From: an uncultured Sulfitobacter sp.
GTDB taxonomy: Bacteria; Pseudomonadota; Alphaproteobacteria; Rhodobacterales; Rhodobacteraceae
Direction: 5' to 3'
DNA: 64,000 bases
Assembly: GCA_938003685.1 (NCBI GenBank)
Contig: CALKXT010000041.1
Span: 1 to 64,000, forward strand
How positions within the stretch are numbered: position 1 is the first letter of the stretch; every line of letters begins with the position of its first letter. The translations under genes and the position numbers were made by a program. This document shows, piece after piece, positions 1-64,000 of the stretch. The notes under the pieces are model-generated. The model was not told the origin of the DNA and did not search any database. It saw only the letters and a list, made by a program, of their open reading frames with translations.

Positions 1-1
1 T

Positions 2-1102
2 TTTGGCATCAACGTAATCCGAGAGTTCGGCCGCTTTATCTCAGAGACCGAAGTACAGGCCGGTGACACGATAATCAAAGCGCGCCGTATTGTGATCGCA
101 ACAGGCTCGTCACCATTTGTACCGCCGATTCCGGGGCTTGAAAGTGTCCCTTATGAGACAAACGAAACTCTGTTTGAGCTGCGTGAAAAACCCGAGCATC
201 TGTTGATCATCGGTGGTGGTCCCATTGGAATGGAAATGGCACAGGCGCATATCCGTATGGGTATGAAAGTCACGGTGATTGAGGGTGATAAGGCGCTGGG
301 TAAAGATGATCCAGAAATGGCTGCCGTCGTTTTGGATATGCTGCGCGAGGAAGGTATCGTCATTGAAGAAGGCGCATTGGCTGCGGAAATTCGTGGTGCA
401 AAAGGCGCGATTGAGATCGAGGCCAAGGATGGTCGTATCTTCAAAGGGTCGCACCTGTTGATGGCGGTAGGGCGCAAGGCGAACACGGATAAGCTGGATT
501 TGGAAAAAGCGGGGATTGAGCCCGCGCGGGGCGGGATCAAAGTTGATGCATCGCTGCGGACAAGCAACCGCAAAGTCTATGCTATTGGGGATGTGGCAGG
601 TGGCCTGCAATTTACACATGTTGCGGGCTATCACGCGGGTGTGATTATCCGTTCAATGTTGTTTGGCCTGCCATCAAAGGCTAAGAACAGTCATATTCCT
701 TGGGCGACTTATACTGATCCTGAATTGTCCCAAGTTGGCCTTACTGAAGCACAGGCGCGGGACGAACATGGGGGCAAGCTTGAGGTTGTGCGTTTTCATT
801 ACACCCACAATGACCGCGCCATCGCGGAACGCAAAACCAAAGGTTTTATCAAAGTGATGGTTGTTAAAGGTCGTCCCATCGGTGCGTCTATTGTTGGATA
901 TCAAGCGGGTGAGTTGATCAATCTGTGGGCCTTGGCGCTGGCAAACAATATGAAAATGAGCCAGATTGCAGCCATGGTTGCCCCATACCCCACAATTGGC
1001 GAGATCAACAAACGCGCAGCGGGGGCGTATTTTAGTCCACGCTTGTTTGAGAGTGGTATGGTCAAACGTGTGGTCGGTTTTGTGCAGCGTTTTATTCCCT
1101 AG
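2..1102 (+). CDS. Pyridine nucleotide-disulfide oxidoreductase family protein, 5' end outside window
   Basis: The reading frame is open from the first bases of the window, so the N-terminus and any redox-active CxxxxC are not visible. What remains carries ATGSSP (end of the FAD-binding fold), the NAD(P)-binding motif GGGPIGMEMAQ, the second FAD motif YAIGDVAGG and a dimerisation domain ending in PYPTIGEINKRAAG. This layout is that of dihydrolipoamide dehydrogenase and mercuric reductase relatives. In Rhodobacteraceae such proteins often follow a VTT-type membrane gene, but that lies outside the window. The histidine kinase gene starts directly after the stop codon, so the two are probably cotranscribed. 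The exact substrate cannot be assigned. Confidence 0.9.
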   Translation, partial: FGINVIREFGRFISETEVQAGDTIIKARRIVIATGSSPFVPPIPGLESVPYETNETLFELREKPEHLLIIGGGPIGMEMAQAHIRMGMKVTVIEGDKALGKDDPEMAAVVLDMLREEGIVIEEGALAAEIRGAKGAIEIEAKDGRIFKGSHLLMAVGRKANTDKLDLEKAGIEPARGGIKVDASLRTSNRKVYAIGDVAGGLQFTHVAGYHAGVIIRSMLFGLPSKAKNSHIPWATYTDPELSQVGLTEAQARDEHGGKLEVVRFHYTHNDRAIAERKTKGFIKVMVVKGRPIGASIVGYQAGELINLWALALANNMKMSQIAAMVAPYPTIGEINKRAAGAYFSPRLFESGMVKRVVGFVQRFIP

Positions 1103-2494
1103 ATGCCCATGATTAACTCCCTCTCTGGTCGCCTGCTGATCCTGACAACCATCTTTGTGATGTTGGCCGAAGTGTTGATCTTTGTGCCCTCCATCGCGCG
1201 GTTTCGCGAAGATTATATGTTGAACCGATTGGAGCGTGCGCAAATCGCGTCGCTCGCGCTTTTGGCCGATGATATGCTTGATCCGGCACTAGAAGATGAA
1301 TTGCTGCGCAATGCCGAGGTTTTTAACATTGTGCTGCGGCGCGACGAGGTGCGTCAGTTGATGTTGTCCTCGGACATGCCGCAATCTATTTCAGATACTT
1401 TTGATCTACGCGATGCCACTGCGATGACATTGATCAAAGATGCTGTGCTGCGGTTGTTCAGCCCCCAAAATGAAGTGATCCGCGTGATTGGTGCGCCTGT
1501 CCGTGAGGCGGGTTTGTTGATAGAAGTCACGATGGAAACTGCACCGATGCGGATGGCCATGCTGGATTATGGTAAACGCATTCTGGCACTATCAGCCGTG
1601 ATTTCTGTTTTCACAGCTCTCCTGCTATTTGTCGCAATGCGGATATTTTTGGTCAAACCGATCAAAGGTGTCGTGGCGCATATGCAAAACTATGCAGCCG
1701 CCCCCGAAGACGCGCGGCGCATCATTACCCCCAGCGCGGGTGTGACCGAACTGCGCGACGCCGAAGAGGCGTTGAAAAAACTACAAACCGACCTGACACA
1801 GGCGCTCAAGCAAAAAGAGCGATTGGCGCAATTGGGCTCAGCCGTCAGCAAGATCAGTCATGATTTGCGCAACATCTTGACCTCAGCGCAGTTGTTCACT
1901 GACCGGATCGAGATGTCAGAGGACCCGACCGTTAAACGCATGGCCCCGAAACTGGTGGGGTCCATCACCCGGGCCGTGCATTTGTGCGAATCTACTCTGG
2001 CATTTGGCAAGGCGGAAGAGCCGGGGCCAACATTGACTATGGTTGATCTGGGCGAACTTATCGAAGATGTTATCGACGGTGAACGGTTGGCTGCTGGAGA
2101 TCATGACGTCAGCTTCGCTGCTGATATCCCAAACGGGATGATGGTGCGCGCCGATCCTGAGCAGATGTACCGTGTGTTGTCCAATCTTGCGCGTAACGCC
2201 CGGCAGGCGATTATGGCCACAAACCAACCCGGCGAAGTTAACATGCAGGCGCATGAGACAGAGACCGCATGGGAGATCAAAGTGTCGGACACAGGGCCCG
2301 GGCTGCCCGTAAAGGCACAAGAGCATCTGTTCACCCCCTTTCAAGGTGGTGCGCGCAAAGGCGGAACAGGTCTTGGCCTTACCATTGCGGCCGAACTTGT
2401 GAAGGGACATGGCGGTGACCTTACATTGGCGCAAACAGATGCTACGGGCACGCAATTTTCTATCATATTGCCAAAAGGTGATGGCACTTTGTGA
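1103..2494 (+). CDS. Membrane-bound sensor histidine kinase
   Basis: A 463-residue kinase with an N-terminal membrane segment (about residues 7-28), a periplasmic sensor stretch of about 130 residues and a second membrane segment near residue 165 (ALSAVISVFTALLLFVAM), followed by a HAMP-like linker. The phosphoacceptor is in KISHDLRNILTSAQ. The ATPase domain shows NLARNARQAI (N box), DTGPGLP (G1) and GGTGLGLTIAAELV (G2). The start ATG lies immediately after the stop of the oxidoreductase gene, so the two are likely coupled. No response regulator is adjacent, so its partner must be elsewhere. The signal is unknown. Confidence 0.93.
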   Translation: MPMINSLSGRLLILTTIFVMLAEVLIFVPSIARFREDYMLNRLERAQIASLALLADDMLDPALEDELLRNAEVFNIVLRRDEVRQLMLSSDMPQSISDTFDLRDATAMTLIKDAVLRLFSPQNEVIRVIGAPVREAGLLIEVTMETAPMRMAMLDYGKRILALSAVISVFTALLLFVAMRIFLVKPIKGVVAHMQNYAAAPEDARRIITPSAGVTELRDAEEALKKLQTDLTQALKQKERLAQLGSAVSKISHDLRNILTSAQLFTDRIEMSEDPTVKRMAPKLVGSITRAVHLCESTLAFGKAEEPGPTLTMVDLGELIEDVIDGERLAAGDHDVSFAADIPNGMMVRADPEQMYRVLSNLARNARQAIMATNQPGEVNMQAHETETAWEIKVSDTGPGLPVKAQEHLFTPFQGGARKGGTGLGLTIAAELVKGHGGDLTLAQTDATGTQFSIILPKGDGTL

Positions 2495-2572
2495 CCTGAG
2501 TTCGTTAATTTCGAATTGGGACCAATCAAGGGCTTGCAAAGCTGGCAGGACGGGACTAAACCGCCGCGCAGT

Positions 2573-2649
2573 GCACCCGTAGCTCAGCTGGATAGAGTAC
2601 CTGACTACGAATCAGGGGGTCAGAGGTTCGAATCCTCTCGGGTGCACCA
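2573..2649 (+). tRNA. tRNA-Arg (anticodon ACG)
   Basis: A 77-nt cloverleaf: acceptor GCACCCG pairs with CGGGTGC, the T arm is AGAGGTTCGAATCCTCT, and the anticodon stem CCTGA/TCAGG encloses the loop CTACGAA with anticodon ACG. The 3' CCA is encoded. The next coding remnant downstream is the truncated end of thiX on the other strand, and tRNA-Arg genes are common integration sites. Confidence 0.97.
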
Positions 2650-2969
2650 TTTTTCTTGATATCCTGAACTGAAGCGTTTGATCATGGTTGATCTCAAGCT
2701 GATCTACTGCTGCGATCCGTTTTAACAATCGATATGCGGACAAAGCCGCCCTTCGATGCCATGCAGAACCAGCAGGCCAACCCAAGCAACGCTTTACTGA
2801 CCTTTTGGGGCTACAGTTTTGAGCCGAATTTGAAATTGCATTTAATACACTTCAAATAGTGATGGGCCTTGATAGGCAGGGTTATGCCGCATTTCTGCGG
2901 TTCATTGTTAAAAACGAGCGTTCTTTAAACCACCTTTTTTGTGAGGCGACGTACATAGTTTGAAAATTG
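2650..2969. other. Intergenic region between tRNA-Arg and the broken thiX end
   Basis: About 320 bases with no convincing gene. A small hairpin CCGCA-TTTC-TGCGG is visible near 2887. Short open stretches exist on the minus strand, but none resembles a protein I recognise. A copy of the tRNA 3' end (a possible att site) was looked for here by eye and not seen. Confidence 0.5.
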
Positions 2970-3593
2970 CTATGCTGGGTAACTCTCTCTCTTTTTCCTG
3001 ATGGAAGTTATTAGCGGTTGTTTCAAAAAGCGTGCGATCTTCGCTGTCTGCGAGACAGCCATAAGACACACGGGAACAAGAGTGCGTAAGGCATGCGGAA
3101 TTTTGATACGCCGCATAATCTGGCGTTTGGTCCCACCCATTGTTTTAGCCATGTCCAAAACCTCGGCAGGGACGCGCGTCAGCCCGTCATAGAACGCAGA
3201 GGTCACCGGAAAATAGATGATCAAAACTGCCATCACAACTTTGGATGCGATGCCATAGCCGAACCAAAGTGTCAGGATCGGGGCAAGCGCGAATACAGGA
3301 ACCGCTTGGGTGAAAATCAGCAGCGGCATGACCAGACGATGCAGGCGCGCAGAGCTTGCCAATTGGACTGCGGTAATTGCGCCAAAGACCGTACCAATGA
3401 TCAAGCCCAAGAAGACCTCGGTTGCTGTAACAATTGCGTTTTCTGCAATTAAAAGGCGGTTTTTGATTGCCGCCGGTGCGACCCGCATTGGCGACGGCAG
3501 GATGAAAGGGGGAACACCCGTAATCCACACAATCCCTTGCCAAAGCAAAAGTGCAAAAGCAACGGCCCCCAAAGCATATTGCAATCGTATCAT
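2970..3593 (-). pseudogene. thiX: thiX-like ABC permease, C-terminally truncated
   Basis: The frame starts at the ATG that overlaps the end of thiZ (ATGA) and encodes a binding-protein-dependent permease of the NMT1/ThiXYZ type. It has an N-terminal membrane helix (ALGAVAFALLLWQGIVWI), FILPSPMRVAPA, and a cytoplasmic loop ending MGGTKRQIMRRIKIPHAL. Family members continue for roughly 70-80 residues after IPHAL with an APIGAVVGEW-like segment and two more helices. Here the sequence diverges straight after the loop and stops after about 35 unrelated residues (ending KKRESYPA). The longer track ORF (from 3713) only adds residues read out of frame from thiZ. The gene has therefore probably lost its 3' end. 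The exact family length is from memory. Confidence 0.75.
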
Positions 3594-4271
3594 GAGATGT
3601 GTCTCAGATGCGCCAAGAGTTCCGCCTGACAGGCGACTGTCGCAGGGGCATATTGATCGCGAACAGGAATGTTTAGCGGAGGTGGCCAGGACGCACTGCC
3701 TCTGCCGGGTCATGGGTGACCAGAAAGACTGTTTTATTCGTCAACACTCGGCTGCGCGTTCCTGCATATCTGCTCGTGTACTCGCGTCCAATGCCGAAAA
3801 CGGTTCGTCCAACAGTGCTATGGGTCGATCTTCCATCAAGGTGCGCGCAAGGGCGGTGCGCTGCCGTATCCCACCCGACAGCATATTTGGCTTCTTATGA
3901 AAGTGATTTGACAGGCCAACGCGCGCCAGCAGGTGCTTGGCCCTTTCCATGTCTGGCGTCTGGCCCCGCAACCGCGCGCCCAGCACGGTATTTTCCAGAA
4001 CGCTAAGCCATGGCAGCAAATGATCAGATTGCGCCATAAAGCTGACACGCCCCGCTATGGCGGCCCCGTCAGAGGCTGTAATTTTGCCCTCGAAACCACC
4101 TGCAACCGTCAGATCCGCAATCAAGCGTAGGAGCATGGATTTCTCCACGCCAGACCACCCCAAAATACATGTCCATTGTCCTGCGGGAAGCGCCACATCA
4201 ACGGGTCCAAACAAGCGGACAGTTTCAATGGAATGCGTGCCGCGCAGGTGGATTGAGGGAGCGTGTGTCAC
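3590..4271 (-). pseudogene. thiZ: thiZ-like ABC ATPase, frameshifted
   Basis: This would be the ATPase of a pyrimidine (thiamin precursor) importer. A GTG start overlapping the tenA stop (GTGA) opens a frame with a Walker A region reading GWSGVEKS, where the invariant glycine before Lys is Glu (GAG instead of GGG). It also has the signature LSGGIRQRTALARTL and Walker B IALLDEPFSALDA. It then stops after ERAAEC. The missing H-loop continues in a second frame as VFLVTHDPAEAV, which also stops soon. The natural C-terminus reads on in the third frame (RDQYAPATVACQAELLAHLR), whose TGA overlaps the thiX ATG. At least two frameshifts plus the Walker A change indicate a dead gene. Confidence 0.85.
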
Positions 4272-4954
4272 GCGCCGCGTAACCCCATGTCCCAAAACGA
4301 GATTTCAAGCCGCGTGGCGGTGTCAAAGCGCGCTTGTAGTTGCGGCCACCGTGCTGATGCCGCGGGATTAGGACCCAAACGGCGTGTGACAGCAGCATCA
4401 ATCATGTGTCCAACTGCCACCATCGCACCTTGATAATCGCCATCGGCGTAGGTTGCGATCCAGTCGCTATAGGACGTCTCAGCGACGGCCGTTTCTGCCA
4501 GCCGCGTGCCGATTTCACCATAGCCGAAACAGCATGGCGCCAGTGCTGCTATCAGATCTAGGAAGTCGCCCTGTAGCCCTGCATCCATGACATAGCGGGT
4601 ATATGCGATATTTTCGAACTCTTCAGTGGCGGCAAAAAGTGTCGCCTCATCAATGCCTGCCGCAGCACAGGTTTTGACGTGCAGCGCCATCTCGTGATTG
4701 ACCAAGGCATCAACGGTCCCTGCACAGACCTTCATCTCGTTCAGTGTTTCAGCCTTGACCACGCCCAGCGACCATGCCCGTGCAAAATGCACGAGGAACA
4801 CATAGTCCTGAACCAGATAATGCAGGAAAGATGCGCGTGTCAGCGAGCCGTCCCGCAGCCCTTCGACAAAAGCATGATGGGTATAATCGTGCCAAAGGTC
4901 GCCACACCCCGCGCGCCAAAGTGCAAAGGTAGTCCCGTAGGGTGAGCCGCTCAT
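4268..4954 (-). CDS. tenA: TenA family aminopyrimidine aminohydrolase
   Basis: A 228-residue TenA/THI-4 protein, which hydrolyses aminopyrimidine forms of the thiamin pyrimidine so that ThiD can use them. Diagnostic segments are FLHYLVQDYVFLVHFARAW near the N-terminus, HEMALH in the middle and ALAPCCFGYGEIG around residue 140, which carries the conserved cysteine. The C-terminal FWDMGL is also typical. It overlaps thiY by four bases and the thiZ remnant by a GTGA, so it belongs to the thi operon. The gene itself shows no sign of decay, although the importer genes after it are broken. Confidence 0.93.
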   Translation of the reverse strand: MSGSPYGTTFALWRAGCGDLWHDYTHHAFVEGLRDGSLTRASFLHYLVQDYVFLVHFARAWSLGVVKAETLNEMKVCAGTVDALVNHEMALHVKTCAAAGIDEATLFAATEEFENIAYTRYVMDAGLQGDFLDLIAALAPCCFGYGEIGTRLAETAVAETSYSDWIATYADGDYQGAMVAVGHMIDAAVTRRLGPNPAASARWPQLQARFDTATRLEISFWDMGLRGA

Positions 4955-5904
4955 GGTGCTGTCACATCTATGGCAATGTCGCTGACAGGATTGATGGACG
5001 GGATCAGTCCTGCATCATACAAGAAAGCCTCGAACGTGGCATACCGCCCCACATCCATCGCAGTTGGACGCAGTGCAAAGCGGGGCAGCGTGTCACCCCA
5101 CGCGCGTTTGTTCAGCTCATCGTTGAGCTCGGGCGAAGTGGTTACAAAAACCTCCCAGCTCTCGACTGGGTTATTGATAATGTACTGTGTGGCCTTTTCG
5201 ATGTCTGCTAGAAAGCGCTGGATCATCTCCACATCCATCGTGTCTGTGTTTGCCACATAAATCAGTTCGTCGTAAGGCGGCAGACCTTCCTCTTCGACAT
5301 AAAAACAGCGGCCCGGCACGCCTTCGATATCCATCTGGTTTAGTTCGAAGTTCCGAAATGCGCCGAGAACAGCATCGACTTGACCAGACATAAGCGAGGG
5401 GGAGATGGGCCAGTTCACGTTGATCAACTCGATATCGTCGAGTGTCAGGCCATGGGTTTTCAACACATGCCCCAGAACCGCTTCTTCAACGCCACCAACT
5501 GAAAAGCCGACCTTGCGCCCTTTAAGATCGGCAAGGGTTTTAATGGGGCCATCCGCCAAGACCAACAGGCAACTCAGCGGAGTGGCAACCAACGTGCCGA
5601 CACGTTGCAGGGGAAGCCCCTCATGGATTTGTAGGTGCAATTGCGGCTGGTACGAAATCGCCAGATCAGCCTGACCTGCCGCAACCATTTTCGGAGGTGC
5701 AGACGGATCCGCTGGGGCGATTATCTCTACCGCGAGGTTTTCGTCGGTAAAATACCCTTTTTCCTGTGCGATAATGACAGGTCCATGGTCTGGGTTAACG
5801 AACCAATCCAACAACAAGGTAACTTGATCCTGGGCCCAAAGTGGAGCGGCACACAGCGACAATGCGGTTGCTAAGAATATAGATTTCATAGGGGTCTCTT
5901 TCAT
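4951..5904 (-). CDS. thiY: ThiY-like periplasmic pyrimidine-binding protein (NMT1/THI5-like)
   Basis: A 317-residue ABC substrate-binding protein with a Sec signal peptide (MKSIFLATALSLCAAPLWA), followed by LLLDWFVNPDHGPVIIAQ, the typical start of NMT1/THI5-like domains. GRKVGFSVGGVEEAVLGHVL lies in the middle. It is expected to bind a thiamin pyrimidine breakdown product for import. The first ATG overlaps the thiD stop; a second ATG five codons later would also give a full signal peptide. The coding sequence is intact, but its cognate ATPase and permease downstream look non-functional, so it may be an orphan or use another transporter. Confidence 0.92.
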   Translation of the reverse strand: MKETPMKSIFLATALSLCAAPLWAQDQVTLLLDWFVNPDHGPVIIAQEKGYFTDENLAVEIIAPADPSAPPKMVAAGQADLAISYQPQLHLQIHEGLPLQRVGTLVATPLSCLLVLADGPIKTLADLKGRKVGFSVGGVEEAVLGHVLKTHGLTLDDIELINVNWPISPSLMSGQVDAVLGAFRNFELNQMDIEGVPGRCFYVEEEGLPPYDELIYVANTDTMDVEMIQRFLADIEKATQYIINNPVESWEVFVTTSPELNDELNKRAWGDTLPRFALRPTAMDVGRYATFEAFLYDAGLIPSINPVSDIAIDVTAP

Positions 5905-6704
5905 TTGGAATAAAGCGCGGCAAAATGGTGGGTCGGCCCGTGCCCAGTGCCCACAGACAGATCGCCCGCATACAAAATGGCCTGTGCAACATAGGATTTG
6001 GCTTCAGCCGTTGCCGCCGCAGGTGGTAACCCTTTGGCCAGTTGTGCCGCCAAAGCCGAGGACAGTGTGCAACCCGTGCCATGTGTGTTCGCAGTTGGGA
6101 TGCGCACGGCCTCGAACCACGTCGTAGCGTCCGCTGTCACAAGGCAATCGGGGCTGTCGGGCCCGTCAAGATGCCCGCCTTTCATGAGAACTGCTTTGGC
6201 CCCCAATGTGCATAGTGCTGCGCCTTGAGCGGTCATTTCATCGCGTGTGGTGGCGATGCCACAGCCCAGCAGATGCGCCGCTTCTGGCAAGTTGGGTGTC
6301 AGCAATGTTGCAATGGGCAATAGTGTATCCCGCAGAGTATTCACTGCATCAGCTTGCAGCAGCTTAGCGCCACCTTTGGCGATCATTACCGGATCAAGGA
6401 CGATGGGGATGTTTGTATGCCCCTTCACCGTCTGCGCCACAGCTGCTGCAATGTCTGCGTTTGCGATCATCCCGATCTTGACCGCATCAACGCGGATATC
6501 AGCAAAGACGGCTGCAATCTGTGCTTGGACAAATGCAGGTGGGACAAGGTGAATGCTCGTTACACCTTGGGTGTTTTGTGCGGTCAATGCCGTGAGTGCG
6601 GCCATGGCAAAAGCACCATTTGCGGAAATCGCCTTGATGTCTGCCTGAATGCCAGCCCCGCCAGACGGGTCAGACCCTGCGATGCTCAGAACATTAGGGA
6701 TCAT
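5901..6704 (-). CDS. thiD: Hydroxymethylpyrimidine/phosphomethylpyrimidine kinase
   Basis: A ribokinase-fold enzyme of 267 residues that phosphorylates HMP and HMP-P for thiamin phosphate synthesis. It shows the N-terminal SIAGSDPSGGAGIQADIKA, the central LDPVMIAKGG and the C-terminal anion-hole motif NTHGTGCTLSSALAA. It overlaps both thiE upstream and thiY downstream by four bases, so translation is probably coupled along the operon. Confidence 0.97.
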   Translation of the reverse strand: MIPNVLSIAGSDPSGGAGIQADIKAISANGAFAMAALTALTAQNTQGVTSIHLVPPAFVQAQIAAVFADIRVDAVKIGMIANADIAAAVAQTVKGHTNIPIVLDPVMIAKGGAKLLQADAVNTLRDTLLPIATLLTPNLPEAAHLLGCGIATTRDEMTAQGAALCTLGAKAVLMKGGHLDGPDSPDCLVTADATTWFEAVRIPTANTHGTGCTLSSALAAQLAKGLPPAAATAEAKSYVAQAILYAGDLSVGTGHGPTHHFAALYSK

Positions 6705-7342
6705 CGTAAATGCTCCGGTTCAAAGGCATCAAATACGCCTGCAGCTGCCTGTGGATCAGTCTGCCCACAGATCGCAGACACAACTGCGATGCCATCCGTC
6801 CCGGTACCCAACACACCCTTGATATGGCCGGCTTTCAGACCGCCAATCGCGACGTTCGGCAAGGACGACTGGGCGACAAGTTCCGCCAATCCGTCAAAGC
6901 CTACAGGCCGCGCGTGATCGTCTTTTGTCGATGTGCCAAAAACAGGCCCTATCCCGAGATAATCAACCAGTCCTGGATCAGCATCGCGCACAGCTTGTGC
7001 CGTTTCGCAGGACAGGCCGAGGATTTTACCCGCGCCAAGCATCGCGCGCGCCTGGGCAGGTGAGATGTCGCCTTGGCCAATATGTGCGCCGTCCGCCTCT
7101 GCCGCCACGGCAGCTGTGACATCATCATTGATGACCAATGGGACACCTGTGCCCTGCAAGACCTCCCTTAGGGCCACAGCCAGTTCAATGCGTTGCGCCG
7201 TCGTCGCATGTTTGTCGCGCAGCTGCACCATCGTTACTCCGCCAGCCACCGCGCAGCGCACGGTTTGCACAATGCCAGTTTGTGCGCAAAGGTTCGGGTC
7301 AGTCACTAGATAGAGTCGCAATTGTTTTCTGAGTGCTGCCAT
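6701..7342 (-). CDS. thiE: Thiamin phosphate synthase
   Basis: A 213-residue TIM-barrel enzyme joining HMP pyrophosphate and thiazole phosphate. Visible motifs are YLVTD at the N-terminus, MVQLRDK (pyrophosphate binding), VINDDV, GAHIGQGD, YLGIGPVFGTSTK and the C-terminal phosphate site AIGGL. The start ATG overlaps the thiM stop codon by one base. Confidence 0.96.
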   Translation of the reverse strand: MAALRKQLRLYLVTDPNLCAQTGIVQTVRCAVAGGVTMVQLRDKHATTAQRIELAVALREVLQGTGVPLVINDDVTAAVAAEADGAHIGQGDISPAQARAMLGAGKILGLSCETAQAVRDADPGLVDYLGIGPVFGTSTKDDHARPVGFDGLAELVAQSSLPNVAIGGLKAGHIKGVLGTGTDGIAVVSAICGQTDPQAAAGVFDAFEPEHLR

Positions 7343-8115
7343 TACCCGATGACCTTTGCCAGGTCTGCCGGCTGGGCCGCAGCAAGTGCATCGAGGAAGT
7401 ACATCTGGAAACTGCCTGGCCCCTGTGCCAGTTTTGCGGCCGCCGTCCCAGCCACTTTAAAATGGGCAAGCGCGCAGAGAGCTGCGTCAAATGCGGGGCC
7501 TGTCGCTGCATATGCACCCATCAATGCGGTCAGGGAACACCCCAATGCCGTAACTTGCGGCATTAAGGGCGACCCCCCCGAGACACTGGCTTCTTGATCG
7601 CCGTCAGTCAGATAATCAACTGGACCGGTGATGGCCACAACCGTTCCAAACTGCACTGCCAGCGCCTTTGCGGCACCTTGGGCGGCCTCGACACTATCGC
7701 CACAATCTGCGCCTTTTCCCGCCCCCGCTTCTCCTGCGAGGGTCAGTATTTCTGATGCATTTCCGCGAACAATCGTGGGGCGCTGCGCCAGTAATTGTTG
7801 CGCTGCCTGTTTGCGGTACTCCGTTATGAAATGCGCCACGGGGTCAAAAACCCACGGGAGCTTATGCGTGTTTGCGGTTGTTGTTGCCGCGATCATGCTT
7901 GCTAGCCACGGTACCGATAAGGTCCCAATGTTGATCGTTAGCGCACCGCAAATGGGCGTGAATTGCACCATCTCCTCAGGCGCATGTACCATCGCAGGCG
8001 ATGCGCCCGCTGCCAATACGACGTTTGCTGCAATATTCATCGCTACGTAGTTGGTTATGCAATGCACGAGAGGGTTTTGGTCGCGAAGGCATGTCAGCAA
8101 ATCGTGTCGGGGCAT
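7342..8115 (-). CDS. thiM: Hydroxyethylthiazole kinase
   Basis: First gene of the operon; phosphorylates the thiazole moiety for salvage. Typical features are NPLVHCITNYVAMN near the N-terminus, GASPAMVHAPEE, VFDPVAHF, VRGNASEI and TALGCSLTALMGAY with the conserved cysteine. I chose the ATG at 8115 rather than the track start at 8139 because AGAGGA sits 5-6 bases before it, and the extra eight residues of the longer form would be read from that ribosome binding site. The TPP riboswitch lies about 60 bases upstream. Confidence 0.95.
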   Translation of the reverse strand: MPRHDLLTCLRDQNPLVHCITNYVAMNIAANVVLAAGASPAMVHAPEEMVQFTPICGALTINIGTLSVPWLASMIAATTTANTHKLPWVFDPVAHFITEYRKQAAQQLLAQRPTIVRGNASEILTLAGEAGAGKGADCGDSVEAAQGAAKALAVQFGTVVAITGPVDYLTDGDQEASVSGGSPLMPQVTALGCSLTALMGAYAATGPAFDAALCALAHFKVAGTAAAKLAQGPGSFQMYFLDALAAAQPADLAKVIG

Positions 8116-8174
8116 AATCGTTCCTCTTTTTGCCAGCAAAAAGAGGTGTGATGCATGTAGCGCAATGAAACATA

Positions 8175-8243
8175 CGACCTCCCTACGCCAGCATTATCTG
8201 GTTCAGGTTCAAAGGGTACGTCTCAGCTTTTCAGCGCCCCTGG
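8175..8243 (-). promoter_or_regulatory. TPP riboswitch (THI element)
   Basis: On the minus strand the leader of thiM reads GGGGCGCTGAAAAGCTGAGA, then ACCCTTTGAACCTGA and AATGCTGGCGTAGGGAGG. These are the conserved CUGAGA, ACCCUUUGAACCUGA and GCGUAGGGA blocks of the thiamin pyrophosphate aptamer. With about 60 bases between the aptamer and the thiM start, control through the ribosome binding site is plausible. It should lower expression of the whole thi operon when thiamin is plentiful. Confidence 0.96.
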
Positions 8244-8279
8244 TGAACAAACGGCTAAGTGCTTTTGGAGGTATCGTCA

Positions 8280-8711
8280 AACAGATTGAGGTTTTTCGAT
8301 GAGAAACGCGAACATTTGTCGGATGTTGTCATAGGCCAGTTTGACTAAGGTGTATGGCTGCTTTCATTGTGTGATGCAGCAGCGACAAATCTTACAAGGA
8401 AGAATGCGGGCGGGTTTTGGTGCTGTGGGTATTGTGCGTTGCGGTTATCTGTATCCACGATGCGATTCAGGATGTCGTCCTATTTTTTATCCAAAAAAAA
8501 GCGTACTTGATGCTGGCGGTGATGGCACCCGTCTGTGCATGGGGTTGCGCACAAGCGTCCTTGAACATGGTGTTATGCAACGCTAGCCAGACGCTTTGAT
8601 ACATGATGCGTGTTTTTATCAGTCACTAAAAATAGGGATCGCGCTAGGCCAGTGAACTTTTTGACTAATAAGACGTGATCCGTGTCTCAATATGTTGGGC
8701 CGTTTTGATGC
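8280..8711. other. Intergenic region between the thi leader and an AraC gene
   Basis: About 430 bases. It must hold the promoter of the thi operon (minus strand, near 8250-8330) and the 3' flank of the AraC gene. The two plus-strand ORFs listed here (8341-8586 and 8417-8599) overlap each other in different frames, have no clear ribosome binding site and resemble no family I know. I see nothing else. Confidence 0.5.
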
Positions 8712-9458
8712 CTAATCTAATGTCTGCATTTTGGTCAGGCCAGTCAGACCCTTTGTGGGTGTCAGTCCGAAGGTCGTCATGGCTGTGCGCGCAGTATGCG
8801 CCGCATCTGAAAATCCCGCATCAATGCCAGCAGTCCCAATTTTCTCTCCCAGATACGCACTTCGAGCCGTAGCAATAATTGCAGTCCAGATTTTGAATCT
8901 TCGAAATGTTTGACCCGTTGTGGATTTAAAGTGCCGAAGGGATTGTGTGCGTTCCAACCCAAGATGGTGTGCGAGGTCCGTCTGTGACATGCGGACCATA
9001 GGTGTAGCGTAGAGATGCCTTACAATATCCATCACTTTGGGGTCTGGTGGGTGGCGCGTGCCGTCAAGCATCATACGAAAGCGGGTCAAAGTTGCATGGT
9101 CTGATTTTTCGAAAACAGTAGGAAGTATTTCCCACTTCGCATCAAGTCGTTCAAAGTCGGCTGCTTCAACTGGAAGGTGTACGCCGTCAAGGTAGATGAT
9201 GTCGGCACCGCCCGATCGGACAACAACACGGTGCGGGACGTTGGGCTTGATGCAGACAATATTTGCGTCCAACGCGGTCATTTCATTTGCAACAAGAACT
9301 TGATTTTGACGTCCAACGATAACGCAAGGCATCAGGTTTTTATGTAAAGCAAGCGCACCTGCATCGAAGGAAAACAGGTGGTTTTGAAATGTCTTCTTTT
9401 GCGCGTGCATATGCGATCCGTCAGTGTGAATGGCTGTGAAATAGTTTTTGGACTGCAT
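8712..9458 (-). CDS. AraC family transcriptional regulator
   Basis: A 248-residue protein with an N-terminal cupin-like sensing region (including VCIKPNVPHRVVV) and a C-terminal AraC double helix-turn-helix from about residue 155. The first recognition unit is MSQTDLAHHLGLERTQSLRHFK. The second includes IGTAGIDAGFSDAAHTARTAMTTFGLTP, which follows the family pattern G-F-x-D-x-x-x-x-x-R-x-F-G-x-x-P. It is transcribed away from the alpha/beta hydrolase gene, with a shared region of about 150 bases, so it may regulate that gene. The ligand is unknown. Confidence 0.9.
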   Translation of the reverse strand: MQSKNYFTAIHTDGSHMHAQKKTFQNHLFSFDAGALALHKNLMPCVIVGRQNQVLVANEMTALDANIVCIKPNVPHRVVVRSGGADIIYLDGVHLPVEAADFERLDAKWEILPTVFEKSDHATLTRFRMMLDGTRHPPDPKVMDIVRHLYATPMVRMSQTDLAHHLGLERTQSLRHFKSTTGQTFRRFKIWTAIIATARSAYLGEKIGTAGIDAGFSDAAHTARTAMTTFGLTPTKGLTGLTKMQTLD

Positions 9459-9608
9459 TGATTATACTAGAAAAGAGACACCATTTGATATGCTAGTGGC
9501 GCTGTTATGCCCATAGATTGCATATTTTGTGCACGTTTCTTCAAGCGTTCGGGTTCATTCATGTGCAAAAGGTCTGCTCATGAATGCCATCAACGGAATG
9601 CACAGATC

Positions 9609-10571
9609 ATGAAGCGTTTTGCAGTTAGAAGTCTGATCGGGATTGCCTTTTTGATTCTCGGCACAACTATTGCTTGGTTCTCCATACCAAACACAATCGC
9701 AACAGGCTTGTTGAAGCTGAACAATATGTCGGCTGGCCTCACATCGAAAATAGTTTCTACTAAAATTGGTGATATTCATTATCTCGAAGGGGGCGACGGC
9801 GAAACCATCGTCATGATCCATGGAATTTACGCACGCAAAGAACATTGGGTTGATTTGGCGCGACAGCTTATCGACGATTATCATGTGATTGCGATTGATT
9901 TGCCAGGTTTTGGTGACAACGCCAAGCGCCCTGATGCGGACTACCAGATTGACCAACAGCAAGAAAATTTGCTTGCCGTTTTAGGTGCGCTAGAGTTGGA
10001 AAACGTCCATATAGCTGCAAATTCTATGGGAGCTTATGTGTCTGCGCTCTTGGCTGACGTACACCCTGAACTGGTGTCCAGTCTTGCATTTGTCGGCAGT
10101 CCGCTAGGGGTGCCAACCTTGGTCAAAAGCGATATGGAAATCGCTATTGAAGATGGTCACATTCCTTTGTTGATTAAAACCGAAGCGGATTTCCATGCGC
10201 GCAACAAATGGTTGTCGCCCAAGACCATTTATGTACCTGGACCAATCTATAACAGCTGGATGGAAAGCGAAGTCGCCACAGCTGACAAAAATGTCCAGAT
10301 TTGGAATTCCGTTCACACTCAATCGACCGCTCCCACCGTCTTGGACTTGGCACCTTCTTTGGTCATGCCGTCCCTAATTCTCTGGTGTCGCTCTGATAGG
10401 ATTTTTCATGTTAGCGGGGCAGGGCTGCTTGACCAAAAATTACCAAATTCAACGCTCGCCATTCTTGATGATTGTGGCCACCTGCCAATGCTGGATCAGC
10501 CAGATTTGGTGGCCAAAGCATATGCCAAATTCCTTGGAAATATCAGGTCAACTGCAGCGCAACAGCCGTGA
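9609..10571 (+). CDS. Membrane-anchored alpha/beta hydrolase
   Basis: The chosen start (ATG at 9609) gives 320 residues beginning MKRFAVRSLIGIAFLILG, a basic stretch followed by one membrane helix or signal anchor. The track ORF starts 34 codons earlier with sequence that looks non-coding. The hydrolase fold shows VMIHGIYARKEHW (oxyanion strand), DLPGFGDNAK, the nucleophile elbow ANSMGAY, the acid region LILWCRSDRIFHV and the catalytic His in DDCGHLPMLDQP. It resembles the MhpC/lipase-like esterases. It is divergent from the AraC gene and may be under its control. The substrate cannot be told. Confidence 0.88.
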   Translation: MKRFAVRSLIGIAFLILGTTIAWFSIPNTIATGLLKLNNMSAGLTSKIVSTKIGDIHYLEGGDGETIVMIHGIYARKEHWVDLARQLIDDYHVIAIDLPGFGDNAKRPDADYQIDQQQENLLAVLGALELENVHIAANSMGAYVSALLADVHPELVSSLAFVGSPLGVPTLVKSDMEIAIEDGHIPLLIKTEADFHARNKWLSPKTIYVPGPIYNSWMESEVATADKNVQIWNSVHTQSTAPTVLDLAPSLVMPSLILWCRSDRIFHVSGAGLLDQKLPNSTLAILDDCGHLPMLDQPDLVAKAYAKFLGNIRSTAAQQP

Positions 10572-10637
10572 TGACGTTCGCTACGACTTCTAACGCGGAA
10601 TAAAAGAGCGCAATATCTCATAGACAGAAAGGCAATT

Positions 10638-11267
10638 ATGAAAACCACCAGTACTTTGCCGTCGCTTTTTGGGGCGTCCACTTTTGTCCTACTGATTTCG
10701 GGGGTTTTACTGCCCGAAGTCATCAGCTTTTTCAGGTCCGACTATAGCTCAATTGCGAACTATATCAGCGAACTTGGAGCGAAAGAGGCTGATTATGCTC
10801 TTGTCATAAACATCTTTGGTTTTCTGCCAACTGCTCTCTGCAGTGCCATTGCACTTATGTGTCTGTGGGGGCTGCCATTCGTGAATAACATGGCCAAAGC
10901 TGGGCTTGTCTTATGGGGCATTGGGTTGTCTGTTGGATATCTCGGCGCGTTCGTCTTTCCCTGCGATTACGGGTGTCCATTTGAAGGCAGTTCGCGTCAA
11001 TTGATCCACAACCTTTTCGGACTTGTCGCATATCCAGTCGGAACGCTAGGACTCTTGTTGCTCGCAAAAGGTTTAAAGAAGAATTCGATCAACGTAGCAT
11101 CAAAGCTTGTGTTTATGGTGGCGATCCTGACCGCGATTGGCTTTGTGATGATGTTGCACCCCGAACAGGCTGATATACGTGGTTTTTGGCAAAGGCTGGC
11201 TGATTACTCAATGTTTATACTCATTGTGAGCCTAGGGCGACTTATGTCTCACCCCGCCAAAGCATGA
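10638..11267 (+). CDS. DUF998 family membrane protein
   Basis: A 209-residue integral membrane protein with about six hydrophobic helices. Segments typical of DUF998 are DYSSIANYISELGA near residue 35, FVFPCDYGCPFEGSSRQLIHN around residue 110-130 and a C-terminal IGFVMML helix. It lies 66 bases after the hydrolase gene in the same direction, so the two may be cotranscribed. The function of the family is unknown. Confidence 0.82.
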   Translation: MKTTSTLPSLFGASTFVLLISGVLLPEVISFFRSDYSSIANYISELGAKEADYALVINIFGFLPTALCSAIALMCLWGLPFVNNMAKAGLVLWGIGLSVGYLGAFVFPCDYGCPFEGSSRQLIHNLFGLVAYPVGTLGLLLLAKGLKKNSINVASKLVFMVAILTAIGFVMMLHPEQADIRGFWQRLADYSMFILIVSLGRLMSHPAKA

Positions 11268-11545
11268 TCTGCCCTATCTTAGGCAAGACGACTTCTTAAT
11301 CTGCAAGAGAGCGCCTTTGGCGCGCCCGAAGCGAATTTCAGCTTTGTTAAATTTTACTTCCTAGACACTTTACAACGGCTAAGGCTGAATGGACCCTTTA
11401 GTATCCGGCTAAAGATCCTGATCAACCGTGATCCAGACATCGCCCTCGTCATGGACATTAATTTCTGCGAACAATGCACTCGTCGTATTTTCGACCACTG
11501 CACTACGGATCAACAGAGTCGTCTCAGACGCAAAGGATTTAAGCG

Positions 11546-12715
11546 ATGATCGATATCGAAAAAGCCCGTTTGGACACCCCGAGCTGTGAAAACGTGCTGC
11601 ATTTTAACAACGCTGGTTCGTCGCTTATGCCGGTGCCAGTTTTTAACGCGCTCCAACGTGTGCTGCGTGATGAATATGAGGTCGGTGGATATGAGGCTGC
11701 AAGGCGGGCAGAGGACGATCTGCAAGCTTTCTATATGGAGTTTGCCGGCCTTTTGAATGCCGAACCGGACGAGATCGCATTTGTCGAGAATGCAACCCGC
11801 GCATGGGATATGGCATTCTACGGTTTGCATCTAAAGCCGGGAGATAGGGTTATTACCCACGCATCCGAATATGCGTCTAATTACCTCGCGCTTTTACATC
11901 AATCACGTCGACTTGGCTTTGAAATTGACATCGTGGCTTCGGATCAATCGGGGCAGATCGATGTTGACGCGTTGGACAATATGATCGGAGCAAATACAAA
12001 ACTAATCGCGATCACACATGTTCCAACGCAAGGTGGCTTAGTGAACCCTGCCGCAGAGGTAGGGAAAATTGCGCAAAAACATGGCGTTCTTTATTTGCTG
12101 GATGCGTGCCAATCCGTTGGTCAAATTAATGTTGATGTCGCTGAAATCGGGTGTGATATTCTGTCGGGCACAGGACGCAAGTTTCTACGCGGTCCAAGAG
12201 GCACGGGGTTTCTGTACGTCCGCAGAGGGATCATCGACCAGATAGACCCACCCTTCATTGATCTTTTTTCTGCCAAGTGGACTGAGGCGAACAGTTTTAC
12301 ATTAGTTGATGGTGCAAAACGATTTGAAAACTGGGAAAGCTTTGTTGCGGGCCGCGTTGGTTTGATGGAAGCTGTTCGGTATGCACGAAACATCGGGCTT
12401 GCCAACATTGAGGCCCGCGTGAGTGCGCTTGGGCAAGACCTGCGTGATGCGCTTTTGGAGGTGAAAGGTGTATCAGTGCATGATCTTGGTCTGAAGAAAT
12501 GCGGGATTGTCACGTTCAAGAAAGATGGGATCGACCCCGCACTCATGGGGGACACCCTTCGGGGCGACGGAATCAACGTGTCTACTTCTCAAATGACCTC
12601 GGCGCGCCTTGATCTTGAGCCACGCGACCTCAAGGCTTTGACGCGGGCATCCGTTCATTACTTCAACACGCAAGATGAGATTACTCGATTTGTTGAGGCT
12701 GTGAAAAAGGCATAA
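11546..12715 (+). CDS. Class V aminotransferase (cysteine desulfurase/selenocysteine lyase-like)
   Basis: A 389-residue PLP enzyme. Cofactor residues are recognisable in HFNNAGSSLMP, THVPTQGGLVNP, LLDACQSVGQ (the PLP-binding Asp) and GTGRKFLRGPRGTGFLYV (the Schiff-base Lys). The overall pattern fits the Csd/isopenicillin-N-epimerase-like branch rather than housekeeping IscS. No sulfur-carrier gene is adjacent. It lies about 400 bases upstream of the VioB-like cluster in the same direction; whether it belongs to that pathway cannot be decided from sequence. Confidence 0.88.
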   Translation: MIDIEKARLDTPSCENVLHFNNAGSSLMPVPVFNALQRVLRDEYEVGGYEAARRAEDDLQAFYMEFAGLLNAEPDEIAFVENATRAWDMAFYGLHLKPGDRVITHASEYASNYLALLHQSRRLGFEIDIVASDQSGQIDVDALDNMIGANTKLIAITHVPTQGGLVNPAAEVGKIAQKHGVLYLLDACQSVGQINVDVAEIGCDILSGTGRKFLRGPRGTGFLYVRRGIIDQIDPPFIDLFSAKWTEANSFTLVDGAKRFENWESFVAGRVGLMEAVRYARNIGLANIEARVSALGQDLRDALLEVKGVSVHDLGLKKCGIVTFKKDGIDPALMGDTLRGDGINVSTSQMTSARLDLEPRDLKALTRASVHYFNTQDEITRFVEAVKKA

Positions 12716-13116
12716 AAGAAAATAGACGGTAGAGCCCCTTTTGCAAAGGACAGGCAAGGCCTTGCGCGCCGATCGTGTGATCGGTCAACAGTATTGCGCG
12801 TAAAACAGTACGGATAATGTCAGGCCTATCCAACCAAGGGTTCCCTGACGGACTGTGTTGATCAACATTATCCTCTCTCAGGTGTAAGGACTTATGTGGT
12901 GTGATACGATGTGCGTCTCTATCAGATCAAAATGATGAATTTTTGGAGTTAATGAAATTACGTGACAAAACGTGATGCTCGGTCTAAATTCAACCTATTA
13001 GAGATATATACCTAAGCGGAAATTTTTTATCCGTGCGTAACTCACGAAACGATAAGCATATAATTTAACGATTTTAGACGGTTATTTTAGCACAAGAATT
13101 TTGGGGAGATTAGACC
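12716..13116 (+). promoter_or_regulatory. Upstream region of the VioB-like/ebo cluster with a candidate -10 box
   Basis: About 400 AT-rich bases without a gene. A perfect TATAAT occurs at 13059-13064, but no good -35 box is spaced correctly before it, so the promoter call is weak. GGGGAG at 13103-13108 lies eight bases before the GTG at 13117 and supports that start for the first cluster gene. Confidence 0.4.
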
Positions 13117-15081
13117 GTGAGTCTATTTGACTACCCACGCATTAATTTTACGGGGACTTTGACCCTTAACCCCGGTACGGCCAATAACGATGATTACTCT
13201 GGACGCTGGCATGATCCAACAAACGGGGCAAACCTTGCGCTAATCGATTCAGCAACGGTTCAACCTATTACCAATGGGTTAAGCGACACGGAGTTTCTGG
13301 ATTGGCTTCAAAAAGAGCATACCTTTGAGCCGACAAATGGTACTGGATCGCCGCGTAAATTCATTCCTGCCGAATGGAACTATTACGGCAATATGAGCTC
13401 TAAAACGCTGGCACAGATCACGGGTGTTCAGACGGATGCGCAAAGTACTGCGACCACGGATGCTGCTTATAGCCAGTTGATCGGTAAACCAATAAACATG
13501 TCGGGAAATATCACAGACGTGAATTCCGAAGGTTCGCCTCCCGGCACTCAATTTTTCCTCAATCATTTTTCGCTCAAGGCGGGTGATATCGAAATATCTG
13601 GCACGCCCGATAAGGCTGCGTGTCAGTGGATCAACTTCGCCCGAAACGTAAACATGCAAGGCGATGCTGGCGCTGGCGGGTATATGTATCACGTCATTAG
13701 GGACGGCACGGTCAAACTGCCGGGTTTTGAAGATCAGAACCCGATTGGCATGGTGTTGCGGTACTATGTGTATGCCAAGCACAATTCGTTAGGTAACTCT
13801 GCTGATATTCTGGACCGGTATGCTGAAAAAAAGACAAACCCAGCCGACTTTCAGATCACTGGCACTCTTGCGCCATTGTTTGCGCATGAGACCAGTCTTA
13901 CTGGCCCGGTTGGACGTTTACTGGCCTGTGATGTGCCTAATATTGATGTGCCCGAGGGCAAACGGAACAATACTTCGAATGGAAAGCTGGCTCTTGCCCC
14001 GGCGGTTGTATCTTGCACGGATGACTTGATCAGTGTTGATTTTATGGGCAGTTTTCCTGAGGAAATGGTAGGCACCTTCCCGTCACAACCAGCCATCAAC
14101 GATCCTGCTTGGGACAAGCCGACCCTAAAGAATCCCAAGTTTATCTTTGGTGATGTGATGCTGACTTTGATCAGCGGGTCTGACCGCGTCGACATTGCGA
14201 ATGTCCCATATCAAGATACCGCAGCTGGAAATGCCCGAGGGTGGCTATTTGATTTTGATATATCCAGCAATGAGGCAGCGACCAAAATGTTGGCCGACCC
14301 GGATGCTATTTTTAGCCTCAATAGCGCGGCCTATGGTGACGTTTTGCAAGAAACGGATTATTATTTCGTAACCAATCAGCAAGCGGTTTATGCGGAGCAG
14401 GGCGATACGACGGATACCTATGTGAACCAAGGCCTGCCCAGAGAAACGGCTGAATTCTCAGTTTACCATCGGGGTAAACAGCTTTCGGCGGCAGATACAC
14501 CCCCGGTCACCGTGTGGGGTTACAAGGCCACACCACTTGGCGATTCCGGCGCGCGCACTGTGCTGTATGAGAATTTCGATCCCGGTGCGCCTTTGTCGCT
14601 TCATCCGCCACTCGCCAAAGATTTTTTCCAGCCCGGCACATATTACCTGACCTTTGGCGTCGAGGGCGCAACAGGTCCTACATCGGGTGATCCGCCTGAT
14701 ACCTATGCCAAATACATCGATGCGCCGTTTACCGTGCTGACCAACCGGACCGGTATCAGTATCCGCGTCTTACCAAACGAGGATTTCAGCGATTATTTGA
14801 TCCAAGGGAAAACGGGGCTGATCACAAAACCTGATGTGACGTTTGATTTCGTATATCAAAACACGCTGCGCACCTATGACCTATTGTTTCCAGCCATGCA
14901 TGCGGTTTTCCCACTTAGCAACGAGAGTGTGATTGGCGCAATGGCGCAAAGTATCCTGCAGCGTACCGACCTTAATTTATGGGGAAATACTGGTTTCATG
15001 CCGATCACACGCGATATGTCAGAAAGCCGGCGTGCGCTGCTGCAAGCGTGGTGTCGTGGGGTTTTAGAAAAGAAGTCATAG
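13117..15081 (+). CDS. VioB N-terminal-half-like protein, copy 1
   Basis: A 654-residue cytoplasmic protein (no signal peptide or membrane helix) starting at GTG behind a strong GGGGAG site. Its start MSLFDYPRINFTGTLTLNPGTANND matches the way VioB begins (short strand, PRIxFxG, then TANxD, from memory). Its end also parallels the end of the VioB N-terminal half: ISIRVLPNEDF, then FDFVYQNTLRTYDLLFPAM, then GFMPITRDMSESRRALL. It lacks the ferritin-like half of VioB, which is encoded separately at 17043. VioB, RebD and StaD couple two imine forms of oxidised tryptophan. Whether this protein shares that chemistry or is a structural subunit is not known. Confidence 0.75.
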   Translation: MSLFDYPRINFTGTLTLNPGTANNDDYSGRWHDPTNGANLALIDSATVQPITNGLSDTEFLDWLQKEHTFEPTNGTGSPRKFIPAEWNYYGNMSSKTLAQITGVQTDAQSTATTDAAYSQLIGKPINMSGNITDVNSEGSPPGTQFFLNHFSLKAGDIEISGTPDKAACQWINFARNVNMQGDAGAGGYMYHVIRDGTVKLPGFEDQNPIGMVLRYYVYAKHNSLGNSADILDRYAEKKTNPADFQITGTLAPLFAHETSLTGPVGRLLACDVPNIDVPEGKRNNTSNGKLALAPAVVSCTDDLISVDFMGSFPEEMVGTFPSQPAINDPAWDKPTLKNPKFIFGDVMLTLISGSDRVDIANVPYQDTAAGNARGWLFDFDISSNEAATKMLADPDAIFSLNSAAYGDVLQETDYYFVTNQQAVYAEQGDTTDTYVNQGLPRETAEFSVYHRGKQLSAADTPPVTVWGYKATPLGDSGARTVLYENFDPGAPLSLHPPLAKDFFQPGTYYLTFGVEGATGPTSGDPPDTYAKYIDAPFTVLTNRTGISIRVLPNEDFSDYLIQGKTGLITKPDVTFDFVYQNTLRTYDLLFPAMHAVFPLSNESVIGAMAQSILQRTDLNLWGNTGFMPITRDMSESRRALLQAWCRGVLEKKS

Positions 15082-15182
15082 ATTTCGGGAGCGATCAAAA
15101 TTGGGGTGCTGTTAACTGAATTTAACCAACGGCATGCCTGAGGAAATAAGACGAATTAATTAATATTATAAAGGATTTTGAC

Positions 15183-16529
15183 ATGATTTACGCTAAACAA
15201 GTAACCGGAATGGCGGCGTGTACCGTCGCGTTTTTGGGTTTAAGTGCCGCACCAAGTTTCGCGGATGGTGCATGTGTTGCCCCGTCCAGTTGGACATCGC
15301 ATGATGCGGTACCAGCCCCCGACAATTCAATTGCACCACAAACAAATTGTGATTTCCATGTTTGGTCGTGGAACACGTTTCTTTGGATGACGCAGCCGGA
15401 CAGTGACGGCGACCTACGGTTCCAGAACTTTGCGACACTTGATGAACTCTTTGATCCGGCCCCGATGAAGACTGAATTCAGTGCGCTTTCGCTTGATAAA
15501 TCGTTTGTTCTGGCACCGCGTGCGCTCAAGCCCCAAGCGTTATCAGAAGATGCTTTGCTGGCGCTTGAACCCACCAAAACCAATAAGGCGGCTCTTGCGA
15601 GTGTACAGGATATTGGAGAGATTAATCAGGCAGGATCTGCGGGCGTTTTGGTGCGGCGTGGTGCAGATGACCCAACCAGCGGCCGCGCGGTTTATTATTC
15701 ATTGAATGTTGACCCAGTGTACTACAATTTTGTTCGAGAAAATAAATACTACGATGTTGCGACATACTTGGCAGCACCTGATGATACGAACTTTGCTGTT
15801 GGTTCTGCCGAATTCAAATATTCATGGATGGTCGTTGAAGATGGCGAAGATGTCAGCGATTTCTTTACTGTTGATGCGGAAATTGTCCAGCTTACCACCA
15901 ACAAAGACGGTCAGGTTGTGCCCGACCCCACAAAACTGATCCCTGCAACGGTTGCCTTGGTTGGCATTCATGTGGTCGGTGTGGTTGAGGATCACCCGGA
16001 ATTCATCTGGGCAACATTCGAGCACAAATCAAACTCACCTGACCTTCCTCATGGGATGGACCCTAAGTCTACAGACCCAGTGAGCAGCGAGGATTGGACG
16101 TTTTACGCAGCAAATACGCCTGCCAAAGACAGCAATCTAATTGATGACACCAATAACCTTAAATTCGCGGACGAAAGCGCGCAAACGCTTGAGCCTGTGG
16201 TCAATGTGTTTCGCGAATATGCGTGGGGGACCGACCTTGATGACCCCTCTGGTCCGGCCAACGCCGCTAACATTCAGTCGCTTAATCAAAGTGTGCTTTC
16301 AGGCACTTTGTCGGGGGATTCCGTTTGGAATAACTACCACTTGATTGGTGCAGTTTGGGGTGATGGTGACCTTCAGCCCAAGTCCATTGTCACGCCTATC
16401 GGTTCGACGAAACTGTCCAACTCCACGTTGGAGACATTTACCCAGCAGTACAGCCAATGTTTCTCGTGTCACACGACCTACAACAAGAACATGGATATCA
16501 GCCACATCATGAAACAGCACGCTGAGTGA
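15183..16529 (+). CDS. Exported protein with one C-terminal c-type heme motif
   Basis: A 448-residue protein with a Sec signal peptide (VTGMAACTVAFLGLSAAPSFA) and a single CxxCH motif, CFSCH, at about residues 426-430. The central 350 residues, including HVWSWNTFLWMTQP and later FIWATFEHKSN, match no enzyme I know. It should be a periplasmic monoheme protein, perhaps an oxidase or electron carrier. It sits between two genes for cytoplasmic proteins of the VioB-like set, in the same direction and about 100 bases after the first. This suggests that the pathway has a periplasmic step, consistent with the ebo genes further on. Confidence 0.8.
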   Translation: MIYAKQVTGMAACTVAFLGLSAAPSFADGACVAPSSWTSHDAVPAPDNSIAPQTNCDFHVWSWNTFLWMTQPDSDGDLRFQNFATLDELFDPAPMKTEFSALSLDKSFVLAPRALKPQALSEDALLALEPTKTNKAALASVQDIGEINQAGSAGVLVRRGADDPTSGRAVYYSLNVDPVYYNFVRENKYYDVATYLAAPDDTNFAVGSAEFKYSWMVVEDGEDVSDFFTVDAEIVQLTTNKDGQVVPDPTKLIPATVALVGIHVVGVVEDHPEFIWATFEHKSNSPDLPHGMDPKSTDPVSSEDWTFYAANTPAKDSNLIDDTNNLKFADESAQTLEPVVNVFREYAWGTDLDDPSGPANAANIQSLNQSVLSGTLSGDSVWNNYHLIGAVWGDGDLQPKSIVTPIGSTKLSNSTLETFTQQYSQCFSCHTTYNKNMDISHIMKQHAE

Positions 16530-16582
16530 TCTTTAAACAAAGCTTTTAAAACGACGAACATTTTACCAAAGGAGATACTATT

Positions 16583-16873
16583 ATGGCCGATCCAGTCAGC
16601 TATGCCAGCCAGATCAAACCACTTTTTAACCCGCAGGACATCGGTTGCATGTCGGGTATGGGCGTCAAACTTGATGACTATACTTGGATGTCTGACCCTA
16701 CTGGTGGCGCGATGGGAAGCTGCACCGATTTTCCTGATCACATGAATGGGCGTTCTGTCTATGCGAAGCTTACAGGTGAATGCCAGCCCAAGATGCCACT
16801 GGGCGGCGCACCGTGGGATCAGGCGTCTTTGGACCTCTATAACCAATGGATGCAGGACGGATTTCAGCCGTAA
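16583..16873 (+). CDS. Small soluble protein resembling a heme-less cytochrome c domain
   Basis: A 96-residue protein preceded by a good AAGGAG site. It starts DPVSYASQIKPLFNPQDIGCM, which looks like the first helix of a cytochrome c domain. Where CxxCH would be expected it reads CMSGMG, so heme cannot be attached in the usual way. It ends with WDQASLDLYNQWMQDGFQP, like the last helix of such domains (a PPxG...W motif followed by a tryptophan-rich helix). There is no signal peptide, so it is probably cytoplasmic. It may be a small partner of the ferritin-like protein encoded next. Confidence 0.7.
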   Translation: MADPVSYASQIKPLFNPQDIGCMSGMGVKLDDYTWMSDPTGGAMGSCTDFPDHMNGRSVYAKLTGECQPKMPLGGAPWDQASLDLYNQWMQDGFQP

Positions 16874-17042
16874 CGCCTGATTTGTATCAAGCATCGGGTC
16901 GGCATGATCTGGATTTTTAGTGCCGGCTCGCCTTTAGCAATAACAGCTTTTTGATGTCTGATTGATGATCCAGCCAAACCCATAGGGTGTCGCGTAAGGC
17001 GCGACTGAAACGAATTTAAACAGCCAATTTGAGGGGGAAGAT

Positions 17043-18086
17043 ATGATTAAACTAAATTGGAAAGAACCGGATAGTATTGATGATGTGCGGCTGCTTGTGC
17101 AGACGGCTATTGATCTGGAGTTCTCTACTTTACCGCCTTACCTCTATGCGCTGTTTTCAATCCGACCGGAAACAAATGTTCCCGTATTTGAGCGCCTGCA
17201 CGAAGTGATCATGGAAGAAATGACTCACATGTGCTTGGCCTGTAATATCATGAACGCGATTGGCGGCAGCCCTGCAATCAATGCACCGACGTATCCCGGG
17301 CCGTTGCCGGGGGATGTTGATGCAAGTCTGACAGTTCACCTGTTGCCTTTATCCGAAGCTGCAATGCAACAAGGCATGGCCATCGAAGAGCCATCTGAAG
17401 CGATTGACCCACCTGTGCTGGCAATTGCTGCCACCGCTGAGCCGAATGTGACAATTGGCGAATATTACGAACGCTTGGATCAAGCTTTGCAAGCACTGCC
17501 AGCGTCCGCGTGGACTGCCAATCGCAATCAAGTTGATGATGCGCAGTTTTTCCCGGGCGAGATATTTGCGGTCAACACTTACGAAGATGCGCACAAGGCA
17601 ATTGATCAAATCGTTTCCGAAGGTGAAGGCACGCCAGTCAGCCCAAACTCGCCGGGCAGTCCGCTCGATTTTCGCGAAGATTTGGCGCATTATTATCGGT
17701 TCTGGGAAATCGCGCGCAATCAGGTTTTGGTCAAGGATGATAACCCTGTAGGTTTTGCGTGGGGCGCACCATTGGGCGTGGATTGGGACAATGTGTATCC
17801 TGCAATCCCTGATCCGCAATTGTATGATTTTTCAAATGAATCACAAGCGGTTCAGGTTGCGCAGATGGCGTGCAATGGGGCTTACACGGGCATGATTTAC
17901 ATGCTGAAGGATGCCTTTAATGGTGTTGTCGGTGGCATGGGCCTTGCCGTGCGGCAAATGTTCGATCTCAGAATGGCGGCCCATGCGGCGCTCAAAACGC
18001 CCCTTGCTGACGGTGTGTCCGTGGCGGGACCTGCCTTCATCGATCTTAGCAAACAACCAGCCTCAAGCGGAGGAACTCCACAATGA
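17043..18086 (+). CDS. Ferritin-like protein resembling the C-terminal catalytic half of VioB
   Basis: A 347-residue protein. Its first helix pair, LLVQTAIDLEFSTLPPYLYALFSI followed by HEVIMEEMTHMCLACNIMNAIGG, has the ligands expected of a ferritin-like metal site: Glu26, Glu59 and His62 (ExxH). It closely parallels the start of the VioB C-terminal half, which also has an LELS..LQYLYA...EEMIH pattern. A further HYYRFWEIARNQ segment around residues 215-225 may supply the remaining ligands. VioB carries this domain at the end of a chain of about 1000 residues; here it is a separate polypeptide. Its stop overlaps the start of the second VioB-N-like gene (ATGA), which argues that the two proteins work together. 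Confidence 0.8.
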   Translation: MIKLNWKEPDSIDDVRLLVQTAIDLEFSTLPPYLYALFSIRPETNVPVFERLHEVIMEEMTHMCLACNIMNAIGGSPAINAPTYPGPLPGDVDASLTVHLLPLSEAAMQQGMAIEEPSEAIDPPVLAIAATAEPNVTIGEYYERLDQALQALPASAWTANRNQVDDAQFFPGEIFAVNTYEDAHKAIDQIVSEGEGTPVSPNSPGSPLDFREDLAHYYRFWEIARNQVLVKDDNPVGFAWGAPLGVDWDNVYPAIPDPQLYDFSNESQAVQVAQMACNGAYTGMIYMLKDAFNGVVGGMGLAVRQMFDLRMAAHAALKTPLADGVSVAGPAFIDLSKQPASSGGTPQ

Positions 18087-19942
18087 GCGTACTTGAAATT
18101 CCACGGATTTACTTTGGCGGCGACATTGCATGGGATCCGGTTACAACCAATAATTATCCCGTAACACAAGCGCCAGCAGCCTATGACGAAGACGGCTGTG
18201 AAGCGACATTGAACCAGACAAACGTGAACGCAAGCAAGGTTGCCGGTTTTCGCAAAGCTGCAATCGATGAGGTGGTCAGTTCTGGAAATTGGAACCCTGA
18301 TGGCACATATCGGTCGCCGTTTTTCAATACGCAGATCACAGGTGTGGACACCGGCAATGGCCTAGATATCACTGATCCCTTTGTGTCTGCACCTGTCGAC
18401 TTTACAGGCATGTTGGTTGATGCAGAGCCATACGGGGCGTATTCGTCACAATTGTTCTTTGACGATATCAGCTTTGGCATTGATGGTGGTTGCCGCGTCT
18501 TTGGTAAACGGATGCAGCGTTTCAGTGACCGCTATATCAACTTTAGCGCCAACCCCAATAATTCGATGATTGCTGGCGTCGCGTCGGTGATGTGGCAGAC
18601 TTGTTTTCCCAAGGATGAAGGGTTGCTTATTAATACCTATGGTTCTGCCGCATTGGGCGCACTTGAGGGTTTGATGACAGATGATGATGTCATGGGCGTT
18701 ATGGTTCGTTTTTGCACGTACCGTACGGTGTATTACGATGATCCCACGCTTTCCAATGGATCCGCAGCGACGGCTGCTGCTGGGGCGGCATTGCAGGCGA
18801 AACTAAATGCGGGTGGCTTCCAACCCAATCCAGCGCGCAGCAAATTGGTTGGAACAATTGGGGTGTGGCGGCGCGCTGATGCGGTGCATGAACCGGGTGA
18901 TCGCGCGTTGTTGACGACCAACCAGCCAATTACAAAAGATATGCCAGCAAGAAGCCCTGCAATATGCGGCACGGCTTTTGCGCGGGTTGGTGCGGACCGG
19001 ATCACCCTTGATCTGTCCAATTGTATCCCTGCAAAAAACCGCGACGCTGAAAAGGTCGATCTAAATGATTTGACCCTCGTTGCTGCTGATCCTGCGCCTG
19101 CTGTGGCGGTTATGGAAGTCGCGACGATACCGTACAGTGACTATAACAAAGCCGCCTATGATAAGACCTCTGGTATTATCGACATTACGATTGATCCGGG
19201 TCTTGCTGAGACCTTGAAGGGCATGAACCTAAGTCTGAAATCAGCAACGGCGACCTATCTTGAAGAAGCACCACTGCGCGCGATTTCTGACAGCCCTAAC
19301 TGCTATCTTGATGAAGGTACATCGGGCAGCACCACAGTACAGGTGTATGAGCGTGGTTTACCAGCCGGCGCTGGCGTTAGTGTCACCATGTCTGAATTGG
19401 GTGCATCACAACCTACCGCGGTTCGTCAGACAACGGATTCAAAAGGACAGGTTAGTTTTGCATTGTCTGCAAGTGCGGGCAATGTAACTGGGCTTGTCTT
19501 TCAGCCCGGGCCAAATCCGACGCTCCCGGTAACCAACCGGAATTTCAGCACACAACTATATACCTATATGTACCTTCGCGTCTTACCTGCTGATGCAGAC
19601 ATAGCCGCACTGCCCGCAACATGGGAGAATGTGCACAACCACGTGCTGGCCAATTGGGAGGCGATGGCCCCCTGCATGGATAACTGGCTACCTTTGGGCA
19701 ATGAGGCAAAAGTAAAAGCTTATGCGCCAATTATTAAGCAACTGACAGACCCGGATAATTTTGAGGATTTTCGCTTTATGCCGGTGACCCGCGACATGAC
19801 CCCGGGACAGCGCACCTTGCTGTATAAATTCCTAGATGGGGATAATGGCAAAGCCCTCACGGCCAAGATTGGTGCGTCGCAGGATGACGCGGCCCCTAAG
19901 CAGGATTTCCACAAGTTGAGCCGTGCGATGCGTGGCACCTAA
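18083..19942 (+). CDS. VioB N-terminal-half-like protein, copy 2
   Basis: A 619-residue soluble protein that starts SVLEIPRIYFGGDIAWDPVTTNNYP and ends with YLRVLPADADIAALP, then VLANWEAMAPCMDNWLPLGN and FRFMPVTRDMTPGQRTLLYKFL. These are the same landmarks as in copy 1 and in VioB. The middle part includes a GIWRRADAVHEPGDRALLTTNQP-type stretch, comparable to the VGLWRRGE segment of VioB. It is diverged from copy 1, so the two are probably not interchangeable. Coupled to the ferritin-like gene by a four-base overlap, it is the better candidate for that protein's direct partner. Confidence 0.77.
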   Translation: MSVLEIPRIYFGGDIAWDPVTTNNYPVTQAPAAYDEDGCEATLNQTNVNASKVAGFRKAAIDEVVSSGNWNPDGTYRSPFFNTQITGVDTGNGLDITDPFVSAPVDFTGMLVDAEPYGAYSSQLFFDDISFGIDGGCRVFGKRMQRFSDRYINFSANPNNSMIAGVASVMWQTCFPKDEGLLINTYGSAALGALEGLMTDDDVMGVMVRFCTYRTVYYDDPTLSNGSAATAAAGAALQAKLNAGGFQPNPARSKLVGTIGVWRRADAVHEPGDRALLTTNQPITKDMPARSPAICGTAFARVGADRITLDLSNCIPAKNRDAEKVDLNDLTLVAADPAPAVAVMEVATIPYSDYNKAAYDKTSGIIDITIDPGLAETLKGMNLSLKSATATYLEEAPLRAISDSPNCYLDEGTSGSTTVQVYERGLPAGAGVSVTMSELGASQPTAVRQTTDSKGQVSFALSASAGNVTGLVFQPGPNPTLPVTNRNFSTQLYTYMYLRVLPADADIAALPATWENVHNHVLANWEAMAPCMDNWLPLGNEAKVKAYAPIIKQLTDPDNFEDFRFMPVTRDMTPGQRTLLYKFLDGDNGKALTAKIGASQDDAAPKQDFHKLSRAMRGT

Positions 19943-19980
19943 ATCGTGTCGATTGGCCAGTTTTGGAGGTATGAAATCCA

Positions 19981-21852
19981 GTGAAGCATCTCGACCATTC
20001 TCACGTGCCTAAGCCGCTTGCGACTTCATTGCGTTGGCTGGTGATATTCGGTTTGCTTGTTACCGCTTTGATTGTGCCATTCTTATTGTTCGAAATGCAG
20101 ATTGAGGCATTTGCAATCAGGACACTCAACACCTCACCTAGCACAGGGCAACTGATTGCGCTTATTGGGGGGGCGCTGGCGTTTGATGTTATTCTGCCGG
20201 TGCCTTCCAGCATCGTAAATGCGGCGGCGGGTGCTGCGCTGGGGTTTGTGGTTGGAACACTGGTATGCTGGTTTGGCATGACTTTGGGCTGTTTGTTTGG
20301 CTATTGGATCGGCGCGACGGGCGGGACATCACTGGTGCGTCGATTGCTAGGTGCTGACGAATTGGACCGCGCAAAAGACATCGCGCACAGCATGGGGATT
20401 CCGGCGCTTATTGCCATGCGCGCAGTTCCTGTATTGGCTGAGGCGTCTACCATTGCTGCGGGTGCTGCGCGCTTGCCACTTGCAAAGTTCCTACCAACCG
20501 TCGCTATCGCCAACCTTGGTATCGCGGCTGTTTATGCGGGGATTGGCGCGTTTGCTTGGTCTGCAAATTCGTTTCTGTTGGCGCTTGCCGGTGCGATTGG
20601 CGTGCCTGTGGTGGCATATGCATTGCTTCGCGTGAGCGCACGTTGGACAGGTATCGCGGGCAGCATGAAAGGCGTTATGGTGCCACGTTTGGCCACGCAA
20701 ACGGATCAAGTATTCTCAATAGATTACAGCTATAAGGTCGCCTTCACACGTGGTCTGTTTCAGGATGACAACCCGACACTGGCCGATACGCTGACTGCGA
20801 AAAGCAACGGCCCAGCCCGCTGTATTGTCTTTCTAGATAGCGGTGTTGCTGCGTCTGACGCACCGCTACTGCATACAATCCAAAGTTATTTTGCCTTGCA
20901 CAAGAACGACATTCAGTTGCTTGATGAGCCTCAGATCGTGCCCGGTGGTGAAACCATAAAAGACGGATTGGCGCAGATATCAGCGATCTATGAGACCTTG
21001 CAACGTAACGGCGTTGATCGACATGCTTACGTTATTGCCATTGGTGGTGGTGCGGTGCTGGATGCCGTTGGATTTGCTTCTGCTACGGCGCATCGAGGCA
21101 TCCGCCACATTCGCGTACCGACCACTGTTCTTAGCCAAAATGACAGCGGCGTCGGGGTTAAGAACGCAGTGAACTTTAACGGCGTTAAGAATTATGTGGG
21201 CACCTTTGCCCCGCCCGAGGCAGTGTTGAACGATTTTGACTTTCTAGCGGCACTGCCCAAACGTGAACGCATCGCTGGTTTGTCAGAGGCGGTAAAGGTC
21301 GCGTTGATCCGGGACGCTGATTTTTTCCACTGGCAAATGTCCAACTGCGATGCGCTTGTGTCCTTTGATCCAGATGCTGAGGAACATATGGTGCGCCGTT
21401 CAGCTGAGCTGCATATGCACCAAATCTTAAACAGTGGCGATCCATTCGAAAGTGGCTCTGTGCGACCTTTGGACTTTGGTCATTGGTCTGCACACCGCTT
21501 GGAATCGATGAGTAATCATGCGCTAAGCCATGGGGAAGCCGTTGCAATTGGGATCGCATTAGATGCGCGATACTCTGTGCTTTCAGGTCTCTTAACGGAA
21601 AGTGAAAATGAGAAAATCATCACCCTGCTTGACCGACTTGGCTTGCCGACATGGCATCCCTTGCTGGAGCAGCGGTGTGTGAATGGCATCCACAAGGTTC
21701 TGCGCGGTTTGCATGATTTTCAGGAGCATTTGGGAGGCGAGTTGACGATCACGCTTCTGCAAGGGATAGGCAAAGGCCACGAAGTCCACGAGATGGATTA
21801 TAATCTGGTCGTGCAAGCGATTGACTGGCTCAAAGATCGAAAGGCGGACTGA
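19981..21852 (+). CDS. eboD: EboD-like sugar-phosphate cyclase (3-dehydroquinate synthase family) fused to a VTT/DedA-like membrane domain
   Basis: A 623-residue fusion starting at GTG, 11 bases after GGAGG. Residues 1 to about 225 form a VTT/DedA-like membrane domain (LPVPSSIVNAAAGAALGFVVG, a glycine-rich GYWIGATGG and MRAVPVLAEASTIAAGA). Residues from about 250 on are a dehydroquinate-synthase-like cyclase: AIGGGAVLDAVGFASATAHRG binds NAD, VPTTVLSQNDSGVGVKNAVN lies in the active site, and DFGHWSAHRLE and LSHGEAVAIGI give metal-binding histidines. EboD proteins are normally the cyclase alone, as far as I know. The fusion would fix the enzyme at the inner membrane, in keeping with the proposed transport role of ebo genes. 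The substrate is unknown. Confidence 0.83.
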   Translation: MKHLDHSHVPKPLATSLRWLVIFGLLVTALIVPFLLFEMQIEAFAIRTLNTSPSTGQLIALIGGALAFDVILPVPSSIVNAAAGAALGFVVGTLVCWFGMTLGCLFGYWIGATGGTSLVRRLLGADELDRAKDIAHSMGIPALIAMRAVPVLAEASTIAAGAARLPLAKFLPTVAIANLGIAAVYAGIGAFAWSANSFLLALAGAIGVPVVAYALLRVSARWTGIAGSMKGVMVPRLATQTDQVFSIDYSYKVAFTRGLFQDDNPTLADTLTAKSNGPARCIVFLDSGVAASDAPLLHTIQSYFALHKNDIQLLDEPQIVPGGETIKDGLAQISAIYETLQRNGVDRHAYVIAIGGGAVLDAVGFASATAHRGIRHIRVPTTVLSQNDSGVGVKNAVNFNGVKNYVGTFAPPEAVLNDFDFLAALPKRERIAGLSEAVKVALIRDADFFHWQMSNCDALVSFDPDAEEHMVRRSAELHMHQILNSGDPFESGSVRPLDFGHWSAHRLESMSNHALSHGEAVAIGIALDARYSVLSGLLTESENEKIITLLDRLGLPTWHPLLEQRCVNGIHKVLRGLHDFQEHLGGELTITLLQGIGKGHEVHEMDYNLVVQAIDWLKDRKAD

Positions 21853-23040
21853 ATGAAGCTGAGCGGATCGCAAGGTCAGCTGACCTATTGTATGAACATT
21901 CATCCCACACAGACATTTGACGATGTGATGGCAGCCCTGACTGGTCCGGTTGCCGAAGTTAAAAAAGCGATATCACCTGATGCGCCATTTGCCGTGGGGC
22001 TGCGATTTTCTGGTGAGGCGTTAAGTGAACTTGCTGATCCCGGAAAACGTATGGCGTTGAAATCTGTGCTTGATGCGAAAGGCTATCACGGGATTACTGT
22101 CAACGGTTTTCCTTATGGAAAATTTCATGGGACAAAAGTCAAGGAAGAGGTCTATCAGCCGGATTGGCGCAGTGAAGTTCGTGTGAAGTACACGAACAAC
22201 TTGGCTGACCTTATGGCTGAAGTCGCACCTGTAGGTGAGTTTGTCAGTCTCAGTACAGTGCCGGGCACATTCAAACCTTTGGCCGCTGGGGCCGAGGCCA
22301 TAATGGCTGAAAACTATCTTCAATCGGTCGCACATTTGATCAAGTTACGCGAACGCACAGGTGTTACAGTAGCTTTGGCAATCGAACCTGAACCCGCGTG
22401 TTTTTTGGAAACCATCGCAGAGACGGTTAACTATTTTCGCGACTATTTGTTTAGTTCAGACGCGGCTGACCGGGTCGCTGGTTTGACGGGTGTGTCTGTG
22501 GCAGAAGCCGCCCAAGCGCTGCCGCAACATTTGGGTTTGTGTTATGATGTTTGTCACGCAGCCGTTGAATTTGAGGACCCAGAGCAAAGCATCGCTTTGT
22601 TGCGTGACGCAGGTATTCCAGTTCATAAATTGCAGCTAAGTGCGGCATTACGTGTCGCAATCGTAGGCCCAGAGGCGCGCAGCGCGATGGCGGATTTTGT
22701 TGAGCCTACGTATCTTCATCAAGTTATCCGCCGTACATCAGATGGTATGAAAAGCGCGACAGACCTGCCCGAAGTATTGGCGTTGGGTGATGCGACGGAT
22801 GGAGAGGAATGGCGCGTCCATTTCCATGTTCCGGTCTACATCGACAATCTGGGTGCGTTCTCATCGACGCGGAATTTCTTGGAAAGCATCTTGGCAATTC
22901 ACAAGCAAACGCCGATTTCTCCACATTTGGAAATCGAGACTTACACATGGGACGTTTTGCCTGCCTCAGCGCGCGGTAAAACTGTTGCACAAGACATCGT
23001 GCGCGAGATGCGCTGGGTTATGGATCAATTAGATACATGA
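21853..23040 (+). CDS. eboE: EboE-like metabolite traffic protein (xylose isomerase-like TIM barrel)
   Basis: A 395-residue protein of the sugar-phosphate isomerase/epimerase-like barrel fold, with LTYCMNIHPTQTFDDV at the N-terminus, VALAIEPEPACFLET as a metal-ligand strand, HLGLCYDVCHAAVEFEDP and VHKLQLSAAL. These are hallmarks of EboE. It starts directly after the eboD stop and overlaps eboC by four bases (ATGA). It contains no membrane segments. Its biochemical activity has not been established, as far as I know. Confidence 0.87.
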   Translation: MKLSGSQGQLTYCMNIHPTQTFDDVMAALTGPVAEVKKAISPDAPFAVGLRFSGEALSELADPGKRMALKSVLDAKGYHGITVNGFPYGKFHGTKVKEEVYQPDWRSEVRVKYTNNLADLMAEVAPVGEFVSLSTVPGTFKPLAAGAEAIMAENYLQSVAHLIKLRERTGVTVALAIEPEPACFLETIAETVNYFRDYLFSSDAADRVAGLTGVSVAEAAQALPQHLGLCYDVCHAAVEFEDPEQSIALLRDAGIPVHKLQLSAALRVAIVGPEARSAMADFVEPTYLHQVIRRTSDGMKSATDLPEVLALGDATDGEEWRVHFHVPVYIDNLGAFSSTRNFLESILAIHKQTPISPHLEIETYTWDVLPASARGKTVAQDIVREMRWVMDQLDT

Positions 23041-23879
23041 ATTTTCATACGTTCCTGAAATTGGGCCGCGTGTCCAACTTGCCAACTGTCTGGACCAATG
23101 CGCTGGCTGGGGCCGTTTTATCAGGGAACCCCACGGTTGCTGTAGTGTTTTGTTTGGCTGTTTGCCTATCGCTTTTCTATGTTGGCGGCATGTGGCTGAA
23201 CGATGCGTTTGACGCTGAGATTGATGCCCGAGAACGCACAGACAGGCCAATCCCAAATGGTGAGATATCAGTGCGGGCAGTCCTTATCGGTGGTTTCTCT
23301 TTCCTTGCTGTTGGTGTGATTTTTGCTTTTTGGCTTGGTATAGGTGCGGGGCTTGCAGGAATATGTCTAGCGGGTGTGATTGTGCTGTATGATTGGCTTC
23401 ATAAACGCACAATCCTTAGTCCCGTCATCATGGGGGGCGCTCGTTTCTTTTGCTATGTCGTTGCTGCCTTGGCTGTTAGTGGTGTCATATCAGGATATGT
23501 TATTTTGGGCGCTCTTGGATTATTATTATATACGGCTGGCCTGACTTACGCTGCAAAACAAGAGGCATATGATCGTCTTGATCGTGCTTGGCCGTTAGGC
23601 ATCCTTGCAATTCCACTTATCTACGCATTGACACAAGTTTCAAGTCTTGGGGCATTGGTCATTTGGATGGGCTTGCTTGTTGTTGTTTTGATGGCTTTGC
23701 GGCGCTTGTTTCGCCGCGACAAAGGCGACGTCCCCAAGGCCGTGGTGACCTTGATCGCGGGAATATCTCTTTTTGATGCGACTTTGATCGCGGGGGCTGG
23801 CGAAGCGATGTTTGCCTTTGTCGCTGTCGCAGGTTTTTTCCTGACATTAGCGTTGCAACGTGTCGTGACGGGAACCTGA
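23037..23879 (+). CDS. eboC: EboC-like UbiA family prenyltransferase
   Basis: A 280-residue membrane protein of the UbiA superfamily with about nine hydrophobic helices. The first aspartate-rich motif is clear in MWLNDAFDAEIDARERTDRP, and the N-terminal LGRVSNLPTVWTNALAG is typical. The second Asp motif is less standard (EAYDRLDRAWPLG). UbiA enzymes attach prenyl groups to aromatic or polar acceptors. The acceptor here is not known. It ends four bases before the end of the oppositely transcribed eboF. Confidence 0.88.
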   Translation: MNFHTFLKLGRVSNLPTVWTNALAGAVLSGNPTVAVVFCLAVCLSLFYVGGMWLNDAFDAEIDARERTDRPIPNGEISVRAVLIGGFSFLAVGVIFAFWLGIGAGLAGICLAGVIVLYDWLHKRTILSPVIMGGARFFCYVVAALAVSGVISGYVILGALGLLLYTAGLTYAAKQEAYDRLDRAWPLGILAIPLIYALTQVSSLGALVIWMGLLVVVLMALRRLFRRDKGDVPKAVVTLIAGISLFDATLIAGAGEAMFAFVAVAGFFLTLALQRVVTGT

Positions 23880-23883
23880 AAAG

Positions 23884-25269
23884 TCAGCGGAATACGTGAT
23901 CTAGCATCAATTTTTTGAATTCTGTCGCCTCTACAGGACCATCTGGCAGGAGCGAAGATTCTGATGAAATCACCAACGGTCCCTGGTTCGGATCATCGGT
24001 TATCCGGCCATGTGTACCTTTGACCAATTTAGTATCTTTCAACGAGATGACATCCATCAGTTGCCGCTGACCCAGCTTGCGTTTGGCCAGTTTTAAACCC
24101 GTTTGAAGCAAGGGAAACTTTATCTCCGGATCAATGAATAGCTCGACGGGATCATAACCGGGTTTGCGGTGTATATCGACGGTGCGGGCAAAATCTGGTG
24201 CTTTGTCGTCCTCCAGCCAATAGTAATAGCTGAACCAACGATCTGGTTTGCAAATTGCGACAAGTTCACCAGATCTTGGGTGATCAAGTCCGTTGGCTCG
24301 CTTGCCTTCCTCGCCCCAAACATCTTCGACGCCATCTAAGTCAGTTATCAACTTGGCGACTTTATCAATTCGCTTGGGATCTTTGACATAGATGTGCGCA
24401 ACTTGGTGGTCCGACATTGCAAAAGCATCTGATGCGCCCGCGTCCAATACTTCACGCCCAAATTCCTCTGGCCTGACGGCCAATAGCCCTGCCTCTCTTA
24501 GTGCGCGGTTAATATGCACGGCATCCCTTGCTTGCGTAATCCCATATTCGGAAACAACCACGACGCTTTGATCCGTGCGATCCGCAAACTCGATCAGTTC
24601 GCCACACAAGGCATCAACTTCGCGCAAATCTTGCTGTAATCGAGGGTGATCTAAATTCGGCCCCAGCCGTTGCAAGTTGTAATCTAGATGCGGCAAATAA
24701 GTGAGTGTCAGGGTTGGATTGCGCGTCTGCATTACGTGCAATGTGGCCTTTGAAATCCAATCTGAAGACGTAATATCGGCCACTGGCCCCCAGAATTTGA
24801 ATAATGGAAACTGCCCAAACTTTGCGTCTAATTCATCATGTAAATCCATGGGGTGCGCATAGTGATCGGGGATTTTACGACCATCAGCCGGATACATCGG
24901 GCGGGGTGTCGCGGACCAATCAGCACTTGAATACATGTTGTACCACCAAAACATCTTGGCGCAGGTAAAGTCTGGATCGCGGGCCTTACCTGCCTCCCAA
25001 ACCTTTTCCCCGGCGACAAGTTGATTTGGCTGCCGCCAAAGCAGGACTTCACTGAGATCGCGAAAGTACCAACCATTGGCGACGATCCCGTGATCTTTGG
25101 GGTTCAATCCAGTCAACAGCGTGGATTGAACCGTGCATGTCACTGCTGGAGTCACGGTGTTCAGCGGACGCATGCCGCCGCGTTTAACCAGTTTTTGTAA
25201 ATGAGGTGTATGCGCGCCCAACAAATGTGGAGAAAGGCCAACAACGAGAATTACCAATGTTTGTTTCAT
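23884..25269 (-). CDS. eboF: EboF-like alkaline phosphatase/phosphodiesterase superfamily protein
   Basis: A 461-residue protein of the nucleotide pyrophosphatase/alkaline phosphatase fold. The start VILVVGLSPHLLGAHTPHLQ is followed by TPAVTCTVQSTLLTGLNPKDHGIVAN, where the threonine nucleophile is expected. VVVVSEYGI and MSDHQVAHIYV supply metal-binding Asp/His positions in other members. The very N-terminal metal Asp common in this fold appears as Gly-Leu-Ser, so one metal site may differ. It is the only ebo gene on the minus strand here, facing eboC and diverging from eboA across about 98 bases. No signal peptide is evident. Confidence 0.85.
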   Translation of the reverse strand: MKQTLVILVVGLSPHLLGAHTPHLQKLVKRGGMRPLNTVTPAVTCTVQSTLLTGLNPKDHGIVANGWYFRDLSEVLLWRQPNQLVAGEKVWEAGKARDPDFTCAKMFWWYNMYSSADWSATPRPMYPADGRKIPDHYAHPMDLHDELDAKFGQFPLFKFWGPVADITSSDWISKATLHVMQTRNPTLTLTYLPHLDYNLQRLGPNLDHPRLQQDLREVDALCGELIEFADRTDQSVVVVSEYGITQARDAVHINRALREAGLLAVRPEEFGREVLDAGASDAFAMSDHQVAHIYVKDPKRIDKVAKLITDLDGVEDVWGEEGKRANGLDHPRSGELVAICKPDRWFSYYYWLEDDKAPDFARTVDIHRKPGYDPVELFIDPEIKFPLLQTGLKLAKRKLGQRQLMDVISLKDTKLVKGTHGRITDDPNQGPLVISSESSLLPDGPVEATEFKKLMLDHVFR

Positions 25270-25367
25270 TCTTTAGTTTCCGTAAACTTTCATACAATTG
25301 CAATAGATTAGACTTGGCAGAATTGGGTCTTCGACTTAGGCTAAACTGTATTGGGAGAACTGTTTTT

Positions 25368-26078
25368 ATGACGTCACCAAAAGAATTACTTACGCATTGG
25401 ATTTTAGCACAGATCGGCAGTGACGCGGATTGGGTAGCTGATAATATCTCGAAAATTGAAATGGGCGGGCCAGAACGTGATCTGCATATTTTCCTAGGAT
25501 TGGCCCCTAGACGGTTGGGCAAAGCTGATCTGACGTTGAATGAAAATGACCTCTGCTTGGCAGACGTCGCGTGCCCGGGATGGAACCCGACGGGGTGGAG
25601 TATTGATGGCGCAACTCGCGTTTTGGCACTGTTGAGTTGTCCGTCTAATCGACCATTTTCTGATCGTTTTAAGGACCTCAGACGCACTGCTGATCTGGCA
25701 GAGTTAATCGCGTTTTATCGTGGTCTGCCCCTTTACCCACAACCGGAGACATTGGGTTTTGAGGTGGGAGAAGGATTGCGTTCAAATATAAAATCCGTGT
25801 TTGAGGCAATTGCGCATAACAACCCATATCCGCGTGATTATTTTGACGACCATCGTTGGAACCATATGATATTAAAGGCGCTTTTTGTTGATAGCCGCCT
25901 GTCGCCCATCTTGGGGCTAGAGGATCGTGCAAACCCTGAACTTGCACGTATTCTAGTCGACTATGCACAAGAACGCAGGGCGGCGGGGCGACCTGTATCG
26001 GATGAACTTTGGATTCCAGTGCGTCCGTTTCAAGATAGCCCCGAAATTGCACCGTATCTGCCCAAAGATTTTTCATAG
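25368..26078 (+). CDS. eboA: EboA-like protein
   Basis: The ATG at 25368 follows GGGAGA and gives 236 residues. The longer track start (25206) would overlap the start of eboF and adds sequence that looks untranslated. The landmark of the family is RDYFDDHRWNHMILKALFVDS around residue 165, followed by GLEDRANPELARILVDYAQERRAAGRP. The protein is soluble and partly helical. EboA has no known enzymatic activity. It is probably coexpressed with eboB, which begins 12 bases later. Confidence 0.85.
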   Translation: MTSPKELLTHWILAQIGSDADWVADNISKIEMGGPERDLHIFLGLAPRRLGKADLTLNENDLCLADVACPGWNPTGWSIDGATRVLALLSCPSNRPFSDRFKDLRRTADLAELIAFYRGLPLYPQPETLGFEVGEGLRSNIKSVFEAIAHNNPYPRDYFDDHRWNHMILKALFVDSRLSPILGLEDRANPELARILVDYAQERRAAGRPVSDELWIPVRPFQDSPEIAPYLPKDFS

Positions 26079-26090
26079 GGAATATTTGAA

Positions 26091-27014
26091 ATGATGATGA
26101 TTGATCCCCATGCGCACATGATTTCACGCACCACGGATGATTACGAAGCGATGGCTGCTGCTGGTATTGTCGCGTTGATCGAACCTGCGTTTTGGACGGG
26201 CCAACCCAGAACATTCGTCGGGACCTATGTGGATTATCTGTCTTCAATTGTGGGGTGGGAACGATTTCGTGCCGGACAGTTTGGAATCCGGCATTATTGT
26301 ACTGTCGGGCTCAATTCGAAAGAGGCAAATAACGAAGAACTTGCCGAAGGCGTGATGGAATGGCTACCCAGATTTGCACTGAAAGAAGGTGTCGTAGCGA
26401 TTGGCGAAATTGGCTATGATGAACAGACGCCATTGGAAGACAAATACTTTCGGTTGCAATTGGAATTGGCCAAAGAATTGAGCCTGCCTGTGATGATCCA
26501 CACCCCGCATCGTGACAAGAAACGCGGAACATCGCGGTCGATGGATGTGTGTGAAGAGCATGGTATTGATCCGGGCATGGTTATTGTGGACCACAACAAT
26601 GAAGAAACCGTCGAAGAAACGCTTGAGCGCGGGTATTGGGCCGGGTTTTCGATCTATCCGTCTACCAAAATGGGCAATGCACGGATGGTTGAACTGCTGA
26701 AAAAATACGGCGGCGACCGTATCATTGTTGATAGCGCCTGTGATTGGGGGATTTCGGATAGCCTTGGCGTACCGAAAACCGCATCGCTGGCTTTGAAAAG
26801 CGGTATTGCGCCTGAAACTGTGCGCAAGGTTTGTTATCAAAATGCGTTGGACGCATACGGTCAATCTGGCCAGATCAAAGAAGAAGACTGGTTGAATCCA
26901 CCAGCGATTGATCAGCGCACCGTCTTTGAGGGCAATTCAATTTTGCGGGGTGGGCGTGAACCTCGGATCGAAGCGCCGGGTGAACAGCGATCAAAGGGGC
27001 TAATCATCGAATAA
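26091..27014 (+). CDS. eboB: EboB-like TatD family metal-dependent hydrolase
   Basis: A 307-residue amidohydrolase-fold protein. The metal ligands start with DPHAHM and continue with AIGEIGYDEQTP, VMIHTPHRD and a late DSACDWGISD. Three successive ATG codons (26091-26099) could serve as start. TatD proteins are metal-dependent hydrolases; in ebo clusters the substrate is unknown. It is the last gene of the ebo set, and a stem-loop follows at 27022. Confidence 0.88.
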   Translation: MMMIDPHAHMISRTTDDYEAMAAAGIVALIEPAFWTGQPRTFVGTYVDYLSSIVGWERFRAGQFGIRHYCTVGLNSKEANNEELAEGVMEWLPRFALKEGVVAIGEIGYDEQTPLEDKYFRLQLELAKELSLPVMIHTPHRDKKRGTSRSMDVCEEHGIDPGMVIVDHNNEETVEETLERGYWAGFSIYPSTKMGNARMVELLKKYGGDRIIVDSACDWGISDSLGVPKTASLALKSGIAPETVRKVCYQNALDAYGQSGQIKEEDWLNPPAIDQRTVFEGNSILRGGREPRIEAPGEQRSKGLIIE

Positions 27015-27021
27015 ATGTACG

Positions 27022-27045
27022 CTTGATGTCGATATCAACATCAAG
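27022..27045 (+). terminator. Stem-loop after eboB
   Basis: A perfect eight-base inverted repeat, CTTGATGT and ACATCAAG, with an eight-base loop starts eight bases after the eboB stop codon. No run of T follows, so it may protect the 3' end or be a weak terminator rather than a classical one. Confidence 0.4.
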
Positions 27046-27275
27046 TTCGAACGTATCATCTATGCGGGGCATATTTATTTCTAACGCTAAGAGACCCTAT
27101 TGGTACTCTCTGAGATTGTCTAATTAGTGTAATACTTTCAATATACTGTGTAAATTTTGTTTCGATAACGTAGGGTTGAGAGTTTGGGCAAACGAGGTGT
27201 TGACCCGCTCTTTGGTTCACTTAGAGTTGCCTTTAACAAAGGTATCATCATTAGACCAAGACAAGGAAAATTTCG

Positions 27276-27716
27276 ATGGCACTCATCATTCGGCAGCTTA
27301 CTGAAGATGACCAAGCTGATTGGCGCGCTTTGTGGTGTTCATATTTGGAGTATTATGAATCTTCCGTCTCAGAACAGGTTTACGAGCGCACTTTTGAGCG
27401 GCTTTTGAATACGGACCGTCCGCAACAAAATGGGTTGATTGCCGTACACGATGGCAAAGCTGTTGGACTTGTTCATTATATCTATCACGCTCACAATTGG
27501 CGGCTTGAGGATGTTTGCTATCTGCAAGATCTCTATGCTGACCCTTCTGTGCGCGGCAAAGGCGTGGGGCGCGCGCTGATTGAGGCCGTTTACAAAGCCG
27601 CAGACCTGAATGGCACGCCGTCGGTTTATTGGCTGACACAGGATTTCAATGCCACGGCCAGACGGTTGTATGATCATGTCGCGAACCTCACCCCATTCAT
27701 TAAATATCAACGGTGA
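27276..27716 (+). CDS. GNAT family N-acetyltransferase
   Basis: A 146-residue acetyltransferase. The acetyl-CoA binding motif is DLYADPSVRGKGVGRALIEA (R-G-K-G-V-G), followed by VYWLTQDFNATARRLYDHV, a typical C-terminal half. It stands alone between the ebo set and the glycan locus, with about 260 bases before and 130 after it. The acceptor is unknown. Confidence 0.92.
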   Translation: MALIIRQLTEDDQADWRALWCSYLEYYESSVSEQVYERTFERLLNTDRPQQNGLIAVHDGKAVGLVHYIYHAHNWRLEDVCYLQDLYADPSVRGKGVGRALIEAVYKAADLNGTPSVYWLTQDFNATARRLYDHVANLTPFIKYQR

Positions 27717-27844
27717 CTTTGTGGGCTCGCTTCTTGCCTAGAAAAAGTGCAAAGCGTACTTGTTTTCTATGGTTGAATGATCCTGTTAAGGCTCGACAAG
27801 GGTAGTAAAACAACTGATGATTGTGCGTCTGAAACGCGTTATAT

Positions 27845-28597
27845 TTGGACCTTGTTTTGACCACCAAACCTTTTACGATTGATCGTTTTGATGTGCTCCG
27901 AAAAATGCAGGCGGATCATTTTTGGCATGCTGGCAGGCTGTCTATGTTGGCGAATGCCTTGTGCAAACGGGTGCCAAAGCGCGTGACTTTAGCTGTTGAT
28001 CTAGGGTGTGGCCCTGGTGTCCAGTTAGAGACTTGGCGCACTTACGCAGATAGGGTTGTGGGGGTTGATCAACACGCTGCTCAAGTCGATGCAAGCATTT
28101 TTGGTGATGGTGTCGAACTGGTCGTAGGTGATGTGACTGACCTGCCGTTTGCGGATAATTCTGTAGATTTGGTGTTGGCATTGGATGTCCTTGAGCACGT
28201 CCCTGATGTGGCCGTGTTGGAGCAGGCGATGCGTGTGTTGAAACCTGGTGGCACGCTGTTATTGTCGGTCCCAGCGTTCCAATGGTTGTGGGGCTTTCGT
28301 GACGAAGATGCGGGGCATCTGAGGCGCTATACAAAAGCGCAGATATGCCAACGTGTTGAACAGGCGGGAATGGAGGTGTGCCGTGCGCGGTATTACCAGT
28401 TTTTCCTTTTTCCATTGGTTGTGATCTCACGCAAAGTTGGACGAAAATCGAAAGTGACCCGCGATGCAGAAGATTTTCCACCGCGTATGGTGAATGCGGT
28501 TTTTCGCTACATAAATCGTTTTGAAGCGCGGCTTGACGCGCTGGGCGTGCGGTTGCCAATCGGCTCATCGATCATTGTCACGGCGAGGAAGGTTTAG
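27845..28597 (+). CDS. Class I SAM-dependent methyltransferase
   Basis: About 250 residues. SAM-binding motif I is AVDLGCGPGVQLETW, followed by VVGVDQH and LALDVLEHVPDVAVLEQAMR with the VLKPGGTLLLSVP post-motif. The C-terminal part (RRYTKAQICQRVEQAGMEV) is as in Methyltransf_11 proteins of polysaccharide loci. The start is uncertain: the track uses TTG at 27845, and the first in-frame ATG is at 27905. The stop is immediately followed by the ATG of the aldolase-like gene. Confidence 0.88.
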   Translation: MDLVLTTKPFTIDRFDVLRKMQADHFWHAGRLSMLANALCKRVPKRVTLAVDLGCGPGVQLETWRTYADRVVGVDQHAAQVDASIFGDGVELVVGDVTDLPFADNSVDLVLALDVLEHVPDVAVLEQAMRVLKPGGTLLLSVPAFQWLWGFRDEDAGHLRRYTKAQICQRVEQAGMEVCRARYYQFFLFPLVVISRKVGRKSKVTRDAEDFPPRMVNAVFRYINRFEARLDALGVRLPIGSSIIVTARKV

Positions 28598-29410
28598 ATG
28601 GATGGGCTGTACCTTGAGGCCAAGCCATTTGAGCTGTTTTTGTTTCATCGCGATGTGGACTTGTCTTGTCAGATGCTAAAATCGGGCGTTGGTGCGATTA
28701 TCATCGACTTAGAGAGCCGTGGTAAAAAACAAAGACAAGCTGGTTTTGACACTGAAATAAACGCGCACACCGCTCAAGATTTACGCAGTTTGCGCGCCAA
28801 GACGAAAGGTCCGATTTTCTGTCGCGTCAGTGGCCCTGACGTTTCAGAACGTGAATTGAATGAGGTCGTTAAAAGCGGCGCGGATGAGATTATCATCCCG
28901 ATGGTAAGGCATGTCACCGAAGTTGAACGCATTTTGCGATTGGTCAATGACCGCTGTCGCGTCACGGTTATGATCGAAACGCAAGAGGCAGCCGATCAGG
29001 CGAATGCACTCAGCGTACTACCGATTGAGCGGATATATGTTGGATTGAACGATCTACATATTGATCGCGGCACTGACACGATATTTACCCCATTGGTGGA
29101 CGGATATTTGGATCGCATCAGGGATGAATGTCGGGAAGTTGCCTTTGGATTTGGTGGGTTGACCCTGCCAGAGCTTGGTGCGCCTCTTGCCGCACGTCAC
29201 TTGTATGCTGAAATGGCGCGGTTGGACTGTTCGTTTACCTTCTTGCGTAGGTCATTCTATCGGGATGTCGTTGGTAAAGAGAGTGCCGATGAGGTGAAGG
29301 GTATGAAGTCTGTTTTGTGCAAAATGCAAATGCGGGCCCCTCAAGCTATTCGTGATGATCAACAAAACCTTCATGACGCGTTTCAGAACATTGATCGGCG
29401 GAACCTGTGA
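28598..29410 (+). CDS. HpcH/HpaI aldolase/citrate lyase-like protein
   Basis: A 270-residue TIM-barrel protein of the HpcH/HpaI type: GVGAIIIDLESRGKK, then ADEIIIPMVRHVTEVERIL, VMIETQEAADQA (the metal-binding Glu) and YVGLNDLHIDRG (Asp). FGFGGLTLPELG follows. Members cleave or form bonds of 2-oxo acids. In this setting, between a methyltransferase and an epimerase of a glycan locus, it could make an unusual acid or keto-sugar precursor. That is inference only. Confidence 0.83.
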   Translation: MDGLYLEAKPFELFLFHRDVDLSCQMLKSGVGAIIIDLESRGKKQRQAGFDTEINAHTAQDLRSLRAKTKGPIFCRVSGPDVSERELNEVVKSGADEIIIPMVRHVTEVERILRLVNDRCRVTVMIETQEAADQANALSVLPIERIYVGLNDLHIDRGTDTIFTPLVDGYLDRIRDECREVAFGFGGLTLPELGAPLAARHLYAEMARLDCSFTFLRRSFYRDVVGKESADEVKGMKSVLCKMQMRAPQAIRDDQQNLHDAFQNIDRRNL

Positions 29411-30321
29411 TGCTTGATCTCACAGGGACTTCAGTATTGGTGACTGGTGCTGCTGGTTTTGTTGGCGCACATCTCGTTGCCCGTCTGGTCGAATGTGGGG
29501 CATCCGTCTGCGCGTTGACGCACCGGGGGCGTCGTACCACCCGACTTGCCGGGCTTGGCGTCAGTAATTGTATTGTTGCGGCAGACCTTGCAGATATGAA
29601 TGAAATAGCAGAAATCATGCGCAGCATTGCGCCAGATGTCATTTTTCACCTTGCGGCAGAACGTGACGAGGCAACCTTGATCGCAAGGCCGGGGATGAGT
29701 GCAACAACCGGTGCCGCATTGGTCCGCGCGGCGGCACGAGAAAACGTAAAACGATTTGTCACCATAGGTTCGTCACTTGAATACCCTGACCGCGACACCG
29801 GTTTGCCTGTTGGACCACATGGTACTGCAAAGGCTCGCGCAATGCAGGCAATGCAAGAGACTTCATTTGAAGTCGGTGTGCCATTCTCTGCGTTTCGAAC
29901 GCACTATGTATATGGCCCTCTGCACGGCACGCAAAAACTGATTCCAACAGCCATTCGTGCGGCCGCAACTGGGATATCGATGACCATGACGGGTCCAGAT
30001 ATCCGCAAACGATTTGTCTATGTTGGGGATGTTGTCACGGCCTGTTTGGATATTTTAGACCTGCCTGCGGACTCTCAACAGGTGTATCTTGCAACCGCGA
30101 CCGATCAGCATGCTAATCAAGAGATCGTTCGCAAAATTGCTAGATTGATGGGCAAAGAAATAGGTATTGATATGGACCCGCTGACGTTGCGGGATTGGGA
30201 TCGTACGGATTGGGATTTACCAATCGGTGCCACCTTATTGCCGGGGTGGAAACCTTCAGTTGACCTTGATCAAGGTCTTAAAGCTTCAATAATGTCAGAG
30301 GGATTTGAAGTCCGTGATTGA
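29407..30321 (+). CDS. NAD-dependent epimerase/dehydratase (extended SDR)
   Basis: A 304-residue sugar-nucleotide-type SDR. The Rossmann motif is VTGAAGFVGAHLVARL and the catalytic region is GSSLEYP. A histidine-lysine form (GPHGTAKARAMQ) stands where YxxxK is usual, so the classic tyrosine is not obvious. FRTHYVYGP and KRFVYVGDVV are typical of the substrate-binding half. The likely start (GTG at 29407 or ATG at 29410) overlaps the aldolase stop. The likely role is making a nucleotide sugar for the glycan locus. Confidence 0.85.
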   Translation: MMLDLTGTSVLVTGAAGFVGAHLVARLVECGASVCALTHRGRRTTRLAGLGVSNCIVAADLADMNEIAEIMRSIAPDVIFHLAAERDEATLIARPGMSATTGAALVRAAARENVKRFVTIGSSLEYPDRDTGLPVGPHGTAKARAMQAMQETSFEVGVPFSAFRTHYVYGPLHGTQKLIPTAIRAAATGISMTMTGPDIRKRFVYVGDVVTACLDILDLPADSQQVYLATATDQHANQEIVRKIARLMGKEIGIDMDPLTLRDWDRTDWDLPIGATLLPGWKPSVDLDQGLKASIMSEGFEVRD

Positions 30322-31003
30322 AAGCGTCAGCATCATTGTTCCGGTGATGAACAACCAAAATACTGTAGTCAGGTTGGTCGATGAGGTGTCTACAGCTTTG
30401 GATGGGCATAGCGTCGAGTTTATCTTTGTCGAAGACGCGAGCACCGATGGATCGCTTGAGGTATTGGTTCAAATGGCGGGTCGCGACAACCGTGTTCAAG
30501 TCGTGATTAATGACAGGAATCTAGGTCAGCAAGCCAGTATTCATAGGGGATTGGTACAGTGCAGTGGAGAGGCCGTAGTGGTGATGGACGCCGACCTCCA
30601 AGATCCACCAAACGCGATTCCAATCTTGCTTCAGGGCTTGATGGATGGACCTTATGATGCAGTGTTTGCCGCACGGGTCGGGCGGTATCAATCCGTGCCG
30701 CGCATGTGTAGTGGCATGGTCTTTCGTTTTCTCATGCGCCGTTTGACCAACTTGCCCAAGGGGGCGGGTGGGTTTGTCATCATGTGCGATCATGTTGCGG
30801 CTGATGTGGCAGCGAAGAAAGGTAAATGGTTTTACCTTCCGGGTCTCATTGGATGTGGTGATCATCGCTTGCATGCCATTCCGGTCGAACGGTCCATACG
30901 CAAATCAGGGTATTCTGCTTTTAGCAGTTCTATGCGCTGGAAAACTGGTTTTTCGAATATCGCAGCCGTGCTGCAAGAAAGGGTGTTTCATGCCAAAAGA
31001 TAA
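30305..31003 (+). CDS. Family 2 glycosyltransferase
   Basis: A 232-residue GT2 (dolichyl-phosphate-mannose-synthase-like) enzyme: SIIVPVMNNQNTVVRLVDEV, FVEDASTDGS, NLGQQASIHRGL and the DxD-bearing VVMDADLQDPP. It lacks the C-terminal membrane helices of the ArnC type. The start is TTG at 30305 or GTG at 30314, both inside the end of the epimerase gene. No ATG lies early enough to keep the first strand, so a non-ATG start is needed. Confidence 0.9.
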   Translation: MKSVIESVSIIVPVMNNQNTVVRLVDEVSTALDGHSVEFIFVEDASTDGSLEVLVQMAGRDNRVQVVINDRNLGQQASIHRGLVQCSGEAVVVMDADLQDPPNAIPILLQGLMDGPYDAVFAARVGRYQSVPRMCSGMVFRFLMRRLTNLPKGAGGFVIMCDHVAADVAAKKGKWFYLPGLIGCGDHRLHAIPVERSIRKSGYSAFSSSMRWKTGFSNIAAVLQERVFHAKR

Positions 31004-31751
31004 CAATGAACAGGCGCGTCACAACGCCATTCAACGCTCATATTACGAGGATCGCCCGCGCGCGGACAATCATCGCATGTTGGTGCAGCAATCCCCATAT
31101 GTAATGAACCATGTTGACCAACTGATTGCATTCGCGGGGCTGAAACCGGGCGATCGTGTTTTGGATGTGGGCTGTGGTATGGGTAAATTTACCATTCCCT
31201 TAAGCCAACGTGGGATTGATGTGGATGGCTTTGATCTGTCCCCTAAGCTGCTCGAAGAACTGCGCACTCAAGCAGGGAGCGACAGTGCGATCAAGACATT
31301 CTGTGGTGATTTGCTGGAAGACAATCCAGAGTTGAATGGTAAGTATGATCAGATCACTGGATTTTTTATGTTGCATCATCTTTTTGATCTGCAACAGGCG
31401 ATGAACCATATGGCCCCGCTTCTTAAACCCGGAGGGCAGGCTACGTTTTTGGAGCCCAATCCACTGTGCGCACTGTTTTACATTCAGATCACTTTGGCCC
31501 CGACGATGTCGTGGAAAGCTGAAAAGGGTATCCTGAAGTTGACGCAAAAAAACACAACTAAGTGTATGGAGAAAGCTGGGTTTACGGACGTTGCATTCAA
31601 GCGGTACGGTATTCTGCCTCCGTTCATGCGCAACACGGGCTTTGGTGCAAAATTTGAACCTATGTATGATAAGGTGGCACTGTTGCGACCATTTTCTGCG
31701 TTCCAAATGGTAAAGGCACGATTGGGTCCGAATGGCGCAACAAAGGGATGA
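30990..31751 (+). CDS. Class I SAM-dependent methyltransferase
   Basis: A 253-residue methyltransferase beginning MPKDNNEQARHNAIQRSYYE. The track start (30768) only adds 74 residues read out of frame from the glycosyltransferase gene. The SAM site is VLDVGCGMGKFTIPLSQRG, and the acidic residue after strand 2 is in DGFDLS. MLHHLFDLQQAMNHM and LLKPGGQATFLEPNP follow. It overlaps the genes on both sides and so is part of one translational unit. Confidence 0.9.
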   Translation: MPKDNNEQARHNAIQRSYYEDRPRADNHRMLVQQSPYVMNHVDQLIAFAGLKPGDRVLDVGCGMGKFTIPLSQRGIDVDGFDLSPKLLEELRTQAGSDSAIKTFCGDLLEDNPELNGKYDQITGFFMLHHLFDLQQAMNHMAPLLKPGGQATFLEPNPLCALFYIQITLAPTMSWKAEKGILKLTQKNTTKCMEKAGFTDVAFKRYGILPPFMRNTGFGAKFEPMYDKVALLRPFSAFQMVKARLGPNGATKG

Positions 31752-33256
31752 ATAGTTTTTTTGCGGCGCTTGTGGTTCCACTTGCGCTGCTTACTTTTGC
31801 CATGTTTCGAACCATCCGCTGCGGATTGAACCTCGATGATGAAGGCTATCTAATCTACGGGACCCAAGCGGTTCTGCGCGGTGAAATTCCGATCCGTGAT
31901 TTTCGTGCATATGACCCGGGTCGGTATTACTGGTGCGCCTTGTGGTTCAGGTTGCTGGGTCCGGGTTTCATCACTGCGCGGATCGCGATGGCACTTCTTT
32001 CAGCCGGTTCAATCGTTCTCATTGTTGTGCTGATCTGTCATGCAACGGGTAGTGCTTTGGTAGCTAGCGCTACGGCCTGTCTTGCTTTGGTTTGGATGAC
32101 TCCGATTTATCGACAGGTTGAAGTATTTTTTAGCATCGTCTGTTGCGCGACGCTATATGGATTGGTGGTGGGCATTGGGCATCCAATTGCTTTGGGCGCG
32201 ATTGGAATGGGTGCGGCCTTTTTTGGCCTTAACATCTTCGTCTATTTTGTTGGCTCAGCCGTATTGGTCCTCATTTTTGGCAGCATAGCCGGGTTCTTTG
32301 GGTTTGTTGATTTGGCATTGTCATTTGTTGTTGGCTTAGGGATTTTCGGGGCGATTTTATGCGCTATGGTCGCAATCGTACCCGGTGCCCTCAACGCATA
32401 TTTTGAGCGAAAAGTCTGGCCACTTTGGCGTCGGGGAACAACGAATTTACCGATGCCGCGGCCTTGGGTATGGACTGCTACGACGCCCGAATTCAAAGGC
32501 TATGCGCGCTGGCGGCAAATCTCTTACAAGTTTTTATTCACGTTACTGCCTGTCATGTGCGTGGTTTCATTAATCTGGGTAATGTTTGGTACATCTGAAC
32601 CCGATGATAGGGTTGATGCGCTTTGCCTTGTCGCAGCCTGTGCCGGGCTAATCTATTTTCATCATGCTTTTTCACGCGCTGATCTGCGGCATATTTACGG
32701 AGTTATGCAACCGATCTTCATTTTGTGTGCTGCGCTCAGTCAGATGATGTTTGGATGGCTTGGCGCGACGGTTTTACTCTGCCTGCTTGGTATCGGCAGC
32801 ATTATACTGTTGCGCAATGAAGCGGATTTCATCTTTGGTGATACACAGTTGCTGCGCAAACTGGTGCCATTTGAAATTGGCAATGATCTTTTTATGCTGT
32901 CCAAAGGTTTTGCGCAGACTCTTACACAAATCAAATCGATCGTAGATGAACATATGCAAACAGATGACGTTATGTTTGCCGCACCAGCGTATCCCGGTAT
33001 GTTGGCATTGTTTGGCTGCAAGACCGCAATCTACGACACTTTCCCGGTCTACATGTCTACGCTACGGTCGCGTCAAGTTATGCTGAATGAAATTGCAGCG
33101 TCTAAACCGAAAGTGGCAATTGTCGCGAATGTGATGATCGACGGGCGGCAAGATTTATTGTTCGCAAACAACTACCCTGAAGTAACCAAATACATATTTA
33201 CGCATTACGATATTGCACTGTCTGACGCATCACAGACGATTTATGTTCGCCGCTGA
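31748..33256 (+). CDS. Polytopic GT-C-like membrane glycosyltransferase
   Basis: A 502-residue protein with about ten hydrophobic helices. Its first extracytoplasmic loop holds LDDEGYLIYGTQAVLRGEIP and RDFRAYDPGRYYW, the acidic pattern seen in GT39/PMT-like and other GT-C enzymes that use lipid-linked sugars. A C-terminal soluble part of about 150 residues follows the last helix. The four-base overlap (ATGA) couples it to the preceding methyltransferase gene. The donor and acceptor cannot be told. Confidence 0.75.
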   Translation: MNSFFAALVVPLALLTFAMFRTIRCGLNLDDEGYLIYGTQAVLRGEIPIRDFRAYDPGRYYWCALWFRLLGPGFITARIAMALLSAGSIVLIVVLICHATGSALVASATACLALVWMTPIYRQVEVFFSIVCCATLYGLVVGIGHPIALGAIGMGAAFFGLNIFVYFVGSAVLVLIFGSIAGFFGFVDLALSFVVGLGIFGAILCAMVAIVPGALNAYFERKVWPLWRRGTTNLPMPRPWVWTATTPEFKGYARWRQISYKFLFTLLPVMCVVSLIWVMFGTSEPDDRVDALCLVAACAGLIYFHHAFSRADLRHIYGVMQPIFILCAALSQMMFGWLGATVLLCLLGIGSIILLRNEADFIFGDTQLLRKLVPFEIGNDLFMLSKGFAQTLTQIKSIVDEHMQTDDVMFAAPAYPGMLALFGCKTAIYDTFPVYMSTLRSRQVMLNEIAASKPKVAIVANVMIDGRQDLLFANNYPEVTKYIFTHYDIALSDASQTIYVRR

Positions 33257-33285
33257 ATATTTCTACAAACAAAACCGTGAGAATT

Positions 33286-33822
33286 TCAGAAAATCCTGCA
33301 CCCACTTTCGGTGAGTGGCCCCGGTTGGACCGGACGCCCAGGTGCGGGGTTGATGATGACTGTCTGTACACCTGTTAAGCTTCGCATGCATTGATCTGCT
33401 GCCTGACCGCCGGCGAATTTTCCATCAACATAGATGTCGATCCAGACGTATCCGTTATAGCCACTGTGACAGGGTCCGTTTTGTGGTGAATTACCGTCAC
33501 CACAAAGGTCTTCAACTACGGCATATTTACGTAGGCGAGGTATGTAAAATCTGGTTCCAGCCGGAAAATCCATTACACTCCGGTTACCGTGACGGACATG
33601 TCCAACCGCCAGCGTGATTGGGTCACGATATGTCCCCGTTCCGCCTGCTTCGCGGTGGACAACCGGCCTCGCGATATTACTCGATCCTCTTGGCGTATTG
33701 TCCCAATAACTATAGCCAGTCAGGAAGGCACTGAACTGTTGTTCGGCTTGAACACTGCCTGCACTGAAAGCCGCGATCAATGTAAATGCCAGTGTTCTAA
33801 TGCACAGTCCAAGCTTCATCAC
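33286..33822 (-). CDS. Exported double-psi beta-barrel (3D/RlpA-like) protein
   Basis: A 178-residue protein with a Sec signal peptide (LAFTLIAAFSAGSVQA). GTYRDPITLAVGH, then FPAGTRFYIPRLRKYAVVEDLCG, resembles the 3D and RlpA-like beta-barrel domains of cell-wall-active proteins, where the Asp of the VVED stretch is conserved. Four cysteines in the C-terminal half may form disulfides. It points toward the end of the GT-C-like gene. Activity on peptidoglycan is possible but not shown. Confidence 0.65.
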   Translation of the reverse strand: MMKLGLCIRTLAFTLIAAFSAGSVQAEQQFSAFLTGYSYWDNTPRGSSNIARPVVHREAGGTGTYRDPITLAVGHVRHGNRSVMDFPAGTRFYIPRLRKYAVVEDLCGDGNSPQNGPCHSGYNGYVWIDIYVDGKFAGGQAADQCMRSLTGVQTVIINPAPGRPVQPGPLTESGCRIF

Positions 33823-34440
33823 AAAGTACCCTTCCCAGAAAAGTGTGACCGCGCCATATGGTCACTACCGTTTCTGGAAGGTGCGCTAGAAAGATTTATG
33901 AACCCTTAATAAAAGTGGTAATACGAAGTTAGAATGGGCGTAAAGCTGCCACATTGCTGTGCATGTGCGAGAGAATCACTGCAAGAAAAAACAATCTTAG
34001 AAAGAGTTAATTTGTGATAAACCCGTATAGGGTGATTTGATAATTCACCAATCCTCAAAATAGCCCCCCACCGTCGCCTCATTCGAAACGCTGGCACTAC
34101 TAATAGTTGTTAATGAAGGGCTTAGACCCACAACGAGTGACTTGATTTAGCTTATTCATATACTCGTTCACATAATGTTGTCTGATACCCACCGGCATTA
34201 TTTTTGGTCAAGGTGGGGTGTATTATCAGTTTGTGATAAGAAGAACTGGGGGATGCGTTTGCGCCGGGGAGCGCTGCATCTGATTTTGGGTGATTAAGAT
34301 TTGCCAGCCAGCAAGGCCAGTAACAGGTCGTTCAGATTGTCTAAATCTTGAACGGGTGTGCTGCGGGTCTTTCTGAACAGGCAAATTCTGTTTTGGTGGA
34401 AGATCCGTGGTAATGAGCGCTGCTCACTTCATATACGGCG
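33823..34440. other. Long intergenic region before the deacetylase-glycosyltransferase fusion
   Basis: About 620 bases with no supported gene. It should contain promoters for the minus-strand exported protein and for the plus-strand fusion gene. The ORFs listed here have no good start sites or family features, and one (34358-34567) runs into the fusion gene in another frame. A 10-base word TTTGTGATAA occurs twice, which I do not consider meaningful. Confidence 0.5.
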
Positions 34441-37400
34441 TTGGTGCGACAGGTGGGTAAGTCAGCACATACGTTTAGAGACCCGCGTATTGGCCGGGGC
34501 TTGTCTGACCGCGTTTTTGCTGATCCCAGCAATCGTCGGCGCGGGCGTATTTTGTACTCTGCATTGATGTTGTTGGCTGCAATCCTAGTGTGGATTTTCA
34601 TTTTCTCAATTGCGTTGGTGTCTACGCAGGAATTGGAAGCGGCCCTGCCGGACGATGTTGTCACACTAAAGGGACATTTTTATCAAACCGGCGATCACGA
34701 ACATGCGCAGGTTTCGCCCGATCATATTGCTTCGATCCCCGCCATTGACGTTTATCATCAGCAAGAAGCGTTGGAATACCGATGCCAGCCGGGTGAGGCT
34801 GATAGGCCGCGTGGTGCCGTACAGCGTGTTTATGCCATGTTGCCCAGTGCATTGCCTTGGGCTGCACAGTCACTCGAGCAAAGCTGCGATGTGATTGATG
34901 TGATTATGCCTGCTTGGTTTGATGTCCAATTGGGCGCAGATCAGGTTGAGGTCATAGGCCTTGAAGACGATGCCCGTGAAGCCATGCGTGGATATGTTGC
35001 CGCGCGCAACGGACGCATTGAAGTCATGCCAGTTGTTGCGTTCAATCAAGCAATTGCGCGCCTATATGGCGATCCGGGTGGACGGTCCGAAATTGTGGCT
35101 GCTTTGACTGAGTTTATAGAGCAAGTGGATAAGCCGGGTGAATTGGCCGGCCTCTGTATCGATGCAAGCAGCCTGACCGAAGAAGGCAGTTCTGCCTTTG
35201 CATCCGTTCTACGTCCGCTCAGTGAAGTCATGCGTGTACAGGGGATGCGACCCTGTGTGGCGCTTCCCGGTTCTGCGCCAGATGGTATGTTTGTCATCGC
35301 AAATCGGTTTGCTGATGTTGTGATCGCAAAGGTCTTTGAAGAGCCGTGGGTGGGATCAGCGCCACAACCGATTGCGGCGGATGATTGGTTTGATCGCCGG
35401 GTCGGATCAGTTCAATCCGCAGTTGATGTTGAAAAGCTGGTCATCGCAATGGGCACGTTTTCAGTTGACTGGACGTCGGGCAGTCCAAAACCAAAAATTA
35501 TACCCTTTGCTGAGGCAATGGCGCTCATGGTGGCGGCGAAAACCAAACCCAAATACGAACCTTTTGCGGGCAATGCTCAATCGGTTTTTGTAGATGCAAA
35601 GGGAATGCAACACCGCTTGTGGATGCTTGATGCCGGCTCGGCGCACAATCAATTGATGATTTTGAAGCGTCGCGGTGTGCAATCGGCCGCAGTTTGGAGT
35701 CTTGGATATGAAGATCCGGGCATCTGGGCCGTTTTAGATCAAGCGGTCAAAGCCAAAGCGTTGAGCTCTGATAGCCTAAGTAATCTGGTTTTCGCCAATT
35801 ACGTTGATCGTCTTGGCAAAGGTCCATTTGTTGCGCCTGTTTCAATGCCTGTGGTGGGGGAACGCGAGGTTATGATTGATCCACAAACAAATCGCATCAT
35901 GGCGATGGAATATACTCAATTACCGCAGCCTAGCATTGTGCGTCTATATGGTGGGGGGCAAACCAACAAGGTTGTGCTGACCTTTGATGATGGACCGCAT
36001 AAGATACACACGCCTGCAACACTGGCGGTTTTGAAATCCACCAATACGCCGGGCACATTTTTTGTCTTGGGCAGTAGCGCGATTAAGGCGCCTGAACTGG
36101 TTGAACGCATCCTAGAAGAAGGTCATGAAATAGGCTCTCATACCTATTCACACCCCCACATGGGTGACCTTTCTGCTGGGCGAGCAATCGTTGAGGTGAA
36201 TTCAGTTCAACTGTTGGTTAATGGCATTACAGGCAAGAATATGCGTCTATACCGCGAACCTTACATGCGTAGCGGTGGGCCGATCACATCCAAAGAAGTT
36301 GCCTCTCTGATGCCGCTCGAAAAAGCGGGCTATATCATTGCGGGGATGGATATTGTGCCGCGCGATTGGTTGGCGAGACCTGCTGAAGATTTGACCAAAG
36401 ATATCATTGCCCAAGTAGAGGAAAACGCAGGCGGTGTTGTTTTACTGCATGACGGGGGCGGCGATCAAAGTGAGATGGTCAAAGCCTTGCCCGTTGTGAT
36501 CAAAACGCTGCGTGAAAAAGGTTATGTGTTCACGTCGATGGCCAATTTTCTTGAGACCACGCCAGAAACTTTGCTGCCCAATGCAGAAGGTATGCAATCA
36601 ACTTTCAACAATGTGTCTTTCAAAGCGGTTGGCAGTGGGTGGTCATTGCTGGAACTGGTTTTTTGGACTGTCCTCGTTATCGGCTTGGTGCGGGCAATTA
36701 TTTTGTTGATCCTAACGGCACTGCGTAAACGACATGTCGGGCCTGACACGTCAGAAGCGCCTTCGGTCACCGTCGTTATCCCGGCTTTTAATGAGGCGAA
36801 GGTGATCGGGCGCTGCATCGATTATGTGCTGGCCACGCAATATACTGATTTTGATGTGATCGTTGTGGATGACGGGTCAAGTGATGATACCTATATGGCT
36901 GCGATGGCGTTTGCGGATCATCCTTTAGTGACTGTAATCACTCAATCAAATGGGGGTAAGGCGGCCGCGATGAATGCAGCCTTGTTTGAAACAGATAGTG
37001 ATGTGTTGATCTGCATTGATGCGGATTCACAATTACATCCGCAAGCCGTTGGACTGATGGCTGCGCACTTTAGCGATCCAAAAATCGGGGCCGTTGCAGG
37101 GCGTGTCGTCGTGGGTAACCGCACCAATATCCTGACACGGCTACAGGCATTGGAATACATCACCGCACAAAGTATCGAACGTCGTGCCAAAGAAGTCTTG
37201 AATGCCATTACAGTTGTCCCCGGTGCCATCGGTGCTTGGCGCACAAACGCGCTGATGGAGGCGGGTATTTTTTCGACTGAAACACTGACTGAAGATGCCG
37301 ACATGACGATGGCAATCATCCGTTCTGATTACCGCGTGGTTTATGAGGATCGCGCTGTTGCAGTGACGGAAACCCCAGCTACTGTGAGTGGGTTGATGGC

Positions 37401-37875
37401 ACAACGGTTGCGTTGGTGTTTGGGGATGATGCAGGCAGGATGGAAACATTTGGGTGCAATTATTGAGGGACGCAAGTTGGGCCTGATCTCGCTGCCTGAT
37501 CTCGCGATCTTTGGCTATCTTATGCCACTTATCGCACCACTGGCAGACTTGTTCCTGTTGATCTTGATCTATGATTATTTTGCAGGTGGCGGCACCGTGC
37601 CCCAAGGTGACACGACACTATCAACGGGATCATTTTTGCTGGCCTACCTAGCGCTACCGATATTCGAAGTGATTACGGTCGCCATCGCATTCAAACTTGA
37701 TCCGAAAGAAGACCGCCGCTTGATGTTGTTGATCCCGTTCCAGCGCATCATCTATCGCCAACTGTTGTACTTTTCAGTCATTCGGGCACTTTGGCGTGCG
37801 TTTTCGGGGTCTTTGGCCAACTGGGGCAGGGGCAACCGGACAGGTTTCCAATTTGATCAGTCAAAGCTCACATGA
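34441..37875 (+). CDS. GH18-like / NodB polysaccharide deacetylase / GT2 synthase fusion
   Basis: A 1144-residue three-part protein. After a membrane anchor (about residues 40-60, YSALMLLAAILVWIFIFSIA), residues of about 70-450 resemble a glycoside hydrolase 18-like barrel with a degenerate active-site strand (GLCIDASSLTEE). Around 500-700 lies a NodB deacetylase with TFDDGP, HTYSHPHM, DIVPRDW and LLHDGGG. After a helix, residues from about 770 form a processive GT2 with VVDDGSSDDT, CIDADSQ, TEDADM and QRLRW, followed by three or four helices. The parts recall PgaB plus PgaC of poly-N-acetylglucosamine synthesis, combined in one chain. The start is TTG 34441 or GTG 34444. It overlaps the DUF3131 gene by four bases. 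Confidence 0.9.
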   Translation: MVRQVGKSAHTFRDPRIGRGLSDRVFADPSNRRRGRILYSALMLLAAILVWIFIFSIALVSTQELEAALPDDVVTLKGHFYQTGDHEHAQVSPDHIASIPAIDVYHQQEALEYRCQPGEADRPRGAVQRVYAMLPSALPWAAQSLEQSCDVIDVIMPAWFDVQLGADQVEVIGLEDDAREAMRGYVAARNGRIEVMPVVAFNQAIARLYGDPGGRSEIVAALTEFIEQVDKPGELAGLCIDASSLTEEGSSAFASVLRPLSEVMRVQGMRPCVALPGSAPDGMFVIANRFADVVIAKVFEEPWVGSAPQPIAADDWFDRRVGSVQSAVDVEKLVIAMGTFSVDWTSGSPKPKIIPFAEAMALMVAAKTKPKYEPFAGNAQSVFVDAKGMQHRLWMLDAGSAHNQLMILKRRGVQSAAVWSLGYEDPGIWAVLDQAVKAKALSSDSLSNLVFANYVDRLGKGPFVAPVSMPVVGEREVMIDPQTNRIMAMEYTQLPQPSIVRLYGGGQTNKVVLTFDDGPHKIHTPATLAVLKSTNTPGTFFVLGSSAIKAPELVERILEEGHEIGSHTYSHPHMGDLSAGRAIVEVNSVQLLVNGITGKNMRLYREPYMRSGGPITSKEVASLMPLEKAGYIIAGMDIVPRDWLARPAEDLTKDIIAQVEENAGGVVLLHDGGGDQSEMVKALPVVIKTLREKGYVFTSMANFLETTPETLLPNAEGMQSTFNNVSFKAVGSGWSLLELVFWTVLVIGLVRAIILLILTALRKRHVGPDTSEAPSVTVVIPAFNEAKVIGRCIDYVLATQYTDFDVIVVDDGSSDDTYMAAMAFADHPLVTVITQSNGGKAAAMNAALFETDSDVLICIDADSQLHPQAVGLMAAHFSDPKIGAVAGRVVVGNRTNILTRLQALEYITAQSIERRAKEVLNAITVVPGAIGAWRTNALMEAGIFSTETLTEDADMTMAIIRSDYRVVYEDRAVAVTETPATVSGLMAQRLRWCLGMMQAGWKHLGAIIEGRKLGLISLPDLAIFGYLMPLIAPLADLFLLILIYDYFAGGGTVPQGDTTLSTGSFLLAYLALPIFEVITVAIAFKLDPKEDRRLMLLIPFQRIIYRQLLYFSVIRALWRAFSGSLANWGRGNRTGFQFDQSKLT

Positions 37876-40430
37876 TGGACCGGAGGACATTCCTTAAATG
37901 GGGGCTTGCTGCGCCCATCATACTTAGCCCTTTGCAAGGGGGGGCTAATACGCAGGCCCCGCAAAATACCATTGTCGTTTTAGACGACGTTGGGCCTGAT
38001 ACAGACGCTGAAGGTTTGGCAATCGTGCTAAATGCTTTTGCAAAGCAAGGTTTGCCTGTGTCTTGTTTGGTTGAGGCCAATGAACAACGTCGTTTGACCG
38101 CTGAGCATCCAGTGTCTCAATTACTGCGCGCTCAACGCAAAAAACTACCCGGCCTGTTTGAAGTTCTGCCTGTTGTGCCTGACTTGGGCTTGCTCACCCC
38201 ATACTTTCAGGCGCGCGCGGTTTATCAGGCGCAAATTGATTTATTCACGAGCGTTTGGGGTGATGACATTGCGGATATGGGTACGTTCAATCCACAATCC
38301 ATCGGCTGTGATTTTGTCGAACGCCCATTGGCACCATCGGGCGTGCGGGCCAGTGGTATCCGCAATGTGCTGATGCGCCCGAGCGCAACAACGCCAGTTC
38401 GTCCCGAAGCTTGGGATGACGGTGTGTTGCGTATGATTGGTGGTAAAAGGGTGCAATTAAGTACCTATAAAGCAGCTACTTCAGGCTCGACCGCGCCGCG
38501 CGTTGAGCGTGTTTTTTATGTGTCCGCATCAGAAATTTCTCAAACGGCACTGGCCCGATTAGATGTTGCCGCTTCGCAATTCGCCGCAGGTATTCAGGTG
38601 CAAGATGGGGCTAACTGGTCAAGCCCAATCCTAGCCTCTGACATTCAATTTCGCGATGCCTATGGGTATCGGCGTAATATGGGCCTGCATTTCTTTTTGG
38701 ACGAAAATGCCAACGACGATGATCGCGCAACCTTGGCTGATTTTCGTCTTGATCTAATCAAGGCAGGTGTTCCCTCAAGCTTTGGTGCGCCTGTGGGGCC
38801 GACTGCCAAGGCCACAACAGGAACCGGGTATTGGGTCGACGTTCAAGGGATGACTGGTGCGGATTCACCGCTGCGTCCGCTTGAGGTTTTTGGGGAAGGC
38901 ACGCAATTGACTTCGGCCACATCACCCACGCCGGGTGCCTATGGCATGGGTGTTCAACTCAGTGATTTGAATGACCTTGGCAATGCCGGGATCGATCTTA
39001 ATAACAATATACATGTTCCTACTTTCCACGTGGATGATGCCGCTAGCGTGGTGCGGTTGGCTGAGGGCGCATTTGGCACCGATGATTTTGTTGTTTTGGT
39101 CACTGCATCTGCGCTGGGCAGTCGCTCGCAACGGTCCTTGATGAAAGATGCGCTGCTTGGCCTTGCTGATGACGGCATTACCAGTTCAAAGACCTTGCCA
39201 AATTATGTGCGCAGTATCGTGCCAACAGGTGCCTACATCTCGCATTTCCGGCGCACAGTTGCATATGAGATGGCAAGCCAGCCAAACCGTGGGGCGCCAG
39301 ATGCACAAGCGATTGAGCGTTATATGGAAGACGCCAAAATTGCATGGGGCTATTTTCAGCGGTGGACCGACAAAAAGACAGGCCTGTGTCCCGCAACGGT
39401 AAATTTTTCACCCGGCAACGAAGAGCTGCATAAAGCGGTTACAATGTGGGATGTAGGCAGTCACATAAATGCACTGATTGCGGCCTATGATCTGAAGCTG
39501 GTGACAAAGACGCAATTTCAGCGCGCTGTAAAAAAGATTTTGCCCAACATCGCCGGGCGTCGGTCCCAAGGGCGATTGTTACCACAGGGTTGGATTGCGA
39601 CGGATCGTATCAAATGGGGGACCAAAGACTTTGACGGCTGTGATGCAGGTCGGTTGATGGCGGCACTTTATAATCTTGATAGCCACCCAGCAGCACAGGA
39701 CAAAGCCGCCAAGATTGTCGCGGCATGGGACCTGCGTGATGTTGTGATTGATGGGGTTATCTATTCGGTGCAGCAAGGCGAATTGGAAACCACATTTAGA
39801 TCTCATTGTTCACATTACGCAGCTTGGGCGTTTCGCACATGGGGGATTGAGGTGCGTTCCCCCTATGAGGTCTTTGACGGTGTCAGCAATGCAGATGGCA
39901 AAATGGCGGTGCTTGAGGTTGGCGGTCATATTGGGCCGATGGGGGCAGAACCATTGCTGCTTGAGGCTATCGAACTGGGCATGTCAGCGGAATCTGCGTA
40001 CCTCGCGGATGTGTTATTCGCAGCGCAGTTGGAAGAGTACGATGACACAGGTCGTTTAACCTGCGTTTCTGAAGGGCCTATTGATCGCGCGCCATGGTTT
40101 ACCTATCAGGGCATCCAATTTGACGCACCGGGCCGGGTATGGGCGACGGATACCGTTGCTGGATTGGACGAACACCGCTCTCCTGAATTCCGGGAAAAGA
40201 ATGCGGTGATCAGTTCCAAAGGGGCTTACCTTTGGGCGGCATACAAGGATCACAGCTATTGCGACATGTTGGTTGAGTATGTGCGCGAAAAGGCTCGTTC
40301 ATCTAACGGATTTTCATCAAGTATTTATCAATCGACGGGCAAGGCGACGTCGACCTACGCGGACATCAATACCAACGCGATCATCTTGCAATCCATTGCC
40401 CAGATCATGAAGAATGCGGGTGGTGCATAA
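37872..40430 (+). CDS. Tat-exported DUF3131 family protein
   Basis: An 852-residue protein with a twin-arginine signal (DRRTFLKWGLAAPIIL). The N-terminal half has a deacetylase-like feel (TIVVLDDVGPDTDAEGLAIV). The C-terminal part, from about residue 480, is a DUF3131 domain: AWGYFQRWTDKKTGL, TMWDVGSHINALIAAYDL and CDAGRLMAALYNL. DUF3131 proteins have the alpha/alpha-toroid look of glycan-active enzymes. Translation is coupled to the synthase fusion gene, so it probably works on the same exopolysaccharide outside the inner membrane. Confidence 0.85.
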   Translation: MMDRRTFLKWGLAAPIILSPLQGGANTQAPQNTIVVLDDVGPDTDAEGLAIVLNAFAKQGLPVSCLVEANEQRRLTAEHPVSQLLRAQRKKLPGLFEVLPVVPDLGLLTPYFQARAVYQAQIDLFTSVWGDDIADMGTFNPQSIGCDFVERPLAPSGVRASGIRNVLMRPSATTPVRPEAWDDGVLRMIGGKRVQLSTYKAATSGSTAPRVERVFYVSASEISQTALARLDVAASQFAAGIQVQDGANWSSPILASDIQFRDAYGYRRNMGLHFFLDENANDDDRATLADFRLDLIKAGVPSSFGAPVGPTAKATTGTGYWVDVQGMTGADSPLRPLEVFGEGTQLTSATSPTPGAYGMGVQLSDLNDLGNAGIDLNNNIHVPTFHVDDAASVVRLAEGAFGTDDFVVLVTASALGSRSQRSLMKDALLGLADDGITSSKTLPNYVRSIVPTGAYISHFRRTVAYEMASQPNRGAPDAQAIERYMEDAKIAWGYFQRWTDKKTGLCPATVNFSPGNEELHKAVTMWDVGSHINALIAAYDLKLVTKTQFQRAVKKILPNIAGRRSQGRLLPQGWIATDRIKWGTKDFDGCDAGRLMAALYNLDSHPAAQDKAAKIVAAWDLRDVVIDGVIYSVQQGELETTFRSHCSHYAAWAFRTWGIEVRSPYEVFDGVSNADGKMAVLEVGGHIGPMGAEPLLLEAIELGMSAESAYLADVLFAAQLEEYDDTGRLTCVSEGPIDRAPWFTYQGIQFDAPGRVWATDTVAGLDEHRSPEFREKNAVISSKGAYLWAAYKDHSYCDMLVEYVREKARSSNGFSSSIYQSTGKATSTYADINTNAIILQSIAQIMKNAGGA

Positions 40431-40502
40431 GGCCATGATGTGGATGCGTAAGCAGTATTTGTACCTGCACGCAGCATTGGCTATTGATACCCAAAAGGGG
40501 AT

Positions 40503-41246
40503 TTGGCAGTGGCAGTGAAACGCGCGATTGTATTTATGGTATGGGGCGATAAATACGTGTCCCACGTCGCTGATTGTGTACGCGAAAGCCAACTGCCTGA
40601 TGTCCCAGTCTACTTGCTGACGGATGCAGAGTCAGACACGTCATGCTTGCAATCGCATGTGCAAGTGATCCGCTGTGATATTCGCTATGCTGGCAAACTC
40701 GCCAAGCTTGAATTGATGCGAAACCTGCCGCAAGACCTTGAGATTGTGCTATTTTTAGATGTCGATACGCGGGTGTTGGGTGATATTTCAATCGGGTTTG
40801 AAAAGGCGCAGAGATACGGTATCGCCATGGCTCCGGCTCCGCATTATTCGCTCGAACATTTCCGCGACTTTGGTCAAGTGATGGATCGCGAAGGTGTGCC
40901 GCGTCAGGGTCAACTGCTATATAATTCTGGGGTGCTGTTTTTCGATGCGCAATCCGAAACGATCCGCGAAGTCTTCCGACTTGCTTGTGAGATTGCGGAA
41001 AGGGACGAAACTACGCCGTGGGGTGATCAAACCTATATCACGCTTGCGATGGAAATTTTGGATGTGAACCCATACACATTGTCACCCAGCTTTAATCATC
41101 GTGGCTTTGGTGAAATGGTTAGTGGGTCAGTTCGTATTTGGCATTCATACAACCCTGTGCCAACGGATGCTGGAGACCTCGAATATGGCTATCTGCATCG
41201 GCATGAAAATGGTGCCTTTGTCCGCGCTCTTAAAGTGCCAAAATAG
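40503..41246 (+). CDS. GT8-like glycosyltransferase
   Basis: About 247 residues with a nucleotide-sugar fold: AIVFMVWGDKYVSHVADCV at the start, ELMRNLPQDLEIVLFLDVDTRV with a DxD metal motif near residue 87, and YNSGVLFFD followed by WGDQTYI, as in GT8 and related families. The TTG at 40503 and two GTG codons (40509, 40515) are possible starts. AAGGGG just upstream best fits GTG 40509. It runs into the first sulfotransferase gene without a gap. Confidence 0.75.
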   Translation: MAVAVKRAIVFMVWGDKYVSHVADCVRESQLPDVPVYLLTDAESDTSCLQSHVQVIRCDIRYAGKLAKLELMRNLPQDLEIVLFLDVDTRVLGDISIGFEKAQRYGIAMAPAPHYSLEHFRDFGQVMDREGVPRQGQLLYNSGVLFFDAQSETIREVFRLACEIAERDETTPWGDQTYITLAMEILDVNPYTLSPSFNHRGFGEMVSGSVRIWHSYNPVPTDAGDLEYGYLHRHENGAFVRALKVPK

Positions 41247-42113
41247 ATGTCTAAAATCACTTCTCTGAAGGGGCTCGAAGCGATCAAGCGATTGGTGATC
41301 GTCGTGGGGTGCCAACGCTCTGGGACCACTTTGTTGGGCCAAGTGATTGGCGCTCAGCCTGGATGTGTTTTGATCGATGAGTTCGAAGGCTTGTATCCGT
41401 GGTTTCACGCTGTCGCGGATCAAATGCCTGATGCGCAAATGCTGACAGCCAAGCTGATTGCGCAGGCACGTGAGAAGTACGGTGATTTTGCGCGACGTTT
41501 TGTTGAGCATGGGGCTGGTTTGGACGCGGCAGTCGAGACTCTGGTGCTCAAAGCCCCGAACCTGACCTTTGAAGCTGCAAAGGTTGCTGGCCTTGGTTTG
41601 CCCGTCTATGTGATCTACCCGGTGCGCGATCCACGCGCAGTGGTTGCCTCAATGTTGCGGTTGAAGAATATCAACTTTGTCGAAAATCAGCGCCGGTTTT
41701 TGCAAGGGCATCCAAAGCTCATCACGGACTATCAATCGGCGTTTGGTGTGATTGATGATGACACTTCGCCGCTTTGGAAACGTGCCGCAAAAGTATGGAT
41801 GATTAAATCGGATCTGGCGCAAATCTTTGTGGATCAAGCGCTGCCGTTGCTGCAATTCACCTATGAGGATTTTGTTGCGGCTCCTTTTGAATGGACTGAC
41901 AAGATCAGGACGTACTGCAATCTGAATGGCGCAGGAGCTGCCTGCGCGCACCAAGGTGTATATATAGGCAAGGGTCCAGGTGGCACAGATCGACAGCGCC
42001 CCGTTGATGCGATATCTTTGCGCCATTGGCAGCAAGATTTAAGTGCCGATTTGGCTGCAAATATTTTGGCAGCTTCACAACCCGTGGCAACGAGGTTTGG
42101 CTATGATGGATAA
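41247..42113 (+). CDS. Sulfotransferase family protein 1
   Basis: A 288-residue P-loop protein with the 5'-PAPS-binding loop VVGCQRSGTTLLGQVI near the N-terminus and a 3'-phosphate loop region YPVRDPRAVVASMLRLK. LLQFTYEDFVAAP is the usual late strand. It would transfer sulfate from PAPS to a glycan or lipid hydroxyl. The ATG follows the previous stop directly, and its end overlaps the next sulfotransferase gene by 11 bases. Confidence 0.9.
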   Translation: MSKITSLKGLEAIKRLVIVVGCQRSGTTLLGQVIGAQPGCVLIDEFEGLYPWFHAVADQMPDAQMLTAKLIAQAREKYGDFARRFVEHGAGLDAAVETLVLKAPNLTFEAAKVAGLGLPVYVIYPVRDPRAVVASMLRLKNINFVENQRRFLQGHPKLITDYQSAFGVIDDDTSPLWKRAAKVWMIKSDLAQIFVDQALPLLQFTYEDFVAAPFEWTDKIRTYCNLNGAGAACAHQGVYIGKGPGGTDRQRPVDAISLRHWQQDLSADLAANILAASQPVATRFGYDG

Positions 42114-42927
42114 TACAGGACTTTGGTCTGCAGGAGATGCTGGGCAATCGTCACCGATCATTTTGCTGGGCAGAGGTGGCGGTGGTACACGTTTATTGTC
42201 AGAATTTGTGACGTCGCTGGACGTGTTCATGGGTAATGAATTGAACGTCAGTTTCGACTCCGTTGAGTGGGTCAAAACGATCTACGACCTTTCGATATCA
42301 CACTGGAGTGAAGGGCAAGCAGATGACGCAGCGGTAATCGAGCATTTGCGCGCCACTGCTGCGCAGGTTCTAAATGCAGGTGGCAAGGCTAAGTCAGATG
42401 CTTGGGGGTGGAAGTTACCAGAAACCACGCTCATTGCGCCGCTGATTTGTCGTGCGTTCCCGAATGCGAGCATTATCCACCTTGTTCGTCATCCTGTTAC
42501 GACCTGTTGCCGGCGCAGCCATATGACATCGCGCCCGGGCACACCGATGGGGATGGCCGCATTGTCGGCTGCGTACCGCTATATAGGTCGTGATGTTGAA
42601 AGCATTGCAAACGATCCAACCCACATCCGCAACGCGGCCAGTTGGGCATTTCAGGTCGACATTGTGCTCAAGACATTTGCTAAAGCTAAATTGAAGTCGT
42701 TGCCGCTGACTGTCACATATGAAGGTATATGTTCACATTCGGTGCAAACAGCGCAGAAGATTTCTGATTATCTGGGGTTAAATACGCCCGCGCAAACCAA
42801 CCCATTTTCTGTGGATGCAAACCGTACTTGTGCTGTTGCCATAGACGGTGATGAAGCAGCAGAGGTTTGGGAAATTTGCCAATCTGAGGCCATGCAATTG
42901 GGCTATGAACAAGCGGTCATCACTTGA
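42103..42927 (+). CDS. Sulfotransferase-like P-loop protein 2
   Basis: About 274 residues starting MMDNTGLWSAGD (ATG 42103 or 42106). The longer track start at 42043 lies inside the preceding gene and adds no family sequence. The nucleotide-binding loop reads IILLGRGGGGTRLLSEF, a glycine-rich variant of the sulfotransferase PAPS loop, and IIHLVRHPVTTCC is the 3'-phosphate loop. PLTVTYEGIC ends the fold. The substrate is unknown. The stop overlaps a TTG start of the next gene. Confidence 0.83.
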   Translation: MMDNTGLWSAGDAGQSSPIILLGRGGGGTRLLSEFVTSLDVFMGNELNVSFDSVEWVKTIYDLSISHWSEGQADDAAVIEHLRATAAQVLNAGGKAKSDAWGWKLPETTLIAPLICRAFPNASIIHLVRHPVTTCCRRSHMTSRPGTPMGMAALSAAYRYIGRDVESIANDPTHIRNAASWAFQVDIVLKTFAKAKLKSLPLTVTYEGICSHSVQTAQKISDYLGLNTPAQTNPFSVDANRTCAVAIDGDEAAEVWEICQSEAMQLGYEQAVIT

Positions 42928-43928
42928 GCCGGATTGTTCTACATGTTGGCGCACCCAAAACGGGTTCCACTTATATTCAGCGGATGATGCAATCGGCACC
43001 TGAATGCATCCGAAAGCAGGGGGTGTATTACCCTGTATTGCCACAGGTTGCTCAAATAGCTGGCAATGCCAAACTACTGGCAAGTAGTATGTTGGGGCAC
43101 GTCACACCCAGTTTCAGACGCGCCTTTCCAGATATTGATCCGATGGCATTGGATCCGGCAGAAATTATGCATGATCTGCTAAAGGGATGGAGGCCAGAGG
43201 TCGAAACGCTGGTGCTGTCCGCGGAAACCATCATGCCGGGTCATGCAGAGAGATTGCGTGCGATGTTACCTAATGACGCCGATATCAAGATCGTGATGTT
43301 CGTGCGACGCCAAGACCTTTGGTTTGAATCTTATTTCAATCAGTTGACCAAGACCGGCAACATCAAATCCAATATGCAGCACTTTATCGATGACGTGATG
43401 CGAAACGAAGTTGGTCGCTATTGCACGCCTGATTGGTTCGCCCAATGGCAGCAGTGGGTGGATGTGTTTGGTTCTTGCAATGTGGTGTTTTTTGACACGG
43501 TCAGACAAGATATTTTTAGTGCATTCCTAAACACGGCAGGCCTGCCAAAGTTAGAAGGTCTGCCAGCGCTCGGGGCACAACAGGTGTCCATGACCAGCCA
43601 CCATCTGGCATATTTGTTAGATATCATGCGGGATCGATCTGGCGCAGACTATGAAAAAGCACGCGCTGTGTGTTTGCGTGTCCCATCTCGTGACGCGCCA
43701 AAGTTGTCGTTTTTGAGTCCGGCGCAACGCAGGGTTATTCGGGGTACATTTGAACGCTCAAATCAGCAATTGATTGGCGTTTTAGGAGTTTCGTCTGTTG
43801 ATGCTCAAATGACTATGTCCGATACTGATGATGATTTTATGACGCTGGAAGCCGTATGGAACACACCAAATTTTGAGTGTTTCAAAGCAGCGTGTGACCT
43901 TGAATTGACCATTGGAACGACACATTGA
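42924..43928 (+). CDS. Sulfotransferase-like P-loop protein 3
   Basis: A 334-residue protein with a P-loop at its very N-terminus (RIVLHVGAPKTGSTYIQRMM) and IKIVMFVRRQDLWFESYFNQ as the second PAPS element. The only start that keeps the first strand is TTG at 42924, which overlaps the preceding stop as TTGA. The first ATG comes after the P-loop. It is more distantly related to proteins 1 and 2, suggesting a different acceptor. Confidence 0.83.
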   Translation: MSRIVLHVGAPKTGSTYIQRMMQSAPECIRKQGVYYPVLPQVAQIAGNAKLLASSMLGHVTPSFRRAFPDIDPMALDPAEIMHDLLKGWRPEVETLVLSAETIMPGHAERLRAMLPNDADIKIVMFVRRQDLWFESYFNQLTKTGNIKSNMQHFIDDVMRNEVGRYCTPDWFAQWQQWVDVFGSCNVVFFDTVRQDIFSAFLNTAGLPKLEGLPALGAQQVSMTSHHLAYLLDIMRDRSGADYEKARAVCLRVPSRDAPKLSFLSPAQRRVIRGTFERSNQQLIGVLGVSSVDAQMTMSDTDDDFMTLEAVWNTPNFECFKAACDLELTIGTTH

Positions 43929-44584
43929 TTTTTGTCTCTCGAAAACTGATATATTTGCATGTCCAGAAAACCGGCGGTAATTCCGTAACCAAAACACTGC
44001 TGCCTTATTCTGACGATAAAATGACGTTGAATAGGTATCAGGATGCGATAAATCGGTTCGGTATCAAAGGTATCTCGCCGCGAAAACACGCAAAACTACC
44101 GGAGTACAAAGAGATTTTGGGAGCCGATTTTGACGATTACAAAGTTGCCCTGACAATACGTGATCCTCTTGCACGGGCTGTATCCCTGTATTTCTCTCCG
44201 CATAAATGGATGGTCGTGGAAGACGAAGAATGGCAATATCAAAAGCCATATTGGGACATCACCCGCTTTGAAAAGCTAGTGACGCACATGTATTCGCTCG
44301 AAGAATTTTTGACGGTAGACGGGCAAATCAGGATGCCCGATCATGTGATGCGGTTTCGAAATTTGCAGCAGAATTTTGCTGATCTTTGTATGGAATATAA
44401 CTTTCCGATGCAGGATTTCGAGCTGCCTGTCGCAAACGTGTCTGCTGCGTCTCACGCTTTGCGAAAGCACGCCTTGTTAGACCCGCGCACCAAGTCTCTT
44501 GTCGATCAGCGGTTTGCGAATGACTACGCGTTGATTTCAAAGTTTCATTTAAAATTTGCTTGGGGTTTGGCGGAGGCTGGTTGA
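43925..44584 (+). CDS. Sulfotransferase family 2-like protein 4
   Basis: A 219-residue protein beginning IFVSRKLIYLHVQKTGGNSV, the form of PAPS loop (HVQKTGG) used by carbohydrate and heparan-type sulfotransferases. VALTIRDPLARAVSLYFS follows as the 3'-phosphate loop. As with the gene before, a TTG start overlapping the stop codon (TTGA) is needed to include the first strand. Confidence 0.83.
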   Translation: MIFVSRKLIYLHVQKTGGNSVTKTLLPYSDDKMTLNRYQDAINRFGIKGISPRKHAKLPEYKEILGADFDDYKVALTIRDPLARAVSLYFSPHKWMVVEDEEWQYQKPYWDITRFEKLVTHMYSLEEFLTVDGQIRMPDHVMRFRNLQQNFADLCMEYNFPMQDFELPVANVSAASHALRKHALLDPRTKSLVDQRFANDYALISKFHLKFAWGLAEAG

Positions 44585-44617
44585 ACTGTAAGCTGTAATA
44601 GATATGGACCGCATAAT

Positions 44618-45529
44618 ATGACTGATCAGCCGAACAAAGCCCCGCGTCTTTCGATCGTTGTGATCCTGCACAATATGCGCCGTGAGGCACCGCGTACCAT
44701 ATACTCGCTATCTTCTGAGTATCAGCAGGGCGTGGATGCAGATGACTATGAATTGATCGTTGTAGAAAATGGTTCTTCCTTGCCGTTAACACCAGACGAA
44801 ATTGCGAATTTTCCGGCAAATGCGTCTTATCATTTCTATGACACGCAATCTGTAAGCCCGGTTGGTGCAATCCAGTTTGGAATGTCGCAGGCCCAAGGCG
44901 AATTTGTGGCACTCATCGTCGATGGCGCACGTATGGTCACGCCGGGAAAAATTGCTAAGACGCTGGGTGCTTTAGAGGGTCTTAAGGAACCATTTATCTG
45001 CTCGCTTGCATGGCATCTAGGTCCTGATGAACAACGATTTTCAATGCAGAATGGTTATGATCGTACCGAAGAGGGGCGACTGTTGGCGTCCATCAATTGG
45101 AAGCAAAACGGCTATCGATTGTTTGAAATTTCGACGCTTGCACCATCGTCACGACATTGGTTCAAAGGTGGAATGCCATCGGAATGTAGCTTTTTCGCGA
45201 TGCGTAAGTCGACCTATGATGCGATGGGGGGCTACGATATTCGCTTTGTCTCACCCGGTGGTGGGTTAATGAACCATGATTTTGTGAACCGTTTGTGGGA
45301 CGTGCCGGGTATCACTCCTGTTGTGCTGTTGGGGGAAGGCAGTTTTCATCAAATGCACGGCGGTGTCGCGACAAATTCCACCGCAAAAGTGCACCCCTTT
45401 CAAATTTTCAAAGAAGAATACGAAGCGATACATCAGCGCGACTATATGGTCGCCCCCTCACCGATGCCGTTCTTTTATGGTGAATACCCCGTCAACGCAG
45501 CACAGTTCATTTCTGAACACCAAAAGTAG
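44618..45529 (+). CDS. Family 2 glycosyltransferase
   Basis: A 303-residue GT2-like protein: RLSIVVILHNMRREAPRTIYSL, DYELIVVENGSS and GEFVALIVDGARMVTPG, where VDGA takes the place of DxD. FFAMRKSTYDAMGGYDIRF lies in the acceptor half. It is the last gene of the glycan locus, 33 bases after the last sulfotransferase gene. It ends about 270 bases before the convergent degP-like gene. Confidence 0.85.
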   Translation: MTDQPNKAPRLSIVVILHNMRREAPRTIYSLSSEYQQGVDADDYELIVVENGSSLPLTPDEIANFPANASYHFYDTQSVSPVGAIQFGMSQAQGEFVALIVDGARMVTPGKIAKTLGALEGLKEPFICSLAWHLGPDEQRFSMQNGYDRTEEGRLLASINWKQNGYRLFEISTLAPSSRHWFKGGMPSECSFFAMRKSTYDAMGGYDIRFVSPGGGLMNHDFVNRLWDVPGITPVVLLGEGSFHQMHGGVATNSTAKVHPFQIFKEEYEAIHQRDYMVAPSPMPFFYGEYPVNAAQFISEHQK

Positions 45530-45729
45530 CCAGCAAAGCTGATTGTTGGGAACGAAATTGCCATGTCCTGCGCTTGTTTGATAACTACCTCAGGTGGCAT
45601 CAGTTGCACGTATTGAAGCGAAAGGCGCCAATATTTTTGTAAATAAACTGCGGAACAATGCAGGTTGAAATACAATGGATATGCCTTGAAATCATGCTCC
45701 GATGCCTCCCCGACATCGAAGCATGACGC

Positions 45730-45752
45730 CCCGCAAACGTATTCTGCGGGGA
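45730..45752. terminator. Stem-loop between convergent genes
   Basis: CCCCGCA and TGCGGGG form a perfect seven-base GC-rich stem with a nine-base loop, between the ends of the glycosyltransferase and degP-like genes. There is no T run on either side, so it is only a candidate terminator for one or both transcripts. Confidence 0.45.
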
Positions 45753-45797
45753 CTATCCGGCGTGGGGGACCAACGCCGAATTTGTGAGGTGCAGTAC

Positions 45798-46910
45798 TTA
45801 TGCCGCTTTGGGTTTCAATGCGCCGACAGTCACATCTAATGTCTGCTCAGACCCTTTACGCAGAACCGTTATCTTGGCTGTCGCATCTGGGGTGGTTGTT
45901 GCAACGGCGCGGGTTAGATCGCGTAATTCGCTGATCTCAGTACCGTTGAACGACATGATGATATCGCCTTTTTGCAAACCTGCTTTGGCCGCTGGGCTGT
46001 CACTTGATACGGCCTCAATCACGGCCCCTTTTGGCGCATCGTAGCCCAATACATCGGCCACTTCTTTGGTCATGGGCCGAATGTTTACGCCCAGCCAGCC
46101 ACGAGCGATCAAACCATCGTCAGCCAGATCTGCAACAACTGTCTGGACCAGATTTGAAGGCACGGCAAAGCCGATCCCAACCGAACCACCTCCGGGTGAG
46201 ATGATTGCGGTATTCACGCCAATGACGTCACCGTCATTGTTAAAGAGCGGGCCACCTGAATTGCCACGATTGATTGCAGCGTCAGTCTGGATGTAATCGT
46301 CAAGCGGCCCAGAATTGATATTACGCGAGAGGGCCGAGATGATGCCGGATGTCACCGTACCGCCAAGGCCAAAAGGGTTGCCAACCGCGACGACCTCATC
46401 ACCAACGCGCAAGACGTCCGAGGTGCCGAACTCTACGGTGGGTAGGTCAACGTTCGCTTCAACCTTTAACAGCGCGATGTCCGTCATTGGGTCGCTGCCG
46501 ATCACGACGGCATCAAAGCTGCGCCCGTCCGCCATTTTTACGGTCACTTCCTCAGCGCCATCGACAACGTGGTGGTTGGTTACAATTTGCCCATCATTGG
46601 AAATGATGAATCCAGAGCCTAACCCCTGACGCTGCTCTGGCGCGCCGTTTTGATTTGGCATCATGTCCTCAAACCGTTTGCGCAATTCCTCTGGCATGTT
46701 TTGTGGCAAGGCCGTGCCGGCGTTCTGCGCCTTGGCTGTGACTTCGATAAAGACAACGGCGGGCGATACAGCTTCTACCAGATCGGCGTAACCTCCGGTA
46801 GGCACAGCAAAGGCAGCGGTGGGTGAAAGCGTTAGCGCGGTAGTTGCAACAAGCGCGGTACTTAGGGCCAGTGCTGCGAAACGGGGTGATTTGATTTCAA
46901 AGGGTTTCAT
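45798..46910 (-). CDS. DegP/DegQ-like periplasmic serine protease
   Basis: A trypsin-like HtrA protease with the catalytic triad in TNHHVVDGAEE (His), SDPMTDIALLKVE (Asp) and NRGNSGGPLFN (Ser), followed by one PDZ domain (GWLGVNIRPMTKE to LRKGSEQTLDVTV). DegP itself has two PDZ domains, so this 370-residue form is nearer to the one-PDZ members. I chose the ATG at 46910, which begins the signal peptide (MKPFEIKSPRFAALALSTAL). The track ORF starts six codons earlier. It diverges from a two-component system that may control it. Confidence 0.93.
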   Translation of the reverse strand: MKPFEIKSPRFAALALSTALVATTALTLSPTAAFAVPTGGYADLVEAVSPAVVFIEVTAKAQNAGTALPQNMPEELRKRFEDMMPNQNGAPEQRQGLGSGFIISNDGQIVTNHHVVDGAEEVTVKMADGRSFDAVVIGSDPMTDIALLKVEANVDLPTVEFGTSDVLRVGDEVVAVGNPFGLGGTVTSGIISALSRNINSGPLDDYIQTDAAINRGNSGGPLFNNDGDVIGVNTAIISPGGGSVGIGFAVPSNLVQTVVADLADDGLIARGWLGVNIRPMTKEVADVLGYDAPKGAVIEAVSSDSPAAKAGLQKGDIIMSFNGTEISELRDLTRAVATTTPDATAKITVLRKGSEQTLDVTVGALKPKAA

Positions 46911-46985
46911 GTAGGATGCTCCTCGCATTCTGGTGTTACCCTCTCGACATGGTCCCTTAGGCTTACAGAGCGTTTTGATCAGCTA

Positions 46986-46997
46986 TACAAATTTGTA
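46986..46997. promoter_or_regulatory. Perfect 12-base palindrome in a divergent promoter region
   Basis: TACAAATTTGTA lies between the protease gene and the response regulator gene, about 65-75 bases from each start. A dimeric regulator could bind it. Nothing ties it to a particular protein, so this is a candidate operator only. Confidence 0.35.
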
Positions 46998-47062
46998 AGA
47001 TTGCCCCGCTTTGCAAAAGTTATGGCTATATAGGGCGCAGAGGAATTCAGGACCGTAACCAG

Positions 47063-47734
47063 ATGAAACTTCTTGTTGTTGAAGATGATGCAACCACTGG
47101 GGCGTATATTTCACGCGGCCTGCGAGAAGAGGGGCATGTGGTAGATTTGGTCACAGATGGCCGCGCGGGACTGATCGCGGCCACAGGTGGCGTGCATGAC
47201 GTATTGATCCTTGATCGGATGTTACCCGAGGTGGATGGGTTGACGCTGCTCAAGACTCTGCGTGGTGCAGGTAATCGCGTGCCTGTGTTGTTGCTGACCG
47301 CGATGGGGGATGTAGATGATCGGATTGCGGGGTTGAATGCGGGTGCAGATGATTATCTGGTCAAGCCCTTTGCCTTTGGTGAATTATCTGCACGGGTGGC
47401 CGCATTGGCGCGCCGGCCACAAGCGTTGGATCAGGAAACAATCCTGCGTGCCGGTGATCTGGAAATGAACTTGATCACCCGAAAGGTGATGCGTGCAGGG
47501 GCAGGCATCGATCTGTTGCCGCGCGAATTTACACTGTTGGAACATTTGCTACGCCGCAAAGGTCGGGTGCAAACACGCACCATGTTGCTAGAGGCGGTGT
47601 GGGACCTTAGTTTTGATCCGATGACCAATGTGGTGGAAACGCACGTCAGTCGCTTGCGGGCCAAAGTAGATAGACCCTTTGACCGCGAGCTGATTCAAAC
47701 GGTGCGCGGCGCAGGATACCGGATCGAAGGATGA
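47063..47734 (+). CDS. OmpR family response regulator
   Basis: A 223-residue regulator. The receiver domain has acidic residues in VVEDDATTG, the phospho-acceptor Asp in DVLILDRMLPEVDG, the conserved Thr in LLLTAMGD and Lys in YLVKPFAFGEL. The winged-helix DNA-binding domain ends with TNVVETHVSRLRAKVD and TVRGAGYRI. The stop overlaps the histidine kinase start (ATGA). Its divergent neighbour is the HtrA protease, a common arrangement for envelope-stress systems. Confidence 0.96.
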   Translation: MKLLVVEDDATTGAYISRGLREEGHVVDLVTDGRAGLIAATGGVHDVLILDRMLPEVDGLTLLKTLRGAGNRVPVLLLTAMGDVDDRIAGLNAGADDYLVKPFAFGELSARVAALARRPQALDQETILRAGDLEMNLITRKVMRAGAGIDLLPREFTLLEHLLRRKGRVQTRTMLLEAVWDLSFDPMTNVVETHVSRLRAKVDRPFDRELIQTVRGAGYRIEG

Positions 47735-49074
47735 AAACGCGGATCGCACAGATGTGGCGCTCAATGCCGTTACGCTTGGCTGTGCTGCTTGTCGCGCTGT
47801 TTTCGGTCGTTAGTTTGCTTAGTTTGGCCGCGAGTTATGCGGTGACGCAATCCTCGTTTGAACAAGCCATTCGCGCGGATTTGGCGCAAGATTTGGCTGG
47901 GTTTCGCGCCGCACCCAATGCGCGTGCGGTGGCGTTATTGGTCAAAGCGGAATCGCGTGAAACAGACCCCAACAGATTGATATTAAGCTACGTTTCGCCC
48001 AGCGGTCAGATTTACGGCAACGGTGCGATTGCCCGCGACAATGAAGGGTTCCACATTGTTTCACTGGATGCGGATCGCGCGCAATATGATGGGGCCTATC
48101 TGACATTGACTGAACCTTTGTATGGTGGTTTGTTGACCATCGCGCGCAGTCGGGCGGAAATTGCGGCACTTGGTGATGTGTTCATAAATATCCTACTGAT
48201 TTCGCTGCTTCCCACGGTATTGATTGCCTTGTCAGGTGGGTTGATCCTTGCGCGGCGATCTAAGCGACATGTTGAAGTAGTGGGTAACGCACTGGATGCG
48301 ATGACAACGGGCAACCTTGGTGCGCGGGTTAAGGTTGGGTCACGGTGGTCAGACGATCTGCATCAGATTGGCGGTAAGCTAAATCAGATGGCAGGCGCGC
48401 AAGAGGCATCAGTGGCCGCGCTCAAACAGGTATCACTGGACATCGCGCATGATTTGAAAACGCCGATACAGCGGGTGTCTGTGCATCTGGATGATTTGGC
48501 CCGGACCACTCAACCAGATACGGAACAGGCCGATTTGATTGGCAAAGCGCAGAATGAATTGATTGGCATTGCATCGGTCTTTCAATCGTTGTTGCAGCTT
48601 GCCCAAGTTGAGGCTGGATCACCCAGAACGCGGTTTACCCACGTAGATTTGACGGCGCTGTGCCACACTTTGGTGGAAGTGTTTGAACCATCAGCCTTAG
48701 AACTTGATCACGTTCTGCGCTGTGACTTGCCTGAACGGGCAATGACGGTTGACGGCGATCGTGCGTTGTTGGGTCAAATGCTGTCAAATCTAATTGAGAA
48801 CGCACTGCGTCATACCCCGCCCGAAACGGTGATTACGGTAAAACTTAGCTCAAATGAGGGGCGGCCAATGATCACTGTTGCTGACAACGGTCCCGGTATT
48901 CCGGCAGATGAACGCGAAAAAGCGCTACAGCGCTTGTATCGACTGGATCGTAGCCGAAACACACCTGGAAATGGGCTGGGCCTAAGTCTGGTTGAGGCGG
49001 TCGCAAATTTGCACGGTGCTGAACTGCAGTTGCAAGACAATGCACCGGGGCTGCGAGTCACATTGCGGTTTTGA
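47731..49074 (+). CDS. Sensor histidine kinase, partner of the adjacent response regulator
   Basis: A 447-residue kinase with two membrane helices (LAVLLVALFSVVSLLSLAAS and LISLLPTVLIALSGGLILA) around a short periplasmic domain, a HAMP linker and an H box LDIAHDLKTPIQRV. The ATPase domain has NLIENALRHT, VADNGPGIP and GNGLGLSLVEA. Coupling with the regulator gene by a four-base overlap marks it as the cognate kinase. Confidence 0.95.
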   Translation: MKTRIAQMWRSMPLRLAVLLVALFSVVSLLSLAASYAVTQSSFEQAIRADLAQDLAGFRAAPNARAVALLVKAESRETDPNRLILSYVSPSGQIYGNGAIARDNEGFHIVSLDADRAQYDGAYLTLTEPLYGGLLTIARSRAEIAALGDVFINILLISLLPTVLIALSGGLILARRSKRHVEVVGNALDAMTTGNLGARVKVGSRWSDDLHQIGGKLNQMAGAQEASVAALKQVSLDIAHDLKTPIQRVSVHLDDLARTTQPDTEQADLIGKAQNELIGIASVFQSLLQLAQVEAGSPRTRFTHVDLTALCHTLVEVFEPSALELDHVLRCDLPERAMTVDGDRALLGQMLSNLIENALRHTPPETVITVKLSSNEGRPMITVADNGPGIPADEREKALQRLYRLDRSRNTPGNGLGLSLVEAVANLHGAELQLQDNAPGLRVTLRF

Positions 49075-49157
49075 CATCAGCATGCGGCGATTTGTGCATG
49101 TGTGCATCCCGGTCTTGCACCCTATGTTGAAGGGGAACCAAGTGCGAGGGTTTAGAT

Positions 49158-50567
49158 ATGCTTGACGGTTTTTCAGCTGAAATATTGGCGCGGGTGCAGT
49201 TTGCCTTCACCATTTCGTTTCACATCATCTTTCCTGCGTTTTCGATAGGCCTCGCCAGTTTCTTGGCTGTCCTGAACGCGCGATGGCTTTGGACGGGTGA
49301 TGATACTTTTCGCGTCTTGTTCGACTATTGGAAAAAGATATTTGCCGTCGCCTTTGGCATGGGCGTCGTGTCGGGCATTGTGATGTCATACCAATTTGGC
49401 ACCAACTGGTCGGTGTTTTCTGACAAAGCAGGACCCGTTGTTGGCCCGTTGATGGCTTACGAAGTGCTGTCGGCGTTTTTCCTCGAAGCGGGATTTTTGG
49501 GGATTATGTTGTTTGGCCGTAAACGCGTGGGCAACGGATTGCACATGTTTGCCACGGGCATGGTTGCATTCGGGACATTGGTGTCCGCCACATGGATTTT
49601 GTCAGTCAATTCATGGATGCAGACGCCTGCTGGTTTTGGCATAAATGAAGTCGGGCAATTTATCCCAGAGGACTGGTGGCAGATAGTTTTCAACCCCTCC
49701 TTCCCGTATCGTTTGGTGCATATGGTGCTGGCGGCGTTCCTGACAACTGCGCTAGTTGTTGGGGCGGTTGGTGCGCTGCATTTGCTACGTAATCGGGATG
49801 ATAAACCCAGTCAGCGGATGTTCTCAATGGCGATGTGGATGTTGGTGTTGGTGACACCATTGCAGATTTTTGCAGGTGACCTGCACGGGTTGAACACGCT
49901 TGAACACCAACCGGCCAAGGTGATGGCGATGGAAGGGCATTATGACAGCCATGAAAATGGTGCGCCTTTGATCCTGTTCGGTATACCCAATTCAGAAGAA
50001 AAGCGGATCGACTATGTGATCCAGATACCCAAGCTGTCATCCTTGATCCTCAAGCATGATTTGAACGCGCCGCTTGCTGGATTGGACACAATACCGGATG
50101 AAGACGAGCCGCCTGTCGGCATTGTGTTCTTTTCATTCAGGGTGATGATTGCCCTTGGATTTGCAATGTTGGGCCTTGGTCTGTGGGGGCTGTGGACGCG
50201 CGCGCGGGGGCGTTTGTTTGATGCGCCGATGCTTTATCGGGCGGCCGTCTTGATGGGCCCAACAGGGTTTGTTGCGGTGCTGGCTGGTTGGATCACGACC
50301 GAAGTCGGGCGGCAACCATTTACAGTGTATGGATTGCTGCGCACGTCCGATAGTTTGGCACCGATAGCGGCACCTGCGGTTGCGACATCGTTGATCGCTT
50401 TCATTGTGGTTTACTTTTTCGTTTTTGGTGCGGGCACTTTTTATATCCTGCGGATGATGCGACAGCCTGTGAAAGTGGTCAGTGAAAAGCCATTGCGTGA
50501 CGATGCACCACTGCGTGCGGCGGGCACGACCCCGGCTGCACAAAGCCAAGCTAAGGGAGATCACTGA
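49158..50567 (+). CDS. cydA: Cytochrome bd-type ubiquinol oxidase subunit I (CioA-like)
   Basis: A 469-residue membrane oxidase subunit. His22 in FTISFHIIFPAFSIG is the expected axial heme ligand, and another is in YRLVHMVLAAF. The quinol-site signature appears late as GWITTEVGRQPFTVYGLLRT. The short loop between helices 6 and 7 and the FHIIFPAFSIGLA form agree with the cyanide-insensitive (CioA) branch. It reduces oxygen using quinol. The subunit II gene follows within two bases. Confidence 0.95.
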   Translation: MLDGFSAEILARVQFAFTISFHIIFPAFSIGLASFLAVLNARWLWTGDDTFRVLFDYWKKIFAVAFGMGVVSGIVMSYQFGTNWSVFSDKAGPVVGPLMAYEVLSAFFLEAGFLGIMLFGRKRVGNGLHMFATGMVAFGTLVSATWILSVNSWMQTPAGFGINEVGQFIPEDWWQIVFNPSFPYRLVHMVLAAFLTTALVVGAVGALHLLRNRDDKPSQRMFSMAMWMLVLVTPLQIFAGDLHGLNTLEHQPAKVMAMEGHYDSHENGAPLILFGIPNSEEKRIDYVIQIPKLSSLILKHDLNAPLAGLDTIPDEDEPPVGIVFFSFRVMIALGFAMLGLGLWGLWTRARGRLFDAPMLYRAAVLMGPTGFVAVLAGWITTEVGRQPFTVYGLLRTSDSLAPIAAPAVATSLIAFIVVYFFVFGAGTFYILRMMRQPVKVVSEKPLRDDAPLRAAGTTPAAQSQAKGDH

Positions 50568-50568
50568 T

Positions 50569-51576
50569 ATGTTTGGTTTGGAATTGTCCTTCATTTGGGC
50601 CGGGATCATCGCACTGTCTGTGTTGATTTATGTCATACTTGATGGCTTTGACCTTGGTGTTGGATTGTTGTTTCCAGTCACCAAGGACGAAGGCGAACGC
50701 AACGTGATGATGAATTCCGTTGCGCCCATTTGGGACGGGAACGAAACATGGTTGGTCATGGGCGGTGGTGGATTATTCGCGGTCTTTCCGCTGGCATATG
50801 CTGTGGTGATGCCAGCACTTTATATGCCGATCACTCTGATGTTGCTGGGGTTGGTGTTTCGTGGTGTTGCGTTTGAATACCGTTGGCGCACCAAACGGTT
50901 TAAACCATTTTGGGACATGGCGTTTTTTGGCGGATCGCTAACGGCTGCGTTTTGCCAAGGCATCGCTCTGGGCGCATTGGTGCAAGGGATTGAAATTGAA
51001 GGTCGCGCCTATGCGGGGGGCTGGTGGGATTGGTTGACGCCATTCTCTGTTTTGACAGGTGTCGCCGTGACAGTGGGTTATGCTTTGTTGGGCGCAACGT
51101 GGCTGAACATGAAGTTGATGGGCCGTATCCAAGAACACATGCGTAGCCTTGTTATACCTTTGGCAATCGTCACGTTGGTCTGTATGGCAGCGGTCAGTTT
51201 GTGGACGCCGTTTCTGGATAACGAATATTTTGGCCGTTGGTTCGCATGGCCCACAGCAGCCTTTAGCGTGTTAGTACCTGTTTTGGTCGGCTTGGCGGTT
51301 TTGGGCTTATTTGCGGGGATCAAGCAGCAACGGGATGTCCAGCCGTTTCTATGTGCGTTGACACTTTTTGTGCTTGGGTTCGTTGGCATCGGGATTAGCT
51401 TTTATCCCCATATCGTGCCGCCCAGCTTGACCATTGCTGAGGCCGCAGCGCCGGATAGTTCGCTGGCCTTTGCGCTGGTGGGCACGTTGATTTTGTTGCC
51501 AATGATTCTTGGCTATACGGCCTATGCGTATTGGGTATTCCGCGGCAAAGTTGACCCAGATGAGGGCTATCACTAA
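50569..51576 (+). CDS. cydB: Cytochrome bd-type ubiquinol oxidase subunit II (CioB-like)
   Basis: The ATG at 50569, after GGGAGA, gives 335 residues beginning MFGLELSFIWAGIIALSVLI. The family motif YVILDGFDLGVG is at residues 25-36, followed by WDGNETWLV. The track start 29 codons earlier reads out of frame from cydA. About nine membrane helices. It partners subunit I, and its stop overlaps the start of the tiny DUF2474 gene. Confidence 0.95.
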   Translation: MFGLELSFIWAGIIALSVLIYVILDGFDLGVGLLFPVTKDEGERNVMMNSVAPIWDGNETWLVMGGGGLFAVFPLAYAVVMPALYMPITLMLLGLVFRGVAFEYRWRTKRFKPFWDMAFFGGSLTAAFCQGIALGALVQGIEIEGRAYAGGWWDWLTPFSVLTGVAVTVGYALLGATWLNMKLMGRIQEHMRSLVIPLAIVTLVCMAAVSLWTPFLDNEYFGRWFAWPTAAFSVLVPVLVGLAVLGLFAGIKQQRDVQPFLCALTLFVLGFVGIGISFYPHIVPPSLTIAEAAAPDSSLAFALVGTLILLPMILGYTAYAYWVFRGKVDPDEGYH

Positions 51577-51686
51577 TGCGCGATTGGCTTGGCCGCATGG
51601 GGTGGTTTGTTTTGATTTGGGTGGGGTCCGTGCTGGCCTTGGCTGTCGTTGCTTACAGTATTCGATCGGTTATATTTGTAGGTTAA
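51576..51686 (+). CDS. DUF2474-like mini-subunit of the bd oxidase
   Basis: A 36-residue ORF, too short for the track, that starts one base inside the cydB stop (TAATG). It reads MRDWLGRMGWFVLIWVGSVL, then ALAVVAYSIRSVIFVG: one membrane helix with a tryptophan-rich start, like DUF2474 proteins that follow cioAB and like the CydX group of bd-oxidase stabilising peptides. Its likely role is assembly or stability of the oxidase. Hydrophobicity, position and overlap make it convincing. Confidence 0.85.
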   Translation: MRDWLGRMGWFVLIWVGSVLALAVVAYSIRSVIFVG

Positions 51687-51788
51687 TGTGGCGGTGGTGG
51701 CGACTTACGTAAGGTTGACTGCACCACAGCCCCTTGCCAAAACCTACAGCGCCTGATCACTCTGCCCGAAACCGACAAGGAGCATCCC

Positions 51789-52757
51789 ATGAAAGCCATG
51801 CAAGTCACTGCCTACGATCAACCACTGTCAATGCAGGAGCTAGACATGCCTGTGCCTGATGTGGGTCAGGTGTTGGTGCAGGTTGATACATGTGGGCTGA
51901 ATTTTGGTGACTTGCTGATCATTAAAGGCACTTATCAGGAGAAACCTGCGTTACCATTTACGCTTGGCATGGAAATGGCCGGCACCATAACGGCATTAGG
52001 TGACGGGGTGAGCCATTTGAAAGTTGGCCAACGTATCGCAGCCTATACCGGGTTTGATGGGCTGGCCGAATATGCCGCAATTCCCGCTGCCGTTTGTGTG
52101 CCGATCCCCGATGAGATGAATGCGGTGGATGCTGCTGCATTCTTGATCGCTTACGGGACCAGCCATGTGGGGCTGGATTATAAAGCACGTTTGCAACCGG
52201 GTGAACGCCTATTGGTTTTGGGTGCCTCTGGTGGCATCGGATTAACGGCAGTCGAGTTGGGTAAGTTGATGGGAGCAGAAGTCATTGCCTGTGCGCGCGG
52301 TGAAGATAAATTGGCGATCTGCAAGGCGGCAGGGGCGGACCATCTGATCAACTCAGAAACGGACGACATTCGTGATGTTGTCAAATCACTAGGTGGTGCT
52401 GATGTGGTTTATGATCCGATTGGGGGTGCCCAATTCAAAGCAGCGATGCGGGCGTGTAATCCAGAGGCGCGACTGATCCCGTTGGGATTTGCCTCTGGCG
52501 AGGTGCCGCAAATTCCAGCCAATATATTGTTGGTCAAAAACCTAAGTGTCTTGGGATTTTATTGGGGCGGATATGCGCGGATCAAGCCATCGGTTTTGAC
52601 TGATAGTTTTCAGGTGCTGACCGATTGGTATACCCAAGGTATGCTGAAGCCACACGTCAGCCACGTCTTGCCTTTGGATCAAGCAAACGAAGCGTTGGAT
52701 TTGCTGCGCACCCGCAAAGCGACGGGTAAAGTGGTTGTGCAGGTGGCTTCTAAATAG
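51789..52757 (+). CDS. Zinc-independent NADPH:quinone oxidoreductase (MDR family)
   Basis: A 322-residue medium-chain reductase. It has an N-terminal GroES-like fold with CGLNFGDLLIIKGTYQ (no zinc cysteines), the nucleotide motif LVLGASGGIGLTAVELGKLMG and a C-terminal DLLRTRKATGKVVVQV. The ATG follows an AAGGAG site. It probably reduces quinones or enones with NADPH. No pathway context is visible. Confidence 0.93.
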   Translation: MKAMQVTAYDQPLSMQELDMPVPDVGQVLVQVDTCGLNFGDLLIIKGTYQEKPALPFTLGMEMAGTITALGDGVSHLKVGQRIAAYTGFDGLAEYAAIPAAVCVPIPDEMNAVDAAAFLIAYGTSHVGLDYKARLQPGERLLVLGASGGIGLTAVELGKLMGAEVIACARGEDKLAICKAAGADHLINSETDDIRDVVKSLGGADVVYDPIGGAQFKAAMRACNPEARLIPLGFASGEVPQIPANILLVKNLSVLGFYWGGYARIKPSVLTDSFQVLTDWYTQGMLKPHVSHVLPLDQANEALDLLRTRKATGKVVVQVASK

Positions 52758-52824
52758 CGCCTGACTATTCAAATTCGCCTTTAGGTGGTATGATTTGAGT
52801 GAATCATGCCTTCTGGGGGATGTC

Positions 52825-54012
52825 ATGGGCTTAAAACAAAACATTGCCGGAATTGCGGCTGCTGCGATGTTCGTTACATCCGGGGCCATTGCAGGAACAC
52901 TTGGGCCAGAGCATGTGATTGACACCCTACATGGTCAAATGTCGCAACATTATGATTTTGTGATTTCACTTCAAGCTGACGCGCAGCGTGATCAGGTCAT
53001 GTTGATGGATGAAATTACGGCCCAAAATGTTGTGGAGCTGCCGATTTTAAATGGCTTTGTCGCAACGCTTCAGGTCGAAGAAGCATTCAAGCTTGCTGAT
53101 ATCGAAGGCATCGAATGGATCTGGTATTTGCATCCAGATGAGGCCGATTTGACACGGAACGTGGTGCAACACCTGTCGCTAGCCTTGGATAAGGGGGCGT
53201 TGATTGCAAACATGTCGCTTGGCCCTCCCAGTGGGCTTTATCGCACAGAGCTTGATTTTGACGCACCAGTGCCCCGCACAACACTTGCGTTCGCGCGACA
53301 GGGGCGATTGGCGGTTGCGGCCATTGGTAATACTGGCAGTACGGCACCCGGTTCTGTTAACCCTTGGAGCACACCACCGTGGGTCTTGTCCGTAGGGGCA
53401 TGGGATCATCGATCAAGCAAAGTTTGGGAACATTCATCAACTGGTGATCCACAGGCACCTCATACATGGCCTGATGTGATTGCATCGGGGGTCAATGTTA
53501 TCGGGCCGATGACTAGCACGCGTGAAAAGACCGCAGAAGAGCGCGCCTTTGATGAAGGCAACGCACGTTTTCGAAAGGCCGTTCCGAAAGAAGTATGGGG
53601 TAAATACACATTGCGCAGTGGTTCCAATATGGCAGCGTCGCAGGTTTCAAATGCAGCTGGACAGGTGGCTTTCTTTTTAACAGAAATCATCAAGGAACGT
53701 GACCCAGAACATGGGGACCGATTGTTTTCAATCACGGTGGGGCCAGAAAGAATTACGGCCCATGACATCGCAATTGCACGATTGACAGGGCGCGCTACAT
53801 CAACGGCAGATGGTGGTATGGAATATACCTATTGGATGGATCAGCCTTGGAAAATGATCAAACAGATATTGGTCGATACGGCACTTCCAGTGGCCGATGC
53901 CCGTCCATGGGAAGCCGGGGCAGGGCTGGTTGACCCTGACTATATCCGTACGGAGTTTGGTAAATACGGAATTTCCAAACCACAGCTTATGGCTGCGACA
54001 ATAACAGAGTAG
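52825..54012 (+). CDS. Subtilase-like (S8) exported protein lacking catalytic residues
   Basis: About 395 residues from the ATG at 52825, with a signal peptide (IAGIAAAAMFVTSGAIA). Residues of about 30-110 resemble an I9 prodomain (DFVISLQADAQRD to EGIEWIWYLHPDE). The next stretch jumps to VVQHLSLALDKGALIANMSLGPP, so the segment that carries the catalytic Asp and His in subtilases is absent. AAIGNTGS keeps the oxyanion Asn. The serine motif GTSMA reads SGSNMAAS, with Asn268 (AAT) where Ser is expected. It is probably an inactive protease-like binding protein or a decayed enzyme, but the frame is fully open. Confidence 0.75.
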   Translation: MGLKQNIAGIAAAAMFVTSGAIAGTLGPEHVIDTLHGQMSQHYDFVISLQADAQRDQVMLMDEITAQNVVELPILNGFVATLQVEEAFKLADIEGIEWIWYLHPDEADLTRNVVQHLSLALDKGALIANMSLGPPSGLYRTELDFDAPVPRTTLAFARQGRLAVAAIGNTGSTAPGSVNPWSTPPWVLSVGAWDHRSSKVWEHSSTGDPQAPHTWPDVIASGVNVIGPMTSTREKTAEERAFDEGNARFRKAVPKEVWGKYTLRSGSNMAASQVSNAAGQVAFFLTEIIKERDPEHGDRLFSITVGPERITAHDIAIARLTGRATSTADGGMEYTYWMDQPWKMIKQILVDTALPVADARPWEAGAGLVDPDYIRTEFGKYGISKPQLMAATITE

Positions 54013-54064
54013 TGCCGCACAGGTAATGAAGACTAAGCAGACGAATTATCCACCAAAGATAAAT

Positions 54065-55042
54065 CTATCGTCGTCCCGCTTGCGCACGCGTGATGTTGCG
54101 TGATTTTTGGCGTTCTCGCAGAAATACAAATAAGCCAGCCGCAAGGATTAAAGCGATACCTAGCCAGACTTCCCAAGAAGGGAGGTCGCCAAAAATGGCA
54201 AAGCCCCAGAAGACGGCCAATGGCAGCCCGATGTATTCAAAAGGCGCAACGGTTGCTGCATCTGCGATGCGATACGCTTGGCTCAGGCAATACCCAATGA
54301 TGCCCGCATTCAGGCCCAATGCCAAAAACACCCATTCATCCCCCGTTGCAGGCCAAACCCATGCGCGCAGCAGAAATTGCATAGAAACGGAGCTGTTCGC
54401 ATTCACCAAACCGCCGTCGCCGGCAACCATGTAAAAGCCCACAGAAACAAAGATGAACACGACCTGAATATAAAGCGACATCACCGATGCCTTGGCTGTG
54501 ACGCCTAGTTTGCGGGTCATCAATTGGTTCAGCGCATAAGTAAGGGCGGCGAGTACGGGCAACAGCAAGACTAATCGTGTCGCATGCATGGATTCCGCCC
54601 CAGCCCAAGGGCGTTGCATGATCATGACCCCGATAAATCCAACCGCGACCGCACTTAACCGCATCACGCCGACTTTTTCCCCCAAGATCGGGATTGATAG
54701 CAGCGTGATGAACAGCGGTGCGGCAAAGAATAGCGCAGTCACTTCGGCAAGGGGCAATGCCGCAAGTGCTAAAAAGAATGCCATGTTTGAAATGACCACC
54801 AACAATCCACGGGTGATGTGCAGACCAACGCGGTCAGTTTTTAGCAGGTGAAATCCGCCCTCTAGTTTGACCAAGCCAAGACTGATGATCACCCCAATTG
54901 CCGAGCGGATAAACACGATCTGGTGTAGTGGATAGCCGCCAGACAGTTGTTTGATCAGCATATCGTTGATCGAAATCGCAAAGACACCAATCAACACAAA
55001 GATGATTGCCAGTCCGGCGCGGTTTTGGGGAGCGGTGTTCAT
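54065..55042 (-). CDS. DMT superfamily (EamA) transporter
   Basis: A 325-residue protein with ten membrane helices arranged as two EamA repeats. The first covers IIFVLIGVFAISINDMLIKQ through VGVMRLSAVAVGFIGVMIM, and the second runs from LLPVLAALTYALNQLMTRKL to WLGIALILAAGLFVFLRE. Likely an exporter of a small metabolite; the substrate cannot be told. It is convergent with the subtilase-like gene. Confidence 0.9.
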   Translation of the reverse strand: MNTAPQNRAGLAIIFVLIGVFAISINDMLIKQLSGGYPLHQIVFIRSAIGVIISLGLVKLEGGFHLLKTDRVGLHITRGLLVVISNMAFFLALAALPLAEVTALFFAAPLFITLLSIPILGEKVGVMRLSAVAVGFIGVMIMQRPWAGAESMHATRLVLLLPVLAALTYALNQLMTRKLGVTAKASVMSLYIQVVFIFVSVGFYMVAGDGGLVNANSSVSMQFLLRAWVWPATGDEWVFLALGLNAGIIGYCLSQAYRIADAATVAPFEYIGLPLAVFWGFAIFGDLPSWEVWLGIALILAAGLFVFLRERQKSRNITRAQAGRR

Positions 55043-55150
55043 GAACCATGCCTATCAATCTGGTTCATATAGTCCAGAACCTTTGATATTGGCGCAGGCT
55101 TGGAAACTCGGTTAGGATTAGGGTTCGAGCCCAACAAAGGACCTTACCCC

Positions 55151-55666
55151 ATGCAAATGTCAGATACCCGCCAGATTTCCGTCCCCCCATCAGAGGTTTA
55201 TGCGGCGTTACTGGACCCTGACATGCTGCAAAAATGCGTGCCGGGTGCACAGGAAGTGACAGGATCAATTGCCGATGGATACGAGGCAACCGTGGTGCAA
55301 AAGGTTGGCCCGGTTAAGGCGACTTTTAAGGGCCAAGTGACGTTGAGCGATCTGGTACCCGACACGTCGCTGACGATTTCGGGTGAAGGCAAAGGCGGTG
55401 CTGCGGGTTTTGCCAAGGGTGGCGCAGAGGTGCGGTTACTGGGCAAAGATGGTGGCACCGAGTTAAGCTATGATGTTGAGGCAAAGGTTGGCGGTAAACT
55501 GGCGCAATTGGGCAGTCGGATTATTGATGGTTTTGCCAAAAAGATGGCAGACCAGTTTTTCAATAACCTGCAAGAAGCCTTAGAAGGCCCACCCGAAGAA
55601 GGCGGCGAGGCCGAAGAAACAGAGGCTCCTGCCAAAAAGGGTTGGTTCGGTCGTTCCAAGGATTGA
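55151..55666 (+). CDS. CoxG-like carbon monoxide dehydrogenase subunit G family protein
   Basis: The ATG at 55151 gives 171 residues of the SRPBCC/CoxG fold: ISVPPSEVYAALLDPDMLQKCVPGAQEV at the start, GPVKATFKGQVTLSDL and GTELSYDVEAKVGGKLAQLGSRII. The acidic, alanine- and proline-rich tail ends with KKGWFGRSKD. No cox structural genes are adjacent, so it may serve another molybdenum enzyme or have a lipid-binding role. The track start adds 17 residues without family sequence. Confidence 0.88.
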   Translation: MQMSDTRQISVPPSEVYAALLDPDMLQKCVPGAQEVTGSIADGYEATVVQKVGPVKATFKGQVTLSDLVPDTSLTISGEGKGGAAGFAKGGAEVRLLGKDGGTELSYDVEAKVGGKLAQLGSRIIDGFAKKMADQFFNNLQEALEGPPEEGGEAEETEAPAKKGWFGRSKD

Positions 55667-55728
55667 ACCGCTCTGTTCACTTCTGATTTTCCGGTCTAGG
55701 TTCCCCACAACATCAAGTGGAGTGACCC

Positions 55729-56658
55729 ATGCCGACAATTGTGGACATCAAAAACCTGCGTAAATCCTACGATGGTGGTTTTGAGGCGCTCAAGGGCGTT
55801 AATCTTGAAATCGAAGAGGGTGAAATTTTAGCGTTGCTTGGTCCAAATGGTGCAGGGAAAACAACGCTGATCTCGACAATTTGCGGTATCACGACAGCAA
55901 CCAGTGGCACTGTAACTGTTAGTGGCCATGACATCATAACCGGATATCGCGAAACGCGGTCGATGATAGGGTTGGTCCCACAAGAGATTAATTTGGAGCC
56001 GTTTGAGAAAGTCATCAACACTGTACGGTTTTCGCGCGGCTTGTTCGGCAAACCTAGGGATGATGCTGCTCTAGAGAAAATCCTGCGTCAATTGTCGCTA
56101 TGGGATAAGAAAGATAGCCAGATCAGGGCTTTATCAGGTGGCATGAAACGGCGTGTGTTGATTGCTAAGGCGTTGGCGCACGACCCTCGAGTTTTGTTCT
56201 TGGATGAACCTACCGCAGGCGTTGATGTCGAATTGCGCAAAGATATGTGGGAAATCGTGGCTGATCTAAAGGCTGACGGTGTCACCATCATTCTGACCAC
56301 GCATTATATCGAAGAAGCCGAAGCCATTGCTGACCGTGTGGGTGTGATCGCACATGGTGAGTTGTTGTTGGTTGAAGACAAGGCAAAATTGATGGCGCGG
56401 ATGGGTAAAAAGCAGTTGGAAGTCCAATTGACTAAACCGATCAAAACAATCCCCAAAGCTTTGCAATCTGATGCGCTGACACTGTCCAAGGATGGCACGA
56501 CACTGGTGTATTCGTATGACACCCGCGCCGAACGCACTGGCATTACCAAATTGCTCGCTGATGTCGCTGATGCTGGGTTGGTTTTGGCAGACGTGATGAC
56601 CCGTCAAAGCAGTCTAGAAGATATCTTTGTCGATTTGGTTCAGGAGGATGCGGCATGA
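55729..56658 (+). CDS. ABC-2 type exporter ATP-binding protein
   Basis: A 309-residue ATPase: Walker [15 protein letters not shown]-loop VPQEINL, signature [16 protein letters not shown], Walker [14 protein letters not shown] and H-loop [11 protein letters not shown], followed by a C-terminal extension of about 90 residues as in YadG/NodI-like proteins. It overlaps the permease gene by four bases. Probably exports a lipid, glycan or drug. Confidence 0.95.
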
Positions 56659-57416
56659 ACTGGACCGCAATTTATTCAATCTTTTCGTTCGAGATGGCAC
56701 GGTTCTTTCGCACCATTGCGCAAAGCATCATCTCGCCCGTCTTGTCCACCTCGCTTTATTTTGTAGTCTTTGGAGCGGCCATTGGCAGTCGTATCCAAGA
56801 GGTCGAAGGCGTCAGCTATGGCGCGTTCATAGTGCCCGGGTTGATCATGCTCAGTGTTATCACCCAAGCAATATCAAACGCGTCCTTTGGAATCTATTTC
56901 CCAAAATTCATCGGCACGATCTTTGAATTGCTTTCTGCGCCTGTGAACTTTCTTGAGATTGTGATCGGCTATGTTGGTGCCGCGGCGACCAAGGCATTGT
57001 TCATCGGGGTCATTATTTTGATCACCGCGTTCTTTTTTGTCGATATCTCCATCGCGCACCCTTTTGCGATGGTTGCGTTTTTGATACTCACTTGCATCAG
57101 CTTTGCTTTGCTCGGTTTCATCATTGGCATCTGGGCTGGTAACTTTGAGCAGCTACAATTGGTGCCTCTTTTGATCGTTACACCTTTGGTGTTCCTAGGC
57201 GGATCATTCTATTCAATCTCAATGCTGCCACCCACATGGCAGATCATCTCGCATTTTAATCCCGTAGTGTATCTGATCTCGGGCTTTCGATGGGCCTTCT
57301 TTGGCTCTGCTGATGTGCCAATTTTGACCAGTTTGTTGGCCATTGGGTTGTTTACGGGTCTGTGCATGGCGGTGATCTGGTGGATATTCCGTACGGGTTG
57401 GCGGATCCGGCAATAA
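56655..57416 (+). CDS. ABC-2 type exporter permease
   Basis: A 253-residue membrane protein of the YadH/NodJ type, with six helices. It contains [24 protein letters not shown] and the conserved segment near the C-terminus [19 protein letters not shown], then [17 protein letters not shown]. It forms the transporter with the preceding ATPase. Confidence 0.93.
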
Positions 57417-57469
57417 ACCTTGTGACTGTCGCCTTGTTTGCACGGCTCTGGCGCTCTACATGGGTTAGT

Positions 57470-58267
57470 ATGAAACCTTGGTTGCCCTTTCTCAAATCTG
57501 ATCCGACTGTTGCTGTTGTCCGCTTGTCAGGTGCCATTGGCATGCAAGGGCGGGGTGGACTGAATGATGCTGGTATCGGTCCGGTGATCGAAAAAGCATT
57601 TACGAAAGGCAAGCCTGTTGCCGTTGCGCTCGAGATTAACTCGCCCGGTGGAAGCCCTGTTCAATCGTCACTGATTGGGGCGCGGATTAGGCGATTGGCG
57701 GAAGAAAAGAACATTCCCGTTATCGCTTTTGTCGAAGATGTTGCCGCGTCTGGTGGGTATTGGTTAGCAGCCGCTGCAGATGAGATATATGCAGACCCCA
57801 GTTCGGTCGTGGGATCAATTGGTGTTATATCTGCATCTTTTGGCGCGCATGAATTTATCAAAGAACATGGCATAGAGCGGCGGGTTTATACCGCCGGACA
57901 ATCGAAATCGATGCTTGACCCGTTTCGCCCTGAACAACCCGAAGATGTGGCGCGGCTGAAAACACTGCTCGAAGATATCCACACCAATTTCATCGACCAC
58001 GTGAAAGCACGACGCGGGCATAAATTGCCCGACGGCCAAGACCTTTTCACAGGTGAAATCTGGCTGGCCAAACGTGCGACTGAACTCGGGCTGATTGATG
58101 GCATTGGCCACATCCGGCCCTTCCTGAAAGATCGTTTTGGGGACAAGGTAAAGTTCCGCCGCTACGGTGTGAAAAAAGGACTGTTATCCCGGTTCGGGGT
58201 GCAAATGGTTCAAGATGCCGTGCAAGGCATAGAGGAACGCGCAGCATTTGCGCGGTTTGGTCTATAA
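57470..58267 (+). CDS. S49 family peptidase (SohB/SppA-like)
   Basis: About 265 residues starting MKPWLPFLKSDPTVAVVRLSG. The track start (57362) overlaps the permease gene and is less likely. The Ser nucleophile is in EDVAASGGYWLAAAAD and the general-base Lys in YTAGQSKSMLDPF, the Ser-Lys dyad of signal peptide peptidases. SSVVGSIGVI is also conserved. It may degrade leftover signal peptides or membrane proteins. Membrane anchoring is not obvious from this start. Confidence 0.9.
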   Translation: MKPWLPFLKSDPTVAVVRLSGAIGMQGRGGLNDAGIGPVIEKAFTKGKPVAVALEINSPGGSPVQSSLIGARIRRLAEEKNIPVIAFVEDVAASGGYWLAAAADEIYADPSSVVGSIGVISASFGAHEFIKEHGIERRVYTAGQSKSMLDPFRPEQPEDVARLKTLLEDIHTNFIDHVKARRGHKLPDGQDLFTGEIWLAKRATELGLIDGIGHIRPFLKDRFGDKVKFRRYGVKKGLLSRFGVQMVQDAVQGIEERAAFARFGL

Positions 58268-58270
58268 GGC

Positions 58271-58435
58271 ATGGTCATCAAAGTTGTTCTACTGTTCATG
58301 GTGTTTATGGGCGTTCTGGCGTGGTTTGGAAAAATGCACTGGCTGGGCTCAAAACGATTGAGCCAAACAAAATGTGATGCGTGTGGACGTTACCGCATTG
58401 GCAAAGGTCCCTGTAATTGTAAGGGAAAACATTAA
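58271..58435 (+). CDS. Small membrane-anchored protein with a CxxC...CxC zinc-ribbon-like tail
   Basis: A 54-residue ORF missing from the track, lying between the peptidase gene (three bases before) and the antiporter gene (one-base overlap, TAATG). It starts MVIKVVLLFMVFMGVLAWFG, a single membrane helix, and continues with a basic stretch to CDACGRYRIGKGPCNCKGKH, whose four cysteines could bind zinc. I have the impression that such short proteins are common beside CaCA antiporters in Rhodobacteraceae, but I cannot name a family. Confidence 0.72.
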   Translation: MVIKVVLLFMVFMGVLAWFGKMHWLGSKRLSQTKCDACGRYRIGKGPCNCKGKH

Positions 58436-59385
58436 TGTTAATGCCTTGGGTGCTGTCCGGTTTGGGGTTGCTGATCTTGTTGTTTGCAGGGGATGCGCTG
58501 GTCAAAGGGGCGGTTAATCTGTCGCTGCGTTTGGGTGTACCTGCGTTGATCGTCAGCCTGACAATTGTGGCTTTTGGCACTTCTGCACCCGAATTGTTGA
58601 TCGCTATTAAAGCGATTTTAGACAATGCACCCGGCCTCGCAATGGGCAATGTCGTGGGGTCGAACACGGCTAACATTCTGCTGGTTTTGGGTATTCCCGC
58701 ACTGCTGGCGACGATGCACACCTCGGAATGTAATACGCGCAAATCCTATAACTACATGCTGTCGGCCAGCATTCTGTTTATAGCACTGGCGTTTCGCGGC
58801 GTTTTTGATTGGATTGCGGGGTTGGTTTTACTTGGGGCATTGACCTATGTGCTTGCCGATCAGTTCCGTGAGGCAAAAAACCACCGTCGTGCCTGCAAGG
58901 GCGACGACGCCGAAGACCTCGAAGGTGCGGACCCGAATATGCCGGGATGGCGGATTGCTGTGTTTCTTGTGTTGGGTTTGATTGGCCTACCATTGGGCGC
59001 AAGCCTGTTGGTGGATAATGCGACAATCATCGCGCGTGCTTACGGGGTAAGTGATACTGTCATTGGCTTGACGCTGGTGGCGATTGGCACCTCACTGCCA
59101 GAACTTGCAACGACTGTGATGGCGGCTTTGCGCAGGCAAGCGGATGTGGCACTAGGCAATGTCATTGGGTCAAACATGTTTAACCTTCTGGCAATCATTG
59201 GCATCGCCAGCCTTGTTGGGCCAATTGAGGTGGATCCAGAATTCCTCAAGTTTGATCTGTGGGTCATGTTGGGGGCGTCGCTGTTGTTGATCCCTTTTGT
59301 TTATTTTCGCCGCGATATCACACGCGGCTGGGGTATCGCCCTGAGCGCGCTATATGCGCTGTATATGATTGTCGTTCTTATCTAA
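58435..59385 (+). CDS. CaCA family Na+/Ca2+ antiporter (YrbG-like)
   Basis: A 316-residue membrane protein with two internal repeats carrying the ion-binding motifs: AFGTSAPELLIAIKAIL with GNVVGSNTANILLVLG in the first half, and AIGTSLPELATTVMAAL with GNVIGSNMFNLLAIIG in the second. About ten helices and a central acidic cytoplasmic loop (GDDAEDLEGAD). It exchanges cations across the inner membrane. Confidence 0.95.
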   Translation: MLMPWVLSGLGLLILLFAGDALVKGAVNLSLRLGVPALIVSLTIVAFGTSAPELLIAIKAILDNAPGLAMGNVVGSNTANILLVLGIPALLATMHTSECNTRKSYNYMLSASILFIALAFRGVFDWIAGLVLLGALTYVLADQFREAKNHRRACKGDDAEDLEGADPNMPGWRIAVFLVLGLIGLPLGASLLVDNATIIARAYGVSDTVIGLTLVAIGTSLPELATTVMAALRRQADVALGNVIGSNMFNLLAIIGIASLVGPIEVDPEFLKFDLWVMLGASLLLIPFVYFRRDITRGWGIALSALYALYMIVVLI

Positions 59386-59398
59386 GGAGGCCTTTGCG

Positions 59399-60178
59399 AT
59401 GGGATGTGCATTGGTAACAGGGGCCGGGCAACGTCTGGGGCGCGCAATGGCGCTGTATCTTGGCGCGCGCGGGTATGATGTGGCGGTGCATTACGCGAAC
59501 TCCGCTGATGGTGCCCATGACGTTGTTACGCAACTGAATGCGATGGGTCGCAATGCCGTCGCCTTGCAAGCTGACTTGTTAGATGAAGATGCCAGTCAGG
59601 CATTGTTACCGAAGGCGGCTGCCGCATTGGGGAATAATATTACCTGCTTGATCAATAATGCCTCGATCTTTGAATATGACAACGTCGCAAGTGCTACGCG
59701 TGCAAGTTGGGACAAGCATATGGGCAGTAACTTACGTACGCCCTTTGTGTTGACGCAGGCCATGGCGGCACAAGGCCTCGACGCTGAGATGGATGATATG
59801 GGTGAACCCCGTGCAACGGGGTTGATCGTTAACATGATTGATCAACGGGTGCGCAAACTGACCCCAGAATTCATGACCTATACGTTGGCTAAAATGGGTC
59901 TTTGGGCGATGACGCAGACGACGGCGCGTGCCCTAAGCCCGGCGATCCGAGTCAATGCCATTGGACCGGGTCCAACACTGCAAGGTGGGCGTCAAACGGA
60001 TGATCATTTTGAAGCGCAGCGGCGTAGTACTGTCTTGGGACGTGGCTCAAATCCAGATGATATCACTGCTGCTCTGGGCTATTTTTTGGATGCACCGGCA
60101 GTGACAGGTCAGTTGCTTTGCGTGGATGGTGGTCAGCATTTGGGGTGGCAGACTCCTGATGTGTTAGGTGTTGAGTGA
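59399..60178 (+). CDS. Short-chain dehydrogenase, FolM/pteridine reductase-like
   Basis: From the ATG at 59399, which follows AAGGAGG, the protein is 259 residues. The cofactor loop is LVTGAGQRLGRAMA, a G-x-R-x-G form typical of pteridine reductase-like SDRs. INNASIFEYDNVAS and the catalytic YTLAKMGLWAMTQ (YxxxK) follow, with INAIGPGPTL at the end. Possibly a dihydromonapterin or dihydrofolate reductase. It is followed by uvrC, an order I associate with Rhodobacteraceae. Confidence 0.88.
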   Translation: MGCALVTGAGQRLGRAMALYLGARGYDVAVHYANSADGAHDVVTQLNAMGRNAVALQADLLDEDASQALLPKAAAALGNNITCLINNASIFEYDNVASATRASWDKHMGSNLRTPFVLTQAMAAQGLDAEMDDMGEPRATGLIVNMIDQRVRKLTPEFMTYTLAKMGLWAMTQTTARALSPAIRVNAIGPGPTLQGGRQTDDHFEAQRRSTVLGRGSNPDDITAALGYFLDAPAVTGQLLCVDGGQHLGWQTPDVLGVE

Positions 60179-60466
60179 TGCTGCGGTGCAGCGCAAGTTC
60201 TGCACTGCGTTCACAATTGTTACGAAAGCGTTACTAAAAGCCCTTTGTTTTCAGTTGGTTGGTCAAATAATAAAATATTATTATTTAAAAACAATAAGGT
60301 AAGATAGTGCCTAAAAAATAGGCAAATCAGCGAAAGGTGCCAAAAGTAACAGTTTTTTCGACTAGGCCATAAGTTATAGTCAGAGTTATCCACAGGTTTC
60401 GTGGACATGTTAAACCTTGTCGTAGATGCCGCTATGTTGCAGCAAAGCAGAGAATCAAGAGATCAG

Positions 60467-62332
60467 ATGAGTACGCCGCCAGACATTCCGCCACAGGGCC
60501 ATGAGGTAATTCAAGGTTATCTCAAGACCATTGATTCATCACCGGGGGTTTACCGGATGTTGGATGTGGAAAGTCGTGTTTTGTATGTGGGAAAGGCGCG
60601 CAATTTGCGCGCACGGGTCAGCAACTATGCGCGACCCTCAGGACATTCCGGGCGTATTTCCCGGATGATCGCGGCGACCACGTCGATGATGTTTCTGACA
60701 ACCAAAACCGAGACCGAAGCACTGCTGCTTGAGCAAAACCTGATCAAGCAGTTGAAGCCGAAATTTAACGTATTGTTACGTGATGATAAAAGCTTTCCCA
60801 ACATTCTTGTGACCGCAGAAGATAACTTTGCTCAGATTAAAAAACATCGTGGCGCGAAAAAAGAGAAGGGCAGCTATTATGGTCCCTTTGCCAGTGCGGG
60901 GGCCGTGAACCGTACATTGAACCAATTACAGCGGGTGTTTTTGTTACGTGACTGTTCAAACTCGATGTTCGACAGCCGCACACGACCTTGTTTGCAACAT
61001 CAAATTAAACGGTGTTCGGCCCCCTGTGTCGGTAAGATTTCGAAAGAAGATTATGCTCAGACGGTAAAGGATGCAGAGCGGTTTTTATCTGGCAAAACCA
61101 CCGATATTCAGGCGCGATTGGCGGGCGATATGGCCCGCGCATCAGAAGAGATGGAGTTTGAACGCGCTGCCGCATTGCGCGACCGGATCAAGGCATTGAC
61201 CCAAGTGCAAACAGCGCAAGGCATCAATCCTAAAGGCGTATCAGAAGCGGATATCATCGCCTTGCACATGGACAGTGGGCAGGCTTGCGTTCAGGTGTTT
61301 TTCATCCGCGCCAATCAAAACTGGGGCAATCGCGATTATTATCCGCGCGTCGGTGCCGATGTGGACGCTGCCGAGGTATTGGAAGCGTTTATTGGTCAGT
61401 TCTATGACAACCGCGATCCGCCTCGACAGCTGATCCTATCCAATGAGATTGAAAATCCTGATCTGATGGCGGATGCGCTGACTGGCAAGATCGGCCGCAA
61501 GGTCGAATTGCTGGTCCCACAGCGCGGCGAAAAAGCGGAATTGGTGGACGGTGCATTGCGTAATGCCCGCGAGTCTTTGGCCCGTAAAATGGCTGAAAGC
61601 GCCACGCAAACCCGATTGCTGAAAGGGCTGGAAGAGGCGTTTGAATTGCCCGCACCCCCAACACGCATTGAGGTTTATGACAACAGTCACATTCAAGGTA
61701 CCAATGCGGTCGGTGGGATGATCGTCGCGGGCGCGGATGGGTTGATGAAAAACCAATACCGCAAATTCAATATTCGCGGCGAAGACCTAACACCGGGTGA
61801 TGACTTTGGGATGATGAAAGAAGTGCTGACGCGGCGGTTCAAACGCTTGCTCAAGGAAGACCCCGAACGTACGAGTGGGACATGGCCAGACCTGCTGTTG
61901 ATTGATGGCGGTGCTGGGCAGGTGAGCGCGGTGGCCTCAATTATGCGCGAATACGGGGTCGAAGATATCCCAATGATCGGCGTTGCTAAAGGTGTGGACC
62001 GGGACGCAGGCAAGGAAGAGTTCCACCGCGTCGGCAAACGGGTGATGGCGCTGCGGCATAATGATCCGGTACTGTATTTCGTACAGCGGTTGCGCGATGA
62101 GGCGCACCGTTTTGCGATCGGCACACACCGGGCAAAACGTGCCAAAGCCGTGGGTGCGACCCCATTGGATGAGGTGGCAGGCGTCGGTGCTGCCCGCAAA
62201 CGCGCGTTGCTTGCTCATTTTGGGTCAGCAAAGGCCGTGGGGCGTGCCAATTTGAGTGATCTTAAAGCGGTTGATGGTGTGTCAGATGCCCTTGCTGAGA
62301 CAATTTATGCCTATTTCCACGAACGTGGCTGA
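60467..62332 (+). CDS. uvrC: Excinuclease ABC subunit C
   Basis: The ATG at 60467 gives 621 residues; the track GTG at 60401 adds 22 unlikely residues. The N-terminal GIY-YIG nuclease is SSPGVYRMLDVESRVLYVGK, a UVR domain includes MARASEEMEFERAAALRDRI, the C-terminal RNase H-like nuclease includes IEVYDNSHIQGTNAVGGMIV and LLIDGGAGQ, and helix-hairpin-helix motifs end the chain. It makes the two incisions in nucleotide excision repair. Confidence 0.97.
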   Translation: MSTPPDIPPQGHEVIQGYLKTIDSSPGVYRMLDVESRVLYVGKARNLRARVSNYARPSGHSGRISRMIAATTSMMFLTTKTETEALLLEQNLIKQLKPKFNVLLRDDKSFPNILVTAEDNFAQIKKHRGAKKEKGSYYGPFASAGAVNRTLNQLQRVFLLRDCSNSMFDSRTRPCLQHQIKRCSAPCVGKISKEDYAQTVKDAERFLSGKTTDIQARLAGDMARASEEMEFERAAALRDRIKALTQVQTAQGINPKGVSEADIIALHMDSGQACVQVFFIRANQNWGNRDYYPRVGADVDAAEVLEAFIGQFYDNRDPPRQLILSNEIENPDLMADALTGKIGRKVELLVPQRGEKAELVDGALRNARESLARKMAESATQTRLLKGLEEAFELPAPPTRIEVYDNSHIQGTNAVGGMIVAGADGLMKNQYRKFNIRGEDLTPGDDFGMMKEVLTRRFKRLLKEDPERTSGTWPDLLLIDGGAGQVSAVASIMREYGVEDIPMIGVAKGVDRDAGKEEFHRVGKRVMALRHNDPVLYFVQRLRDEAHRFAIGTHRAKRAKAVGATPLDEVAGVGAARKRALLAHFGSAKAVGRANLSDLKAVDGVSDALAETIYAYFHERG

Positions 62333-62419
62333 AGCGGTGTTAGGCGGTTTACCTGCGCGAAAAATGAATGCTGTGCGATGGCGCTTTTACGTCAAGGTGG
62401 GGCGTAGTAAGGTAATTTT

Positions 62420-63085
62420 ATGAGATGGAACCTACCGAATATCCTGACGCTTTTACGTCTTGTCGCCGCACCCAGTGTGGCGCTGATGTTCCTTTATTTT
62501 ACAAGGCCTTATGCGGATTGGTTTGCGCTAATTCTATTCGTGACTGCGTCAATCACCGATTGGTTGGACGGCTATTTGGCGCGCGCGTGGAAACAAGAAA
62601 CCAAGCTGGGCGCGATGTTGGATCCAATTGCTGACAAGGCGATGGTGGTGATTGCGTTGATGGTGATCATTGGGTTTTCCAGTTGGTCGCCTTGGCTGGT
62701 CTTGCCTGCGACAGTGATCTTGTTCCGTGAGGTTTTTGTTTCAGGCCTGCGCGAATATTTGGGCGATGTGGCGGGGACGTTGAAAGTAACAAAACTCGCC
62801 AAGTGGAAGACCACATTGCAGATGGTCGCGATTGCGGTGCTATTTTCGCAAGGTGTATTTGAACACTATCTTGGCATGTCAGTCTTTGGCATGGACCAAG
62901 ACATGATTGGTGCGATCCTGAATGGGGTCGAAGAAGACGTTTTGGGCTTGAACTGGAAGCTGGCAGGCATGGAATGGTCTGGGCTTATTGGGCTGGGATT
63001 GTTGTGGATTGCAGCGGCTCTGACTGCGATTACCGGCATGGATTACCTGCTGAAAGCACTGCCACATTTGCGTGAGGGCCGGTGA
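62420..63085 (+). CDS. pgsA: CDP-diacylglycerol-glycerol-3-phosphate 3-phosphatidyltransferase
   Basis: A 221-residue membrane enzyme of phosphatidylglycerol synthesis. The CDP-alcohol phosphotransferase signature is complete: DWLDGYLARAWKQ, then GAMLDPIADK. NILTLLRLVAAPSVALMFLY at the N-terminus and FREVFVSGLREYLG are typical of PgsA. Its stop overlaps the moaD start. Confidence 0.96.
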   Translation: MRWNLPNILTLLRLVAAPSVALMFLYFTRPYADWFALILFVTASITDWLDGYLARAWKQETKLGAMLDPIADKAMVVIALMVIIGFSSWSPWLVLPATVILFREVFVSGLREYLGDVAGTLKVTKLAKWKTTLQMVAIAVLFSQGVFEHYLGMSVFGMDQDMIGAILNGVEEDVLGLNWKLAGMEWSGLIGLGLLWIAAALTAITGMDYLLKALPHLREGR

Positions 63086-63330
63086 TGGATGTTTTATATT
63101 TCGCTTGGGTACGCGAACGTATCGGTGTGCCGCGCGAAGTTGTCGAGACCGAGGCGCTGACAGTGAATGATTTGATTGCAGAGTTGCGCGCGCGTGAGGA
63201 TCGTTATGATCTGGCGTTTTCAGATTTATCTGCATTGCGGGTTGCTGTTGATCAAAAGCTGGCTGATTTTGATACACCGCTGAAGGGCGTTCGAGAGATT
63301 GCATTTTTCCCGCCCATGACGGGTGGCTGA
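63085..63330 (+). CDS. moaD: Molybdopterin synthase sulfur carrier subunit
   Basis: An 81-residue ubiquitin-like protein ending FFPPMTGG, whose terminal Gly-Gly is adenylated and thiocarboxylated. VLYFAWVRERIGVPREVVE is the usual start. Either GTG 63082 or ATG 63085 may be used. moaE follows three bases after the stop. Confidence 0.95.
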   Translation: MDVLYFAWVRERIGVPREVVETEALTVNDLIAELRAREDRYDLAFSDLSALRVAVDQKLADFDTPLKGVREIAFFPPMTGG

Positions 63331-63333
63331 CCC

Positions 63334-63777
63334 GTGCGCGTATCTGTGCAGGAAGCAGTGTTTGATCTAGGGGCTGAAACCACCGCGTTTGCCCAGGGCC
63401 ATAGCGATATGGGGGCTATTGTCACCTTTACAGGCGTGGTGCGTGATTTGCCCGATGACCCTTTGCAAGTGATGGAGATTGAGCATTATCCAGGCATGAC
63501 AGAGGCCGCGCTGCAAGAGATGGCACAGACCGCTATTACGCGGTTCACTCTGGGGGATGTGCTGGTGATCCACCGCTTTGGCGCGCTAAAGCCGGGTGAG
63601 ATGATCATGATGGTCGCCACTGCGGCGCGACACCGCAAGGATGCGTTTGAGGGTGCCGAATTCTTGATGGATTATCTGAAATCACGCGCGCCATTTTGGA
63701 AACGCGAAATTACCGCTACGAGTGCTGATTGGGTTGCTTCCAAAGAGGAAGACGAAGCCGCGTTGAAGCGCTGGTAA
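63334..63777 (+). CDS. moaE: Molybdopterin synthase catalytic subunit
   Basis: A 147-residue subunit from a GTG start. Typical parts are GAIVTFTGVVRD, MEIEHYPGMTEAAL, IHRFGALKPGEMIMMVATAARHRKDAFEGAEFLMDYLKSRAPFWKRE (only the core is needed for identification) and the active-site Lys region in FWKRE. With MoaD it makes molybdopterin from precursor Z. Confidence 0.96.
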   Translation: MRVSVQEAVFDLGAETTAFAQGHSDMGAIVTFTGVVRDLPDDPLQVMEIEHYPGMTEAALQEMAQTAITRFTLGDVLVIHRFGALKPGEMIMMVATAARHRKDAFEGAEFLMDYLKSRAPFWKREITATSADWVASKEEDEAALKRW

Positions 63778-63870
63778 TAGTAGCTGATCAATCCATTGAT
63801 GTGGATCAAGGCAGACATAGACGGCAAAATCTAAAGTAGTCCCCGAACTTAAACTGGAGGGACGAACACG

Positions 63871-64000
63871 ATGTTTAAACATATTGTCGTTGGATTTGAC
63901 GGATCTGAGCATTCGGAAAATGCGTTGCGGATTGCCTGTGACATTGCCGCGAAATACGGTGCAGAAGTGCATGTATCGCATACGCCCAAACACGAAACCG
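63871..64000 (+). CDS. Universal stress protein (UspA family), 3' end outside window
   Basis: The first 43 codons of a UspA-like protein: MFKHIVVGFDGSEHSENALR followed by IACDIAAKYGAEVHV. The VGFDGSEHS strand-loop is the family hallmark. GGAGG at 63857-63861 supports the ATG at 63871. The rest lies beyond the window. Confidence 0.88.
   Translation, partial: MFKHIVVGFDGSEHSENALRIACDIAAKYGAEVHVSHTPKHET

Follow-up and report, generated by a model that had tools for sequence, protein, structure and literature searches.

The locus described here raises the question why the gene of an exported protein with a single heme-binding motif should lie beside that of a small cytochrome-like protein devoid of this motif, both of them among VioB-like genes. 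We addressed this question in a 64,000-nt stretch of DNA from an uncultured Sulfitobacter sp. (referred to as the window). Both ORFs were found on the forward strand where the initial annotation had placed them. The first (15183..16529) encodes 448 residues, starts with MIYAKQVTGMAACTVAFLGLSAAPSFADG, judged by eye to be a Sec-type signal peptide, and carries CFSCH at residues 426-430. The second (16583..16873), preceded by a good ribosome-binding site (AAAGGAG), encodes 96 residues and lacks both a signal peptide and CxxCH. Neither ORF was named by any Pfam or NCBIfam model above its cut-off, and neither protein had relatives in the PDB by phmmer or by profile search. Judged by the homologues of the 96-residue protein (~30-50% identical, in three phyla) and of the exported protein (~15-50% identical), both ORFs are real genes; conservation across phyla rules out a spurious ORF or a chance occurrence. 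Homologues were absent from the viral and phage collections.

The gene pair in its VioB-like and ebo setting

The pair had been described as lying inside a VioB-like set, and it is indeed flanked by two proteins that resemble the N-terminal half of VioB and by a ferritin-like protein, all encoded on the forward strand. The gene order runs from VioB-like protein a (13117..15081, 654 aa) through the exported monoheme protein, the 96-residue protein and the ferritin-like protein (17043..18086; PF12902, E = 6.6e-54) to VioB-like protein b (18083..19942, 619 aa), the start of which overlaps the end of the ferritin-like gene, and continues with EboD-, EboE-, EboC- and EboF-like genes. The ferritin-like protein is probably cytoplasmic and a candidate partner of the 96-residue protein. 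As in the VioB/RebD-type imine-dimer synthases (TIGR04492; PF12902), VioB-N-half-like proteins and a ferritin-like domain occur together. Unlike these, the set in the window is split over three genes, its N-terminal half is duplicated, the monoheme and pseudo-cytochrome genes are inserted between, and the TIGR04492 matches are partial and far under the equivalog cut-off of 1250 bits (29.8 for protein a and 55.6 for protein b). VioB thus appears to be divided here (13117-19942) into two paralogous N-half-like proteins and a separate PF12902 protein for the remainder. A class-V aminotransferase or cysteine-desulfurase-like PLP enzyme upstream (11546..12715, forward strand; PF00266, E = 1.3e-62) is possibly the first gene of the set, going by its position.

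The VioB-like set is followed by an ebo-type cluster (19981-25269). It consists of an EboD-like protein with a VTT membrane domain and a dehydroquinate-synthase-like domain (19981..21852; PF09335, PF01761, PF24621; PRK06203, 548 bits, cut-off 333), the metabolite traffic protein EboE (21853..23040; NF035939, 419 bits, cut-off 250) and an EboC-like UbiA-family prenyltransferase (23037..23879; NF035940, 110 bits, cut-off 250; PF01040, E = 7e-19), all on the forward strand, and, on the opposite strand, an EboF-like type I phosphodiesterase/nucleotide pyrophosphatase (23884..25269; PF01663, E = 3e-61). As in the ebo cluster described previously (PMC6282210), EboE is recognized above its cut-off and is accompanied by an EboC-like gene, here below its cut-off, and by EboD- and EboF-like genes identified by their domains. 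Unlike that cluster, the one in the window is joined to a VioB-like set, and its EboD is fused with the N-terminal VTT membrane domain. Ebo proteins help to export scytonemin precursors (PMC6282210).

The exported protein and the cytochrome P460 superfamily

The exported protein belongs to an unannotated family with at least 44 members (monoheme family), which had matches in 20 of 399 sampled Pseudomonadota genomes and further members on plasmids, one of them cyanobacterial. CxxCH is present in all 44 members, and K212, W215, H263, Y385, N413, E417, C426, C429 and H430 are invariant among them. In two loci (L008, 8205-12601; L009, 7884-12712) the monoheme gene directly precedes the gene of a LodA/GoxA CTQ oxidase, together with a flavoprotein in a LodB-like position, which suggests that this relative may be a periplasmic heme partner of LodA/GoxA quinoprotein oxidases. 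Neither these two loci nor a third with a tyrosinase gene (L015) contain the gene of the 96-residue protein (small gene).

The description of the protein as an exported monoheme, made from the sequence at the outset, holds by its signal peptide and CFSCH; in addition, the protein resembles cytochrome P460. Members of the cytochrome P460/c'-beta superfamily (PF16694) are likewise exported with CxxCH at the C-terminal end, and they share with the monoheme family, in the same order, an FPxG-x4-K motif containing the crosslink lysine and a WxxF core strand. When the profile of the monoheme family was aligned uncut with that of P460 by hhalign, the probability was 30%, which is too weak on its own. 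With an insert of ~125 residues cut out, the core reached 94.4% over 86 columns, compared with a maximum of 53% among 20 controls in which CxxCH was kept and the rest shuffled; CxxCH by itself can give up to 61%, as seen between the monoheme family and PSCyt1. The Pfam model PF16694 matched two of 42 family members weakly, with 19.7 bits at best against a cut-off of 27. In the profile alignment, K212 takes the place of the heme-crosslinking lysine of P460, H263 that of the distal carboxylate and CFSCH that of CxxCH. The crosslink lysine and distal positions of P460 proteins have been tabulated (PMC11928373, Table 2), and we located them by counting residues between this table and a PDB alignment (Lys106 of the Nitrosomonas sp. 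protein, NsP460). This coincidence of invariant residues with heme-pocket positions is the strongest argument for membership in the superfamily.

The two groups also differ. Unlike P460, the monoheme family is ~420 aa long including the insert, scores under the Pfam cut-off and has no link to ammonia oxidation; the carboxylate at the distal position of the hydroxylamine-oxidising P460 is not kept, and the invariant His263 stands in its stead. The AlphaFold2 model of the 448-residue protein, built from five input sequences, was poor (pLDDT 36), and the Foldseek list obtained with it was discarded as meaningless. The similarity moderately supports the view that the protein is a divergent member of the cytochrome P460 superfamily, and given the poor structure model we regard this membership as probable, not proven.

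The protein might also be nothing but a c-type cytochrome that accepts electrons for a partner oxidase or dehydrogenase, such as a CTQ oxidase, a tyrosinase, a multicopper oxidase or a VioB-type enzyme, and not itself a P460-type enzyme. Relatives adjoining LodA/GoxA, tyrosinase and multicopper oxidase genes would fit such a role, as would a P460 similarity below the Pfam cut-off and the hhalign values attainable from CxxCH alone. However, Lys212, Trp215 and His263 are invariant in all 44 members although an electron shuttle would need neither the lysine nor the histidine at their P460-equivalent positions, and no invariant Met suited to be a distal ligand was seen in the family. We consider the role of an electron acceptor alone less likely than not.

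The 96-residue protein and the PSCyt1 domain

The 96-residue protein is one of at least 34 members of a family (small family) from Alphaproteobacteria, Acidobacteria and Eremiobacterota; by tblastn and genome scans, Rhizobium plasmids were found to carry relatives, as were genomes of Rhodospirillales, Mesorhizobium, Eremiobacterota and Acidobacteria. Matches came from 28 of 200 genomes of one acidobacterial order; the weakest of them (E above ~1e-6) are long heme-bearing PSCyt1 proteins and not family members. The small gene is rare in the class of the window (two of 385 genomes), and a search of 35 further genomes of the genus did not find it in any. One copy (L026, 6674-6921) is frameshifted in its assembly, either by error or as a pseudogene, and one genome (G538) holds a diverged second copy with a degraded C-terminal half (L097, 5719-6033), ~17 kb from the intact one.

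That this protein is cytochrome-like and heme-less, as the initial annotation had it, is backed by profile homology to PSCyt1 (PF07635), the planctomycete-type cytochrome c domain. The small family matched a profile of 33 heme-bearing PSCyt1 domains end to end, with an hhalign probability of 96.4% (E = 1e-9, 74 columns), compared with at most 1.3% for ten column shuffles and 0.07-0.33% for unrelated profiles. Masking CxxCH left the value unchanged (96.7%), and heme-bearing PSCyt1 proteins came up as hits in searches with the small family itself (E 7.5e-6 to 5e-4), while its best member, with 19.1 bits, missed the Pfam PSCyt1 gathering score of 22. By this profile match, both groups share an N-terminal helix, an MPP turn and a C-terminal W[MI]xxG helix. 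The AlphaFold2 model of the 96-residue protein, of moderate confidence (pLDDT 77), contains five helices (7-14, 17-24, 33-36, 56-64 and 80-91); Foldseek found no PDB match with it.

At the heme site the two groups diverge. The segment CMSGMG (residues 22-27), which had been proposed to stand where CxxCH would be expected, lies within DIGCMSGMG and thus at the right site, but its register was shifted: in the profile alignment Asp19 corresponds to the first Cys of CxxCH, Cys22 to the second and Met23 to the His ligand. The 96-residue protein consequently has D19-I-G-C22-M23 in place of CxxCH and retains the distal M71-P72. Across the 34 aligned members the motif reads D-[IV]-x-x-M, with Cys, His or another residue in the second Cys column; D19 is found in 33, M23 and M71-P72 in all 34. 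Retention of CxxCH among homologues, set beforehand as the outcome that would count against the assignment, was seen in none of the 34 members, and only the distant PSCyt1 domains keep it. Between the column of the His ligand (Met23) and the distal Met, the spacing is 48-53 for PSCyt1 versus 29-48 for the small family, in most members of which the heme-lining segment is up to ~20 residues shorter; we take this to mean that much of the heme-side loop has probably been lost. Unlike PSCyt1, the 96-residue protein therefore lacks CxxCH, the His ligand and part of this loop, has no signal peptide and stands alone instead of being fused to large secreted proteins.

The profile match, which persists with CxxCH masked, and the replacement of CxxCH by D-[IV]-x-x-M provide good support for a true pseudo-cytochrome family that would descend from heme-carrying PSCyt1-type cytochromes, and the loss of the heme-attachment motif is equally well supported by the alignment. 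No precedent for this family emerged from papers on PSCyt1 or on cytochrome c domains without heme. Covalent c-heme attachment takes place outside the cytoplasm, and cytoplasmic proteins cannot receive it, so that the missing signal peptide is consistent with CxxCH having been lost. By the same absence of a signal peptide, the 96-residue protein is predicted to be cytoplasmic; it could also be exported together with a Tat partner.

Could the small protein still hold a metal cofactor and serve the ferritin-like enzyme in the cytoplasm as a redox carrier or metal carrier? The cofactor would be either a non-covalent heme b bound through Met23 and Met71 or Cu(I) bound through Met, Cys or His. Heme b with two Met ligands is found in bacterioferritin. 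In favor of such a carrier, all 34 members have Met at both axial-ligand positions, ferritin-like genes often neighbor the small gene, and covalent c-heme is not available to cytoplasmic proteins. Against it, the segment lining the heme in PSCyt1 is curtailed in most members, position 22 may be any of C, H, A, G, T and E, and the family has neither an invariant Cys nor an invariant His. An invariant Cys/His metal site is ruled out by the variable position 22, and we regard a retained metal cofactor as improbable overall.

Recurrence and putative function of the gene pair

The pairing of small and monoheme genes is real and recurrent. The two genes are adjacent in seven loci (the window, L002, L003, L017, L018, L019 and L024), in varying order and with 4-base start/stop overlaps in L003 and L018; by background density, the chance of meeting a monoheme-family gene is ~1e-4 per 6 kb. 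A strongly diverged small homologue with a DVDHM or DVEHM motif lies less than 2 kb from the monoheme gene, one gene downstream and in the same direction, in three rhizobial plasmids (L006, L007 and L014) and in one genome (L184); in these four loci both genes share one operon. In L006 (9358-11087), L014 (8949-10602) and L184 (6636-8412), the gene in between encodes a YCF48/BNR-repeat-like protein, and in L006 a methyltransferase-like protein follows.

In Acidobacteria, a Ferritin_2 gene adjoins the small gene in L021, L022, L023, L093, L100 and L102, and canonical P460 genes lie close to it in L022, L023, L093 and L111, although some of these loci are kin to one another and not independent. 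A conserved acidobacterial cluster (L022, 4651-8243; also L023 and L093) comprises two cytochromes P460, a cytochrome c, Ferritin_2 and the pseudo-cytochrome. Many acidobacterial small genes and two in Hyphomicrobiales lie away from P460 and monoheme genes and have no Ferritin_2 gene nearby either; the pairing of small and monoheme genes is therefore not obligate. In an independent cluster (L178, 3056-13000), VioB-like and monoheme genes, two of each, occur along with genes for a strictosidine-synthase-like protein and for a type I phosphodiesterase related to the EboF-like protein of the window.

The remaining explanation, that two mobile accessory genes merely travel together and share no function with the VioB-like set, could draw on small homologues on conjugative plasmids, the empty search of the genus and partners that vary by locus, but adjacency repeated across phyla, the start/stop overlaps and the second association of VioB-like, monoheme and phosphodiesterase genes in L178 make it quite improbable.

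Similar pairs in unrelated bacteria point to an undescribed partnership with a putative function in oxidative pathways. We favor, tentatively and at slightly less than even chance, a recurrent module that joins a heme-free cytoplasmic pseudo-cytochrome with an exported, divergent P460-superfamily oxidase. The location, the oxidation chemistry, the substrate and the partner of the pair are inferred, for the window as follows. The VioB-like/ferritin-like set would form an aromatic intermediate in the cytoplasm. The 96-residue protein, a PSCyt1-type domain that would have lost its covalent heme and shortened its heme-side loop but retained its helical core and MPP turn, would most likely act without heme as a subunit for binding or assembly; in the window it would serve the cytoplasmic ferritin-like/VioB-like enzyme. 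The ebo proteins may help to move the intermediate out of the cell, as with scytonemin precursors (PMC6282210), and the exported protein with its one c-heme, a Lys where the crosslink would form and a His at the distal catalytic site may oxidise the exported product in the periplasm. The initially suggested division of labour between one periplasmic oxidation step and one cytoplasmic accessory subunit appears plausible.

Most of what is known about P460 heme chemistry comes from nitrogen-cycling bacteria. That the exported family represents new, widespread Lys-crosslinked (P460-type) oxidases with a distal His, which would act in natural-product or protein modification and not in nitrogen oxidation, part of them with a cytoplasmic heme-free cytochrome descendant, is a more speculative proposal that we consider doubtful at present. 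If the family is P460-like, however, the crosslink lysine would be kept beside genes for LodA/GoxA-type oxidases, tyrosinase, multicopper oxidase and VioB-like proteins, which would extend P460 chemistry to other oxidations. The small family, in turn, would comprise cytochrome c domains that systematically lack heme, often still beside heme protein and ferritin-like genes, and may offer an example, open to testing, of a redox domain that took on the role of a partner protein.
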